Notes under the pieces: generated by a model | Told to the model about the DNA's origin: nothing | The model's input: only the letters and a program-made list of their open reading frames with translations | The model's database searches: none | Translations under genes and position numbers: made by a program | Shown: piece after piece, positions 1 to 49,260 of the stretch | How the letters are laid out: every line of letters begins with the position of its first letter | How positions within the stretch are numbered: the stretch's first letter is position 1 | Assembly: GCA_024645175.1 (NCBI GenBank) | Contig: JAHEGB010000008.1 | Location: forward strand, 1 to 49,260 | Origin: Microbacteriaceae bacterium | GTDB taxonomy: Bacteria; Actinomycetota; Actinomycetes; Actinomycetales; Microbacteriaceae | Direction of reading: 5' to 3' | DNA: 49,260 nt

Positions 1-1129
1 CTCTCGGCAAATAGGCGACAATGTCGAGTTCTGGTTTTTGATATGGCTGCAAGATATCTGACTCAAGCAGAAGTCCGTGCCAGTTTTGTGCCGCACGGTA
101 TCCGGCAGACAAAATCGAACCGAGGCCATCCTTGGTTAGCGGAAACACGCGAGTGGTCGCCCAGAATGCCGCCGCCGAAGCGCCTGCTCGAGATGTCTCA
201 AGTTGAATTTCACCAAAGTGCAGTTCTGCAGATGTGAAGTAGGTGTATGGGCTGTCGTGCTTGTAGAAGCGGCCGACCGAAACGTCTTTGAATAGCACGG
301 CACCGCATCCGTAAGGCTGCAATCCGTGCTTGTGAGGGTCAACTACAACCGAGTCTGCGTCTTTGATTGCGGCGTAGTGGCGCGCTGCTTCGGGTGCAAG
401 GTCAGTGTCTGCAATCAACTTGAAGAAGCCGCCGTAGGCAGTGTCTACGTGCACTCTGGCCTCGTACTGCTGAGCAAGAACGATGATGTCGGCGAGTGGG
501 TCAACCGCACCGAGTCCGGTGGTGCCGAGTGTCGCAACGATTGTTCCGATCTTGCCGGTCTTCAGTTGCTCCTCTAGGTCGGTTAATGACATTCGACCGT
601 GCGAATCTACAGATATCGCAATCGAGTCAACACCTAGAACTTCGCTCATGCGTGAGTGGGTGTAGTGAGCATCGGCAGAGTGTGCAATTGCTTTGCCCGG
701 ATTTACTTCGCGACCAACCCAGAGAGCTTCTAGGTTCGCCGTGGTTCCGCTCCAAGTTAGGTGACCGAGTGAATCTTCTGGAAACTCGAACATCTTTGCA
801 AGATCTTTGAGAACTTCGCGCTCCATCGGAGTTGTTGCGCGAGATGCATCTTGAGAATGATTATTCGGATTCAAAATCATCGTTGCCAGATATGCGGCAA
901 CTGCAACTGCGTGCGGAGGCTTGAGCATTTGCGCGGCGTAGTTTGGGTGAAAGAAGGGAAGATCGGCTTGTAGTCGATCGACTAACTCGGCTAACACCTG
1001 CTGCACTTGACCGAGGTCTGCTTGCTGGCTCGGATGGGTTTCGAACGCACCGAAACTTGCCCTTAGTGCTTCGATGTCTGTGACGACCTGAGGAATCAGG
1101 TCGTTAAGTTTGATTGTTTCTTTTGCCAA
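1..1129 (-). CDS. PLP-dependent group II amino acid decarboxylase (3' end outside window)
   Basis: Cytosolic pyridoxal-phosphate enzyme of the glutamate/aromatic-amino-acid/diaminobutyrate decarboxylase family. About 376 residues are visible and the C-terminus runs off the left edge. The motif HVDTAYGG gives the PLP-contacting Asp near residue 229, and DPHKHGLQPYGCG gives the Schiff-base Lys near residue 267. The segment around HPNYAAQMLKPP is the usual N-terminal substrate region. I chose the TTG at 1129 because a strong AAAGGAG ribosome binding site lies seven bases upstream. The substrate cannot be decided from this sequence; an L-amino acid decarboxylase is the safe call. It has no obvious operon partner on the right, where the DUF3043 gene follows in the same direction. 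Confidence 0.85.
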   Translation of the reverse strand, partial: MAKETIKLNDLIPQVVTDIEALRASFGAFETHPSQQADLGQVQQVLAELVDRLQADLPFFHPNYAAQMLKPPHAVAVAAYLATMILNPNNHSQDASRATTPMEREVLKDLAKMFEFPEDSLGHLTWSGTTANLEALWVGREVNPGKAIAHSADAHYTHSRMSEVLGVDSIAISVDSHGRMSLTDLEEQLKTGKIGTIVATLGTTGLGAVDPLADIIVLAQQYEARVHVDTAYGGFFKLIADTDLAPEAARHYAAIKDADSVVVDPHKHGLQPYGCGAVLFKDVSVGRFYKHDSPYTYFTSAELHFGEIQLETSRAGASAAAFWATTRVFPLTKDGLGSILSAGYRAAQNWHGLLLESDILQPYQKPELDIVAYLPR

Positions 1130-1164
1130 GGTTTACTCCTTTGTAACCGGCTAAAGACTTGTGT

Positions 1165-1704
1165 TTAGAACTTGGTCCCGCGTTTGACCTGAGGTTTTGG
1201 CAAACGCATCGGACGCATCTGAATCGAGCGCATGCCCGAGTACCATGCGAGTCCGCGTTCGAGGCTGCCCTCGCCGTATTTTGCTGCTACGACCTTCTGC
1301 ACCTTGCGGCCGATTACGTATGCGTCGATGATGACGACTACGAAAAGTCCCCACATCAAAACGACTGCGGCCAACTGAACCGCGAAGACATCAATCAGCG
1401 AGGTGATTAGAAAAACCAACATTGCAGGCATGACCAATTCGCCGGCGGTAAAACGAGCGTCAACGACATCACGAGCCAAACGCTTCTGCGGCCCGCGGTC
1501 TTTGATTGGCAGGTACTTGTCTTCGCCTCGCATCATGCCTTCACGGGCGATGCGGCGTTCCTGAGCCAAACGCTCTTTCTGGGCTGCGCGACCTTCTTTT
1601 GACTTGTCGCCGACCAGTGGGCGACGGTTCGCGGCTTCTTGTTGCTTGCGACTCGGAGTTGCCTTGCCTTTGCCTGAAGCTGAAGAAGTGTCTTGGTCAG
1701 TCAT
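1165..1704 (-). CDS. DUF3043 domain membrane protein
   Basis: Actinobacterial family of unknown function. The N-terminal half is highly charged (KGKATPSRKQQEAANRRPLV is the family hallmark), with an Arg/Lys/Glu-rich stretch through about residue 75. Two adjacent hydrophobic segments at roughly residues 90-110 and 113-134 predict a membrane hairpin, followed by a basic C-terminal tail. Two ATGs are possible, at 1710 and 1704. Only the one at 1704 has a ribosome binding site (AAGGA) at workable spacing, because the same AAGG abuts the 1710 codon. It is divergent from the M20 peptidase gene. Family membership is recognised; the function is unknown. Confidence 0.85.
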   Translation of the reverse strand: MTDQDTSSASGKGKATPSRKQQEAANRRPLVGDKSKEGRAAQKERLAQERRIAREGMMRGEDKYLPIKDRGPQKRLARDVVDARFTAGELVMPAMLVFLITSLIDVFAVQLAAVVLMWGLFVVVIIDAYVIGRKVQKVVAAKYGEGSLERGLAWYSGMRSIQMRPMRLPKPQVKRGTKF

Positions 1705-1730
1705 TTGCATCCTTATGTTGTTGAGCAGTT

Positions 1731-1736
1731 TAAGAT
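1731..1736 (+). promoter_or_regulatory. -10 box TAAGAT, predicted leaderless start of the M20 peptidase gene
   Basis: TAAGAT ends seven bases before the ATG at 1744, and no Shine-Dalgarno sequence lies between. Transcription would begin at or next to the start codon. Confidence 0.6.
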
Positions 1737-1743
1737 TACCCGT

Positions 1744-3156
1744 ATGACCTTGCCAGCCGATTCACTAAGCCACGACAGCATCGCTGTGACACTTACTAAA
1801 GAGAAGGTCGCCGCTCGTTTTCCGAGTGCATTGGCTCACCTCTCTAACCTGGTGCGCATTCCTGGAATCGCCTGGGATGCCTTTGACGCTCAGAACCTTG
1901 AACGCAGCGCAGAGGCGGTCGCGGGCCTATTTCGTGAGACCGGTGTTTTCGAGATGGTTGAGATCCGTCGCGCGATGGCCGACGGAAAAATGGGTGCACC
2001 AGCTGTCGTTGCACGTCGAGCTGCCCGAAACGGCCGACCACAGATTTTGCTCTACGCTCACCACGATGTTCAGCCGCCCGGTGACGCCTCTGTATGGAAG
2101 ACCCCGGAGTTCGAGCCAACTTTGATTGATGGCCGAATCTTCGGCCGCGGTGCTGCCGACGACAAGGCCGGAATCGTGACTCACCTGACCGCAGTGCAGA
2201 CTCTCGTCGACATGGTCGGCGAAGACTTTGAAATTGGCCTAAGCGTCTTTATCGAGGGCGAAGAAGAAGCTGGCTCACCAAGCTTCAGAAACTTTCTCGA
2301 AGAGAACCGCGATGTTCTCGAGGCAGACGTTATTGTCGTCGCTGATTCGGCGAACTGGACCACGACTATTCCCGCGCTAACCACAACCCTGCGCGGTTTG
2401 GTCTCTCAGGTGATTGAGGTGCAAACTCTCGATCACGCAGTGCACTCGGGCATGTTCGGTGGGGCAGTGCCAGACGCCATGACCGCAACAATCAAGCTAT
2501 TGGCTTCGCTTCACGACGAGGTCGGCGACGTTGCGGTTGAGGGCCTTCACTCAACCAAGGCTTCAGATCTCGATTTCACAGAAGAACAGTTGCGAATCGA
2601 CTCAGGTCTGCTCGATGGCGTTTCAATGATTGGCCGAGGCAGTATCCTTGATCGAATTTGGACGAAGCCTTCGATCACGGTTATTGGAATCGATGCAATG
2701 TCGGTTGCCATGTCATCGAACACGCTTCTGCCTTCGGTAAACGCCAAGATCAGCATGCGCATCGCGCCTGGCCAAGAGCCAGAGGACGCTCTTGCCTTGC
2801 TTCGCGCACACCTCGAAAAGCACACACCCTTTGGCGCAAAGCTGTCTTATGGCGAGGTTGAAATGGGCAAGCCTTTCGAAGCAAAGGCAGACGGTTGGGC
2901 CAAGCAACTGGCAAACGCGAGCCTCTCGGCGGCCTTTGGCAACGAGAGCGTCGACATTGGCATCGGCGGTTCGATTCCATTCATCGCAGACCTGCTCGAA
3001 GTGTTTCCGTCAGCCCAGATTTTGGTCACTGGCGTCGAAGATGCCGATTCTCGTGCACACAGCCCAAATGAGTCGGTTCACGTCGACACTCTTCGGGGCG
3101 CAATGGTTGCCGAGAGCCTATTTTTGATCAAGGGGAATGAGCTAAGGGTCAATTAG
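1744..3156 (+). CDS. M20 family metallopeptidase (dipeptidase)
   Basis: Cytosolic zinc di- or tripeptidase of the M20 (CNDP/DapE/ArgE-like) family, about 470 residues. The metal-site motif YAHHDVQPPG lies near residues 103-112, GRGAADDKAG follows, the catalytic/metal Glu motif EGEEEAGSP is near residue 170, and the C-terminal ligand region with HSPNESVH is near residue 438. The dimerisation (lid) domain occupies the middle. The frame is open upstream to 1693, but the ATG at 1744 sits seven bases after a -10-like TAAGAT and gives the family's usual N-terminus, so I take it as a leaderless start. The gene is divergent from DUF3043 and followed by erpA in the same direction. Confidence 0.88.
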   Translation: MTLPADSLSHDSIAVTLTKEKVAARFPSALAHLSNLVRIPGIAWDAFDAQNLERSAEAVAGLFRETGVFEMVEIRRAMADGKMGAPAVVARRAARNGRPQILLYAHHDVQPPGDASVWKTPEFEPTLIDGRIFGRGAADDKAGIVTHLTAVQTLVDMVGEDFEIGLSVFIEGEEEAGSPSFRNFLEENRDVLEADVIVVADSANWTTTIPALTTTLRGLVSQVIEVQTLDHAVHSGMFGGAVPDAMTATIKLLASLHDEVGDVAVEGLHSTKASDLDFTEEQLRIDSGLLDGVSMIGRGSILDRIWTKPSITVIGIDAMSVAMSSNTLLPSVNAKISMRIAPGQEPEDALALLRAHLEKHTPFGAKLSYGEVEMGKPFEAKADGWAKQLANASLSAAFGNESVDIGIGGSIPFIADLLEVFPSAQILVTGVEDADSRAHSPNESVHVDTLRGAMVAESLFLIKGNELRVN

Positions 3157-3167
3157 GTTTAAGACCT

Positions 3168-3173
3168 TAGACT
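3168..3173 (+). promoter_or_regulatory. candidate -10 box (TAGACT) for the erpA-like gene
   Basis: TAGACT lies 25 bases before the ATG at 3199, upstream of the AAGGAG ribosome binding site. No convincing -35 is seen, so this is a weak call. Confidence 0.35.
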
Positions 3174-3198
3174 TAAAGCTCTGCAGAAGGAGAAATCG

Positions 3199-3543
3199 AT
3201 GTCAGACACTCTCAGCCACGAAGTAATGCTCACCGACATTGCTCGCGATCGCGTCAAGGCGCTTTTTCAGGCCCAGGGGCTAGCCGATGACGTTCGCCTT
3301 CGTATCGAGGTCAAGCTTGGCGGTTGCGCTGGTTTTCAGTACGACCTGTTTCCAGACGAAGAACTCGGCGAAACTGACCTAGTCAAGGACTTTGGTGGGC
3401 TTGAGGTTGTAGTTGACCAAAAGAGTGCTAACTATCTCGTAGGCGCAACCATCGACTTTGAAGACAGCATCATGAAGCAGGGGTTGACCATCGATAACCC
3501 GAACGCCACTGGGTCTTGTGCCTGCGGCAACTCATTCAACTAA
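3199..3543 (+). CDS. erpA: iron-sulfur cluster insertion protein (ErpA/IscA, HesB family)
   Basis: A-type Fe-S carrier of 114 residues that delivers clusters to apo-proteins in the cytosol. The three family cysteines are present: one in LGGCAGFQYD near residue 41, and the C-terminal pair in the Cys-x-Cys of GSCACGNSFN. The ATG follows a good AGAAGGAG site by about seven bases. It directly precedes the terminal oxidase genes but is separated from them by a terminator. In actinobacteria this gene commonly sits just upstream of ctaC. Whether it supplies clusters to respiratory proteins such as the Rieske subunit QcrA is an inference. Confidence 0.92.
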   Translation: MSDTLSHEVMLTDIARDRVKALFQAQGLADDVRLRIEVKLGGCAGFQYDLFPDEELGETDLVKDFGGLEVVVDQKSANYLVGATIDFEDSIMKQGLTIDNPNATGSCACGNSFN

Positions 3544-3555
3544 TTTGACTGTCGA

Positions 3556-3582
3556 AAATCCGGCCCCGGTGGCCGGATTTTT
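3556..3582 (+). terminator. intrinsic terminator after erpA
   Basis: A perfect 10-bp stem pairs AAATCCGGCC (3556-3565) with GGCCGGATTT (3571-3580) around a five-base loop. The right arm runs straight into T residues, and the hairpin begins 12 bases after the erpA stop. Confidence 0.85.
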
Positions 3583-3636
3583 GCTTTAAGGGCTTATTTT
3601 TCGGCGTTTTCAGCCAATCTCGGCACGCCCGAAGCG

Positions 3637-3642
3637 TAGGAT
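3637..3642 (+). promoter_or_regulatory. candidate -10 box (TAGGAT) for the ctaCDF operon
   Basis: TAGGAT lies 35 bases before the GTG of ctaC, between the erpA terminator and the ribosome binding site GAAGGG. No clear -35 is visible. Confidence 0.4.
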
Positions 3643-3677
3643 AAACATGTAACTGTTTTGCACCTGAAGGGCGAATT

Positions 3678-4538
3678 GTGCGTCGCAAAAATGCGTTTAA
3701 GTGGGCTTCACTGCCTATCGCAGCAACATTGATTCTGGTTCTCACTGGCTGCTCGCCAGCTGAGTTATCTCGTGGCTTCTTGCCAGGTGAGCCGGGCGTA
3801 ACCAACCACACCGACATGATCGTTGAGCTCTGGACTGGCTCATGGATCGTGCTCTGGGGTGTTGGAATCATCGCCTGGGGCCTCATGTTCTATGCGATCA
3901 TCGTCTACCGCCGCCGCAAGGGCGACACCTCGATGCCAGAGCAGATGCGCTACAACAACCCAATCGAGACCCTGTTTACCGTGGTTCCTCTGGTCATGGT
4001 CATCGGTTTTTTTGCGTTCACAGCCAAGACCATGGCTGCAATCGAAGAACCAGTTCACCCTTCAAACCAGATTCAGGTGGAGGTAATCGGCAAGCAATGG
4101 AGCTGGGACTTCAACTACACCTCAAACATGGTCTTTGACTCGGGTATTCAGTCGCAGTTCGCTGGCGAAGAGGGAAGCGAAGCTTCGCTGCCAACCCTTT
4201 ACTTGCCAGTCAACGTGCCGGTTGACCTAAGCCTCACCTCACGCGACGTAGTTCACTCTTTCTGGGTAATCGACTTCTTGTACAAGAAAGACATTTTCCC
4301 GGGCAAGACCAACCACATGTACTTCACTCCACAGAAAATCGGAACCTACAAAGGTAAGTGTGCCGAGCTCTGTGGTGAGTTCCACTCGATGATGTTGTTC
4401 AATGTGAAGGTCGTTTCGCAGGCTGACTACGACGCTCACATGGCTGAGCTAGCTCAGCAGGGAAACACAGGATTGCTTGACAGCAAGTACAACCGAAACC
4501 AGAACCTACCGGGCAACGGCTCAGAAATTAAGGGATAG
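3678..4538 (+). CDS. ctaC: aa3-type cytochrome c oxidase subunit II
   Basis: Subunit II of the terminal oxidase, carrying the CuA centre that takes electrons from the diheme cytochrome QcrC in the bc-aa3 supercomplex. The N-terminus is a lipoprotein signal peptide with lipobox LTGC. Two transmembrane helices follow (about residues 50-75 and 95-115), then the extracytoplasmic cupredoxin domain. The CuA ligands are all visible: His193 in VVHSFW, then Cys228, Cys232, His236 and Met239 in [13 protein letters not shown]. The GTG start at 3678 is chosen over internal ATGs because it gives the full signal peptide and follows GAAGGG by about eight bases. First gene of ctaC-ctaD-ctaF. Confidence 0.96.
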
Positions 4539-4543
4539 GGAAG

Positions 4544-6220
4544 ATGGCTACTCCAACAGCTTCAGCAACTTCAACTTCAATGAAGAAGAAGTCGAAGGGC
4601 CGCATCGTCGTTGATTGGCTAACCACCACCGACCACAAGAAAATCGGTTACCTATACCTGATTACTTCTTTCATCTACTTCTTGATCGGTGGCGTGATGG
4701 CTTTGGTCATCCGTGCCCAGCTCGCAGCGCCAGGCTTGACCGTCGTGCAGACCAAAGAGCAGTACAACCAGCTCTTCACCATGCACGGCACCATCATGCT
4801 CTTGATGTTCGCTACACCGCTGTTCGCAGCGTTTGCAAACATCTTGATGCCGGTTCAGATTGGTGCTCCAGACGTTGCGTTTCCACGTCTGAACGCCATC
4901 GCGTACTGGTTCTATTTCTTCGGCTCATTCGTAGCAGTTGCCGGATTCTTCACTCCACAAGGTGCCGCTAGCTTCGGTTGGTTCGCCTATGCGCCGCTAT
5001 CGAATACGACATTCTCGCCGGGTATCGGTGGTGACCTGTGGGTCTTTGGTCTTGCCCTCGGTGGTTTCGGAACCATCATGGGTGGTGTCAACTTCATAAC
5101 CACCATCTTGACCATGCGCGCACCTGGCATGACTATGTTCCGCATGCCGATCTTCACCTGGAACACTTTGGTCACCTCGATCTTGGTAATCATGTGTTTC
5201 CCTCCGCTAGCAGCGGCTTTGTTCGCGCTCGGTGCAGACCGTCGCTTCGACGCACACATCTTTGACCCAGCCAACGGTGGCCCAATGCTTTGGCAGCACC
5301 TGTTCTGGTTCTTCGGCCACCCAGAGGTTTACATTTTGGCGTTGCCGTTCTTCGGAATTATTTCTGAAATTTTCCCTGTGTTCAGCCGCAAGCCAATCTT
5401 TGGTTACAAGACTCTGGTCTTTGCAACCATCGCGATTGCAGCCCTTTCGATGACCGTGTGGGCTCACCACATGTATGTCACCGGCGGAGTTCTGCTTCCA
5501 TACTTCGCATTCACAACCATGTTGATTGCAGTTCCAACCGGTGTGAAGGTATTCAACTGGATCGGAACTATGTGGAAGGGTTCGGTGACTTTCGAGACTC
5601 CGATGCTTTACTCACTCGGCTTCTTGACCACTTTCATCTTCGGTGGTTTGACCGGTGTGATTTTGGCTTCGCCTACTCTTGACTTCCACTTGAGCGACAG
5701 CTACTTCGTGGTTGCACACTTCCACTATGTAATTTTCGGAACCGTTGTGTTCGCAATGTTTGCCGGAATTTACTTCTGGTACCCAAAGATGACCGGCAAG
5801 ATGCTCAACGAACGACTCGGCAAGATTCAGTTCTGGTTGCTCTTTATCGGCTTCCACGCAACGTTCTTGATTCAGCACTGGGTTGGTGTCATCGGCATGC
5901 CTCGTCGCTATGCGACCTATTTGCCTGAAGATGGCTTTACCTGGATGAACCAGCTCTCAACCGCCGGATCAGCCATTCTTGCGCTATCTTTCTTGCCGTT
6001 CTTGTGGAACGTTTACATCACGCACAAGCGTGGTGTAAAGACCACCTTGAACGACCCATGGGGCTACGGCCGCTCGCTAGAGTGGGCAACCGAATCGCCA
6101 TTCCCACGTCACAACTTCACCTCGATGCCTCGAGTTCGTTCTGAGTCACCTGCATTCGACTTGAACCACCCAGAGTTCGCAGCACCAGAGGCCAAGGTCG
6201 ACGCAAAGAAGAAGGGCTAA
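4544..6220 (+). CDS. ctaD: aa3-type cytochrome c oxidase subunit I
   Basis: Catalytic heme-copper subunit that reduces O2 to water and pumps protons, with twelve predicted membrane helices over 558 residues. All metal ligands are present: His81 (heme a, in TMHGTIM), His259 with Tyr263 in GHPEVYI (CuB and the cross-linked tyrosine), His308/His309 in AHHMY (CuB), and His392 (heme a3) and His394 (heme a) in HFHYV. The start follows GGGAAG and lies five bases after the ctaC stop, so translation is probably coupled. The C-terminus carries a short lysine-rich end. Typical actinobacterial CtaD, with nothing missing. Confidence 0.98.
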
Positions 6221-6227
6221 TCAAGAT

Positions 6228-6644
6228 ATGAAGTTCAATGCACGCTTGATGTGGTTTCTGACCGCGTTCTATACCGTGGCCGCTTCTGGCTACATGATTT
6301 GGTATGCCAACAGCACTGATGGAGGATTCGAACCAATCGCTTCGGCTGCTATCGCAATGTTGGCGGTAATGTCAGCATTCCTGGCTTTCTACCTTCAGAT
6401 GACATCCAAGCGACAAGGTCTTGCACCTGAAGATCGCGAAGATGCACGTGTCGAAGACGCAGACTTCGAAGTTGGTTACTTTGCACCGTGGAGCTGGTGG
6501 CCGTTGTTCCTAGGCCTATTTGCGGCTGTTTGCTTCGCAGCACTCGCAGTGGGTTGGTGGCTATTCTTCATTGGCTTCCCACTTGCAATGGTCGCTTTGA
6601 TTCAGTTCGTGTTCGAGCGCAGCCGCGGTCAAAACGCGCATTAA
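6228..6644 (+). CDS. ctaF: cytochrome c oxidase subunit IV, actinobacterial type
   Basis: Small integral-membrane subunit (138 residues) specific to actinobacterial aa3 oxidases. It has two helices at the N-terminus (about residues 5-25 and 35-55), a short acidic loop, then two helices near residues 90-125. It starts seven bases after the ctaD stop, in the expected ctaC-ctaD-ctaF order. Its stop codon overlaps the stop of the convergent kinase gene by four bases, so the transcript must end inside that neighbour (see the hairpin at 6663). Confidence 0.9.
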   Translation: MKFNARLMWFLTAFYTVAASGYMIWYANSTDGGFEPIASAAIAMLAVMSAFLAFYLQMTSKRQGLAPEDREDARVEDADFEVGYFAPWSWWPLFLGLFAAVCFAALAVGWWLFFIGFPLAMVALIQFVFERSRGQNAH

Positions 6645-7183
6645 TTAGCAAATTCACTAAGCAATCGGTTCACCTGCAAAGGTGAGCCGATTCTTATTTT
6701 GGCGACATCTGGCAATGCCTCGAAGAGTCGCTCATAGCGCAAGCGATTTCTAGCGTGCGTTGTCCAAGACCAAAGCAAGACATTCAACTCGGCATCGCGA
6801 CTGAACATGTTCTTTGCCGATTCACGATTGCCGTTCCATAGCTGTTTTCTGCTGACAGCTCGCCAGAGTGTTCTGCGTAAAAGCCGCCACATGACAAACC
6901 ATCTCGGATAGTCAAGCCAAATCAGGTGCGTGATTCGCGGGTTCAATTCTTCTCGAACAACTGAGTAGTTTCCGTCGACTACCCAGTTGGATTGGGCTGC
7001 GAATTTCGCCACTCTTGATTTGAAATCATTCTCGGGCAGGGGAGTCCAGTCGGCCTGGTGATGCAAAGAATCTAGTTCGAGGTGCTGAATGCCTAAGCGT
7101 TTAGCGAGGTCTCTAGCAAGGGTTGTCTTGCCAGAACCAGATGTGCCAACAACCTGAATTCGATAGTTATTCGAGGTTGGCAT
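6641..7183 (-). CDS. P-loop nucleotide kinase-like protein (adenylate kinase/FlaR-like)
   Basis: About 180-residue P-loop NTPase of the group often annotated as topology-modulation or AAA family protein. The Walker A motif is GTSGSGKTTLA at residues 12-22. ELDSLHHQADW provides the lid/acceptor region, WVVDGNYS is a conserved family motif near residue 67, and ITHLIWLDYP is the Walker B-like strand. The real substrate is unknown for these proteins. The start ATG lies inside the end of the upstream TipAS gene (17-base overlap), so the two are co-translated. The 3' end carries a terminator hairpin that serves the opposite strand. Confidence 0.8.
   Translation of the reverse strand: MPTSNNYRIQVVGTSGSGKTTLARDLAKRLGIQHLELDSLHHQADWTPLPENDFKSRVAKFAAQSNWVVDGNYSVVREELNPRITHLIWLDYPRWFVMWRLLRRTLWRAVSRKQLWNGNRESAKNMFSRDAELNVLLWSWTTHARNRLRYERLFEALPDVAKIRIGSPLQVNRLLSEFAN
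6663..6700 (+). terminator. terminator of ctaCDF, inside the convergent kinase gene
   Basis: A 12-bp stem with one G-U pair (left arm 6663-6674, right arm 6681-6692, loop TGCAAA) is followed on the plus strand by CTTATTTT. It lies 18 bases after the ctaF stop but within the last codons of the kinase gene read on the other strand. Confidence 0.75.
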
Positions 7184-7514
7184 CGGCCCAGATCACAATT
7201 GCATCGTGGTGGTACTTTGCCAGACCCTCGTTCGCTGCTTCGTATGCATCGCGGTATGGGGTTGGGAATAGGTATCCCTGAGCGAGAGACTTGTATGCCG
7301 CTCTGCTTGGAGTCCAGAACTGCAGGCAAAACTCATAGTGTTGGCGCACTAGGTCTTGCACGTGCTCATCTGAGACCGGCAGAGAGGCCAATTGGGCTTG
7401 CTTGAAGGCGTCCGTGATCGTTTGAAATGCTGCCGTGTACTTTGCGTTTTGTTCTGCCGAAAAGTTACTGGGGTAGGCCGATCCGTGACTTGCAGTCGGA
7501 TCAAGTTCTCTCAT
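7167..7514 (-). CDS. stand-alone TipAS antibiotic-recognition domain protein
   Basis: 115-residue protein matching the all-helical TipAS domain, the drug-binding half of TipA-like MerR regulators. The Pro-Val-Ser-Asp-Glu-x-Val-Gln-x-Leu-Val-x-x-His segment near the middle and the final Tyr-His-x-Asp-Ala-Ile region are typical. There is no MerR helix-turn-helix domain in or next to it. In full regulators this domain binds thiopeptides covalently through a cysteine; here one Cys lies in HYEFCLQFW. It could act as a ligand-sequestering protein, but that is inference. It is first in an operon with the kinase and appears leaderless. Confidence 0.7.
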   Translation of the reverse strand: MRELDPTASHGSAYPSNFSAEQNAKYTAAFQTITDAFKQAQLASLPVSDEHVQDLVRQHYEFCLQFWTPSRAAYKSLAQGYLFPTPYRDAYEAANEGLAKYHHDAIVIWADANLE

Positions 7515-7520
7515 GCTTTC

Positions 7521-7526
7521 AGCCTA
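7521..7526 (-). promoter_or_regulatory. -10 box TAGGCT, predicted leaderless start of the TipAS gene
   Basis: On the minus strand TAGGCT ends six bases before the ATG at 7514, and no Shine-Dalgarno sequence is present. Confidence 0.55.
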
Positions 7527-7541
7527 GAACATGCTTAAAGC

Positions 7542-7571
7542 GAAATGCCCCGCCAAGCGACGGGGCATTTC
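7542..7571 (-). terminator. terminator of ctaE-qcrCAB
   Basis: A perfect 11-bp stem (7542-7552 with 7561-7571) surrounds an eight-base loop just beyond the qcrB stop. Read on the minus strand, the arm ends in CATTTC followed by GCTTTAAG, so the U-run is short. Confidence 0.7.
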
Positions 7572-7581
7572 AACGTTTTGC

Positions 7582-9342
7582 TTACTTCTTTTTAGGAGCA
7601 GCTTTCTTAGCTGCTGGTTTCTTGGCAGGAGCCTTTGTAGAAGCCTTCTTTGTGGTCGCTGTCTTCTTGGCAGCAGCCTTCGGTGCGGCTTTCTTAGCAG
7701 CTGGCTTCTTCGTTTCAGGCTTAGCTTCGATTGCTGGTGCGTGCTCTTCGTGGTGAGCTGCCGCAGCAAGTTCAACCTGGCCAACCGGAGTGACTCGGTC
7801 TTGGAAGTAGAACTTCGAGAGCGAAGCACGAACGCGAGCGGCAACGGTAATCTTGCCTTCGCTGTTCGGGCGAGCCAAGGTCGGCTGGTATGACTTGAAG
7901 TCGACCAACTTGTACATTTCGTACTTGTCGAGCGGCTCGTGCACTTCGATGAATTCACCGTGTGGCATGCGAATGATTCGACCGGTCTCGCGACCGTGAA
8001 GAACTATCTCGCGGTCTTTGCGCTGCAAGGCAAGTGCGATGCGCTTGGTAACCCAGAATGCAAACACAGGGCCGACCAGAAGCAGAATCTGGATGCTGGT
8101 CAAAACGTGGTTTAGCGACATCTTGAAGTGTGTTGCGATCAAGTCGGTAGCTGCACCTGCCCATAGAACTGCATAGAAGGTGACACCAGCAGCACCAACA
8201 GCAGTGCGAACTGGAGCGTTGCGTGGACGGTCTAGAACGTGGTGCTCACGCTCGTCGCCGGTGATCCACTTCTCAATGAACGGGTAAGCGCCAACTACAA
8301 CAAGGAACAAGACACCGACTAGAAGTGGAATCAAGATGTTGAACGACCAGGTGCCGCCGAGTCCTTGGAACTCAAGGTGTGAAGGTGCAAGACGCAAAGC
8401 ACCGTCTAGCCAACCGATGTACCAGTCAGGCTGGGTTCCAGCTGAAACAGGGGATGGGTCATAGCCACCGTAGTTCCAAACCGGGTTGATGGTGAAGGTG
8501 GTTGCGATCAACATGATCACGCCGAAGACGATGAAGAAGAATCCACCAGCCTTTGCTACGTAAACAGGCATTAGCGGGTAGCCAACGACGTTGGTGTCTT
8601 TGCGACCTGGGCCCGAGTAGTGGGTGTGCTTGTGAATGACCACCATAAACAAGTGCACAGCCAAGAGCAAGATGATCAACGCCGGAACAATCATGATGTG
8701 CAAGCTGTATAGACGAGCAACGATTGCGTGACCTGGGAACTCACCATCGAACAACAGTGACGAAATCGAGCTTCCGACTACTGGAACACCCTTCAGCATT
8801 CCGTCGATGATTCGAAGACCGTTGCCAGACAGCAAGTCATCTGGAAGCGAATAACCGGTGAAGCCGCCGGCCATGCCCAAGACAAACAATAGGAATCCGA
8901 CTAGCCAGTTGATTTCACGCGGCTTGCGGAATGCTCCGGTGAAGAAAACGCGAAGCATGTGCAAACCTGCGGCTGCAACAAACATCAGCGCTGACCAGTG
9001 GTGAACCTGGCGCATTAGCAAACCGCCACGCACTTCAAACGAAATGTCGAGAGTTGATGCATATGCAATCGACATCTCGGCACCCTTGAGTGGCCCGTAA
9101 ACACCGTTGTAAACAACCTCGGTCATGGCTGGCTGAAAGAAGAACGTCAGGAAGGTACCCGAGATTAGAAGAACGACGAAGCTGTATAGGGCAACTTCAC
9201 CGAGCATGAATGACCAGTGATCAGGAAAAACCTTGCGGCCGAATTCCTTAAGGATGCCGGCTACGCCAACACGCTCATCGAGGTAGTTAGCACGGTTAGC
9301 TAGAAAGCTTCCCTTTGGCTTAGTGGTGGTTGAGTTGCTCAT
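7582..9342 (-). CDS. qcrB: cytochrome bc1 complex cytochrome b subunit, with Lys/Ala-rich tail
   Basis: Cytochrome b of the menaquinol:cytochrome c oxidoreductase, 586 residues. The two b-heme ligand pairs are His114/His128 in helix B and His215/His230 in helix D. The quinol-site region of the C-terminal membrane half is present, including the PDW-type segment near GTQPDWYIGWLDG. The last 48 residues (539-586) are an unusual low-complexity tail of about 18 Lys and 16 Ala with Pro and Thr (KKPAAKKAAPK repeats), resembling histone H1 or the C-terminal tail of actinobacterial HU. The tail should lie on the cytoplasmic side. Last gene of ctaE-qcrC-qcrA-qcrB. Confidence 0.95.
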   Translation of the reverse strand: MSNSTTTKPKGSFLANRANYLDERVGVAGILKEFGRKVFPDHWSFMLGEVALYSFVVLLISGTFLTFFFQPAMTEVVYNGVYGPLKGAEMSIAYASTLDISFEVRGGLLMRQVHHWSALMFVAAAGLHMLRVFFTGAFRKPREINWLVGFLLFVLGMAGGFTGYSLPDDLLSGNGLRIIDGMLKGVPVVGSSISSLLFDGEFPGHAIVARLYSLHIMIVPALIILLLAVHLFMVVIHKHTHYSGPGRKDTNVVGYPLMPVYVAKAGGFFFIVFGVIMLIATTFTINPVWNYGGYDPSPVSAGTQPDWYIGWLDGALRLAPSHLEFQGLGGTWSFNILIPLLVGVLFLVVVGAYPFIEKWITGDEREHHVLDRPRNAPVRTAVGAAGVTFYAVLWAGAATDLIATHFKMSLNHVLTSIQILLLVGPVFAFWVTKRIALALQRKDREIVLHGRETGRIIRMPHGEFIEVHEPLDKYEMYKLVDFKSYQPTLARPNSEGKITVAARVRASLSKFYFQDRVTPVGQVELAAAAHHEEHAPAIEAKPETKKPAAKKAAPKAAAKKTATTKKASTKAPAKKPAAKKAAPKKK

Positions 9343-9344
9343 TT

Positions 9345-10370
9345 TTAGCGCTCCCAGAAGCTAGGGCCGACAGGTTCGTTGAAGTCGCTCTGCGCAACTA
9401 GGTAGCCTTCAGAGTCAACCGCAATTGGCAACTGCGGAAGCGCACGTGAGGCTGGGCCGAAGATGACCTTGCAACCGTCGACTAGGTCGAAGGTTGACTG
9501 GTGACAAGGGCAGAGCAGGTGGTGGGTTTGCTGCTCATACAAAGCAACAGGGCAACCAACGTGGGTGCAAATCTTGCTGTAAGCCACGATGCCGTCGTAT
9601 GACCAGCTCTTGCGCTCTTCGCTTTCGATTAGGTCTGCTGGGTCAACGCGAACCAAAATTACGGCTGCCTTCGCCTTTTCTTCAAGTTTGGTTTCGTGCA
9701 GGTCTTCTAGACCAGCAGGAATTACGTGGAAGATCGAACCAAGTGTTACGTCACTTGCCTTGATCGGGGTGCCGTCTGGGTCTTTGGCTAGGCGAGTGCC
9801 CTTGCGCCACATCGTGTGACGAAGTGAGTCTGCAGGGCTTGGGCCAAGGTCACCGAAGAAGAAGATAGCTGGCAGCGGAAACAATGCCAAAGCTGTGTAC
9901 ATAGAACGACGAATTAGCTTGCGACGAGTGAAACCTGATTCTTGATCTGCAAGTTTGATGATTTCGATTGCGCGGGCGCGAACTTCATCGCTGCCGCGAG
10001 TCTGGTGACGCTCTTCGCTAACTTCTGCGTCTGGCATGAGAGTCTTTGCCCAGTGCACCGCACCGAGACCGATTCCGAATAGGCCGAGCGTGATCGAGAT
10101 TCCAAGCCACCAGGTGTTGGCGCGCACGGTGCCAAGGTCATCGGTAAGCGGAAAAGCGAAGTAGGCAACGATTGCTGCAACGCTACCAATCGCAGACAAA
10201 ATGAACAGAGCGGCAACCTGACGGTTTGCAGCGCGCTCGTGTGCCGGACTCTTGTCGGTCATGCGAACGCGGTGTGGCTCTAGACCTGGGTCCTTGATTT
10301 TGTCAGCTGCGACAACGGCTAGGCCGCTCTCGTAGTTGTGCTCTTTGGCTGATTTAGCCTTTTCGCTCAA
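9345..10370 (-). CDS. qcrA: cytochrome bc1 complex Rieske iron-sulfur subunit
   Basis: 341-residue actinobacterial Rieske protein that passes electrons from menaquinol to QcrC. It has three predicted transmembrane helices (about residues 52-70, 88-108 and 162-178), more than the single helix of mitochondrial homologues, then the [2Fe-2S] domain. Ligand motifs are CTHVGCP (Cys and His, near residue 265) and LCPCHQSTF (Cys and His, about 20 residues later); the second Cys of each box gives the stabilising disulfide. It ends two bases before the qcrB start and begins 23 bases after the qcrC stop. Confidence 0.96.
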   Translation of the reverse strand: MSEKAKSAKEHNYESGLAVVAADKIKDPGLEPHRVRMTDKSPAHERAANRQVAALFILSAIGSVAAIVAYFAFPLTDDLGTVRANTWWLGISITLGLFGIGLGAVHWAKTLMPDAEVSEERHQTRGSDEVRARAIEIIKLADQESGFTRRKLIRRSMYTALALFPLPAIFFFGDLGPSPADSLRHTMWRKGTRLAKDPDGTPIKASDVTLGSIFHVIPAGLEDLHETKLEEKAKAAVILVRVDPADLIESEERKSWSYDGIVAYSKICTHVGCPVALYEQQTHHLLCPCHQSTFDLVDGCKVIFGPASRALPQLPIAVDSEGYLVAQSDFNEPVGPSFWER

Positions 10371-10393
10371 TTGACTGCTCCCTTTTCGAAAAA

Positions 10394-11188
10394 CTAATTC
10401 GACTTAGCGCCCAACCAGATGGTCAGCGCGATGATGATTCCGAAACCAATGATCCAGATGAAAAGACCTTCGGCAACTGGGCCTAGACCAGCTAGCTCAT
10501 AGCCACCAGCAGATGGGTTGGTCTCTACATACTTCAAGTAGGTAATGATGTCCTTTTTCTCTTCTGGAGTCAGGTTGGCATCGTTGAAAACCGGCATGTT
10601 CTGAGGACCAGTAAGCATTGCTTCGTAAATGTGGTCTGCAGGAACACCGACTAGGGCAGGAGCGAACTTGCCCTCGGTCAAAGCGCCGCCGGCACCAACA
10701 GCGTTGTGACACATCGCACAGTTGATGCGAAAGAGTTCTCCGCCCTTGCTTGCGTTACCGTTTGCGGCAATCATTTCTTCGGTAGGAATCTCAGGGCCAA
10801 CGCCGAGCGAGCCGACATAAGCTGCGATTGCATCGATTTGCTCATCGGTGAACTGAACAGGCTTTACCTGCATCTGCGGACCACTTGCCTGTGCAGGCAT
10901 GCGGCCACTGTCAACCTGAAACTCTGCTGCAGCAGCGCCAACACCGATTAGGGTTGGGCCGTTTGGAGTGCCGACACCATTCTTGCCGTGGCAGCTTGCG
11001 CAGTTAGCTAGAAATAGCTTTTCGCCCTCTGCGACCTGCTCCTGTGATGAAACTGCCGAAACCGGGGTAGCGCTCTCAACTGCTGCGGTTGCGAATGCAT
11101 AGCCGCCACCGCTCATGATCAAACCTGCAGCGATAACAAGTGCCGCAGCAAATGGGCTGCGTCGTGAATTCTTCATAGTTTTTTTCAT
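10394..11188 (-). CDS. qcrC: cytochrome bc1 complex diheme cytochrome c subunit
   Basis: 264-residue membrane-anchored cytochrome with two c-type hemes, which replaces soluble cytochrome c in actinobacteria and links the bc1 complex directly to the CtaC CuA site. The heme motifs are CASCH (Cys63-His67) and CAMCH (Cys157-His161). An N-terminal signal/anchor covers about residues 12-35, and a C-terminal membrane helix sits near residues 240-260. The start is uncertain: the codon at 11188 or the ATG at 11176 would both work, and neither has a strong ribosome binding site. The diheme form is diagnostic for actinobacteria. Confidence 0.95.
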   Translation of the reverse strand: MKKTMKNSRRSPFAAALVIAAGLIMSGGGYAFATAAVESATPVSAVSSQEQVAEGEKLFLANCASCHGKNGVGTPNGPTLIGVGAAAAEFQVDSGRMPAQASGPQMQVKPVQFTDEQIDAIAAYVGSLGVGPEIPTEEMIAANGNASKGGELFRINCAMCHNAVGAGGALTEGKFAPALVGVPADHIYEAMLTGPQNMPVFNDANLTPEEKKDIITYLKYVETNPSAGGYELAGLGPVAEGLFIWIIGFGIIIALTIWLGAKSN

Positions 11189-11206
11189 TCTTTAGTCGCT
11201 AACTTT

Positions 11207-11824
11207 TTACTTCAACACGTAGATGATCAAGAAAAGTCCGATCCAAACTACGTCAACGAAGTGCCAGTAGTAAGAAACGACGATTGCGCTGGTCGCTTCG
11301 TAGTGACCAAACTTCTTAGCCGCAAATGTGCGGCCAATAACCAAGAGGAATGCCACCAAACCGCCGGTTACGTGCAGTGCGTGGAATCCGGTGGTGATGT
11401 AGAAAGCGCTGCCGTATGAGTCTGAATTCAGCATTACGCCTTCAGAAATAAGGGTTGCGTACTCCCAAACCTGGCCTGAAACGAACATTGCGCCCATGAC
11501 ATAAGAGATCAAGAACCACTCGACCATGCCCCACTTGGTAGGAGACCAGCCGGTTGCGCGAGGCTGCATGCGTTCTGCGGCGAACACACCGAACTGAGCG
11601 GTAAACGAAGACGCTACAAGGATGAGGGTGTTAGTCAATGCGAACGGCACATTCAGCTTTTCGGTGCCACCCTCCCAGATTGCAGGGGAGTTGGCGCGAA
11701 GGCTGAAATACATTGCGAATAGCGCGGCGAAGAACATCACCTCGCTGCCTAGCCAAACGATAGTGCCGACTGAAGTTGCACTAGGGCGGTTGATGGTTGG
11801 CGAAGAAAAAGTCGCTGTAGACAT
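11207..11824 (-). CDS. ctaE: aa3-type cytochrome c oxidase subunit III
   Basis: 205-residue integral-membrane subunit with five predicted helices. The core motifs [17 protein letters not shown] and HALHVTGG (with the conserved His residues near 147-150) and the final [13 protein letters not shown] segment identify subunit III, which stabilises the oxidase core and its proton uptake. It heads the ctaE-qcrC-qcrA-qcrB operon, as in most actinobacteria. Its promoter is divergent from trpD, with a -10 box TAGCAT six bases before the ATG and no Shine-Dalgarno sequence. Confidence 0.96.
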
Positions 11825-11830
11825 GCCTTA

Positions 11831-11836
11831 ATGCTA
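11831..11836 (-). promoter_or_regulatory. -10 box TAGCAT, predicted leaderless start of ctaE
   Basis: On the minus strand TAGCAT ends six bases before the ATG at 11824. A leaderless start would apply to the whole ctaE-qcrCAB operon. Confidence 0.55.
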
Positions 11837-11894
11837 ACCCACGCCCTCTGCTTAAACGGGCTAATTAGGGCGAATTCATGCGGTTTTTCACTAA

Positions 11895-11900
11895 TAAACT
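11895..11900 (+). promoter_or_regulatory. -10 box TAAACT, predicted leaderless start of trpD
   Basis: TAAACT ends seven bases before the ATG at 11908, and there is no Shine-Dalgarno sequence. It supports the 11908 start over the upstream in-frame ATG at 11878. Confidence 0.6.
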
Positions 11901-11907
11901 TGTCATC

Positions 11908-12972
11908 ATGAACTCATCCCAGTCTTGGCCAAATATTTTGGGCAAATTGCTCGCAAAGAGCGATCTCACCCGCGCCGAGGCAAGTTGGGCGATGGGACAA
12001 ATAATGTCTGGGGATTCTTCAGAAGCGCAGATTGGCGCGTTCATGATGGCTCTTCGCTCGAAGGGCGAGAGCGTCGAAGAACTCGCCGGGCTAGTCGATG
12101 TGATGCTGCAGCATTCTGTGATTCTTGACACCGGTTCAGACGCGGTCGACATTGTTGGCACCGGTGGCGACATGGTTGGCACCGTCAACATCTCGACGAT
12201 GGCATCGATCGTCGCGGCAGCTGCTGGGGTGCCGGTTATGAAACACGGCAGTCGCTCGGCATCGGGCAAGACCGGCTCGTCAGAGATGCTGGAGGTGCTC
12301 GGCATTCGCCTAGACCTATCACCAGAGCGAGTTGCCGAAATTTTTGCCGAAATCGGCCTGACTTTCTTCTTTGCTCCCGTTTTTCACCCGGCAATGCGCC
12401 ATGTAGCCCCAATTCGCAAGGCACTTGGCGTGCCAACCACTTTCAACTTCTTGGGCCCGCTTGCTAACCCGGCTCAGCCGCTAGCCACTTCGCTCGGCGT
12501 GGCAAATCGATCGATTGCACCGCTAATGGCTGCCGAAATGGCTGCCCGAGGCCGAAATGCCCTAGTTTTCAGGGGTTCAGACGGTCTCGATGAGCTCACA
12601 ACCACCGGAAACAGCGAAATTTGGCTGGTTCAAGGGGGAGAGGTTCGCGAATTCACGCTGAATCCGGCCGATTTGGGTCTAGATACCGCCGATTTGGCCC
12701 AGCTGGTTGGTGGCGACGCCCACCACAACGCAGACGTCGCCAAGAAGCTGCTCGCTGGCGAGCGCTCGGGCAACTTCGCGGCCATCCGTGATGTGGTGGC
12801 CCTGAACGCTGCGGGAGGGGTCGTTGCTTATTCGTTGGGATCGAACCAGATCGAAACCCAGGCAGATTTGAACGCCGCATTTGCGACCGCGCTGCAGAAA
12901 ACTTTCGCGGCGATTGATTCTGGCGAAGCCGCGCAGAAACTATCTGACTGGATGGCAGCGAGCCAGGCCTAA
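11908..12972 (+). CDS. trpD: anthranilate phosphoribosyltransferase
   Basis: Second step of tryptophan synthesis, joining anthranilate and PRPP in the cytosol. About 354 residues from the chosen start. The PRPP/Mg site motif DIVGTGGDMVGTVNIST lies near residues 80-96. KHGSRSASGKTGSSEMLE is the family's glycine-rich anthranilate/PRPP loop. NFLGPLANPAQP and the GSDGLDELT Mg-binding acidic motif are also present. I use the ATG at 11908 rather than 11878 because a -10 hexamer lies seven bases before it. It stands alone, away from other trp genes. The dif site follows 44 bases after its stop. Confidence 0.93.
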   Translation: MNSSQSWPNILGKLLAKSDLTRAEASWAMGQIMSGDSSEAQIGAFMMALRSKGESVEELAGLVDVMLQHSVILDTGSDAVDIVGTGGDMVGTVNISTMASIVAAAAGVPVMKHGSRSASGKTGSSEMLEVLGIRLDLSPERVAEIFAEIGLTFFFAPVFHPAMRHVAPIRKALGVPTTFNFLGPLANPAQPLATSLGVANRSIAPLMAAEMAARGRNALVFRGSDGLDELTTTGNSEIWLVQGGEVREFTLNPADLGLDTADLAQLVGGDAHHNADVAKKLLAGERSGNFAAIRDVVALNAAGGVVAYSLGSNQIETQADLNAAFATALQKTFAAIDSGEAAQKLSDWMAASQA

Positions 12973-13016
12973 AGGCAAATTCGAAGGGAAGTACCCCTGA
13001 GCGCCAAATATCTATT

Positions 13017-13044
13017 ACTTGACATAATGTTCATTATCGGCGAT
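13017..13044 (-). other. dif: dif, XerC/XerD chromosome dimer resolution site
   Basis: On the minus strand the 28 bp read as an 11-base XerC arm ATCGCCGATAA, a six-base centre TGAACA and an 11-base XerD arm TTATGTCAAGT. The inner halves of the arms are inverted repeats (ATAA/TTAT). It aligns base for base with the layout of E. coli dif and, from memory, with the actinobacterial dif consensus (CCGATAAT...ACATTATGTCAAGT). It lies in the 83-base gap between the convergent ends of trpD and the Nudix gene, a neutral position. It marks the replication terminus region, and most genes to its right lie on the minus strand, as expected for leading-strand coding. Confidence 0.85.
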
Positions 13045-13055
13045 AGGGAAAAGCC

Positions 13056-13517
13056 CTAGACCAGGTGGTGCTTCAAAAACTCGACCAGACCGGATGGTCC
13101 TACGATCTCGCCAGATTCGATTAGCTCTTGCAGTGTCCACCAGCGATATTCCAAAACGTCGCGACGTTCGTCGTCGGTCCAGGCCGAATCGTCGAGTTCA
13201 AAAGTTTCAACCTTTAGTTGAAAGAAATAGTCAACGTGCGTGTGAAAGTTCACGCCATCGCCCCATAGCCATTTGCCGTCGGTTTGCCAGATTTGCTCGC
13301 CAAGCTGCTCAGCCGTTGCGCGAATGCCGGTTTCTTCGGCCAATTCACGCATGGCGGCCTGCTGAACGCTCTCACCGGGGTCAATGCCGCCACCAGGTGT
13401 GATCCAGCGGGGTTCGAGCTGAACTTCTGGGTCAAAATGCGTTTTGAGCAGAAAAATGCGATTCTGGGCATCGAGCAACAGAACCCTTGCCGTTTCGCGG
13501 TGTTGACCTGGTTGCAC
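13056..13517 (-). CDS. Nudix hydrolase
   Basis: 153-residue pyrophosphohydrolase acting on nucleoside-diphosphate-linked compounds, exact substrate unknown. The Nudix box GGIDPGESVQQAAMREL followed by AEETGI is complete (G-x5-E-x7-REL-x-EE-x-GI) near residues 43-65, with the metal-binding glutamates present. The C-terminal part is rich in Trp and acidic residues. The start is a GTG six bases after the stop of the upstream membrane-protein gene, so the two are probably co-transcribed. Its 3' end lies 11 bases from dif. Confidence 0.88.
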   Translation of the reverse strand: MQPGQHRETARVLLLDAQNRIFLLKTHFDPEVQLEPRWITPGGGIDPGESVQQAAMRELAEETGIRATAEQLGEQIWQTDGKWLWGDGVNFHTHVDYFFQLKVETFELDDSAWTDDERRDVLEYRWWTLQELIESGEIVGPSGLVEFLKHHLV

Positions 13518-13523
13518 GGCTAG

Positions 13524-14105
13524 TTACTTCTGAACTTTGAAGAATTTGAGCGATGCCTGCATCAGGTAGCCGATACAGACGGCAAAAATTAGCGTTCCTT
13601 CGCGCACCTGACCGCCCAATAGCCAGCCGATGGTAAGCACCGTGGCCTCATACATGGTTCTGACTGCCCAGAATGGCCATTTGAGCAGTTTCTGTGTGCC
13701 AAGCATTAGCCCGTCACGTGGCCCGCTGCCAAGCTTTGCGCTGATATACAACCCGGTCGCGAAGGCTACTGTGGCCATTCCCAGGCAGAACATGGCCAGA
13801 TTGGCGAGGTAATTGTCGAAGTGTGGCACGTAAGGCATCCAGATGTCTGCGAATAGTCCGATGCAGATCGCGTTGAGCACCGAGCCGATGCCCGGCTTTA
13901 CCTTGAGCGGAATCCAGGCAACTAGAACGATTAGCGAGACCACGATGCTCGCTTGCCCGTAGGTCATGCCAAATGTCACTGAGATGCCCTGTGCGAAGAC
14001 ATCCCATGGCGGAACGCCGATTTGCGCCTTGATTACCATGGCTAGCGCCAGGCCGTAGATAAAAAGCCCAAGCATCAGTCTGGTGAATGACTTGAGATTG
14101 GGCAT
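13524..14105 (-). CDS. YczE/YyaS/YitT family membrane protein
   Basis: 193-residue multi-pass protein (five or so hydrophobic helices) of the COG2364 group, function unknown. The two hallmark motifs are AQIGVPPWDVFAQG near residue 27 and AKLGSGPRDGLMLG near residue 127, an internal sequence repeat that suggests an ancient duplication of the half. It resembles transporters or permeases but no substrate is established. The start is predicted leaderless: TAGGCT ends six bases before the ATG. Confidence 0.8.
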   Translation of the reverse strand: MPNLKSFTRLMLGLFIYGLALAMVIKAQIGVPPWDVFAQGISVTFGMTYGQASIVVSLIVLVAWIPLKVKPGIGSVLNAICIGLFADIWMPYVPHFDNYLANLAMFCLGMATVAFATGLYISAKLGSGPRDGLMLGTQKLLKWPFWAVRTMYEATVLTIGWLLGGQVREGTLIFAVCIGYLMQASLKFFKVQK

Positions 14106-14111
14106 TACCCT

Positions 14112-14117
14112 AGCCTA
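14112..14117 (-). promoter_or_regulatory. -10 box TAGGCT, predicted leaderless start of the YczE-like gene
   Basis: On the minus strand TAGGCT is followed by six bases and the ATG at 14105. It lies in the 36-base divergent gap shared with the glycerophosphodiesterase gene. Confidence 0.55.
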
Positions 14118-14141
14118 GACGGCAATAATCGAGAGGCAGTG

Positions 14142-14909
14142 ATGACTAACAATGCGTACCTCTCCCCTGTGGGTTTCAGGTTTCTTGCACACCGAGGTCT
14201 TGCCGTTGCTGCCGATGGGCGTCTGTTAGACGAAAACACAGCTGAGGCCTTTGTCAGAGCGCTAGAAGCCGGAGCCACTCACCTAGAAACAGACGTTCAG
14301 GCTTCAAAAGACGGTGTGGCCGTCATTTGCCACGACGCTGATCTTCTGCGCATTGCCGGGGTGAACAGCAAGGTTGCCGACCTAACCTGGCAGCAGTTGT
14401 CTGAACTAAGGCTCGAACACGGTTCGTCTTTGATTACCCTCGAGCAGGCGCTGACTCGGTTCACGAACGCCAAATTCAATATCGATATCAAGGATGCCGC
14501 CTCGGTAGAGCCAACGGTCGCTGCAATCAAAAGTCTGGGGGCAACCGATCGAGTGTTGGTGTCTAGCTTCAGTGAGAAACGACGAATTGCTGCGATTAGC
14601 CAATTGCCAGGAGTTGCAACTTCAGCCTCGGCAAGCAGACTGCTGAAGATTTGGTTCGCCTGGCGTTTTGGCTTCAAGCGCCAGTTGTCGAAATTGCTTA
14701 GTGACATAGATGCCCTGCAGCTGCCGGTGTCACGCGGAGCGTTTCGATTCGATTCTGAGGCGTTTATCGCAGAGATTGCCCGACACGCAGTCGAACTGCA
14801 CTTCTGGACCATCAACGACCCTATGCTTGCTCGAGTGCTTCGCGCTCGCGGTGCTCACGGAATCGTAAGCGACCGCATAGACGACATAATCGTCGCGCTC
14901 GCGGAATAA
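14142..14909 (+). CDS. glycerophosphodiester phosphodiesterase
   Basis: TIM-barrel enzyme of about 255 residues that hydrolyses glycerophosphodiesters to glycerol 3-phosphate and an alcohol. Active-site motifs are LAHRG (His and Arg near residues 16-18), DENTAEAF, the metal-binding HLETDVQ pair (Glu, Asp) and the second catalytic His in VICHDADLL. FNIDIKD and HFWTIND are the conserved barrel strands. No signal peptide is seen, so this is a cytoplasmic UgpQ-like form. A GTG lies one codon upstream, but the ATG at 14142 has the better spacing (five bases) from GAGAGG. Confidence 0.88.
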   Translation: MTNNAYLSPVGFRFLAHRGLAVAADGRLLDENTAEAFVRALEAGATHLETDVQASKDGVAVICHDADLLRIAGVNSKVADLTWQQLSELRLEHGSSLITLEQALTRFTNAKFNIDIKDAASVEPTVAAIKSLGATDRVLVSSFSEKRRIAAISQLPGVATSASASRLLKIWFAWRFGFKRQLSKLLSDIDALQLPVSRGAFRFDSEAFIAEIARHAVELHFWTINDPMLARVLRARGAHGIVSDRIDDIIVALAE

Positions 14910-14941
14910 ATAAATCCACCAACGGGTTTAATCAGTCCGGC

Positions 14942-14965
14942 TACAAAATGGCCCAACTCAGGAGG
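14942..14965 (+). promoter_or_regulatory. rbpA promoter element and ribosome binding site
   Basis: A -10-like TACAAAAT (14942-14949) is followed by a full AGGAGG (14960-14965) four bases before the rbpA ATG. This is the strongest Shine-Dalgarno sequence in the window and fits high expression. Confidence 0.5.
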
Positions 14966-14969
14966 AATT

Positions 14970-15332
14970 ATGTCAGAGCAAACAATGCGCGGCATGCGTC
15001 TAGGTTCACAGAGTCTAGAAAATGAAACCAACGTCAACTTCGCAGAGCGAAGCAAACACACTTTTATCTGTGGAAACAATCACGTCACTGAGATCGTGTT
15101 TGCAGCAGATGCTGAACTTCCTGAAACTTGGCAGTGCCGTCAGTGCTCGCACCAGGCCGCTCTAGTTACCGATGGCAAGCACATCGACATCGCCATTAAT
15201 CATGACCGTCCGGGTCGCAGTCACTGGGAGATGCTGTTAGAGCGTCGCACCAAAGAAGAACTTGAAGAAATTCTGCAGGAGCGCATCGCCTATGTTCGTG
15301 CTCGTCGCGCAACCGGAAAAGCAGAGCTCTAA
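14970..15332 (+). CDS. rbpA: RNA polymerase-binding protein RbpA
   Basis: Actinobacterial transcription factor (120 residues) that binds RNA polymerase and the principal sigma factor and stabilises the open complex. The N-terminal MRGMRLGSQSLE segment, the core zinc-ribbon-like region (CGNNHVTEIVF and WQCRQCSHQA, with Cys/His pairs) and the C-terminal sigma-interacting helix starting near RPGRSHWEMLLERR are all present. It is found only in actinobacteria and so helps to place the organism. It overlaps the convergent ppm1 gene by four bases. Confidence 0.95.
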   Translation: MSEQTMRGMRLGSQSLENETNVNFAERSKHTFICGNNHVTEIVFAADAELPETWQCRQCSHQAALVTDGKHIDIAINHDRPGRSHWEMLLERRTKEELEEILQERIAYVRARRATGKAEL

Positions 15333-16042
15333 ACAGAACGCTTAAACAGTCGGGCTATTCCCCACTTCGTAACCAGCCATAGTGCCTCGAGCACTATGGC
15401 TGTGTTCATTTTCGATGCTCCCAATTCACGTTCTACGAAGGTGATCGGAACTTCTTTCACGCTGGCTTGCTGCTGAATTGAGCGCCAAGCCATCTCGACC
15501 TGAAACGAGTATCCGTGAGATGAAACCTCTTGCAAGGGCAACTGCTTCAGAAGAGAAACTTTGTAACACCTAAAGCCGGCAGTCATGTCGCGCACTTTGG
15601 TGCCGAGCATTAGTCGGGTATACAGGTTGCCAATGCGCGAGATTAGCTTTCGCGAAATTGGCCAGTTGACCACTGCTCCCCCGCTAATCCAGCGAGAACC
15701 GATGACCAGGTCGGCGTCTACCTCGAGCAACTTGCTGAGGTCTTGAGCTCTGTGACTTCCGTCGGCGTCCATCTCGACAATTCGCTCGTAGCCTCTTTCG
15801 AATGCCCAGTCAAAGCCTGCGAGGTAGGCAGGGCCAAGCCCCTCTTTTGCTGCGCGATGCAACACAAAAATCGAGTCGCTCAGGCTGGCAAGTTCTTCTG
15901 CGATGTCGCCTGTCGCATCGGGGCTGTTGTCATCGACAATCAACAGGTCAACGTTTGCGTTTAGTGAAAGCAACTGCTCTGCAGAGTTCCGAATATTTTG
16001 CTTTTCGTTGTAGGTCGGCATGATTACCAGGACTTTATTCAC
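15329..16042 (-). CDS. ppm1: polyprenol monophosphomannose synthase (GT2)
   Basis: Family 2 glycosyltransferase (237 residues) that transfers mannose from GDP-mannose to polyprenyl phosphate on the cytoplasmic face; the product feeds lipoglycan and protein mannosylation. The N-terminal motif IMPTYNEKQNI, VDDNSPDATG and the metal-binding MDADGSHR are visible, and there are no C-terminal transmembrane helices. It starts eight bases inside the end of lnt. In mycobacteria the two activities are fused in one protein; here they are two overlapping, translationally coupled genes, which supports the assignment over a generic GT2. Confidence 0.9.
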   Translation of the reverse strand: MNKVLVIMPTYNEKQNIRNSAEQLLSLNANVDLLIVDDNSPDATGDIAEELASLSDSIFVLHRAAKEGLGPAYLAGFDWAFERGYERIVEMDADGSHRAQDLSKLLEVDADLVIGSRWISGGAVVNWPISRKLISRIGNLYTRLMLGTKVRDMTAGFRCYKVSLLKQLPLQEVSSHGYSFQVEMAWRSIQQQASVKEVPITFVERELGASKMNTAIVLEALWLVTKWGIARLFKRSV

Positions 16043-17585
16043 TTGCCCTCACCCTTCTGCCCCTGAACCGCATGAATACAACGAATGCAATTTGCGCAAG
16101 AGCTGAAAAGTTGTTGACTGTTTCGAGCGAACCACCAATTGCCATGGCTGGAGTGATTGAGTTTCTTAGCGGAAGCTCCTCTTGCATCATGGCCGCTTGA
16201 TATGTTGGCAACTGCTGACTGATTGTTCCGTTTGGATAAATAATCGCTGAGGTGCCAACCGTGCTGATATTGACAAACACGCGTCCGGTTTCGATTGCGC
16301 GAAGTCTCGCTATCGCGAGTTGCTGGGTCGATTCGTTGGTTCTGCCGAAGTCAGAGTTATTGGTTTGTGCAATCAACAGTGTCGCACCCGAGTGCACCAG
16401 GTCTCTGCTGATGTCATCGACGGCAACTTCGAAGCAGATCATGGTTCCAACTTTTGTCGATGGCAATTCGAAGATGCCATCGCGGGTGCCGAAGCTGTAG
16501 CCGCGCGGAATCAAATCGATAAGTTCTGGAGCAAGCATTCGCCAAAATGCACGATCTGGAACATATTCGCCAAAAGCTACTGGCCGCTTCTTGTCGTACC
16601 AGTCGGTTGGTCCCAACTTTGGTTGCCACAGAAGTGATGAGTTGAAAATCTCGTCGCCGCGTTGAGTTATCGTGCCGAGCATAAGTGGAGCGCCGACGTG
16701 ACTAACGAAGTCTTCAATCAACCACTTCGAATCAGTGTTTGCCAACGGGCTTGAGTCGGCAGCATTCTCTGGCCAAATCACTAAATCTGGCTTATCGCTT
16801 GCTGTGCGCAGAGATTCGCTTGCATCCAGATGGTTTCGCAAAATCGATCCGCGTGGTTGAGCCACGAGCAGCCCGGCCTTGGCGTTGCCCTGAACTGCAG
16901 CCACCTTGAGGGTTCCGGCCTCTGTCTCGTTGCTCATCGGGGTTACTACCGGAACCAGGATGGTCGCGATAAGGGCGAAAGCCGTGAGTGATTTGCGCCA
17001 GAGACCACGAGCTAGGTCGCGCCAGCCGAGCATGAGCAGAACCGTGATGAACACGAGCACGAAACTGAGCAGCGAGTCACCGCCCCAAAACACCCATGGG
17101 GCAAGTGGCGAATTAGATTGCGAGAGGGCTACTCGTGACCAGGGAAACCCACCGTAAGGAAAATTGCAGGCAAGCCACTCCCTCGCTGTCCAGAGCGAAG
17201 CGATTGCAAGGGCGATGAACACCGTCGAAGAAAAAGTGGTTTTGAGTTGTCTCAGGTAGGAGTCTGAGAGCGCAATTGCCCAAGCGCCGAGAGCGAAAAT
17301 TGTGGCCTCGAGAAACGAAAGTGCTAGCCAAGGCACCGGCCCAAGATAGACGGTCATCCAAGGAATTTGTGACGCGTAAAAAGCAAAACCAGAAACGAAG
17401 CCAACCAGAATCGACTGCTTTATTGTGACCGAAGTGATTGCATAAATGATCAGGGCAATCGAAGGAAAAATCGCGATCCAAATTGCATTGTCGGGGTAAG
17501 CCAGCGAAGAAATCAAGCCGCCAGCGATGCCGAACAGGCAAGCCATAAACAGGCTCTTGCGCAGTTGTCGCTTCATTTGGTTCAC
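16035..17585 (-). CDS. lnt: apolipoprotein N-acyltransferase
   Basis: Integral-membrane enzyme (516 residues) that adds the third acyl chain to lipoproteins. Six or more N-terminal helices (about residues 10-210) are followed by an extracytoplasmic nitrilase domain with the catalytic triad: Glu in VIWPENAADSS (near residue 273), Lys in WYDKKRPVAFGEYVP (near 338) and Cys in MICFEVAVDD (near 387). A last C-terminal helix is near residue 490. The start is a GTG preceded by TAGGCT and six bases. It should act on the lipoproteins seen here, CtaC and the FKBP protein. Confidence 0.93.
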   Translation of the reverse strand: MNQMKRQLRKSLFMACLFGIAGGLISSLAYPDNAIWIAIFPSIALIIYAITSVTIKQSILVGFVSGFAFYASQIPWMTVYLGPVPWLALSFLEATIFALGAWAIALSDSYLRQLKTTFSSTVFIALAIASLWTAREWLACNFPYGGFPWSRVALSQSNSPLAPWVFWGGDSLLSFVLVFITVLLMLGWRDLARGLWRKSLTAFALIATILVPVVTPMSNETEAGTLKVAAVQGNAKAGLLVAQPRGSILRNHLDASESLRTASDKPDLVIWPENAADSSPLANTDSKWLIEDFVSHVGAPLMLGTITQRGDEIFNSSLLWQPKLGPTDWYDKKRPVAFGEYVPDRAFWRMLAPELIDLIPRGYSFGTRDGIFELPSTKVGTMICFEVAVDDISRDLVHSGATLLIAQTNNSDFGRTNESTQQLAIARLRAIETGRVFVNISTVGTSAIIYPNGTISQQLPTYQAAMMQEELPLRNSITPAMAIGGSLETVNNFSALAQIAFVVFMRFRGRRVRASE

Positions 17586-17591
17586 GAAGTC

Positions 17592-17597
17592 AGCCTA
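17592..17597 (-). promoter_or_regulatory. -10 box TAGGCT, predicted leaderless start of lnt
   Basis: On the minus strand TAGGCT ends six bases before the GTG at 17585, inside the 16-base gap after the helY stop. Confidence 0.5.
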
Positions 17598-17601
17598 ATT
17601 C

Positions 17602-20040
17602 TTAGCCGTAGAAGCTGTATGCAACGATTCCGCGCTTGACCGAGTCAACGGCGTTCTTCGCGGTTTCTGCCAACTTGCCATCGGCGGTTTGTGAAATTTG
17701 GTCGAGCAGGTCGATTACCTGCTTGGCCCATCTGATGAAGTCACCTGGCAAAAGGTCGGCTTGCTCAAGAACGCTGTCTAGACGTGCGCCCGAAGCCCAG
17801 CGATAGAAGGCGAAGCTAATTGCAAAATCGAGTTGCTCGGTTTGCGGAAGTTTGTGTTTCTTCGAAAGCGTCTCGAGCTGCCACCACATGTCATTGGTCT
17901 TCTCGGCGTAGTCAACGAAGTTGCCCTTTGGCAAACGAATCTCGTACTCTTCTTCGCGCCTGGCCTCATAGACCAAGCCAGCAGCCATTGCGGCAAGCGC
18001 GGGGGCATCCATGCCGTTCCAAACCGAGTGTCTGATGCATTCTGAAACCAATAGGTCGCGTTCTCCGTAGATGCGTGCAAGGGTTTTTCCTGCTTCGAGC
18101 ACGACGGTGTCTTCGCCGTCTAGCTCGATGTATTCAAGGTCTTCTAGAAGGTCGCAGAGTCGGTCGAAGGTGCGGGCAACCTGGTTGGTTCGGCCTTCGA
18201 TCTGCGCCATTGCGGCATCGAGTTCTCGCTTTAGTTTGAAATAGCGTTCTGCCCAGCGCGCGTGTGCCTCACGCTCGTTGCAACTGTGGCAGGCGTGGTG
18301 CTTGATTTCGTTTTTAAGCTGACTGAGCCTGCGCTCTTTCTCGTTTCTGCCTTTTGATGCACGGATGTCTTTGCCTCGTTCAGCACGCACTCTTGTCGAT
18401 GCGAGTTCGCGCTCAATGTCGCTGATCTCGCGTCGCATCGAGGCATAGCTCATGAAATCACCGAGGTGGCATGTCATCGATTGCTTGTAGCCGTCTACAG
18501 AGACCTGCTTTTCGCGAAGCCCCTTAGCCAGGCCGACGACAGAGCGGTCTGCCTGAAATTGAGCAAATGACAATTCGAGAACTTCGCGGGCACGGTTTCG
18601 GCCGAAAGCCTCAATCAGGTTGACTGCCATGTTGTGGGTTGGTCTAAATGCGCTGATCAGCGGATAGGTTCGCTTGCTCGCCAAACCGGCTACCGAATTC
18701 GGGTCGAGGTTTGCAGACCACTGAATCACCGAGTGCCCCTCGGTGTCGATTCCGCGTCGGCCCGCACGACCGGTGTATTGCGTGTATTCACCAGGTGTGA
18801 TCTGAACTCGACCCTCACCGTTGAACTTGTCTAGGCGATCGAGAACAACGGTTCTGGCAGGCATGTTGATTCCGAGAGACAACGTCTCGGTTGCGAAGAC
18901 AACCTTGACGAGCTTTCTTAGAAATAGTTCTTCGACGACTTCTTTGAAAGCTGGCAACATTCCCGCGTGGTGCGCCGCTACCCCGCGCTCTAGTGCCGAT
19001 AGCCAATCGAAATAGCCGAGCGTATCTAAGTCTTCGTCGGCGATGTTGTAGCACTTCTCTTCTACAACGCGACGAATCTCTTGTTTCTCTTCGGTGGTGG
19101 TGAGTCTGACTGAAGAATGTTGACAAGCCTTCACAGCAGCCTCGCAGCCGGCTCTAGAGAAGATAAAAAATATTGCCGGCAGCATCTCGTTTTCATCGAG
19201 CAGGTCGACAATTTCTGGTTTAGAAATCTTAGGAATCAATCCTTGGTTTCTTGGTTGTCCCGGATAACCGCGGCGACCTCGAACCGGGCGATTGCTTGGT
19301 TGGCGGAGTTTTTGCGCGTGCTTTTGCGCGAGTTCAGGATTCACGCGAACCGAAGATTGAACCTCTTCGAAGAGGTCGAGCATTTCGGTGCCAAACAATA
19401 CGTGCTGATTTAGTGGAACCGGGCGGTGCTCGCTGACGATGATCTTGGTGCCGCCACGCACCTCTTCGAGCCAAGCACCAAACTCTTCTGCGTTTGAAAC
19501 TGTTGCGCTGAGAGAAACGATCTTCACGTCTTTAGGCAGGTGAAGAATCACTTCTTCCCAGACCGCTCCCCTGAATCGGTCTGCAAGATAGTGAACTTCA
19601 TCTAAGACCACGAAGCCGAGCGAGATCAGGTTGTTGCTGTTCGCATAAATCATGTTTCGCAAGACTTCGGTGGTCATCACCACGATTTGCGCGTCACCGT
19701 TTTGATTGCTGTCACCGGTCAGCAGGCCGACTCGCTCGGCACCGTAACGGTTTACCAGTTCAAGATATTTCTGGTTGCTAAGCGCCTTGATTGGCGTTGT
19801 GTAGAAAACCTTTTGATTGGTCTCGATTGCCAGATGAATCGCGAACTCGCCAACGATGGTCTTGCCAGCTCCGGTTGGCGCAGCCACTAGAACGCCATTC
19901 CCGGCAGCTAAGGCGTTGCAAGCGTCAATCTGAAACTGGTCGAGACCAAAGGCAATCTGGTCGAGAAAACTTTGAACCGACTTTGGTCGCTTATCTGCTT
20001 TGGCCTTGGCAAATCGTTCGGCTGGGCTTAGGTCTTCCAC
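17602..20040 (-). CDS. helY: Ski2-like DExH-box RNA helicase
   Basis: 812-residue superfamily 2 helicase. Motif I is APTGAGKT near residue 54, motif II DEVH near residue 147, motif III SATVSN near residue 177 and motif VI YTGRAGRRGID near residue 415. The C-terminal DSHCT-type domain ends with RWASGARLDSVL and the typical FIRWAKQVIDLLDQI. A cysteine/histidine cluster (HHACHSCNERE) sits in the insertion near residue 585. It starts with a GTG that overlaps the tatC stop by one base. HelY at the end of the pafBC-tatAC operon is the usual actinobacterial order. Confidence 0.93.
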   Translation of the reverse strand: MEDLSPAERFAKAKADKRPKSVQSFLDQIAFGLDQFQIDACNALAAGNGVLVAAPTGAGKTIVGEFAIHLAIETNQKVFYTTPIKALSNQKYLELVNRYGAERVGLLTGDSNQNGDAQIVVMTTEVLRNMIYANSNNLISLGFVVLDEVHYLADRFRGAVWEEVILHLPKDVKIVSLSATVSNAEEFGAWLEEVRGGTKIIVSEHRPVPLNQHVLFGTEMLDLFEEVQSSVRVNPELAQKHAQKLRQPSNRPVRGRRGYPGQPRNQGLIPKISKPEIVDLLDENEMLPAIFFIFSRAGCEAAVKACQHSSVRLTTTEEKQEIRRVVEEKCYNIADEDLDTLGYFDWLSALERGVAAHHAGMLPAFKEVVEELFLRKLVKVVFATETLSLGINMPARTVVLDRLDKFNGEGRVQITPGEYTQYTGRAGRRGIDTEGHSVIQWSANLDPNSVAGLASKRTYPLISAFRPTHNMAVNLIEAFGRNRAREVLELSFAQFQADRSVVGLAKGLREKQVSVDGYKQSMTCHLGDFMSYASMRREISDIERELASTRVRAERGKDIRASKGRNEKERRLSQLKNEIKHHACHSCNEREAHARWAERYFKLKRELDAAMAQIEGRTNQVARTFDRLCDLLEDLEYIELDGEDTVVLEAGKTLARIYGERDLLVSECIRHSVWNGMDAPALAAMAAGLVYEARREEEYEIRLPKGNFVDYAEKTNDMWWQLETLSKKHKLPQTEQLDFAISFAFYRWASGARLDSVLEQADLLPGDFIRWAKQVIDLLDQISQTADGKLAETAKNAVDSVKRGIVAYSFYG

Positions 20041-20816
20041 TAGATATCAGCAACGATTTTGCTTAGCTTTCGAGCCTTGGTGCGGTCGTGCAGCCAGGCA
20101 ATCACCGCTGCGATGAAGTAGAAAAGAATTAGCGGAAGCATCACGAGCAACATTGACATTGGGTCTGCTGTTGGTGTTGCTAGTGCCGCCACCAGCGCGA
20201 TTACCAAAATTGCAACTCGCCAAGACTTGATGATGCTCTTTGCAGATAGCGCTCCAATGAAATTGAGAAGCACCAACACCACTGGCATAACGAATGTGAT
20301 TCCGAAGACCAAGAGAATTCTCAAAGCGAAAAGAACGTATTCATTCGCATTTATGACGTTTGCGCTGCCCTCTGGTGTGAATCCAAGCAAAGTTCTGACG
20401 AATGTCGGAAACGAAAGCCAAGCGAATGCGCAACCGCCCAAGAACAGCGGCACCGCTGATAACAGGAATGCGAGGGTGTACTTTCTCTCTCGCTTTTTGA
20501 GGGCTGGTGTAATGAACGCCCAGAGTTGATAGAGCCAAATTGGGCTAGACACAAAGACGCCGAGAAAAATCGAAACCTGCATTCTTAGATCGAATGCACC
20601 AATCACCGTGCCGAAGTTGACAGAGGCGTTTAGGCCTTCATCTTTGGCCAAATCGAGAACAGGTTGCTGCAACAGCGCGAAAACCGGATCAAATAGAAAC
20701 CAGCCACCGACTGCGCCGGCCACGATAAAGAGAGCAGACCAAAAAAGTCGCTTTCGAAGTTCTGCTAGATGACCCCTGAACGACATCTTGCGTTCAGGAT
20801 TTTTGCGTGATGCCAC
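20040..20816 (-). CDS. tatC: twin-arginine translocase subunit TatC
   Basis: Receptor subunit (258 residues, six helices) that recognises twin-arginine signal peptides in the membrane. The N-terminal cytoplasmic motif FRGHLAELRKRL and the conserved Glu-bearing segment around FTPEGSANVINANEYV are present, followed by the helix-rich remainder. The start GTG overlaps the tatA stop by one base. The Rieske subunit QcrA is a typical Tat substrate in actinobacteria, which links this operon to the respiratory genes. Confidence 0.96.
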   Translation of the reverse strand: MASRKNPERKMSFRGHLAELRKRLFWSALFIVAGAVGGWFLFDPVFALLQQPVLDLAKDEGLNASVNFGTVIGAFDLRMQVSIFLGVFVSSPIWLYQLWAFITPALKKRERKYTLAFLLSAVPLFLGGCAFAWLSFPTFVRTLLGFTPEGSANVINANEYVLFALRILLVFGITFVMPVVLVLLNFIGALSAKSIIKSWRVAILVIALVAALATPTADPMSMLLVMLPLILFYFIAAVIAWLHDRTKARKLSKIVADI

Positions 20817-21013
20817 TACTTTTCAGCAGGCGTGTCGCCCTTGTCGGCAGTCTTGTCTGAGTCTTTCTTGCCTTCACCAGGCTTCATTTCTTTGCGAAAG
20901 ACACGAATCGACTCGCCCAGGCTCTTTGCCAGTCCAGGAAGTTTTGGGGCTCCCCACAGCAGCAAGACGATAGCAAGAATGATGATCCATTCCCAACCTT
21001 TAAGTCCGGCCAT
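20816..21013 (-). CDS. tatA: twin-arginine translocase subunit TatA
   Basis: 65-residue pore-forming subunit. One N-terminal membrane helix (WEWIIILAIVLLLWG), the hinge GAPKLPGLAKSLGESIRVFRKE amphipathic region given here in part, and a short charged tail match TatA/E. It starts 14 bases inside the end of the upstream hypothetical gene. The family is normally 60-90 residues long, so this is complete. No tatB is seen, as is usual when tatA sits next to tatC in actinobacteria. Confidence 0.92.
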   Translation of the reverse strand: MAGLKGWEWIIILAIVLLLWGAPKLPGLAKSLGESIRVFRKEMKPGEGKKDSDKTADKGDTPAEK

Positions 21014-21344
21014 TGTTTATCTCGCTTTCTTCGGGTTTGAAGTCGATTAACTTGTTTATAAGCCTACGCTGTCGTTTAGCGGCCTCGTCGGTCTTGGCCT
21101 TTCTGAACTTCGCATAGTTTGCGATGTGTGGGCCTGGATCGTCAAGCAGGTTGTCTGGGCTTGGCTGGTAGTCGACCTTGGTGTTCACGGCCTCAGACAG
21201 AGCACCCAATTTGGCAAGCGTTGGCTCGAGCTGGCGAAAAACGCCCTTGGCGCTGCGAAACAGGCCTGCAGCTATCCAGGCAAAATAACCAATGGCCGCT
21301 ATCGAGAGCCCTACCCAGACCAAAGCCCAACCCCAAGCTGGCAT
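21000..21344 (-). CDS. hypothetical membrane protein between pafC and tatA
   Basis: 114 residues, not recognised as a named family. One N-terminal transmembrane helix (about residues 5-27, starting WGWALVWVGLSIAAIGYFAW), then a soluble region ending in a basic, Arg/Lys-rich stretch (KRQRRLINKLIDFKP). The start overlaps the pafC stop by one base and the stop overlaps tatA by 14 bases, so it is embedded in the operon. The single-helix topology resembles TatB-like proteins only in layout; there is no sequence motif that would support that. Confidence 0.7.
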   Translation of the reverse strand: MPAWGWALVWVGLSIAAIGYFAWIAAGLFRSAKGVFRQLEPTLAKLGALSEAVNTKVDYQPSPDNLLDDPGPHIANYAKFRKAKTDEAAKRQRRLINKLIDFKPEESEINNGRT

Positions 21345-22333
21345 CAGTCGTCTTTAGGCAGTGTGTCGAGAGATTTGCCGAGGGCAGTTAGCGCGTATTC
21401 GCGCACAACCTGCTTGGCCGATTCAGGCTCAAGAACGCGAGCCGAACCGCCATAGTGAGCAATTACCTTGCCTAGATAAGGCAGGTAGCCGACCTTGATT
21501 GAAGCGGTCGTGCGGTTCGTTTTAGCGTCACTCTTCAAGATCTCGGCAGAGAAGTCTCCGAGCATTGCATAAGCCTCTGGATCAACCTCGATGATTACCT
21601 CGACGTCGGTATCGTTTGCGATGTAGTCGGCGTCATCGATTTCTTGAATCGCCTTTGCCTCTTCGCAAATTTCGACATCGAGTTCGACCGCCTTGCGCAT
21701 TTGGTCTAGGCGAAACGATCGCAATTCTTTGTTCTTCAGGCAATAACCACGCAAGAACCAAACATCGCCACGCGGGTCAAGACGAATCGGGTCAATCTCG
21801 CGTTCGCTGTGCTCTTGGCGGTTGTTGATGTATTCGCAACTAATTCGGTGACCATTAAGCATCGCGCTTCGAATGATTGCGGCGTCGGCATCAACGGTTC
21901 CGGGTCTAAAGTCGAAAACCTGTGGAGCACCAACGGTGCTGCCCTTCGAAATAATGTCGAGAAGCTCTTGAATTTCGCGTTGGGTCGAGAACTCTGGCAA
22001 TGTCGACAGAATCGAAAGACCGGTCGCTAGAGCTGCAGCTTGGCGAGCCGAAAGTCTCGGTGCAGAGTCGATGCCATTTCGCTCCTGAAGAGAGATGATT
22101 CCCTTTTCAAGTTCTTCGGTGTGAAAGTTGTAGTAGGTCTCTTCGTAGTCGTTGTTTCGCCAAGTTGCTGTCACGGTCAGCGTGTGAATTGCATCGCGAA
22201 TAACCTGCTCTTCGACGTCAAAGTGCTTTGCCGCCTTAGAGATCTCAACCGGCTCGTTCTGCATTATGTAGCCGATAAATGGCAGCAGAAAGTTATAACG
22301 ATCGCGGCCGGTTGAGTGTTTTGCTTTAGGCAT
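21344..22333 (-). CDS. pafC: WYL domain regulator PafC-like
   Basis: 329-residue protein with a helix-turn-helix-like N-terminal region (the segment around PVEISKAAKHFDVEEQVIRDAI), a central WYL domain near residues 150-215 (RISCEYINN, IDPIRLDPRGDVWFLRGYC) and a C-terminal WCX extension. With PafB it forms the heterodimeric activator of the RecA/LexA-independent DNA damage response known in mycobacteria; the WYL domain senses single-stranded DNA. Overlaps pafB by eight bases. The name is given by synteny and domain order. Confidence 0.88.
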   Translation of the reverse strand: MPKAKHSTGRDRYNFLLPFIGYIMQNEPVEISKAAKHFDVEEQVIRDAIHTLTVTATWRNNDYEETYYNFHTEELEKGIISLQERNGIDSAPRLSARQAAALATGLSILSTLPEFSTQREIQELLDIISKGSTVGAPQVFDFRPGTVDADAAIIRSAMLNGHRISCEYINNRQEHSEREIDPIRLDPRGDVWFLRGYCLKNKELRSFRLDQMRKAVELDVEICEEAKAIQEIDDADYIANDTDVEVIIEVDPEAYAMLGDFSAEILKSDAKTNRTTASIKVGYLPYLGKVIAHYGGSARVLEPESAKQVVREYALTALGKSLDTLPKDD

Positions 22334-23327
22334 GGTCTGCAGCCACCTTTTCGAATCCGTGACGAATAGCCTCGTCTAGTTCCTTTGGTTCAATCACAGT
22401 GATGTCGCCCGCGTAGTCGCGCAATTCATCGGCTAGCAGCCAGACATCCATGTATTGAAGCTCAAAGTCTTGATCTTCGCTTGTGCCAGCGCTCGGAAGG
22501 TCAAAGTGAAACCAAGCCATGCTGTCGCGCTTGATTCGCAACTTGGCAACATTCGATGCGATGTGTTCATCGAGCAGTCGCTGCAGTTCTAGAACCTGCT
22601 CGTCTGTGGGTGCATCGAAAGTCTCGGCCGAGGTCTTGATGTCAGAGACAATTCTCTTTAGCAAGAAGTTTCGGTAGTCGTCTGCGTCGGTGTCCCAGCC
22701 TTGAACGATCCACTGCCCCTCAATGTGGGTGATTCTCCAAGGCTGCAGATTTCTCGTTTCGGCCTTTGGCTGGCCGGCCTTGCGATATTCAAAAGAAACC
22801 GGGTGGCGCTCGGCTACTGCGTCGCTTAGCGGAACAAATGAATAGTCGTGAGTCTTCACCTTTGGCGCGAAGCCGATGAGGTCTGAAGTTGGCGAAACCG
22901 AACCGAGTGCGCGCAAACGATCTAGACCCTTTGCCGCTTCGCTAGATAGCGACGCTTGACGCCAAACAGTCGATGCGAGTTGCAAGAGCTGAAGTTGTTT
23001 CGGTGTTAGTTCGACACCCTTTGGCCATTGAAAGCCGGTTGGGCTGATCAGATAGCGGGTCTGCTGGTTGTCGCCCATGTCAGAGTCGAGAGTGCGTGTC
23101 TCGATAAGAATTCCGCTTGCACGCAGTTCGTTCTTGTCGCGCTCGAACTTCTTCTCGAGGGTTTTGAAATTAACGCCGTCTTGCAGATCGTTTCGATAAT
23201 CACGGATAGCCGAGAACAACTCGGCCTTAGTCAAACCGATTGTGGTTGAAATCAATGCAAGAGTCAGATTAAGCAAACGCTCGGCCGCGTCAGATTTATC
23301 TCTCTGGTATCCCCCGCTGTTAACCAT
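22326..23327 (-). CDS. pafB: WYL domain regulator PafB-like
   Basis: 333-residue partner of PafC. The N-terminus (SDAAERLLNLTLALIS, TTIGLTKAELFSAIRDY) is the winged-helix part. The WYL core covers about residues 165-215 (HPVSFEYRK, NLQPWRITHIEGQWIVQGW), followed by the C-terminal WCX domain. The ATG at 23327 follows GGGG by five bases and begins 10 bases after the FKBP stop. In other actinobacteria the gene immediately upstream is pafA or an FKBP gene linked to pafA; here pafA is missing. Confidence 0.88.
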   Translation of the reverse strand: MVNSGGYQRDKSDAAERLLNLTLALISTTIGLTKAELFSAIRDYRNDLQDGVNFKTLEKKFERDKNELRASGILIETRTLDSDMGDNQQTRYLISPTGFQWPKGVELTPKQLQLLQLASTVWRQASLSSEAAKGLDRLRALGSVSPTSDLIGFAPKVKTHDYSFVPLSDAVAERHPVSFEYRKAGQPKAETRNLQPWRITHIEGQWIVQGWDTDADDYRNFLLKRIVSDIKTSAETFDAPTDEQVLELQRLLDEHIASNVAKLRIKRDSMAWFHFDLPSAGTSEDQDFELQYMDVWLLADELRDYAGDITVIEPKELDEAIRHGFEKVAADHA

Positions 23328-23337
23328 GTTGACCCCG

Positions 23338-24318
23338 CTAATTAGTTGTTGCTTTATCTACGCCAAGAATGTCAATGATAAAGACAAGTGTCGAGCCAGC
23401 GGGAATTGAACTCTGCTCCTGGTCTCCGTAACCCTCGCTAGGAGGAATGATGGCCATGATTTGTGAGCCAACAACTGCGCCGTTTAGGGCCTTTACGAAT
23501 CCCTTGATGAATCCGGTTTCGGTAAGTTGCCACTGAACAGGTGCGCCATTTGTCCAAGAAGAGTCAAACTGCTCGCCTGAATCCCAGACAAAGCCGCTGT
23601 AGTGCAGGGTGACGGTGTCGCCAATGGCAACCGTGTCGCCGTTGCCCTTGATCAGCGAGACCAAATTGAATTCTGCAGGTGCCTGTGCCTTTGGCATTTG
23701 AACGCCAGGCTGACCGTTAGTTGCAAGCACAACGGTCGGCATGCCGCTCTTGGCCGGTTGGCTCTCGCCAACTGCACGAGGCAAATAGACCCTCTGCAGG
23801 TCGATTACGAAAATAAGGTTGTCTGTCGCAGCGATTCCGTTCGCTTCATCGCCAACACCGTCGTGTGCTAACTTCGCAGGAATCAAAATGGCAACGCGTG
23901 AACCTTCTTTTACGCCTGATAGTGCGTGGCAGAAATCTAGTTTCTGCCCGCTAGTAAAAAATTGTGCAACTGCATCTGTTCCGTCGTATTTAGATGCTGC
24001 AAATTCTTTTCCGGTAGCGGCATTGAAAGCCGTGTATTCGAACTTGACCTGTGCTCCGCCTTTGAATACCGGCCCGTTACCCTCTAGAAGCACGCCGGTC
24101 TCGATTACGTCTGTGCTCAGTGGTGTTGCAATCTTCACGGCAGGCTTTGTGCCAAAGGCTCCCTCTGCAGAGATCTGCTCGACGTTCTTGCCTGTGGTGA
24201 AAGATGAGCACACCTCTGGAAGAGATGCGTAGTCTGCATCGAGCTTGCTCGGTGCCGAGGCACAACCTGAAAGTGCGGTGGTTAGTGCGATGACGGCCAC
24301 GGCAATGAATTTGCGCAA
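23338..24318 (-). CDS. FKBP-type peptidyl-prolyl isomerase lipoprotein, tandem domains
   Basis: 326-residue predicted lipoprotein with signal peptide and lipobox (ALSGC-AS near residue 19). Two FKBP-fold regions follow. The first, about residues 60-180, is divergent. The second, about residues 215-322, is canonical with VTLHYSGFVWDSGEQFDSSW, then GFIKGFVKALNGAVVGSQ and IPPSEGYGDQ, and ends VFIIDILGVD. It would help fold exported proteins on the outer face of the membrane. The start is TTG, which gives the complete signal peptide. It heads the FKBP-pafB-pafC-hypothetical-tatA-tatC-helY operon, 39 bases from the trmI stop. Confidence 0.88.
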   Translation of the reverse strand: MRKFIAVAVIALTTALSGCASAPSKLDADYASLPEVCSSFTTGKNVEQISAEGAFGTKPAVKIATPLSTDVIETGVLLEGNGPVFKGGAQVKFEYTAFNAATGKEFAASKYDGTDAVAQFFTSGQKLDFCHALSGVKEGSRVAILIPAKLAHDGVGDEANGIAATDNLIFVIDLQRVYLPRAVGESQPAKSGMPTVVLATNGQPGVQMPKAQAPAEFNLVSLIKGNGDTVAIGDTVTLHYSGFVWDSGEQFDSSWTNGAPVQWQLTETGFIKGFVKALNGAVVGSQIMAIIPPSEGYGDQEQSSIPAGSTLVFIIDILGVDKATTN

Positions 24319-24357
24319 TTAATTACTTTCGTTCGGAATTAGACAAGTTTATGGTTG

Positions 24358-25347
24358 CTATTCAGAATCCCGGTCAAGACGAGCCTGCGCCGTCGCGGTG
24401 GCGTTTCTGACGGTCTTTCTGAGTTTCTTGTCGCTAACGCTTCGTTCGCCAAGGTGGTCTGGGTTCCAGGCGGTTAGGTCTTCGTCGCTAAATTCTGGCT
24501 TTTGCTTGCCCTTAAATCTCGGCAGCACTGTTCCGGGTGCAAGCCTTCTAGCGGTAACCAAGAAGCCGGTGTGACCAATCATTCGGTGATCTGGCCTAAC
24601 CGCAAGTCCCTGCAGGTGCCAGGTTCTGAATAGGGTTTCAAAGGCCTCTGGCTCTGCAAAGTGCCCGCTTGCCCTGACTGCCTCGGTAAATCGCGACAGC
24701 TGCGTGACCGTCGCAACGTAGCCAATGATCAAACCACCAGGCACAAGCGCTTCTGCAGACTCTTCGACGCATTCCCAAGGTGCGAGCATGTCGAGCACAA
24801 CTCTGTCTGCATCGTGAGTCTTGACAACCTTTGGAAGTTCTTCTTGAAGGTCACCGATGTGAATGTTCCAGTTTTTTGGTTCATAACCGAGCTGGCTAAC
24901 GGCGTTTGCCTTGGCAATCTCGGCAAACTCGACACGTCGTTCGAATGAATCAAGGCTGCCCTGCTCGCCAATTGCCCTCAGCAGGTAGAGGCTCAATCCG
25001 CCAGAACCAACGCCCGCCTCGACGACCTTTGCACCCGGAAAGATGTCGCCCATGGTCACAATCAGAGCAGAGTCTTTCGGATAAATGATGTTCGCGCCGC
25101 GCGGCATCGACAACACGAAATCGGTCAGCAATGGTCGCAGTGCGAGGTATTCGATTCCGTTGTGGTTCTTGATTACAGAACCCTCCGGTTGCCCGATGAT
25201 GTCGTCATGCCTTAATTCACCTCGGTGCGTGCCGAAACTGCCGCCTTCTTCAAGCGTTATGGTGTTCAGTTTGCCCTTGGGGCCGGTTAGTTGAACTCGA
25301 TCGCCAACTCGAAATGCTCCGCGTGGAAGGCTCTTATTTGCGGTCAT
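24358..25347 (-). CDS. trmI: tRNA (adenine-N1)-methyltransferase (A58)
   Basis: About 329-residue SAM-dependent enzyme that makes m1A58 in the T-loop of tRNA. The SAM-binding motif is KVVEAGVGSGGLSLYLLRA near residues 100-118. DRVVLDMLAPWE carries the catalytic Asp region, and LPRGAFRVGDRVQLTGPKG is the N-terminal domain. The frame opens at a TTG at 25377, but it lacks a ribosome binding site and adds non-family residues, so I use the ATG at 25347. It overlaps the HAD gene by 14 bases. In actinobacteria trmI normally precedes the arc/dop/pup/proteasome genes; here the FKBP gene follows directly. Confidence 0.9.
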   Translation of the reverse strand: MTANKSLPRGAFRVGDRVQLTGPKGKLNTITLEEGGSFGTHRGELRHDDIIGQPEGSVIKNHNGIEYLALRPLLTDFVLSMPRGANIIYPKDSALIVTMGDIFPGAKVVEAGVGSGGLSLYLLRAIGEQGSLDSFERRVEFAEIAKANAVSQLGYEPKNWNIHIGDLQEELPKVVKTHDADRVVLDMLAPWECVEESAEALVPGGLIIGYVATVTQLSRFTEAVRASGHFAEPEAFETLFRTWHLQGLAVRPDHRMIGHTGFLVTARRLAPGTVLPRFKGKQKPEFSDEDLTAWNPDHLGERSVSDKKLRKTVRNATATAQARLDRDSE

Positions 25348-26017
25348 CGTTCGCTCGCTGTTCTTTGTAGAAATCAATCAGGTGATCGACAGTTACTCCT
25401 TCGAGAGTCTGCCAAATGTGCCTGCCAGGTTTTTGTTCAAGTTGCACGATGTTCGGAATGCCCACCGCAATCGCTTCAGAAGCTTCTGCAGAGCGCAGGC
25501 CCGTGACCGAGTCTTCAAAGGCAATGCAATCACGGATGTCTACCCCGAGCAATTCGGCTGCCTTCAGATAGGCTTCCGGGTGTGGTTTTCCGTGAATGAC
25601 ATCGTCGCCGGCGACAACGACGTCGAAGACCGACTCGCCTGCTCGCTCGGCTACGGCTAGGGCCATGCGGCGCATCGACATGGTCACTAGGGCGCATTTG
25701 ATTCCGCGGCTTTTGAGTTCGAGCAATAGTTCGATAGCTCCCGGTCGCCACGGCATCGGCGTGCCGAGTTGGCTAATCACCGAGTCGGTGAGATTCTCAA
25801 TAATCTGTTCGGGCTCTTCGCTAAGTCCAAGCTTCTGCTTGATTACGCGGGTGCTGTCATACAGGCTCATGCCAATCAGATTCATGCCATCTTCGGCTGT
25901 CCAGATTGCACCAGTCGACTTGGCCAACTGCTGCTCGCTGTTCATCCAGTAGTGCTCTGAATCGATCAGGGTGCCATCCATGTCCCATAGAACGGCGGCT
26001 GGCTGAAGATTAGGCAT
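25334..26017 (-). CDS. HAD family hydrolase (beta-phosphoglucomutase-like)
   Basis: 227-residue HAD phosphatase with a helical cap after the first motif (subfamily I). Motif I is LWDMDGTLIDSE near residues 10-21, the motif II Thr/Ser lies in CALVTMSMRR near residue 115, and the late Lys and acidic motifs are HGKPHPEAYLKAAELLG and IAFEDSVTG. The substrate is not predictable, probably a sugar phosphate or nucleotide. It starts with a leaderless signal and overlaps trmI. The HAD-trmI pairing is common in the family's actinobacterial context. Confidence 0.85.
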   Translation of the reverse strand: MPNLQPAAVLWDMDGTLIDSEHYWMNSEQQLAKSTGAIWTAEDGMNLIGMSLYDSTRVIKQKLGLSEEPEQIIENLTDSVISQLGTPMPWRPGAIELLLELKSRGIKCALVTMSMRRMALAVAERAGESVFDVVVAGDDVIHGKPHPEAYLKAAELLGVDIRDCIAFEDSVTGLRSAEASEAIAVGIPNIVQLEQKPGRHIWQTLEGVTVDHLIDFYKEQRANDDRK

Positions 26018-26023
26018 GCCGCA

Positions 26024-26029
26024 ATTTTA
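26024..26029 (-). promoter_or_regulatory. -10 box TAAAAT, predicted leaderless start of the HAD-trmI unit
   Basis: On the minus strand TAAAAT ends six bases before the ATG at 26017, and there is no Shine-Dalgarno sequence. Confidence 0.6.
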
Positions 26030-26044
26030 CCTTCGCCCTTCGCT

Positions 26045-26050
26045 TATGGT
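26045..26050 (+). promoter_or_regulatory. candidate -10 box (TATGGT) for the PAC2 gene
   Basis: TATGGT lies 28 bases before the GTG at 26078, ahead of a GGAG site (26067-26070). Unlike its divergent neighbour, this gene would have a short leader. Confidence 0.4.
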
Positions 26051-26077
26051 TTTAGTTGAGGGAATTGGAGTTCGTCA

Positions 26078-26941
26078 GTGGCAAACCCGTTTTTTGAGGG
26101 CAAGACGCTCATCGTGGCATTCGAAGGTTGGAACGATGCCGCAGAGGGTGCGAGCGGTGTGCTGCGCCACCTGGTCACCGAACTAGACGCACAACTTATT
26201 GGTGCGGTAGACCCAGAGGATTACTACGACTTCGTTTTCTCGCGACCAACCGTAACCAGCGATGTTGATGGCAAGCGCGAAATCACATGGCCGGGTGCCG
26301 AAATATTGCGTGCATCTAAAGACAAGATCGAAGAGAATCCTCGTTTCGCAGACATTTATCTTCTAATTGGCAACGAACCTGCGCGCCGCTGGAAGAGCTT
26401 CTGTGCAGAAATCATGGAGTATGTCGAAGACTGCGAGATCGATCGCGTGCTCTTTCTCGGTTCTGTTCCGTCTGATAGCCCGCACACCCGTTCGATAAAA
26501 ATTTCAAAGTCGAGCCAGAGCGCGCAGATTCGTCAGCAACTCGCAATCGAGCCGAGTGACTATGAAGGGCCTGTTGGCATTATTTCGATCTTGGCAATGT
26601 CACTCGAACAGGCGGGCATTCCGGCCCTTGCGCTCTGGGCACCGGTACCTCACTATGTGCACAACTCCCCTTCGCCAAAGGCGATGTTCTCGTTGCTGCT
26701 TGAAATTGAATCAATTCTGGGATTGCAGTTTGCGCACGGCACTCTTGCAGACGATGCCTTTGCCTGGGAGCGCGGAATCGACGAACTCGCTGAAGGCGAT
26801 GACGAACTTGCCGCCTATGTTGCACAACTCGAATCGGCTCGAGATGCCGCAGACGAAAGTGCCGGCAGCGCAGAATCGCTAGCTATGGAGTTTGAGCGTT
26901 TCTTGGCTCAAGAAGATGGCGACGCCCAATCAGGCAACTAG
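26078..26941 (+). CDS. PAC2 family protein
   Basis: 287-residue protein of the PAC2 (proteasome assembly chaperone 2) fold, widespread in actinobacteria and of unsettled function. Family motifs are LIVAFEGWNDAAEGAS near residues 10-25, YDFVFSRP, IEYLLIGNEPARRWK-like (here DIYLLIGNEPARRWKSF) and PVPHYVHNSPSPKA near residue 195. The C-terminal 60 residues are acidic and Ala/Ser-rich. The start is GTG after GGAG. It sits beside HAD-trmI, the usual place next to the proteasome locus, although that locus is missing here. Its end overlaps uppP by 12 bases. Confidence 0.85.
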   Translation: MANPFFEGKTLIVAFEGWNDAAEGASGVLRHLVTELDAQLIGAVDPEDYYDFVFSRPTVTSDVDGKREITWPGAEILRASKDKIEENPRFADIYLLIGNEPARRWKSFCAEIMEYVEDCEIDRVLFLGSVPSDSPHTRSIKISKSSQSAQIRQQLAIEPSDYEGPVGIISILAMSLEQAGIPALALWAPVPHYVHNSPSPKAMFSLLLEIESILGLQFAHGTLADDAFAWERGIDELAEGDDELAAYVAQLESARDAADESAGSAESLAMEFERFLAQEDGDAQSGN

Positions 26942-27772
26942 AGAGCCATTCATAAGCATCACCAGGATGGCAACGCCAACCACGATTCGCCAAATAATGA
27001 ACGGCATGAACGAACCGCGGCTCAGGTAGCGAAGCAAAGCGACAATCACCGAAAAACCGACGGCGAATGACACTGCCGTTGCGACCGCGGTGGCTGCGAA
27101 GTCGGCGTGGCTCAAGTCACCAAATGTGGTTGCGAATTCGAAAAGCCCGCTCGCGATGACTGCTGGAATGGCTAGCAGAAAGCTATAGCGCGCGGCCGCT
27201 TGCCTGCTGTAGCCAAGAAAAAGCCCCATTGTGATGGTTCCGCCAGATCGCGAGACGCCTGGAATGACGGCGAGTGCTTGAGCGGCACCGAAGAGCAGTC
27301 CGTCGCGAACCGAAAGTTTTTGAATCGATTTCTGTTGCGTTGCAACTCTGTCTGCGATGCCCAAAATGACGCCGAAAACAATCAGCATGATTGCGATTAC
27401 CCAAAGGCTGCGCAACTGCGTTTCGATTGCATCTTTGAAAAGCAAACCGACAACGACAACCGGCATGCTGCCTACGATGATTAGCCAGCCCATCTTGGCA
27501 TCTTGTTTTTCTGCGTCTGTCGATTTGCTCTTTTGCGCAAAAGATTTGAACCAAGCGCGAACGATTCGAACGATGTCTTTGAAGAAATAGATGAGAACTG
27601 CAGCTTCGGTGCCAAGTTGAATGGTCGCAATAAATGCGGTGAGTTCTGGCTTCGGAATGTCACCTAAGCCAAGCAACTGCGAGGCAATTTGAACGTGTGC
27701 GCTCGATGAAATTGGTAGAAATTCGGTGAGTCCTTGAACTAATCCAAGAATCACTGCCTCAAAAATGTTCAA
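26930..27772 (-). CDS. uppP: undecaprenyl-diphosphate phosphatase
   Basis: 280-residue membrane enzyme that recycles undecaprenyl diphosphate for peptidoglycan and other envelope polymers. The active-site motifs are the Glu-rich QGLTEFLPISSSAH near residues 14-27 and PGVSRSGGTITMG near residue 168; about eight helices are predicted. The start is a TTG that overlaps the TGA of the preceding small gene (TTGA). Also known as BacA, with the bacitracin-resistance phenotype. Converges with and overlaps the PAC2 gene. Confidence 0.95.
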   Translation of the reverse strand: MNIFEAVILGLVQGLTEFLPISSSAHVQIASQLLGLGDIPKPELTAFIATIQLGTEAAVLIYFFKDIVRIVRAWFKSFAQKSKSTDAEKQDAKMGWLIIVGSMPVVVVGLLFKDAIETQLRSLWVIAIMLIVFGVILGIADRVATQQKSIQKLSVRDGLLFGAAQALAVIPGVSRSGGTITMGLFLGYSRQAAARYSFLLAIPAVIASGLFEFATTFGDLSHADFAATAVATAVSFAVGFSVIVALLRYLSRGSFMPFIIWRIVVGVAILVMLMNGSLVA

Positions 27773-27987
27773 TCAGACTCTTCTTCGTTATCTGCAAGCT
27801 CAAACGGCAGCCACTCTTCATACTTTTCGTCTACGGCTTCTTCGTAGTCAAGAAAGGCATCCTTGAGTACTTCGTATGCGTGCTCAACAGCTGGGTCTTG
27901 ATCGCTGCGCTTGCTCGCCATCGCCTCGAAGTGTCTTTCGAGTGCTGCGATTAGTTGCTGCAGTGCAATTCTCGGGTCGTTGGCCAT
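27769..27987 (-). CDS. small acidic protein of unknown function, upstream of uppP
   Basis: 72-residue, mostly helical, strongly acidic protein with no membrane segment. The N-terminal part (DPRIALQQLIAALERHFEA) and the later acidic stretch (YEVLKDAFLDYEEAVDEKYEE) look like one or two amphipathic helices. I believe similar short genes occur in other Microbacteriaceae, sometimes under doubtful names, but I do not recognise a function. Coding support comes from the TTGA overlap with uppP and a leaderless start signal. Confidence 0.7.
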   Translation of the reverse strand: MANDPRIALQQLIAALERHFEAMASKRSDQDPAVEHAYEVLKDAFLDYEEAVDEKYEEWLPFELADNEEESD

Positions 27988-27993
27988 AGCCCA

Positions 27994-27999
27994 AAACTA
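27994..27999 (-). promoter_or_regulatory. -10 box TAGTTT, predicted leaderless start of the small acidic protein-uppP unit
   Basis: On the minus strand TAGTTT ends six bases before the ATG at 27987. Confidence 0.45.
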
Positions 28000-28057
28000 C
28001 CCCGACATATCTGAATTGACCAGCAAATTCGACCTCACTCGACGTGTTTGTTCGTGG

Positions 28058-28063
28058 TAACAT
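28058..28063 (+). promoter_or_regulatory. candidate -10 box (TAACAT) for tRNA-Leu
   Basis: TAACAT lies 35 bases before the tRNA 5' end, so transcription would start about 29 bases ahead of it. No good -35 is seen. The rest of 27988-28098 shows nothing else. Confidence 0.35.
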
Positions 28064-28098
28064 CGTCTCTTGTCGCCGAGTTTCATACTCAATCACTC

Positions 28099-28181
28099 GT
28101 CCGGGTGGCGGAATGGTAGACGCGCTAGCTTGAGGTGCTAGTCCTCTTCGGGGGGTGTGGGTTCAAGTCCCATTTCGGACA
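28099..28181 (+). tRNA. tRNA-Leu (anticodon GAG)
   Basis: 83-base class II tRNA. The acceptor stem GTCCGGG pairs with TTCGGAC (two G-U pairs), with discriminator A at 28181. The anticodon stem CTAGC/GCTAG holds the loop TTGAGGT, giving anticodon GAG for CUC/CUU codons. A long variable arm is present, and the T arm GTGGG-TTCAAGT-CCCAT is standard. The 3' CCA is not encoded. No att-like duplication or integrase is found next to it. Confidence 0.95.
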
Positions 28182-28198
28182 CGTAGCTTGAGACAGCT

Positions 28199-28238
28199 AA
28201 ACCAAAACCCCGCACTCCACATGCGGGGTTTCTGGTTT
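28199..28238 (+). terminator. terminator after tRNA-Leu
   Basis: A 10-bp stem AAACCCCGCA/TGCGGGGTTT (28205-28214 with 28222-28231), extended by AAACC/GGTTT at its base across a small bulge. It lies 23 bases after the tRNA. Confidence 0.75.
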
Positions 28239-28263
28239 AAACCCCTATCTCGAGCGGGCGATT

Positions 28264-28269
28264 TACACT
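28264..28269 (+). promoter_or_regulatory. -10 box TACACT, predicted leaderless start of the Sir2 gene
   Basis: TACACT is followed by seven bases and the ATG at 28277, with no Shine-Dalgarno sequence. Confidence 0.6.
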
Positions 28270-28276
28270 TGATTAG

Positions 28277-29116
28277 ATGACAGCCCAAGACGAATCTCTA
28301 AGCGCCGCATCGGCCTATGGAATCGACTTCGCGCGCACTCGATTGGCCGGCAGGAAGCTGTTAGTTCTGACCGGCGCTGGAATAAGCACTGACTCTGGCA
28401 TTCCCGACTATCGAGGCGAAGGCAGAGTTGCCCGCCACCCGATGACCTATGACGTTTTTATGGGTTCCCAGCAGGCTCGAGTGCGCTACTGGGCAAGAAG
28501 TTACGTCGGTTGGAGTCGCATCGCTGAGGCCCGCCCAAACCTAGGCCATCAGGCACTTGCCGCCGCCGAGCGAAATGGTCGACTAGAGCAGATCGTCACG
28601 CAGAATGTTGACGGCTTGCATCAGGCGGCCGGTGCCAAAGACGTAATCGATCTTCACGGGCGGCTTGATCGGGTTGTCTGTGTCGGCTGCAAGAAGCTCA
28701 TGAAACGAACAGACATGGATGTCTTGCTTAGTGAGTTAAACCCGTCAGTTAGAAAAGATCAGCAAATCGAATTCTCGCCAGATGGCGACGCCGAGGTTGA
28801 GGCGGCGGCAGATTTCAAAATTCCAGATTGCCCAATTTGTGGTTCGATTCTGAAACCCGACGTCGTCTTTTTTGGCGAGAGCGTGCCAATCGAAAGAGCA
28901 GAACTCGCCATGAGCAAGTTAGAGGCTGCCGATGCCCTGCTCATTGCCGGAACGTCACTCACCGTTAACTCAGGAATGCGATTTGCCCGAGCGGCCGCCA
29001 AGAGCAATAAACCAATCGTCATAGTCAACCTTGGCCCGACCAAGGCCGACTCGATTGCACTTGCAAAGATTGAGGCAAACACATCGCTAGCGCTAGAGAG
29101 GCTGCTAATTGACTAA
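28277..29116 (+). CDS. Sir2 family NAD-dependent protein deacetylase
   Basis: 279-residue sirtuin that removes acyl groups from lysine using NAD. The NAD-binding GAGISTDSGIPDYRG lies near residues 34-48, the TQNVDGLHQAAG and catalytic His in DLHGRLD follow, and the zinc site is formed by two Cys pairs, CVGCKK and CPICG. FGESVP and GTSLTVNS complete the Rossmann part. The spacing between the two Cys pairs is enlarged by an acidic insert. No signal peptide. The next gene starts eight bases before its stop, so they form one unit. Confidence 0.93.
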   Translation: MTAQDESLSAASAYGIDFARTRLAGRKLLVLTGAGISTDSGIPDYRGEGRVARHPMTYDVFMGSQQARVRYWARSYVGWSRIAEARPNLGHQALAAAERNGRLEQIVTQNVDGLHQAAGAKDVIDLHGRLDRVVCVGCKKLMKRTDMDVLLSELNPSVRKDQQIEFSPDGDAEVEAAADFKIPDCPICGSILKPDVVFFGESVPIERAELAMSKLEAADALLIAGTSLTVNSGMRFARAAAKSNKPIVIVNLGPTKADSIALAKIEANTSLALERLLID

Positions 29117-29696
29117 GACCACCGTCGGATTACTGAGACACGGACAGACCGATTGGAACATTGACTTTCGTTTGCAGGGAATCACCGATATTCCCTTAAA
29201 CGAAACGGGCCTTGCGCAAGCGAGAATTGCCGCCGAAGTGATCAATGCAGAAGACTGGGATTTCATTGCGAGCTCTCCCCTGTCTAGAGCGAAAGAGACA
29301 GCCGAAATTGTTGCTCAGCAGCTCGGCATATCTGAGGTATCTATCGAGCCGCTTTTGCTCGAGCGCTCTTTTGGCGACGCTGAGGGCATGACCCACGAAG
29401 AGTGGAAACGCGATTTTCCTGATGGATTGCCACCCGGTGGCGAGAGCCTTGACGTCTTGAGGGCTCGCGCCGAACTCTTGCTTGACCGGCTGCTGACGGT
29501 TTATCGAGGTACTCGCGTGCTCACTGTGAGTCACGGCGCTCTAATCAGAAAGCTAGTTCGAATGGTGAGTGGCGGCGAACTGCCCCTAGAGGGTCAACGT
29601 TTTGGCAACACATCTTTGTCTGTGATTGTTCACGACGAAAACGGCTGGCGAATCGAAAGCTTCGAGCCACGTTCGCTCGCAGACTTGTCGAAATAG
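29109..29696 (+). CDS. histidine phosphatase family protein (phosphoglycerate mutase-like)
   Basis: 195-residue member of the histidine phosphatase clan. The catalytic LLRHGQTDWN lies at residues 8-17, with DIPLNETG and SSPLSRAKETAEIV (second Arg), the acid/base Glu in LLERSFGDAEG and the second His in VSHGALIRKLV. The wide clan includes broad phosphatases such as PhoE and cobalamin-pathway CobC; no further assignment is possible. It starts with a TTG overlapping the Sir2 gene. Confidence 0.88.
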   Translation: MTKTTVGLLRHGQTDWNIDFRLQGITDIPLNETGLAQARIAAEVINAEDWDFIASSPLSRAKETAEIVAQQLGISEVSIEPLLLERSFGDAEGMTHEEWKRDFPDGLPPGGESLDVLRARAELLLDRLLTVYRGTRVLTVSHGALIRKLVRMVSGGELPLEGQRFGNTSLSVIVHDENGWRIESFEPRSLADLSK

Positions 29697-29705
29697 CGAG
29701 CGTTG

Positions 29706-30800
29706 CTAGTAAAGAGTTTCGATGGCGGCGATAAGTTCATCGGCCGAAGCTTGCCAGTTGAACTTCTTCGCTTGCGCTAACGACGCAATGCTCTTGGCTT
29801 TCCAGGAGCTTGGCTTCTCGATGCTGCGCACAGCATCAGCAAACGACTGGGGCGACTCCTGCTCAAAGTAAATAGCGGCATCTGAGCCAATTTCTCTGAA
29901 AATCTCGATGTCGCTGATGATTGCCGGGCAACCTCGGCCCATGGCTTCAATCACCGGAATTCCAAAACCCTCGTCTCGAGAAGCACTAACCAGGGCAACC
30001 GCATCATCGAGGTGCTTCAGATATTCAGCTTCGCTCACTCCATTGTGAAAGATGACATTGCTTGTAGCCGCAAGGCTCGCTAGTTCGGCCCGTCTGTCAT
30101 CACTAATTTTGCTGAGCAGATGAAGTTCATAATCGGCAAGAAGCGGCATCGCTCGAACTAGCGTCTCTACATTCTTGTAATCCATGAAGCTGCCCATGTA
30201 GACCAGTTTTTGTGTCTTTGCTGGTCGGGTGTGTGCGGTCTTGTGTTGTTCGTGCACGTGAGCGGCAGCGTTATAAACAACGTGAGTGTTTTTTTGAGTT
30301 AGTCGAAACTTCTCAATCAGTCGCTTTGTGGTTTCTGAAACGGTGATGACCGCGTCTGCTCGGTTCAAGACGAACCGCTGCGGCCAGTAGACGCTGTGAA
30401 ACAATCGCCAACCGATTCGAATAACCAGCGGAAGAGACGGCGGAGGCGTTGGGTGCGAGTAATAGATAAGGTCGTGCAGGGTTAGCAGAAGTTTGTATTT
30501 GCGCGACCAGGTTCCCATTGTCTGCATTGGTGAAAAAACCAGCTTGGCACCGAGTTTGTTTAGATTTCTCGCGATCAACAACTCTGATAGCGCATTCGTT
30601 GGATCACTGAGCTTCACGTGCTCAATTGCCTCAGGCAAGTATTTCAGTTGTCTATCATCGCTGATTATGGCAACCGTTTTGATTTTCTTGCTGACCTCTT
30701 GACAGAGACCAGATGAGAAGCGGCTGATGCCATCGTGGTGATCGACACGGATGTAGCGTGCGTCAAAGAATAAAGTGTCTGTGATTTTCTTGGCTGTCAT
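29706..30800 (-). CDS. glycosyltransferase family 4 protein
   Basis: 364-residue GT-B glycosyltransferase. The C-terminal nucleotide-sugar domain shows LVYMGSFMDYKNVETLV, FHNGVSEAEYLKHL and the E-x7-E motif SRDEGFGIPVIEAMGRG, which marks retaining GT4 enzymes. The N-terminal region has FFDARYIRVDHHDGISRFS. The acceptor is unknown, probably a cell-surface glycan. The frame extends ten residues upstream, but the ATG at 30800 forms an ATGA overlap with the preceding hydrolase stop and gives the natural N-terminus. Confidence 0.87.
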   Translation of the reverse strand: MTAKKITDTLFFDARYIRVDHHDGISRFSSGLCQEVSKKIKTVAIISDDRQLKYLPEAIEHVKLSDPTNALSELLIARNLNKLGAKLVFSPMQTMGTWSRKYKLLLTLHDLIYYSHPTPPPSLPLVIRIGWRLFHSVYWPQRFVLNRADAVITVSETTKRLIEKFRLTQKNTHVVYNAAAHVHEQHKTAHTRPAKTQKLVYMGSFMDYKNVETLVRAMPLLADYELHLLSKISDDRRAELASLAATSNVIFHNGVSEAEYLKHLDDAVALVSASRDEGFGIPVIEAMGRGCPAIISDIEIFREIGSDAAIYFEQESPQSFADAVRSIEKPSSWKAKSIASLAQAKKFNWQASADELIAAIETLY

Positions 30801-31717
30801 TTGCGGCTCTCGCCTACTTCGCTCGCCCACTGCTCTATGTCGTTCGCTATAGCTGCCGGAACTTCGTAGTGAGTGAGATGCCCAACTGCGCCGTGTTGCT
30901 TGAAGCGCTTTTGCTTAACCGGCAGGTTTTCAAAAAGAACCCGCTGTTGCGCGACCGTGGTGATGTCGTCAAGTTCGCCAACCATCATCAGCGTTGGTGC
31001 TGTGAACTTTGCAGCGAAGTCGCCAACGCAGTTTGAGATTGAGGCCTGATATGCCTCGAGAGCTACCCTGCGGTTGGCAAAGTCGTTGAAGTTCTCGTCG
31101 TGCTGCTGGTGAACCCACCCGCGCAGATCGCGCTGCCTGGTTTTGGTCATGATGATGCTCATGCCTCGAACCATTGGCCAACTTTTCAGGAGTCCGGTTC
31201 CAAGCGCATCTGGCAGAGCCCCAGCCAGCCAAAAGAATGCCTTCGCAAGCTTTGTTGTTGCCGCTTTTGGCCCGGTCAGTGCTGGGGCGGCCACCGGGTT
31301 TTCAAGCATCAAACTCGAGATTCCTTGGTATTGAGCTGCATATGCCGAAACAACGATGCTTCCGAATGAATGACCAAGCAGATGCGGCTTTGCATTCAAT
31401 TTCAATGACTCAAGAAAGTCGCGAACCCAACGGGCGTAGCGGTCGATTGTGTGCTGCTCGCTAAAGGGCTCGCTCGCTCCAAAACCTGGCAAGTCTGGAA
31501 TGTAGACATCGAAGTTTGAGATTGCGCCGGCAATGGCCTCTAAACCGTGGTGGTTACCGCGGTATCCGTGAATGAAAACTATTGAACCAAGTGGCTTCGA
31601 GTTGAGAGCCGGGTAATACCAATAACTTGTCAGCGTTGAATCGAGAGTCACCGTTAGCTTCTGTGCGCGCGCTCTCGCCGAAGTTGAGAGGGCTTGTGGG
31701 GTGACGGCTGTGTTCAT
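30797..31717 (-). CDS. alpha/beta hydrolase
   Basis: 306-residue serine hydrolase. The oxyanion motif VFIHGYRGNHHG lies near residue 48, the nucleophile in LLGHSFGSIVVSAY (G-x-S-x-G) near residue 117, the acid in MVGELDDITT and the His in AVGHLTHYEVP near the end. No signal peptide is clear. The substrate is not predictable. It begins at the ATG that overlaps the metH stop by one base and ends in an ATGA overlap with the glycosyltransferase, so it is part of a metH-hydrolase-glycosyltransferase operon. Confidence 0.85.
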   Translation of the reverse strand: MNTAVTPQALSTSARARAQKLTVTLDSTLTSYWYYPALNSKPLGSIVFIHGYRGNHHGLEAIAGAISNFDVYIPDLPGFGASEPFSEQHTIDRYARWVRDFLESLKLNAKPHLLGHSFGSIVVSAYAAQYQGISSLMLENPVAAPALTGPKAATTKLAKAFFWLAGALPDALGTGLLKSWPMVRGMSIIMTKTRQRDLRGWVHQQHDENFNDFANRRVALEAYQASISNCVGDFAAKFTAPTLMMVGELDDITTVAQQRVLFENLPVKQKRFKQHGAVGHLTHYEVPAAIANDIEQWASEVGESRK

Positions 31718-34700
31718 TAGACCGAAAAGTACTTTGCTTCTGGGTGATGAAGAATCATCGCGTCAGTTGACTGCTCTGGGTGCAGTTGCAGTTCTTCTGA
31801 AAGCTCGACCCCAATGCGACCAGGCTGCAGCAGTTCGACGAGTTTGATTCGATCTTCGAGTTCGGGGCATGCAGGGTAACCAAAGCTATAGCGAGCACCG
31901 CGATATTCGAGTTTGAATAGGCCATCGACATCGCTCGGGTCTTCGCCAGAGAATCCGAGTTCTGATCGAATTCTCGAGTGCCAAAATTCGGCAAGTGCTT
32001 CGGTTAGTTGAACCGAGAGCCCGTGAAGTTCTAGGTAGTCGCGATACTGGTTGTTTTTGTATAGACGATTTGCTTCTTCGGCAATCTTTGAGCCCATAGT
32101 CACTAACTGGAATGGCAAGACGTCGACTTCAGCGGTTTCGCGGTTCTTTATGAAATCGCTAAGGCAAAGGTGTCTGTCGCGGGCCTGTCTCGGAAACTTA
32201 AAGCGCATGCGTTCGGTTCCGGCAGGCTCGCCAGAACCGCCATCGGTTGCGCCATCGGCACCGTGATGCAAGACAACGGTGTCATTGCCGTCGCTCACTG
32301 CCGGAAAGTAACCGTAAACGACGCTGGCCTCGAGCAGGTTCTCGGTTTGCAATCTATCTAGCCAGTAGCGCAATCTTGGGCGCCCTTCGGTTTCGACAAG
32401 CTCTTCGTAGCTGGCTCCGTCTTCGCCACGGCCCGGCTTTAGACCCCACTGCCCCATGAATGTGGCACGTTCGTCAAGAAACGAGGCGTAGTCGCGCAGG
32501 GCTATGCCCTTTACGACGCGGGTTCCCCAGAATGGTGGAGTCGGCACGAGATTGTCGCTTGCTACATCGCTGCGATTAGGAACCTGGTCTGGCTCGGTTC
32601 TGACCAGCAGGCTGTGTGCAGGCACTACTCGCTTTTTTAGAGCCGGCAGAGTAACCGAAGCATCGCCGCGCTTGATCTTGACGAGTGCATCCATGAGTTT
32701 TAGACCCTCGAAGGCATCGCGGGCATAGCGCACTTCACCTTCGTAGATTTCGGCAAGATCTTGCTCGACAAACGCACGGGTCAGGGCTGCACCACCAAGG
32801 ATGACCGGCCAGCGGCTTGCGACACCGCGCTGGTTCATCTCTTCGAGGTTCTCTTTCATGATTTGCGTTGACTTGACCAACAAGCCACTCATGCCGATAA
32901 CGTCGACGTTGTTCTCTTCGGCAGCCTTCAAGATGTCATTGATTGGCTGCTTGATGCCGATGTTGACTGTTTCGAAGCCGTTGTTGCTCAGAATGATGTC
33001 GACCAGATTCTTGCCAATGTCATGCACGTCGCCGCGAACGGTTGCAAGCAAAATGCGACCCTTGCCGCTGTCGTCTGACTTTTCGATGTGCGGTTCTAGG
33101 TGTGCAACCGCGGCCTTCATGACCTCAGCAGATTGCAAAACGAAAGGAAGCTGCATTTCGCCCTTGCCAAACAACTCACCAACAATCTGCATGCCTTTCA
33201 GCAAGTTCTGATTGATGATTTCGAGAGCAGATTTGCCAATTGCCAATGCCTCGTCAAGATCTGCTTCGAGGCCCTTCTTCTCGCCGTCAATGATTCGGCG
33301 CTCGAGGCGCTCTTCGAGTGGCAGAGCAGCAAGTTCGGCCGCGCGAGATTGCTTTGCGGTCGCCGTATCGACGCCCGCAAACACATCAAGATAATTTGTT
33401 AGCGGGTCATAGGCGACGTTTCCGTCAGAGTCATATTCGCGCTTGTCATAAATAAGCTCGAGAGCTGCCTTTAGTTGGTGCTCGGCGATCTGGTTTAGAG
33501 GCATGATTCGCGCGGCGTGAACGATTGCAGAGGTCAGGCCAACCTGAACGCATTCGTGCAAGAAAACTGAGTTCAGAACGTGTCGAGCTGCCGGTGAAAG
33601 ACCGAAAGAAATGTTTGAAATGCCGAGTGTGGTCTGCACTCCCGGATAAGCCTCATTGATTCTTCGAATAGCTTCGATGGTTTCGATTCCGTCGCGTCGG
33701 GTCTCATCTTGACCGGTTGCAATCGGAAAGGTTAGCGCGTCTACGGTTATGTCGCTTAGTCGCATGTGCCAGTTGTTGGTCAGGTCTTCAATCAATCGTG
33801 CTGCGATAGCGAATTTGGTTTCTGCCGTGCGTGCCTGACCCTGTTCGTCAATGGTTAGCGCGACGACCGCCGCCCCGTGCTCTTTGACCAAAGGCATGAT
33901 TCGGGCGAACCTAGAGGTTGGGCCGTCGCCGTCTTCGTAGTTGACCGAGTTGATCATCGCTCGACCGCCCAGGCTCTCGAGCCCAGCCTCGAGCACAGCC
34001 GGCTCGGTTGAGTCGAGAACTAGCGGCAAGGTGGTCGCTGTCGCAAGGCGGCTAACCAGTTCACGAGCATCTCTGACCCCGTCGCGGCCAACATAGTCAA
34101 CGCAGACGTCTAAGAAGTGCGCGCCTTCGCGGGTTTGCGACCGAGCGATTTCGATGCACTCATCCCAGTTTTCTTCGAGCATTGCCTCTTTGAAGGCCTT
34201 CGAACCGTTGGCGTTCGTTCGCTCACCGATAGAAAGGTAAGTCATGGTTTGATCGAACGGCTGGTGCTGATATAGCGAGGCAAGACCTGGTTCGTCAGTA
34301 ACTGTGCGCTGCTTTAGCTCTTGACCAGAAACCAACATCGCAAGTTCTTCGATGTGCGCCGGAGTGGTTCCGCAGCAACCGCCGACAAGGCCGATGGCAT
34401 ATTCGCGAACGAACTGCGCGTGCGCTGCCGAGAGCTCGATTGGTGTCAATGGGTAATGCGCACCGTGCGGGCCTAACACCGGAAGGCCGGCGTTAGGCAT
34501 GCAGACGATTGGCAATTGCGAATATTTCGACAAATACCTGAGGTGCTCGCTCATTTCGGTCGGCCCGGTTGCGCAGTTGAGGCCGATGCCGTCGACGCCC
34601 AACGCGCTAATGGCCGTGAGCGCCGCACCGATTTCGCTACCGAGCAACATTGTGCCGGTAGTTTCGATCGTTACAGAAGCCAAAATGGCAATCTGCTTGC

Positions 34701-35253
34701 CTGTTTCTTTCATCGCTCGCTTAGCGCCAATGATTGCGCTCTTTGCTTGCAAGAGGTCTTGAACGGTTTCAATCAGAATCGCATCTGCTCCCCCGTCAAT
34801 GAGTCCGCGAGAGGCATCTTGATAGGCATCGCGAAGCACCGAGAATTTTTCGTGGCCGAGCGATGGCAGTTTGGTGCCTGGTCCGAGCGAGCCGAGCACC
34901 CAGCGAGGTTTATCTTCTGTCGAGAAGTCATCGGCAACTTGGCGGGCAATTTCGGCTCCGGCGCGAGCTAATTCGTAGACCCTTTCGACGATTGAATACT
35001 CTGCGAGGTTCGCAAAGTTAGCGCCGAAGGTATTGGTTTCGATTGCCTCTGAACCAGACTTGAGATATTGCGCGTGAATGCTCGAAATCAGTTCGGGACG
35101 GGTGACATTGAGAATCTCGTTGCAGCCCTCGTGACCCTGAAAGTCATCGAGTGTTGGGGCCGCGTCTTGAATCATCGTGCCCATTGCGCCATCGGCTACT
35201 ACAACTCGCGAACGGATTGCATCGAGCAGTGCTTGAGATTGGCTAGTCAACAT
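31717..35253 (-). CDS. metH: cobalamin-dependent methionine synthase
   Basis: 1178-residue multidomain enzyme making methionine from homocysteine and methyl-tetrahydrofolate. Domains in order: homocysteine domain with the zinc pair Cys293/Cys294 in GGCCGTT, pterin-binding domain (from about residue 340), the B12 cap and Rossmann domains with DVHDIGKNLVDII near residue 742 (the His replaces the lower ligand), and the C-terminal SAM reactivation domain ending in YRGARYSFGYPACPELEDR. The frame is open for 66 more residues upstream, but that stretch overlaps metF and has no family similarity. The start at 35253 has a -10 hexamer eight bases before it. Divergent from metF, which makes its methyl donor. 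Confidence 0.95.
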   Translation of the reverse strand: MLTSQSQALLDAIRSRVVVADGAMGTMIQDAAPTLDDFQGHEGCNEILNVTRPELISSIHAQYLKSGSEAIETNTFGANFANLAEYSIVERVYELARAGAEIARQVADDFSTEDKPRWVLGSLGPGTKLPSLGHEKFSVLRDAYQDASRGLIDGGADAILIETVQDLLQAKSAIIGAKRAMKETGKQIAILASVTIETTGTMLLGSEIGAALTAISALGVDGIGLNCATGPTEMSEHLRYLSKYSQLPIVCMPNAGLPVLGPHGAHYPLTPIELSAAHAQFVREYAIGLVGGCCGTTPAHIEELAMLVSGQELKQRTVTDEPGLASLYQHQPFDQTMTYLSIGERTNANGSKAFKEAMLEENWDECIEIARSQTREGAHFLDVCVDYVGRDGVRDARELVSRLATATTLPLVLDSTEPAVLEAGLESLGGRAMINSVNYEDGDGPTSRFARIMPLVKEHGAAVVALTIDEQGQARTAETKFAIAARLIEDLTNNWHMRLSDITVDALTFPIATGQDETRRDGIETIEAIRRINEAYPGVQTTLGISNISFGLSPAARHVLNSVFLHECVQVGLTSAIVHAARIMPLNQIAEHQLKAALELIYDKREYDSDGNVAYDPLTNYLDVFAGVDTATAKQSRAAELAALPLEERLERRIIDGEKKGLEADLDEALAIGKSALEIINQNLLKGMQIVGELFGKGEMQLPFVLQSAEVMKAAVAHLEPHIEKSDDSGKGRILLATVRGDVHDIGKNLVDIILSNNGFETVNIGIKQPINDILKAAEENNVDVIGMSGLLVKSTQIMKENLEEMNQRGVASRWPVILGGAALTRAFVEQDLAEIYEGEVRYARDAFEGLKLMDALVKIKRGDASVTLPALKKRVVPAHSLLVRTEPDQVPNRSDVASDNLVPTPPFWGTRVVKGIALRDYASFLDERATFMGQWGLKPGRGEDGASYEELVETEGRPRLRYWLDRLQTENLLEASVVYGYFPAVSDGNDTVVLHHGADGATDGGSGEPAGTERMRFKFPRQARDRHLCLSDFIKNRETAEVDVLPFQLVTMGSKIAEEANRLYKNNQYRDYLELHGLSVQLTEALAEFWHSRIRSELGFSGEDPSDVDGLFKLEYRGARYSFGYPACPELEDRIKLVELLQPGRIGVELSEELQLHPEQSTDAMILHHPEAKYFSV

Positions 35254-35261
35254 TGGAAACA

Positions 35262-35267
35262 ATTCTA
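35262..35267 (-). promoter_or_regulatory. -10 box TAGAAT, predicted leaderless start of metH
   Basis: On the minus strand TAGAAT ends eight bases before the ATG at 35253. There is no room for a leader, so a cobalamin or SAM riboswitch is excluded. Confidence 0.55.
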
Positions 35268-35285
35268 CCTTTTGAGTTCTGCGCT

Positions 35286-35291
35286 TAAAAT
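35286..35291 (+). promoter_or_regulatory. -10 box TAAAAT, predicted leaderless start of metF
   Basis: TAAAAT ends six bases before the ATG at 35298. It lies 18 bases from the opposing metH box in a 44-base divergent gap. Confidence 0.6.
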
Positions 35292-35297
35292 AGATGA

Positions 35298-36197
35298 ATG
35301 TCGGCCATCCGTGAAGATCTGAGCTCAACCCCAAAATCTGTGGTTGATGCAATCGACCGACGAGCGTCAACCGGGCAAAAGACTCTGTCATTCGAATTCT
35401 TTCCGCCAAAAGATCAAGATGCCGAGGCTTCTCTCTGGCGAAATTACTCAAAGTTGCTCGAGGTAGCGCCAGATTTTGTCTCGGTCACCTATGGGGCCGG
35501 TGGATCGAACCGTGAGACTTCTCTCGCAGTCGTCGACCGCATGGCACGTGACGTTTTCACTATCGGTCACCTAACCTGCGTGGGCTCGACCTTTAGCGGT
35601 TCGCGTGAAATCATCAAGCACTTCGAGCAGGCCGGAGTTGGCTCGATTCTTGCCCTTCGCGGAGATTCACCTAGAGACCAACCCGATGCCTTAGAAAAGG
35701 GCGAACTAAAGACCGCAATTGAACTTGTCGAACTCGTTCGAGGTGAAAGCAGTCTAGAAGTCGGTGTCGCGGCGTTTCCTGAGAAGCATCCAGAGTCTCC
35801 ATCGCTGCAGCACGACGCACAGGTTCTGAGTTTGAAGCAAAATGCTGGTGCGAGCTATGCCATGACCCAATTGTTCTTCTCGGTCGATGCCTACCTAGAA
35901 ATTCAAGCAAAGGCGATCGCGGCTGGCACTACTCTGCCGATTATTCCTGGCGTTATGCCGATATCAAACGCGGCAAAAGTTTTGCGCATGGCAGAGATGA
36001 GCGGCGCAGCCGTTCCGGCCGATCTGCTCCGAAGATTGCAAAACGCAGACGAAGACGAGGCTCGTGTGATTGGCATGGATTACACCTTGCAGTTTGCAAA
36101 CGACTTGCTCGCCGCCGGCGCTCCGGGCTTGCACATTTTTACTCTCAACTTTTCGAAGGCTGCCATTGAAGTAGCCAAGGGCTGCGGCCTGGCCTAA
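35298..36197 (+). CDS. metF: methylenetetrahydrofolate reductase
   Basis: 299-residue FAD-dependent TIM-barrel enzyme that reduces 5,10-methylene- to 5-methyl-tetrahydrofolate, the substrate of MetH next door. The N-terminal FEFFPPKDQDAEASLW motif, SVTYGAGGSNRE, ILALRGDSPRDQPDA (FAD contact), FLEVGVAAFPEKHPES and QLFFSVDAY are family motifs. The start has no Shine-Dalgarno sequence but a -10 box at leaderless spacing. The metH/metF divergent pair suggests joint control of the methyl cycle through the shared gap. Confidence 0.94.
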   Translation: MSAIREDLSSTPKSVVDAIDRRASTGQKTLSFEFFPPKDQDAEASLWRNYSKLLEVAPDFVSVTYGAGGSNRETSLAVVDRMARDVFTIGHLTCVGSTFSGSREIIKHFEQAGVGSILALRGDSPRDQPDALEKGELKTAIELVELVRGESSLEVGVAAFPEKHPESPSLQHDAQVLSLKQNAGASYAMTQLFFSVDAYLEIQAKAIAAGTTLPIIPGVMPISNAAKVLRMAEMSGAAVPADLLRRLQNADEDEARVIGMDYTLQFANDLLAAGAPGLHIFTLNFSKAAIEVAKGCGLA

Positions 36198-36237
36198 CAC
36201 ACAGGCCGATCTGGCGAGCTTTGTCGCAGCCTAGGCA

Positions 36238-36243
36238 TAGCCT
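36238..36243 (+). promoter_or_regulatory. -10 box TAGCCT, predicted leaderless start of the exonuclease gene
   Basis: TAGCCT is followed by six bases and the GTG at 36250. Confidence 0.45.
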
Positions 36244-36249
36244 GTTCTA

Positions 36250-36957
36250 GTGAATTCTCAAGCGCTGCCCGAGTGGGCCAACCGAATTGCCGTCTTTGAC
36301 ACCGAAACCACAGGTCTTGATCTAAAGACTTCGAGAATCGTTACGGCGACAATCGTTGAATTAGATGCAGACGGCAATGTTGTCGTCGATCGGCCCGAGT
36401 GGTTGGCCGACCCAGAGATCGAGATTCCTGAGGTTGCCAGCAATGTGCATGGCATAACTACCGAGATGGCTCGTGCTGAAGGGCGCAACTACAAAGAGGT
36501 AATTTCTGAGATTCTCGATGTGATGCGCGATTGCTTTGCCCGCGGCATTCCGGTCGTTGCATACAACGCCCCATATGACTTCACAATTCTTTATCATCAG
36601 GCCGTCGCACTAGGTCTTGAGCCAATTTCAGAACCAATGCCGGTGTTTGACCCACTTGTTGTTGACAAAACCTTTGACAAGTTCAGAAAAGGCAAACGCA
36701 AACTAGAAATTGTTGCCGAGTTCTATCAGGTTGCGCTTGACGATGCCCACAACTCAAAGGCCGATGCAATTGCTGCCGGCCGAGTTGGACTGGCAATAAT
36801 GAAGGCCCATGTCGACAAACTGCCAGCCTCTGCCGGTGAGTTGCACAACTCGCAAATTGGTTGGGCGAAAGAAATCGACGAAAGCTTTGCAAAATGGATG
36901 ATCAACAACGTCGATAAAAATTTCAAGGCGAGCCCCGGCTGGCCGATCAAACAATAA
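36250..36957 (+). CDS. DnaQ-like 3'-5' exonuclease (DEDDh)
   Basis: 235-residue exonuclease domain protein. Exo I is FDTETTGLD near residues 15-23, Exo II is YNAPYDFTIL near residue 101, and Exo III DDAHNSKADAIAAGRVG near residue 165 carries the catalytic His of the DEDDh type. It is close in form to the proofreading epsilon subunit or to stand-alone DnaQ-family nucleases; without a polymerase-binding motif I leave it generic. The start is GTG with a leaderless -10 box. A strong terminator follows its stop. Confidence 0.88.
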   Translation: MNSQALPEWANRIAVFDTETTGLDLKTSRIVTATIVELDADGNVVVDRPEWLADPEIEIPEVASNVHGITTEMARAEGRNYKEVISEILDVMRDCFARGIPVVAYNAPYDFTILYHQAVALGLEPISEPMPVFDPLVVDKTFDKFRKGKRKLEIVAEFYQVALDDAHNSKADAIAAGRVGLAIMKAHVDKLPASAGELHNSQIGWAKEIDESFAKWMINNVDKNFKASPGWPIKQ

Positions 36958-36973
36958 ACCCACGCTTAAATAG

Positions 36974-37001
36974 AAAATCCCCGACTCGCGTCGGGGATTT
37001 T
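36974..37001. terminator. bidirectional terminator between the exonuclease and rpmE2 genes
   Basis: A perfect 12-bp stem AAAATCCCCGAC/GTCGGGGATTTT with loop TCGC is followed by TTCTTTTT on the plus strand. The A-run on the left arm gives a U-run on the minus strand too, so it can stop rpmE2 transcripts. Confidence 0.9.
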
Positions 37002-37011
37002 TCTTTTTAGT

Positions 37012-37260
37012 TTATGAGAAGTTCTTGTAACGTGCGTTGAAGCGCTCGACACGGCCGGCGGCATCCATGATGCGCTGCTTACCGGTGTAGAACGGGTGCG
37101 ACTGAGAAGAGATTTCAACGTCGAAGACTGGGTAGGTGTTGCCGTCTTCCCACTCAATGGTCTTGGTGCTAGTGACGGTTGAGCGAGTCAAGAACGAAAC
37201 ACCAGAAGCTAGATCGCGAAAAACGATTGCTTCGTACTTTGGGTGAATGTCAGCCTTCAT
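37012..37260 (-). CDS. rpmE2: 50S ribosomal protein L31 type B
   Basis: 82-residue ribosomal protein of the zinc-free (C-) L31 type: it keeps [40 protein letters not shown] and the final RYKNF but contains no Cys. Type B forms often replace the zinc-binding L31 under zinc limitation. The frame extends 37 codons upstream with a signal-peptide-like look, but the ATG at 37260 has the AAGGAAG site six bases before it and the family N-terminus. No clear Zur-box is visible upstream; a GGTGC/GCACC hairpin (37312-37325) lies in the leader. Confidence 0.93.
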
Positions 37261-37331
37261 GCGAAACTTCCTTGATAAATCGAAAGATTGGGTCCAGGTA
37301 TTTGGATGCGGTGCAACAGCACCAAGGGACA

Positions 37332-37337
37332 AGCATA
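37332..37337 (-). promoter_or_regulatory. candidate -10 box (TATGCT) for rpmE2
   Basis: On the minus strand TATGCT lies 71 bases before the ATG, giving a leader of about 65 bases with a small GGTGC-TGTT-GCACC hairpin. This is the longest leader in the window, but the call is weak. Confidence 0.35.
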
Positions 37338-37387
37338 ACAAAGCAAATAGCCCAATGCCAGCACTTTTCACTTAGAAATTGGGCCAT

Positions 37388-38173
37388 TTAGTGGCTAAAT
37401 CGAGCCCTGTAGCGCCCGTCTGTGAAATCGACTGCCAACCGAATGCCAAAGGCTTCGCTCAACTTGTCGCTTGTCAAAGTCGACCGAATCTCGCCCGCGG
37501 CATAGACCTGACCTTGGCTAAGCACAATTGCGTGGGTGAAACCTGCTGGAATCTCCTCGAGATGGTGGGTCACCATGACCATTGCTGGGGCCGCTGGCTC
37601 TGATGCATAAGCGCCGATAACCGAGATGGTCTGTTCACGGGCTGCTAGGTCGAGGCTTGCCACCGGTTCGTCGAGCAATAGAAGTTCAGGGTCTGGCATG
37701 ACTGAGCGTGCAATTTGAGCGCGTTTGCGTTCGCCATCGCTCAGGGTTCCGAAGGCACGATCTGCATATTCGGCAAGGTGCCACTCGTTCAAGACTCGGT
37801 GAGCTCGACGCACGTCGATGTCGTCGTATTGCTCATTCCAACGCCCAGTGACGGCATAACTCGCAGTCATTACTGAATTAAGAACGGTTTCTGAGTTTGG
37901 AATGTGGCTTGAAAGTGCGTTTGACGCAAAGCCGATGCGAGTGCGCAATTCGAAGACATTGACCTCGCCAAGAGTTTGGCCAAGAACCTTTGCTGTGCCA
38001 GAACTTGGCTGAATCTGAGCTGCTGCAACGCGAAGAAGTGTGGTTTTTCCGGCACCGTTTGCACCGATGATCACCCAGCGCTGGTCAGATTCGACCTGCC
38101 AGTCGATATTGTTGATGATTGGCTTTTTGTCGCGAAGAACGGTGACGTTGTTGAAATCGAGAACGCGAGACAT
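37388..38173 (-). CDS. ABC transporter ATP-binding protein (YlmA/ModF-like)
   Basis: 261-residue single ABC ATPase domain. Walker A is IGANGAGKTTLL near residues 35-46, the signature is LSDGERKRAQIARS (SDGE in place of the usual SGGQ), and Walker B is LLLLDEPVASLD. The H-loop follows in MVMVTHHLEEIP. No permease gene is adjacent. Such lone COG1119 proteins occur next to glgA/glgM in some actinobacteria, but the job is not known. It begins nine bases after the glgM stop. Confidence 0.85.
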   Translation of the reverse strand: MSRVLDFNNVTVLRDKKPIINNIDWQVESDQRWVIIGANGAGKTTLLRVAAAQIQPSSGTAKVLGQTLGEVNVFELRTRIGFASNALSSHIPNSETVLNSVMTASYAVTGRWNEQYDDIDVRRAHRVLNEWHLAEYADRAFGTLSDGERKRAQIARSVMPDPELLLLDEPVASLDLAAREQTISVIGAYASEPAAPAMVMVTHHLEEIPAGFTHAIVLSQGQVYAAGEIRSTLTSDKLSEAFGIRLAVDFTDGRYRARFSH

Positions 38174-38182
38174 ATTCAGAGC

Positions 38183-39373
38183 CTATTTGAAATTTGCGAT
38201 TGCTCCGCGATACACGCTCAAGGTTTGCTCGGCGATGCTATCCCAGCTGAAGTGGTCTTCTACCCTCTTGCGCGCAGCTAATCCAAATTCGGCGATGTTC
38301 GGGCTCTCGAGCATCTCATTCAGTGCAGCTGCAAAATCGGCGACGAACTTCTTCTCGTCAAGTGGCTTGCCGCTGCCGTCTTGCAACTGCTCGATCTCAA
38401 CCAGCAAGCCAGTCTTGCCATGTGCGACGACCTCTGGAATGCCACCCGTCGCAGTAGCGACTACCGGGGTTCCGCAAGCCATGGCCTCGAGGTTCACTAT
38501 GCCAAGCGGTTCATAGATGCTTGGGCAGGCAAAGACGGTAGCAGCAGAAAGAATCGCAATTAGTTCGACTCGACTTAGGTGTTGCTCGACCCAGACCACA
38601 TTGCTGCGAATCTTTCGAAGTTCGGCGACTAGATCGCTCACATCTTGCAGAATTTGTGGGGTGTCTGGTGCACCCGCGCAGAGCACCAATTGAACATCGC
38701 TTGGCAATTCTCGTGCGGCTTTTAGCAGGTATGGAAGTCCCTTTTGCTGCGTGATGCGGCCCACGAAGACCACGCTGCGCTGATCAGGGTCAATTCCGTG
38801 CGCACGAACCAAGTCTGGGTTGTTTGCTGCCTGAAAAGCTTCGAGGTCGATTCCGTTGTGAACGACAGAAACCTTAGCCGGATCAATTTGTGGATAGGAA
38901 CGCAAGATGTCTGCACGCATGCCAGCGCTAACGGCAATGATTCCCGTCGCTCCCTCATAAGCCGTGCGCTCTATCCAAGATGAAAGGCGGTAACCGCCGC
39001 CAAGCTGTTCTTCTTTCCAGGGGCGCAACGGCTCGAGGCTGTGAGCTGTGATCAGGTGAGGAATGCCATGCAGGCTCGATGCGACCTGACCCGCGAAGTT
39101 GGCATACCAGGTGTGCGAGTGCACAAGGTCAGCGCCTGCGATGTCATTGACCATGGTTAGGTCGGTTGCCATTGTTTGCAATGCCCCGTTGGTTGCGTTG
39201 AAAGACTCTGGGTGACTGTATGAGTGTGTATCAGTTTCATCACGAACCTCGCCAAAGCAGCGAACCTGGACTTCGGTGTGTTTGCGCAGAACTCTCACCA
39301 GTTCAGCCACGTGCACGCCTGCTCCGCCATAGATGAACGGCGGATATTCCTTGGTAATCAGGTCGATTCTCAT
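38183..39373 (-). CDS. glgM: alpha-maltose-1-phosphate synthase / glycogen synthase (GlgM type)
   Basis: 396-residue GT4 glycosyltransferase using ADP-glucose. The N-terminal EYPPFIYGGAGVHVAELVR motif, VFVGRITQQKGLPYLL and the E-x7-E motif SIYEPLGIVNLEAMACG are present. In mycobacteria the gene divergent from glgC encodes GlgM, which makes maltose 1-phosphate for the GlgE pathway; older annotations call it glycogen synthase GlgA. I prefer GlgM from that arrangement. A leaderless -10 box precedes the ATG. It is co-directional with the ABC ATPase gene. Confidence 0.85.
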   Translation of the reverse strand: MRIDLITKEYPPFIYGGAGVHVAELVRVLRKHTEVQVRCFGEVRDETDTHSYSHPESFNATNGALQTMATDLTMVNDIAGADLVHSHTWYANFAGQVASSLHGIPHLITAHSLEPLRPWKEEQLGGGYRLSSWIERTAYEGATGIIAVSAGMRADILRSYPQIDPAKVSVVHNGIDLEAFQAANNPDLVRAHGIDPDQRSVVFVGRITQQKGLPYLLKAARELPSDVQLVLCAGAPDTPQILQDVSDLVAELRKIRSNVVWVEQHLSRVELIAILSAATVFACPSIYEPLGIVNLEAMACGTPVVATATGGIPEVVAHGKTGLLVEIEQLQDGSGKPLDEKKFVADFAAALNEMLESPNIAEFGLAARKRVEDHFSWDSIAEQTLSVYRGAIANFK

Positions 39374-39379
39374 AGCGCA

Positions 39380-39385
39380 ATGCTA
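39380..39385 (-). promoter_or_regulatory. -10 box TAGCAT, predicted leaderless start of glgM
   Basis: On the minus strand TAGCAT ends six bases before the ATG at 39373, within the 47-base divergent gap shared with glgC. Confidence 0.55.
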
Positions 39386-39407
39386 GCGGTGTGTTCGCTT
39401 TGAGCAA

Positions 39408-39413
39408 TAACAT
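39408..39413 (+). promoter_or_regulatory. -10 box TAACAT, predicted leaderless start of glgC
   Basis: TAACAT is followed by seven bases and the ATG at 39421. It supports 39421 over the upstream codon at 39391. Confidence 0.6.
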
Positions 39414-39420
39414 TCTCGGT

Positions 39421-40662
39421 ATGAGTAGTCCACGTATCTTCGGAATGGTCCTTGCCGGTGGTGAAGGAAAGCGACTCATGCCGCTTACAGATGAACGCGC
39501 TAAGCCGGCAGTGCCATTTGGCGGAAGCTACCGACTCATCGACTTTGCACTTTCGAACTTAATTAACTCTGGACTGCGACGCATCGTGGTTCTCACTCAG
39601 TACAAGTCGCACTCTCTCGACCGACACATTTCGCAGACCTGGAGAATGTCTCCGCTTCTCGGCTCATATGTTGCTTCGGTTCCTGCGCAGCAGCGTCTTG
39701 GCAAGCGCTGGTTCTCTGGCAGCGCAGATGCAATTTTGCAAAGCATGAATTTGCTTAGCGATGAGCGACCTGACATCGTCGTCATCGTCGGTGCAGATCA
39801 CGTTTATCGCATGGACTTCGATCAAATGATTCAGGCACACATCGAATCTGGTCGTGGCGTGACCGTCGCGGCTATTCGTCAACCACTGAACCTAGCTACT
39901 CAATTTGGTGTTATTGAAGTTGACGACAGCGACCCAACCAAGATTTCGGCATTCCGTGAGAAGCCGAGCAATCCAAAACCATTACTAGACGCGCCAAACG
40001 AGGCGCTTGTATCGATGGGTAACTACGTTTTCTCTGCCCAAGCGCTAATCGATGCGATTGAGCACGATGGAACACTCGACGACTCGTCGCACGATATGGG
40101 TGGCGACATCATTCCGTATATGGTGTCTCGCGAAGATGCAAGCGCTTACGATTTCACGTTCAATCAGATTCCGGGCTCGACCGAGCGAGACCACTCTTAT
40201 TGGCGCGATGTGGGAACCATCGAGTCATACTACGAAGCGCACATGGATTTGATTTCTGTGATGCCTGTTTTTAACCTTTACAACAGTGAGTGGCCGATTC
40301 ATACGCAGCAGATTAATCTGCCGCCAGCCAAGTTCGTTCACGACGGCGAAGGCAACCAGGGCCGCACGACTGACTCGATTGTTTCTCTCGGAACGGTAGT
40401 TTCGGGTGGCATCGTTGAGCGAAGCGTTCTCTCGCCTAATGTTCGGGTGCACTCACGAGCTTTGGTTACCGATTCAGTCTTGCTAGATGATGTTCAGGTT
40501 GGTCGCGACTGCACTATTCGCAGGGCCATTCTCGACAAGGGTGTCGTCGTTGCAGACGGTGCGTCAATCGGTGTCGATCGCGACAGGGATTTGGCGCGAG
40601 GCTTCACGGTTTCAGAGACCGGAATCACCGTGGTAGCTAAGGGTGTGCTGGTTACACCTTGA
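39421..40662 (+). CDS. glgC: glucose-1-phosphate adenylyltransferase
   Basis: 413-residue enzyme making ADP-glucose from ATP and glucose 1-phosphate, the committed step to glycogen/maltosyl donors. The pyrophosphorylase signature [25 protein letters not shown] is at residues 11-35 (quoted in part here: [12 protein letters not shown], then AKPAVPFGG). [11 protein letters not shown] and the left-handed beta-helix C-terminus ([24 protein letters not shown] region) are present. The start is chosen from the leaderless signal; ten extra residues in the open frame upstream lack any ribosome binding site. Its stop overlaps serB by four bases. Confidence 0.95.
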
Positions 40663-41300
40663 CGAAACTTTTAGTCGTTTTCGATGTTGATTCAACCCTC
40701 ATTGAAGACGAAGTAATTGAACTATTGGCCGACGTGGCAGGCAAACGCGCCGAAGTCGCTGCTGTGACCGAGCGTGCGATGGCCGGTGAACTTGATTTTG
40801 CCGAAAGCCTGATTGAACGAGTCAAAACTCTTGCCGGGCTGCCTTTTTCGGTTTTTGAATCTGTCTTTCAGCAGGTCACCATCACGCAGGGTGCGGCTCA
40901 GTTGATTGATGCTGTGCACGCGGCTGGCGGTCGCGTGGGTGCAGTTAGCGGAGGCTTCAGTCAGGTGTTGACTCCCCTTGCCGAGAAACTCTCGCTTGAT
41001 TTTGCTCGCGCAAACGAGCTTGAAGTTATCGATGGCGTTCTCACCGGAAAAGTCGTTGGCAAAATCATCGACCGCAGCGAAAAGAAGAATGCTCTTCTCG
41101 AATGGGCTCGACTAGCCGGATTCGATATTGCTCAGACTGTCGCAGTAGGTGACGGTGCAAACGATCTTGAAATGATGCAGGCTGCTGGCTTGTCTATCGC
41201 GTTCAACGCAAAGCAAATCGTGCGAGATCAAGCCGACCTAGTAATCGGCAAGCGCGATCTATTTCAATTGGCCGAAGCGCTTGGGCTTACTCGGCGATAA
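40659..41300 (+). CDS. serB: phosphoserine phosphatase
   Basis: 213-residue HAD enzyme for the last step of serine synthesis. Motif I is [18 protein letters not shown] near residues 7-24 (two catalytic Asp), motif II Ser is in [10 protein letters not shown], motif III Lys in KKNALLEW and motif IV is [16 protein letters not shown]. The regulatory N-terminal ACT domains of longer homologues are absent. It starts with a TTG in a TTGA overlap with glgC, so the two are translationally coupled, an unusual pairing of glycogen and serine genes. Converges with and overlaps the SDR gene by 14 bases. Confidence 0.92.
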
Positions 41301-42051
41301 AGTCGCTGGTGTCTCCGACGAGACGCGTGTTGTTCGCAGGAATGTCTTCTACGGCAGCCAAAGCAATTTCGGCAGCAAACTCACTCACGTTGTAAAGCTT
41401 GCCGGCACCCTCGCGTCGCGATTCAATCGCTCCAGGGTTTGCGCGCTCGAGCAAAGTTGCCGTGATTGTTCCTTCAATCATGTCTCCAGATACAACCACG
41501 AAGCCAATGTTTCTGCTGGCTAGTTCAGGAATCATGGCTCGCAGTGCGTCTTCGCCAGCTCGCTTCGAGAGCGCAACCGGCACATACTCTGGCATGGTCG
41601 GCGTAGTTCGAATGAAATGCGCCTGGTGGCTAGTGACAAAGACAACTCGAGAGCCATCCTTGAGGTGCGGCAAGGCTGCCTTTAGCAAGTTCACCTGTGA
41701 ATCTCGGTTCAGACGCATCGCATAGTCTTCGCCCATGCCGGCTTCCATGCCGCCAGAAGCGTTCATGACCAAAATGTCTAGCTTGCCGAATGCAGCTTCG
41801 GCCGCCTCGAACATTGCCTCGACGGCTTGCTGGTCGGTAAGATCTGCGCCATACGCGATTGCCTTTGAACCTTTTTCTTCAATTGCCGCAACAATCTTTA
41901 GGGCCCTGGCCTCTTTGTTTCGGTAATTAACTAGTACCGAAGCGCCTGCCTCAGCAAAGTAGGTGACGGTGTCTGCACCGATGCCTCGAGATGATCCGGT
42001 GACTAGGGCAACTTTGCCCTTCAAACTATTTGGTGCAAGTGGATTGCTCAT
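41287..42051 (-). CDS. SDR family oxidoreductase with displaced catalytic Tyr
   Basis: 254-residue short-chain dehydrogenase-like protein. The Rossmann motif TGSSRGIGADTV (TGxxxGxG) near residues 18-29, NASGG and the Ser in FVTSHQAHF are present. In the active site the usual Tyr-x-x-x-Lys reads Val-Ala-Leu-Ser-Lys; the nearest Tyr (in PEYVPVALSK) is three residues further upstream than expected. I recall actinobacterial relatives with the same EY-x-PVALSKRAGEDAL segment, so it may be a family feature rather than damage. Located just after fabG in the same direction. Catalytic activity is uncertain. Confidence 0.85.
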   Translation of the reverse strand: MSNPLAPNSLKGKVALVTGSSRGIGADTVTYFAEAGASVLVNYRNKEARALKIVAAIEEKGSKAIAYGADLTDQQAVEAMFEAAEAAFGKLDILVMNASGGMEAGMGEDYAMRLNRDSQVNLLKAALPHLKDGSRVVFVTSHQAHFIRTTPTMPEYVPVALSKRAGEDALRAMIPELASRNIGFVVVSGDMIEGTITATLLERANPGAIESRREGAGKLYNVSEFAAEIALAAVEDIPANNTRLVGDTSDFIAE

Positions 42052-42063
42052 TTGCGTTTCTTT

Positions 42064-42774
<711 letters not shown>

Positions 42775-42842
42775 TTACTCCAAATCAGGAATACGGACGC
42801 CCTTGAAGGCGTTGAAACTAATGGCAAGTCTAGTCTTTGGCT

Positions 42843-42848
42843 TAAAAT
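42843..42848 (+). promoter_or_regulatory. candidate -10 box (TAAAAT) for the DUF3099-SURF1 operon
   Basis: TAAAAT lies 34 bases before the GTG at 42882, followed by a GGAG site (42873-42876). This transcript would have a leader of about 27 bases. Confidence 0.45.
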
Positions 42849-42881
42849 TAGCCTTGAACAATCGCCTCGAATGGAGTTTTA

Positions 42882-43187
42882 GTGGCAACGGCCCAGAGCG
42901 TCACAAACCTCGAGCAATCTCCCGAGGATGAGCGCAAATCACGCATGATTCGCTACACCGTGGCAATGTCGCTTCGAGTGGTTTGCATCGTGCTCGGCGT
43001 TTATGTCAGCGGCTGGTTCATGTGGGTCTGTTTCGCCGGAGCCATCTTCTTGCCCTATTTCGCCGTAGTAATTGCAAATGCCACCGGTGGTTCACAAACC
43101 AAGACTGCTAAGGCGACTGAGGTTGTAGCGCCTCAATTGCGCATCGAAGCAACTGATTTCAAGATTGTTGACCCTAAGGGCAAATAA
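42882..43187 (+). CDS. DUF3099 membrane protein
   Basis: 101-residue actinobacterial protein of unknown function. After a charged N-terminus (QSPEDERKSRMIRY) come two membrane helices, about residues 27-45 and 49-65, ending in the family motif LPYFAVVIANATGG. The GTG start follows GGAG by five bases. It is the first gene of a three-gene unit with the small Cys protein and SURF1. Confidence 0.85.
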   Translation: MATAQSVTNLEQSPEDERKSRMIRYTVAMSLRVVCIVLGVYVSGWFMWVCFAGAIFLPYFAVVIANATGGSQTKTAKATEVVAPQLRIEATDFKIVDPKGK

Positions 43188-43190
43188 CTG

Positions 43191-43388
43191 TTGGCAGATC
43201 AGAAATGCTCGCGGGCTGGCTGCGACTCTTCGGCAGAGTTTCTAATCGATTGGCGCAATCCGAGAATTCACACCGATGGCCGAACCAAGACCTGGGCAGC
43301 TTGCGGGCAACACCGAGACTTTCTGGTTGACTATCTTCAGGTTCGAGAATTTTTTCTTGAAACGCGACCGATAGAAGTCAGGCCCTAA
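43191..43388 (+). CDS. small protein with Cys/His metal-site pattern, upstream of surf1
   Basis: 65-residue soluble protein of no named family. Cys6 and Cys11 (C-x4-C) and Cys38 and His41 (C-x2-H) make a plausible four-ligand zinc site. Conserved-looking parts are IDWRNPRIHTDGR and TWAACGQHRDFLVDYL. The start is TTG, three bases after the DUF3099 stop, and the stop is three bases before the SURF1 start, so it belongs to the operon. A role in oxidase assembly, alongside SURF1, is only guilt by association. Confidence 0.75.
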   Translation: MADQKCSRAGCDSSAEFLIDWRNPRIHTDGRTKTWAACGQHRDFLVDYLQVREFFLETRPIEVRP

Positions 43389-43391
43389 TCA

Positions 43392-44219
43392 ATGTCAGCA
43401 GCGAAATCAGATATCAAGCGCTGGTTCGGTTGGCTTGCCCTGGTCGTTGTTTTCTCAATCGCCTGCGTATATCTGTCTAATTGGCAATTCAATCGACGCG
43501 AAGAAGCGCTCGTTGCCATGCAGCAGTTAGCCCAAAACTACGACTCTCCTGCGGTGCCGATTCAGCAGCTTGCGACGCTCGATACCTTTGTGAAAGCAAA
43601 TGAATGGCGAAAAGTCGAACTCGTTGGCAAATACCTTGTCGATAAGTCTGTGCTCGTGCGCAATCGACCGCTCAATGGCCAGCCTGGTTTCTTGCAGGTC
43701 GTGCCTTTTGAATTGTCAGATGGCACCGTGATCGCGGTAGAACGCGGATGGGTCGCTGCCGGAGACCAATACCAGGTTCCCGAGAGAGTGCCGCTGCCTG
43801 CTGACGCGACGCAGACTGTGATTGGCAGAACTAGAGCTTCTGAACCAAGTTTGAATCGCACGGCTCCCCCTGGTCAGCTTGCGACTATAAACATCGAGGC
43901 ACTTGCTTCGACAACGCACATCGAGCAGAAATTTTTTAGCAAACTCTATGTGCGAATGGCCAGTGAGTCGCTGACCGGTGAGTCTTTGTCAGGTGTCGAT
44001 GCACCAAAGAAACTTGATAAACCCCAACTCGGAGAAGGCAATCACCTTAGTTATGCATTGCAATGGATTCTCTTCGCACTGATGTCGGCAGCAGCGCTGT
44101 TCTGGGGAATCAAGAAAGAGCGCGAGGCTCTCTCAGGCAAAAAACGCGTTTCTAAGCGAAAGCTTTTTGGGCAGGTCGATGCCGAAACTGAAGATCAGGT
44201 TCTAGAGAAGCAGCAGTAA
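43392..44219 (+). CDS. SURF1 family cytochrome c oxidase assembly protein
   Basis: 275-residue assembly factor thought to help insert heme a into oxidase subunit I. Two membrane helices flank the extracytoplasmic domain: residues about 12-28 and about 218-236. Family motifs are LSNWQFNRREEA right after the first helix, GKYLVDKSVLVRNRPLNGQPGF and AVERGWVAAG. The C-terminus extends about 40 residues into the cytoplasm and is charged. It should act on CtaD of the oxidase encoded at the left of this window. Confidence 0.9.
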   Translation: MSAAKSDIKRWFGWLALVVVFSIACVYLSNWQFNRREEALVAMQQLAQNYDSPAVPIQQLATLDTFVKANEWRKVELVGKYLVDKSVLVRNRPLNGQPGFLQVVPFELSDGTVIAVERGWVAAGDQYQVPERVPLPADATQTVIGRTRASEPSLNRTAPPGQLATINIEALASTTHIEQKFFSKLYVRMASESLTGESLSGVDAPKKLDKPQLGEGNHLSYALQWILFALMSAAALFWGIKKEREALSGKKRVSKRKLFGQVDAETEDQVLEKQQ

Positions 44220-44223
44220 TGCG

Positions 44224-45822
44224 CTAGCTGAGCGAAATCAGCTCGGCGTAGCTTTCATTCCATAAATCTTCGGCGCCGTCAGGCAAAATCAAAACTCGTT
44301 CTGGGTTTAGCGCAAGCACAGCACCCTCGTCGTGCGAGACCAGAACGACCGCACCTGTGAAGGTGCTCAAAGCGCGAAGAATCTCTTCACGGCTTGCCGG
44401 GTCAAGGTTGTTGGTTGGTTCGTCGAGCAGCAATACGTTCGCAGATGAAACCACGAGCGATGCAAGTGCCAATCGCGTCTTCTCGCCACCGCTCAAAACA
44501 CCAGCTGGCTTGTCGACATCGTCACCAGAGAACAAGAATGAACCGAGAACTTTGCGGGCGTCTGTGTCGGCCAGGTGCGGCGCAGAGCGCTGCATATTCT
44601 GCAGAACGGTCTTTGAAACATCGAGAGTTTCGTGCTCTTGAGCGAAGTAACCAACCTTTAGCCCGTGACCCTCGATGATTTCACCGGTGTCTGGCTTATC
44701 TATGCCTGCGAGCATGCGTAACATGGTCGTCTTGCCGGCACCATTGAGGCCAATGATTACGACCTTGCTGCCCTTGTCGATTGCCAAATCGACAGCGGTG
44801 AAAATCTCGAGAGAACCATAACTCTTGCTGAGGTTGGTTGCCATGAGCGGAGTCTTGCCGCAGGGTGCCGGGTCTGGAAACTTGATCTTTGCAACTCGGT
44901 CTGTCTCGCGAACATCTTCGAGCGCTCCGAGCAGCTTCTCTGCACGCTTCACCATCTGTTGTGCTGCCGCTGCCTTAGATGCCTTTGCGCCGAACTTAGC
45001 TGCTTGCAAACGCAATGTTGCCGCTTGCTTTTCGGCACCTGCGCGCTCGCGCTTGCGACGCTCTTCATCAGACTCGCGTTGCTTGAGGTAGTTGCGCCAA
45101 CCCATGTTGTAAACGTCGATGACCCCGCGCATTGCATCGAGGTAAAAAACTCGATTCACGGTTTCGCCGATTAGGTCGACGTCGTGACTGATCACAATGA
45201 GACCGCCCGCATAAGACTTTAGAAAGTCTCGCAACCAGATGACCGAGTCGGCATCGAGGTGGTTTGTTGGTTCGTCGAGAATCATGGTCTCGGCGTTGCT
45301 AAACAAAATGCGGGCAAGTTCGATTCTGCGGCGCTGACCACCAGAGAGAGTTTTGAGCGGCTGCATCAGAATGTGTTCCTTGATGCCGAGGTTGCTTGCA
45401 ATCGCTGCTGCCTGGGCCTCTGCGGCATAACCACCGGCAGCTTGAAACTGCTCCTCTAGGTTTCCGTACTTGCGCATCGCATTGTCATAAACCTTCTCGT
45501 CGATGCTCGCCATGTCGAGCGATGCTTGCTCCATTTGCGTGAGCAAATCGCCAAGCCCTCGCGCATTCAAGATGCGATTCTTTGCAAGTTCTTCAGGGTC
45601 TCCGCTTCGCGGATCTTGCGGAAGATATCCAATCTCGCCGATGCGCTCTACCGTTCCAACATCGGGTTGTCCGTCGCCAGCCAAAATCTTGGTGAGCGTT
45701 GTCTTGCCGGCACCATTTCGACCGACCAATCCGATTTTGTCTCCCCTAGCAACTCGAAAGTTAACCTCAGACATGAGCACTCGAGCGCCAATGCGAATCT
45801 CGAGGTCTGATACGGCAATCAT
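44224..45822 (-). CDS. ABC-F family ATPase
   Basis: 532-residue soluble protein with two ABC domains and no membrane part; ABC-F proteins act on ribosomes in translation or antibiotic protection. Domain 1 has VGRNGAGKTTL near residue 36, LSGGQRRRIELAR and ILDEPTNHLD. The interdomain linker near residues 240-310 is long, basic and Ala/Lys-rich. Domain 2 has IGLNGAGKTTML, LSGGEKTRLALASL and LLDEPTNNLD. GGAG lies five bases before the ATG. The general housekeeping type is likeliest; no resistance context is visible. Confidence 0.9.
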   Translation of the reverse strand: MIAVSDLEIRIGARVLMSEVNFRVARGDKIGLVGRNGAGKTTLTKILAGDGQPDVGTVERIGEIGYLPQDPRSGDPEELAKNRILNARGLGDLLTQMEQASLDMASIDEKVYDNAMRKYGNLEEQFQAAGGYAAEAQAAAIASNLGIKEHILMQPLKTLSGGQRRRIELARILFSNAETMILDEPTNHLDADSVIWLRDFLKSYAGGLIVISHDVDLIGETVNRVFYLDAMRGVIDVYNMGWRNYLKQRESDEERRKRERAGAEKQAATLRLQAAKFGAKASKAAAAQQMVKRAEKLLGALEDVRETDRVAKIKFPDPAPCGKTPLMATNLSKSYGSLEIFTAVDLAIDKGSKVVIIGLNGAGKTTMLRMLAGIDKPDTGEIIEGHGLKVGYFAQEHETLDVSKTVLQNMQRSAPHLADTDARKVLGSFLFSGDDVDKPAGVLSGGEKTRLALASLVVSSANVLLLDEPTNNLDPASREEILRALSTFTGAVVLVSHDEGAVLALNPERVLILPDGAEDLWNESYAELISLS

Positions 45823-45867
45823 GAATGCTCCAAAATGGGCGAGGTAATTTAGTGCAATTAGGTAGAC

Positions 45868-45908
45868 GGGCTACAAAAGCCCTAGTTTACAATTGACCCA
45901 AGTCAATT
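45868..45908 (+). promoter_or_regulatory. bioY promoter with two inverted repeats
   Basis: The -10 candidate TACAAT is at 45888-45893. A perfect 7-bp inverted repeat AATTGAC-CCAA-GTCAATT (45891-45908) overlaps its downstream side. A second one, GGGCT-ACAAA-AGCCC (45868-45882), lies just upstream. They look like operator sites for biotin control, but I cannot match them to a known regulator. Confidence 0.45.
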
Positions 45909-45923
45909 TCTTATGGAGAACAC

Positions 45924-46514
45924 ATGTCAATTGCCCTAACTCACCGCTCAACTGTCGTTGATCGTTTCGTCAAAAAGAGCCTCGCGGCCGATATCGCCCT
46001 AGTTTTGATCGGCACTGCCGTCACGGCGCTTGCCGCACAGTTGGCAATTCCAAACGAGCCAGTTCCTTTCACTTTTCAGACCTTGGCAGTTCTTCTCGTA
46101 GGTTCGACCCTCGGAGCGGTTCGCGGAGCACTTTCACTTGCTCTCTATGCACTCGTTGGCGGCCTTGGGCTTCCGGTGTTCACCGCTCAGGCTCACGGAT
46201 TCGACTACCTATTTGGCGCGACCGGTGGTTACATCGTCGGTTTCATCTTGGCTGCTGGCCTCGTTGGCTGGCTTGCCGAAAAGGGTTGGTCTAACACTTC
46301 AATTGGCATGATTGCCTCTTATGTCATCGGTTCAGCGATCATCTATGCAATTGGTGCTAGTTGGCTAACCTACGGATACCTTGGTGGCGACTGGAACAAG
46401 GGTCTGAACTTCGGTGTTTTGCCATTCTTGGTCTGGGATGCAATCAAGGCTTTTGTTGCGGCTGCAATCGTTCCAGAAGCATGGCGTCTAGCTAACAAAT
46501 TCAAGAACAACTAG
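45924..46514 (+). CDS. bioY: biotin transporter BioY
   Basis: 196-residue S component of a biotin energy-coupling-factor transporter with about six helices. VPFTFQTLAVLLVGSTLGA near residues 49-67 and the GLPVF and GATGGYIVGFILAA segments are BioY hallmarks, as is the GDWNKGLNFGVLPFLVWDAIK C-terminal part. The ATG follows TGGAGAAC. No EcfA or EcfT gene is adjacent, so it either shares a module encoded elsewhere or works alone. A strong terminator follows. Confidence 0.93.
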   Translation: MSIALTHRSTVVDRFVKKSLAADIALVLIGTAVTALAAQLAIPNEPVPFTFQTLAVLLVGSTLGAVRGALSLALYALVGGLGLPVFTAQAHGFDYLFGATGGYIVGFILAAGLVGWLAEKGWSNTSIGMIASYVIGSAIIYAIGASWLTYGYLGGDWNKGLNFGVLPFLVWDAIKAFVAAAIVPEAWRLANKFKNN

Positions 46515-46523
46515 TTCAGAAGA

Positions 46524-46554
46524 AAAATCGGCCGAGAAACTCTCGGCCGATTTT
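46524..46554. terminator. bidirectional terminator between bioY and sufT
   Basis: A perfect 14-bp stem (46524-46537 with 46541-46554) around the loop AAC, with T- and A-runs at the ends. It lies between the two convergent stops and can serve both. Confidence 0.92.
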
Positions 46555-46566
46555 CTGTTTAAGCGT

Positions 46567-46896
46567 CTATATCGAGAACCCGATGGCACGCATTTGTTCT
46601 TTGCCATCATCGGTGATTCTCTCTGGACCCCAGGGCGGCATCCAGACCCAGTTGATTCGAAATGCCTCAACAACACCGTCAAGTGCCTCTGCGGTCTGCT
46701 CTTCGATTACGTCGGTCAACGGGCAACCCGCAGATGTTAGCGTCATGTTGATTAGAAGGCTCTTGTCTTCTTCTGATTCGAACAGGTCGTAGATGAGCCC
46801 GAGGTCATAAATGTTCACGCCGAGTTCTGGGTCGATGACCTCTTTCAGGGCCTCAACCACCTCGTCGTACTTCTGCGGTGCTAGTTCGTTTGGCAT
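46567..46896 (-). CDS. sufT: MIP18/DUF59 family Fe-S assembly protein (SufT-like)
   Basis: 109-residue metal-sulfur cluster assembly factor that helps load Fe-S proteins. Motifs VIDPELGVNIYDLGLIYDL near residues 20-38 and the conserved Cys region MTLTSAGCPLTDVI near residue 60 are present, with a final WMPPWGPERIT. It begins directly after the sufC stop (no gap). In many actinobacteria sufS and sufU lie between these two genes, but here they do not. Confidence 0.92.
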   Translation of the reverse strand: MPNELAPQKYDEVVEALKEVIDPELGVNIYDLGLIYDLFESEEDKSLLINMTLTSAGCPLTDVIEEQTAEALDGVVEAFRINWVWMPPWGPERITDDGKEQMRAIGFSI

Positions 46897-47649
46897 TTAG
46901 GCCTTCACGTAGCGGTCGTAACCTTCGGCTTCGAGACGCTCTGCTAGCTCTGGTCCGCCCTCTTCGGCAATTTTGCCTGCTACGAATACGTGCACAAAGT
47001 CTGGCTTGATGTAGTTCAGAATTCGGGTGTAGTGAGTGATCAAGAGCACGCCGAAGCCTTTTGCTGTCTTTGCGCGGTTTACGCCCTCGCTAACGACACG
47101 AAGAGCATCTACGTCTAGGCCTGAGTCGGTCTCGTCGAGAATTGCAAAGTGTGGCTTCAGCAGTTCGAGCTGCAAAATCTCGTGGCGCTTCTTCTCTCCA
47201 CCAGAGAAGCCCTCGTTCACGTTTCGCTCGGTGAAGCCCGGGTCCATCTTTAGGTTGCTCATTGCCTCGCGAACCTCGCCAATCCATGGGCGAATTGCCG
47301 GAGCTTCGCCAGTGATTGCGGTCTTAGCGGTGCGCAAGAAGTTGCTAACCGAAACACCAGGAATTTCAACCGGGTACTGCATAGCCAAGAAGAGACCTGC
47401 GCGGGCACGCTCGTCAACGCTCATCTCGAGAACGTTTTCGCCGTCGAGCAGAATTTCACCCTCGGTGACGGTGTACTTTGGGTGGCCTGCGATTGTGTAA
47501 GCCAATGTTGATTTGCCCGAGCCGTTCGGGCCCATAATCGCATGCGTCTCGCCACTGCGAATGGTTAGGTCGACTCCCTTGAGAATCTCTTTGCTGCCCT
47601 GCTCTGTATCTACTGAAACGTGCAGATTCTTGATTTGCAAAATAGCCAT
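46897..47649 (-). CDS. sufC: Fe-S cluster assembly ATPase SufC
   Basis: 250-residue ABC-type ATPase of the SufBCD scaffold. Walker A is MGPNGSGKSTLAYTIAG near residues 38-54, the Q-loop region is FLAMQYPVEIPGVSV, the signature FSGGEKKRHEILQL is of SufC type and Walker B is FAILDETDSGLDVDAL. The start follows GGAAAGAAG. It powers conformational change in SufB-SufD during cluster assembly. Confidence 0.97.
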   Translation of the reverse strand: MAILQIKNLHVSVDTEQGSKEILKGVDLTIRSGETHAIMGPNGSGKSTLAYTIAGHPKYTVTEGEILLDGENVLEMSVDERARAGLFLAMQYPVEIPGVSVSNFLRTAKTAITGEAPAIRPWIGEVREAMSNLKMDPGFTERNVNEGFSGGEKKRHEILQLELLKPHFAILDETDSGLDVDALRVVSEGVNRAKTAKGFGVLLITHYTRILNYIKPDFVHVFVAGKIAEEGGPELAERLEAEGYDRYVKA

Positions 47650-47660
47650 GTGCTTCTTTC

Positions 47661-47996
47661 CTAAGCTTCGTATTCGACGAATACTTCGTCATTTTCGATG
47701 ATGACTTCGTAAACCTGGATAGGTTCAAAAGCCGGAAGGGTCGGTGATCCATCCTTGAATGAAAACTTTGCGCCGTGTGAAGGGCACTCGACATAGTCGT
47801 TGGTGAAGTGAACGAAATCTTCTAGGTTCGGCTGGTTGTGCGCAGTAAGCGAGATGCTCTCGTGCGAACACATGTCGTCGACCACGTGATAGTTGCCGTC
47901 TTTCGAACGAAAGATCGCTAGCACTTTGTCGCCAAGCGTTGCGCGAGTGTATGCGCCTTTCGCTAGGTCTTCAATTGCACAAATGCGAATAGCCAT
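47661..47996 (-). CDS. Rieske-type ferredoxin in suf operon
   Basis: 111-residue soluble [2Fe-2S] protein of the non-heme iron oxygenase/nitrite reductase small-subunit kind. Ligands are Cys and His in MCSHESISL (C-x-H) near residue 43 and Cys and His in CPSHGAKF (C-x2-H) near residue 78. The start overlaps the sufD stop by one base. Its place between sufD and sufC is standard in actinobacteria; it may carry electrons for cluster building. Confidence 0.93.
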   Translation of the reverse strand: MAIRICAIEDLAKGAYTRATLGDKVLAIFRSKDGNYHVVDDMCSHESISLTAHNQPNLEDFVHFTNDYVECPSHGAKFSFKDGSPTLPAFEPIQVYEVIIENDEVFVEYEA

Positions 47997-49159
47997 TAGT
48001 TGATGCTCCTAGTCAGCTCGTGCTCGATTGATTCGTTCAAGCGAGTCTCGATTGACTCGATGCCAATCTTCTGAATGATTTCGTTCAAGAAGCCACGCAC
48101 CACCAGGCGGCGTGCGTCTAGTTCGTTGATTCCGCGAGCCTGCAAATAGAACAATTGCTCGTCGTCAAATCGACCACTTGCACTCGCGTGCCCTGCGCCT
48201 TCGATTTCACCGGTTTCGATTTCTAGGTTCGGTACCGAGTCGGCACGAGCGCCATCGGTTAGCAATAGGTTGCGGTTTAGCTCGTATGTGTCTGTACCTT
48301 CTGCGGCCTTGCGAATAAGAACATCGCCAACCCAAACGGTGTGTGCACCCTTGCCTTGCAGCGCTCCCTTGTAGGTAACGCGAGACTTGCAGTTGGCAAC
48401 TGCGTGGTCAACATAGCTGCGGTGTTCGAGGTGCTGCCCCGCGTCTGCGAAATAGAGACCAAGAAGTTCTACCTCTGCACCAGGTGCGGTGAATTCTGCT
48501 GTTGGTGTGACACGAACCGTCTTGCCACCAAGGCTGATGACGATGTGCTTCAACTTGGCGTTGCGGCCGATTCGCGCGAACTGCGCAGAGGTGTGCACCG
48601 CTTCGGAATCCCAGTCTTGAATTGAGACAACGGTCAGTTCGCTTTCGTCACCAACGATGATCTCAACGATCTCGGCAAGTGAGGCGTCGCCGGTGTGGTC
48701 AATAACAACGGTTCCGCGTGAGTGAACCTTGCTTGTCACGATGATGTGGGCCGCTCGGTCGCGCTTAATGCCATCGACCTTGAGGATCGCGGCTTCAGAA
48801 GCCTCGCCGTTCAGAGTGACCTTCGCCGCTTTGGCAGCGGCTGACCAGCCGTTTGCGCTCGGCAAGTCTTCTGGCAGTCCTGCTGTGCCAAATAGCGGGT
48901 CTGTAGCATCAACCAATTCAAAGCTGAATTCGTTTGGACCAGTGAACGCGAGGTCACCTGCAGCATCGCTGAGCACGTTGACGTCGAGGCCAGCTAAACG
49001 AGCGGCATCAAGGTATCGCCACTGCTCGTCGCGACCGTCGATTGCCACGTGATCTGCTGGGTTCGATGAGCGCAGACGCTCGCTGCGAGTCTGCAGAGGA
49101 ATCTCTGATGCACCGTGGCTATGCGCGGTGCTGCCAGGCCGAATAACTGCTTCAGTCAT
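47996..49159 (-). CDS. sufD: Fe-S cluster assembly protein SufD
   Basis: 387-residue scaffold partner of SufB with the right-handed beta-helix core. The region from DGIKRDRAAHIIV to VSIQDWDSEAVHTSAQFARIG is the core, and the conserved C-terminal motif HASASGRFDDEQLFYLQARGI carries the His expected for SufD. The tail LVRGFLNEIIQKI matches SufB/SufD ends. Its ATG overlaps the sufB stop by one base (TAATG). Confidence 0.96.
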   Translation of the reverse strand: MTEAVIRPGSTAHSHGASEIPLQTRSERLRSSNPADHVAIDGRDEQWRYLDAARLAGLDVNVLSDAAGDLAFTGPNEFSFELVDATDPLFGTAGLPEDLPSANGWSAAAKAAKVTLNGEASEAAILKVDGIKRDRAAHIIVTSKVHSRGTVVIDHTGDASLAEIVEIIVGDESELTVVSIQDWDSEAVHTSAQFARIGRNAKLKHIVISLGGKTVRVTPTAEFTAPGAEVELLGLYFADAGQHLEHRSYVDHAVANCKSRVTYKGALQGKGAHTVWVGDVLIRKAAEGTDTYELNRNLLLTDGARADSVPNLEIETGEIEGAGHASASGRFDDEQLFYLQARGINELDARRLVVRGFLNEIIQKIGIESIETRLNESIEHELTRSIN

Positions 49160-49260
49160 TAACCGACAGCCCCTTCCATCTGCATTTGAATAAGTTTGTT
49201 CAACTCAAGTGCATATTCCATCGGCAATTCTTTTGCAATTGGTTCGATGAAGCCGCGAAC
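49159..49260 (-). CDS. sufB: Fe-S cluster assembly protein SufB (C-terminal 33 residues only)
   Basis: Only the final codons are inside the window. The end [18 protein letters not shown], then [11 protein letters not shown] and a TAA, is the conserved SufB C-terminus. The rest lies beyond the right edge. It heads the SufB-SufD-ferredoxin-SufC-SufT order. Confidence 0.92.

Follow-up and report, generated by a model that had tools for sequence, protein, structure and literature searches.

The 28 bp on the minus strand at positions 13017–13044 of the window (the whole 49,260-nucleotide stretch of DNA analyzed here) are the dif site, ATCGCCGATAATGAACATTATGTCAAGT, of an actinobacterium of the Rhodoluna clade, and we place the probability of the whole explanation by dif, XerCD and FtsK at about 97%. 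Strong support for this identity comes from copy number, conservation, the presence of partner genes and a switch in the direction of polar motifs. The site is a well-known kind of landmark, marking the terminus end of the chromosome, and is most likely the single place where this small freshwater actinobacterium resolves joined chromosome copies.

A single 11-6-11 site and its partner genes

Read from 13044 to 13017 on the minus strand, the sequence is ATCGCCGATAA-TGAACA-TTATGTCAAGT, an exact 11-6-11 arrangement in which two inverted 11-bp arms surround 6 bp and match the consensus of the clade. By comparison with the published dif of Frankia alni, ATCGCCGATAA (13034–13044, minus strand) is the predicted XerC-binding arm and TTATGTCAAGT (13017–13027, minus strand) the predicted XerD-binding arm; the central TGAACA (13028–13033, minus strand) is the strand-exchange region, whose middle positions differ between species. 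With a profile built solely from the dif sites of other genera, the site scores 41.9 bits and the next-best position in the window −0.1 bits. In 1.97 Mb of sampled DNA from the genus, three true dif sites score 38–47 bits and the best other position reaches 9.7. A chance match to the 28 bp is ruled out. The source genome is a 73-contig draft totaling 1,289,338 bases (80.7% complete); within it, 13017–13044 is the sole copy even when up to three mismatches are allowed, and the complete relatives also carry one copy per chromosome. The preliminary description had proposed a minus-strand XerC/XerD site with arms close to the actinobacterial dif consensus and no second copy in the genome; re-reading of the strand, the profile score, the closeness to the F. 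alni site (CACGCCGATAATGCACATTATGTCAAGT) and the search of the draft contigs bear out each of these points, and the comparison with relatives that it called for gave an equally favorable answer, as described below.

XerC, XerD and an FtsK with a gamma domain are all encoded in this genome. A family search of the draft recovered two tyrosine recombinases, XerC and XerD. XerD lies above its equivalog cut-off; XerC, whose gene adjoins dprA, scores 320.8 bits, just under the NCBIfam XerC cut-off of 335.15 but over that for tyrosine recombinases in general. FtsK is encoded with its alpha, motor and gamma domains.

The core of the site, CCGATAATNNACATTATGTCAA, searched with up to two mismatches, is present in 103 of 119 relatives spanning ~20 families of the order, almost without exception as a single copy, and a reversed control pattern gave zero matches in the same search. 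In the window's own genus, 59 of 66 genomes contain the core. In the remaining seven, trpD is cut at its 3′ end, lies flush with a contig end or is not present in full; because these genomes lack the stretch at the 3′ end of trpD, dif is seen wherever that stretch has been assembled. Two genomes of the same family that have no core match (G069 and G071) hold diverged sites (TGATAAT..ATTATGTCAG), one of which, in G071, adjoins trpD; apart from these two, a looser pattern applied to the 16 relatives without a match returned mostly noise. Among 52 sites from the genus, CCGATAAT, CATTATGT and AA are invariant, as is the CCGATAA of the XerC arm; variation falls in the outer bases of this arm and in the spacer, and the flanks are saturated. 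As judged from this alignment, the footprint is the pattern of a binding site for two proteins, independent of the neighboring genes.

Polar motifs and proposed dimer resolution

The decisive test of dif came from the polarity of GGGGAG and (C/T)GGGGGAG, motifs that emerged de novo when stretches of three complete Rhodoluna genomes were screened for words biased to one strand. In these stretches, copies pointing toward and away from dif number 254 and 28 for GGGGAG, 104 and 4 for GGGGGAG, and 53 and 0 for CGGGGGAG. All 13 copies of GGGGAG in the window face 13017–13044. On the left, plus-strand copies at 7039, 11685 and finally 12635–12640 (part of a GGGGGAG) point at dif; on the right, the first minus-strand copy, at 14162–14167, points back at it, followed by nine more minus-strand copies with 5′ ends at 15681, 19571, 20955, 26670, 29280, 34793, 40977, 43869 and 45746. 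The switch is thus observed on the organism's own chromosome within the window, and the rest of the terminus region is covered through its relatives.

Complete relatives show the switch at dif as well. In the complete genome G017, which was left out of motif discovery, though it is a close sibling of G047, 90 of 93 GGGGGAG copies face dif and their number per 100 kb drops steadily with distance from it; for GGGGAG, the best switch interval spans only 1.6 kb (530949–532534) and contains dif at 531335. For YGGGGGAG, the switch falls between 553752 and 556005 in G047 (dif at 554140) and between 789455 and 846912 in G006, R. lacicola (dif at 846497). Coding direction does not explain this polarity, because in lagging-strand genes the motif still points toward dif 68 times and away 4 times. 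Other candidates for guide motifs, GGGNAGGG, GAGAAGGG and GGGAAG, proved too rare or unpolarized. Elsewhere in the source genome, contig C12 is the only other contig with oppositely directed GGGGGAG copies, at 66952 and 76683, and these are its only two copies.

We propose that the site functions as dif does in E. coli and other bacteria, from which its binding, guidance and recombination steps are drawn. Once homologous recombination has produced a dimer of both daughter chromosomes, the polar (C/T)GGGGGAG and related motifs, which point at dif from both arms, would orient FtsK at the closing septum; that FtsK reads the G-rich motif in Rhodoluna is a step we infer. FtsK would then pump DNA until it reaches dif, where its gamma domain could activate XerD, allowing recombination by XerC and XerD between both copies of dif, within the 6-bp center, to release two monomers.

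Segregation endpoint and replication terminus region

The dif site at 13017–13044 is the endpoint of chromosome segregation. Replication most likely ends not exactly there but somewhere between dif and the locus opposite oriC. The preliminary description had stated that the window crosses the replication terminus: it does contain the terminus region and the endpoint of FtsK-guided segregation, but the implied meeting of the forks at 13 kb is the less likely reading: dif lies off the midpoint in complete relatives, and the fitted change in GC skew falls 50–80 kb away in three of them.

Measured from dnaA, dif lies at 0.396, 0.397 and 0.592 of the chromosome in G047, G017 and G006, respectively, and, by distance, at 0.427 in G062. 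Across these four complete genomes of the genus, it therefore lies 7–10% of the chromosome length off the locus opposite dnaA, leaving arms of ~40:60, and in other families of the order it lies near 0.5. That the asymmetry recurs in all four chromosomes is a mild surprise. In a published survey, only 113 of 2027 chromosomes were asymmetric by >5% (PMC6199493). In each of the four complete genomes, the shorter arm lies on the XerD/trpD side of dif. R. lacicola differs from the other three in having dnaA point the opposite way relative to dif, which suggests an inversion around the origin.

The earlier suggestion that dif is also the exact point where forks meet is unlikely, if still a serious contender. 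In its favor, the complete relatives show a change of dominant gene strand around dif, and at dif itself the skew of G047, G006, G062 and G017 is close to zero. Against it stand the ~40:60 arms defined by dnaA and the behavior of skew in G017, which falls at dif and then drifts gradually negative across the next 150 kb, toward the midpoint. The fitted change in GC skew is offset from dif by +81 kb in G047, −51 kb in G006 and −77 kb in G062, each time in the direction of the locus opposite dnaA; the intervals are wide and extend as far as dif or almost so. Moreover, P. aeruginosa with arms of unequal length completes segregation at dif but replication opposite oriC (PMC6199493). Taken together, the off-center dif, the gradual skew and this precedent make an exact fork meeting at dif not the better bet, and we describe the window as containing dif and the terminus region.

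Within the window itself, GC skew is +0.015 to the left of dif and +0.008 to the right, with no flip, a signal too weak to read at a scale of 36 kb. Skew at third codon positions was rejected as a terminus indicator, as it is dominated by the coding strand. On both sides of dnaA in G047 (contig C1, 0–190 kb and around 1310 kb), GC skew has in part the wrong sign, even though genes and polar motifs there run mostly in the expected directions.

Gene neighborhood, conserved flank and known systems

As the preliminary description had noted, dif occupies a short gap between convergent genes, here 83 bp between the stops of trpD (11878–12972, plus strand; 45 bp from dif) and, on the XerC-arm side, a Nudix hydrolase gene (13056–13517, minus strand), and genes to the right of dif are mostly on the minus strand (24.8 kb, versus 7.1 kb on the plus strand). 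The adjacency to trpD is kept across Rhodoluna: dif lies 12–121 bp from the trpD 3′ end in 57 of the 59 site-bearing genomes and 1.1 kb away in the other two. The distance between trpD and dif in other families ranges from 4 kb to hundreds of kilobases, where the two share a contig at all. There are practical implications. First, dif fixes contig orientation in an incomplete genome, with the left side replicating rightward and the right side leftward. Second, if this chromosome resembles those of the complete relatives, its shorter arm should lie on the XerD/trpD side. Finally, dif beside trpD offers a simple landmark for closing and comparing Rhodoluna genomes.

This neighborhood bears on two other identities for the 28 bp. 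Xer-dependent elements carry dif-like sites, and an integrated phage or plasmid that used the host XerCD could have left such an attachment site or its remnant here; contigs of several draft relatives do end near dif. Nevertheless, we consider this origin extremely improbable: the site is present singly, with no second half; no integrase gene lies nearby, the surrounding reading frames being trpD, Nudix and oxidase genes; the trpD adjacency is the same across the genus; and the polar motifs switch at the site. The draft contigs in question (G001, G057, G034, G060 and others) end at the trpD 3′ end or near dif, which may reflect an assembly effect of sequence common to co-occurring strains or variable DNA at dif. 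We give almost no credence to a terminator or other element of convergent genes that merely resembles dif. The 83-bp gap speaks for such an element, as do the 40-bp flanks, which on either side fold modestly better than shuffled controls. Against it, other families keep the 28 bp even though their trpD sits kilobases off or elsewhere, the site is not rich in G+C, and the region's one terminator-like match falls within the Nudix gene at chance level. A terminator reading of the flank was also set aside, the folding signal being weak and no stronger on the conserved side than on the opposite side.

Directly beside the XerD arm of dif, the genus carries a conserved flank of its own, AATAGATATTTGGC in this genome (13003–13016, minus strand), with the consensus AATGTTTATCTGGC. 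Assembled from this site and those of 51 relatives, the ~13-bp block averages 0.96 bits per column over 13 columns in the genus, compared with at most 0.39 in other flank windows there and 0.17 for the same block in other families; in the source genome, it is found at dif only. The end of the trpD transcript may account for part of the block, a reading to which folding lends no special support. A more speculative possibility, which we think rather improbable, is that dif in this genus gained the block as an accessory element, which could provide an extra contact for Xer or FtsK that helps XerD activation. If so, the contact would serve chromosomes in which dif lies well off the point opposite the origin.

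Actinobacterial dif was proposed in F. alni and predicted in 66 actinobacterial genomes (PMC3025954). The Rhodoluna-clade site has in common with CACGCCGATAATGCACATTATGTCAAGT of F. alni its 28-bp length, 11-6-11 layout and single copy near the terminus; CCGATAA and TTATGTCAAGT are identical in the two. They differ in the outer bases of the XerC arm and at one central base, positions that also vary from species to species. The genus-only conserved flank after the XerD arm is an addition relative to F. alni.

The polar motifs have an equally close precedent. (T/C)GGGGGAG and G(A/T/C)GGGGGA are actinobacterial architecture-imparting sequences that have already been used for placing dif in Corynebacterium (PMC2830990, PMC3164646), and the (T/C)GGGGGAG octamer found here points toward dif on both sides and is densest near it. 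Copies are far fewer, however, with 93 GGGGGAG in 1.34 Mb as compared with 856 leading-strand octamers reported for C. aurimucosum (PMC2830990, PMC3164646). The actinobacterial G-rich polar octamers thus hold in a streamlined genome of 1.3–1.4 Mb. Compared with the dif/XerCD/FtsK system of E. coli, the parts are the same, including the FtsK gamma domain, and the mechanism presumably is as well, whereas the arm sequences differ and the E. coli KOPS motif, GGGNAGGG, is rare here and less clearly polarized.
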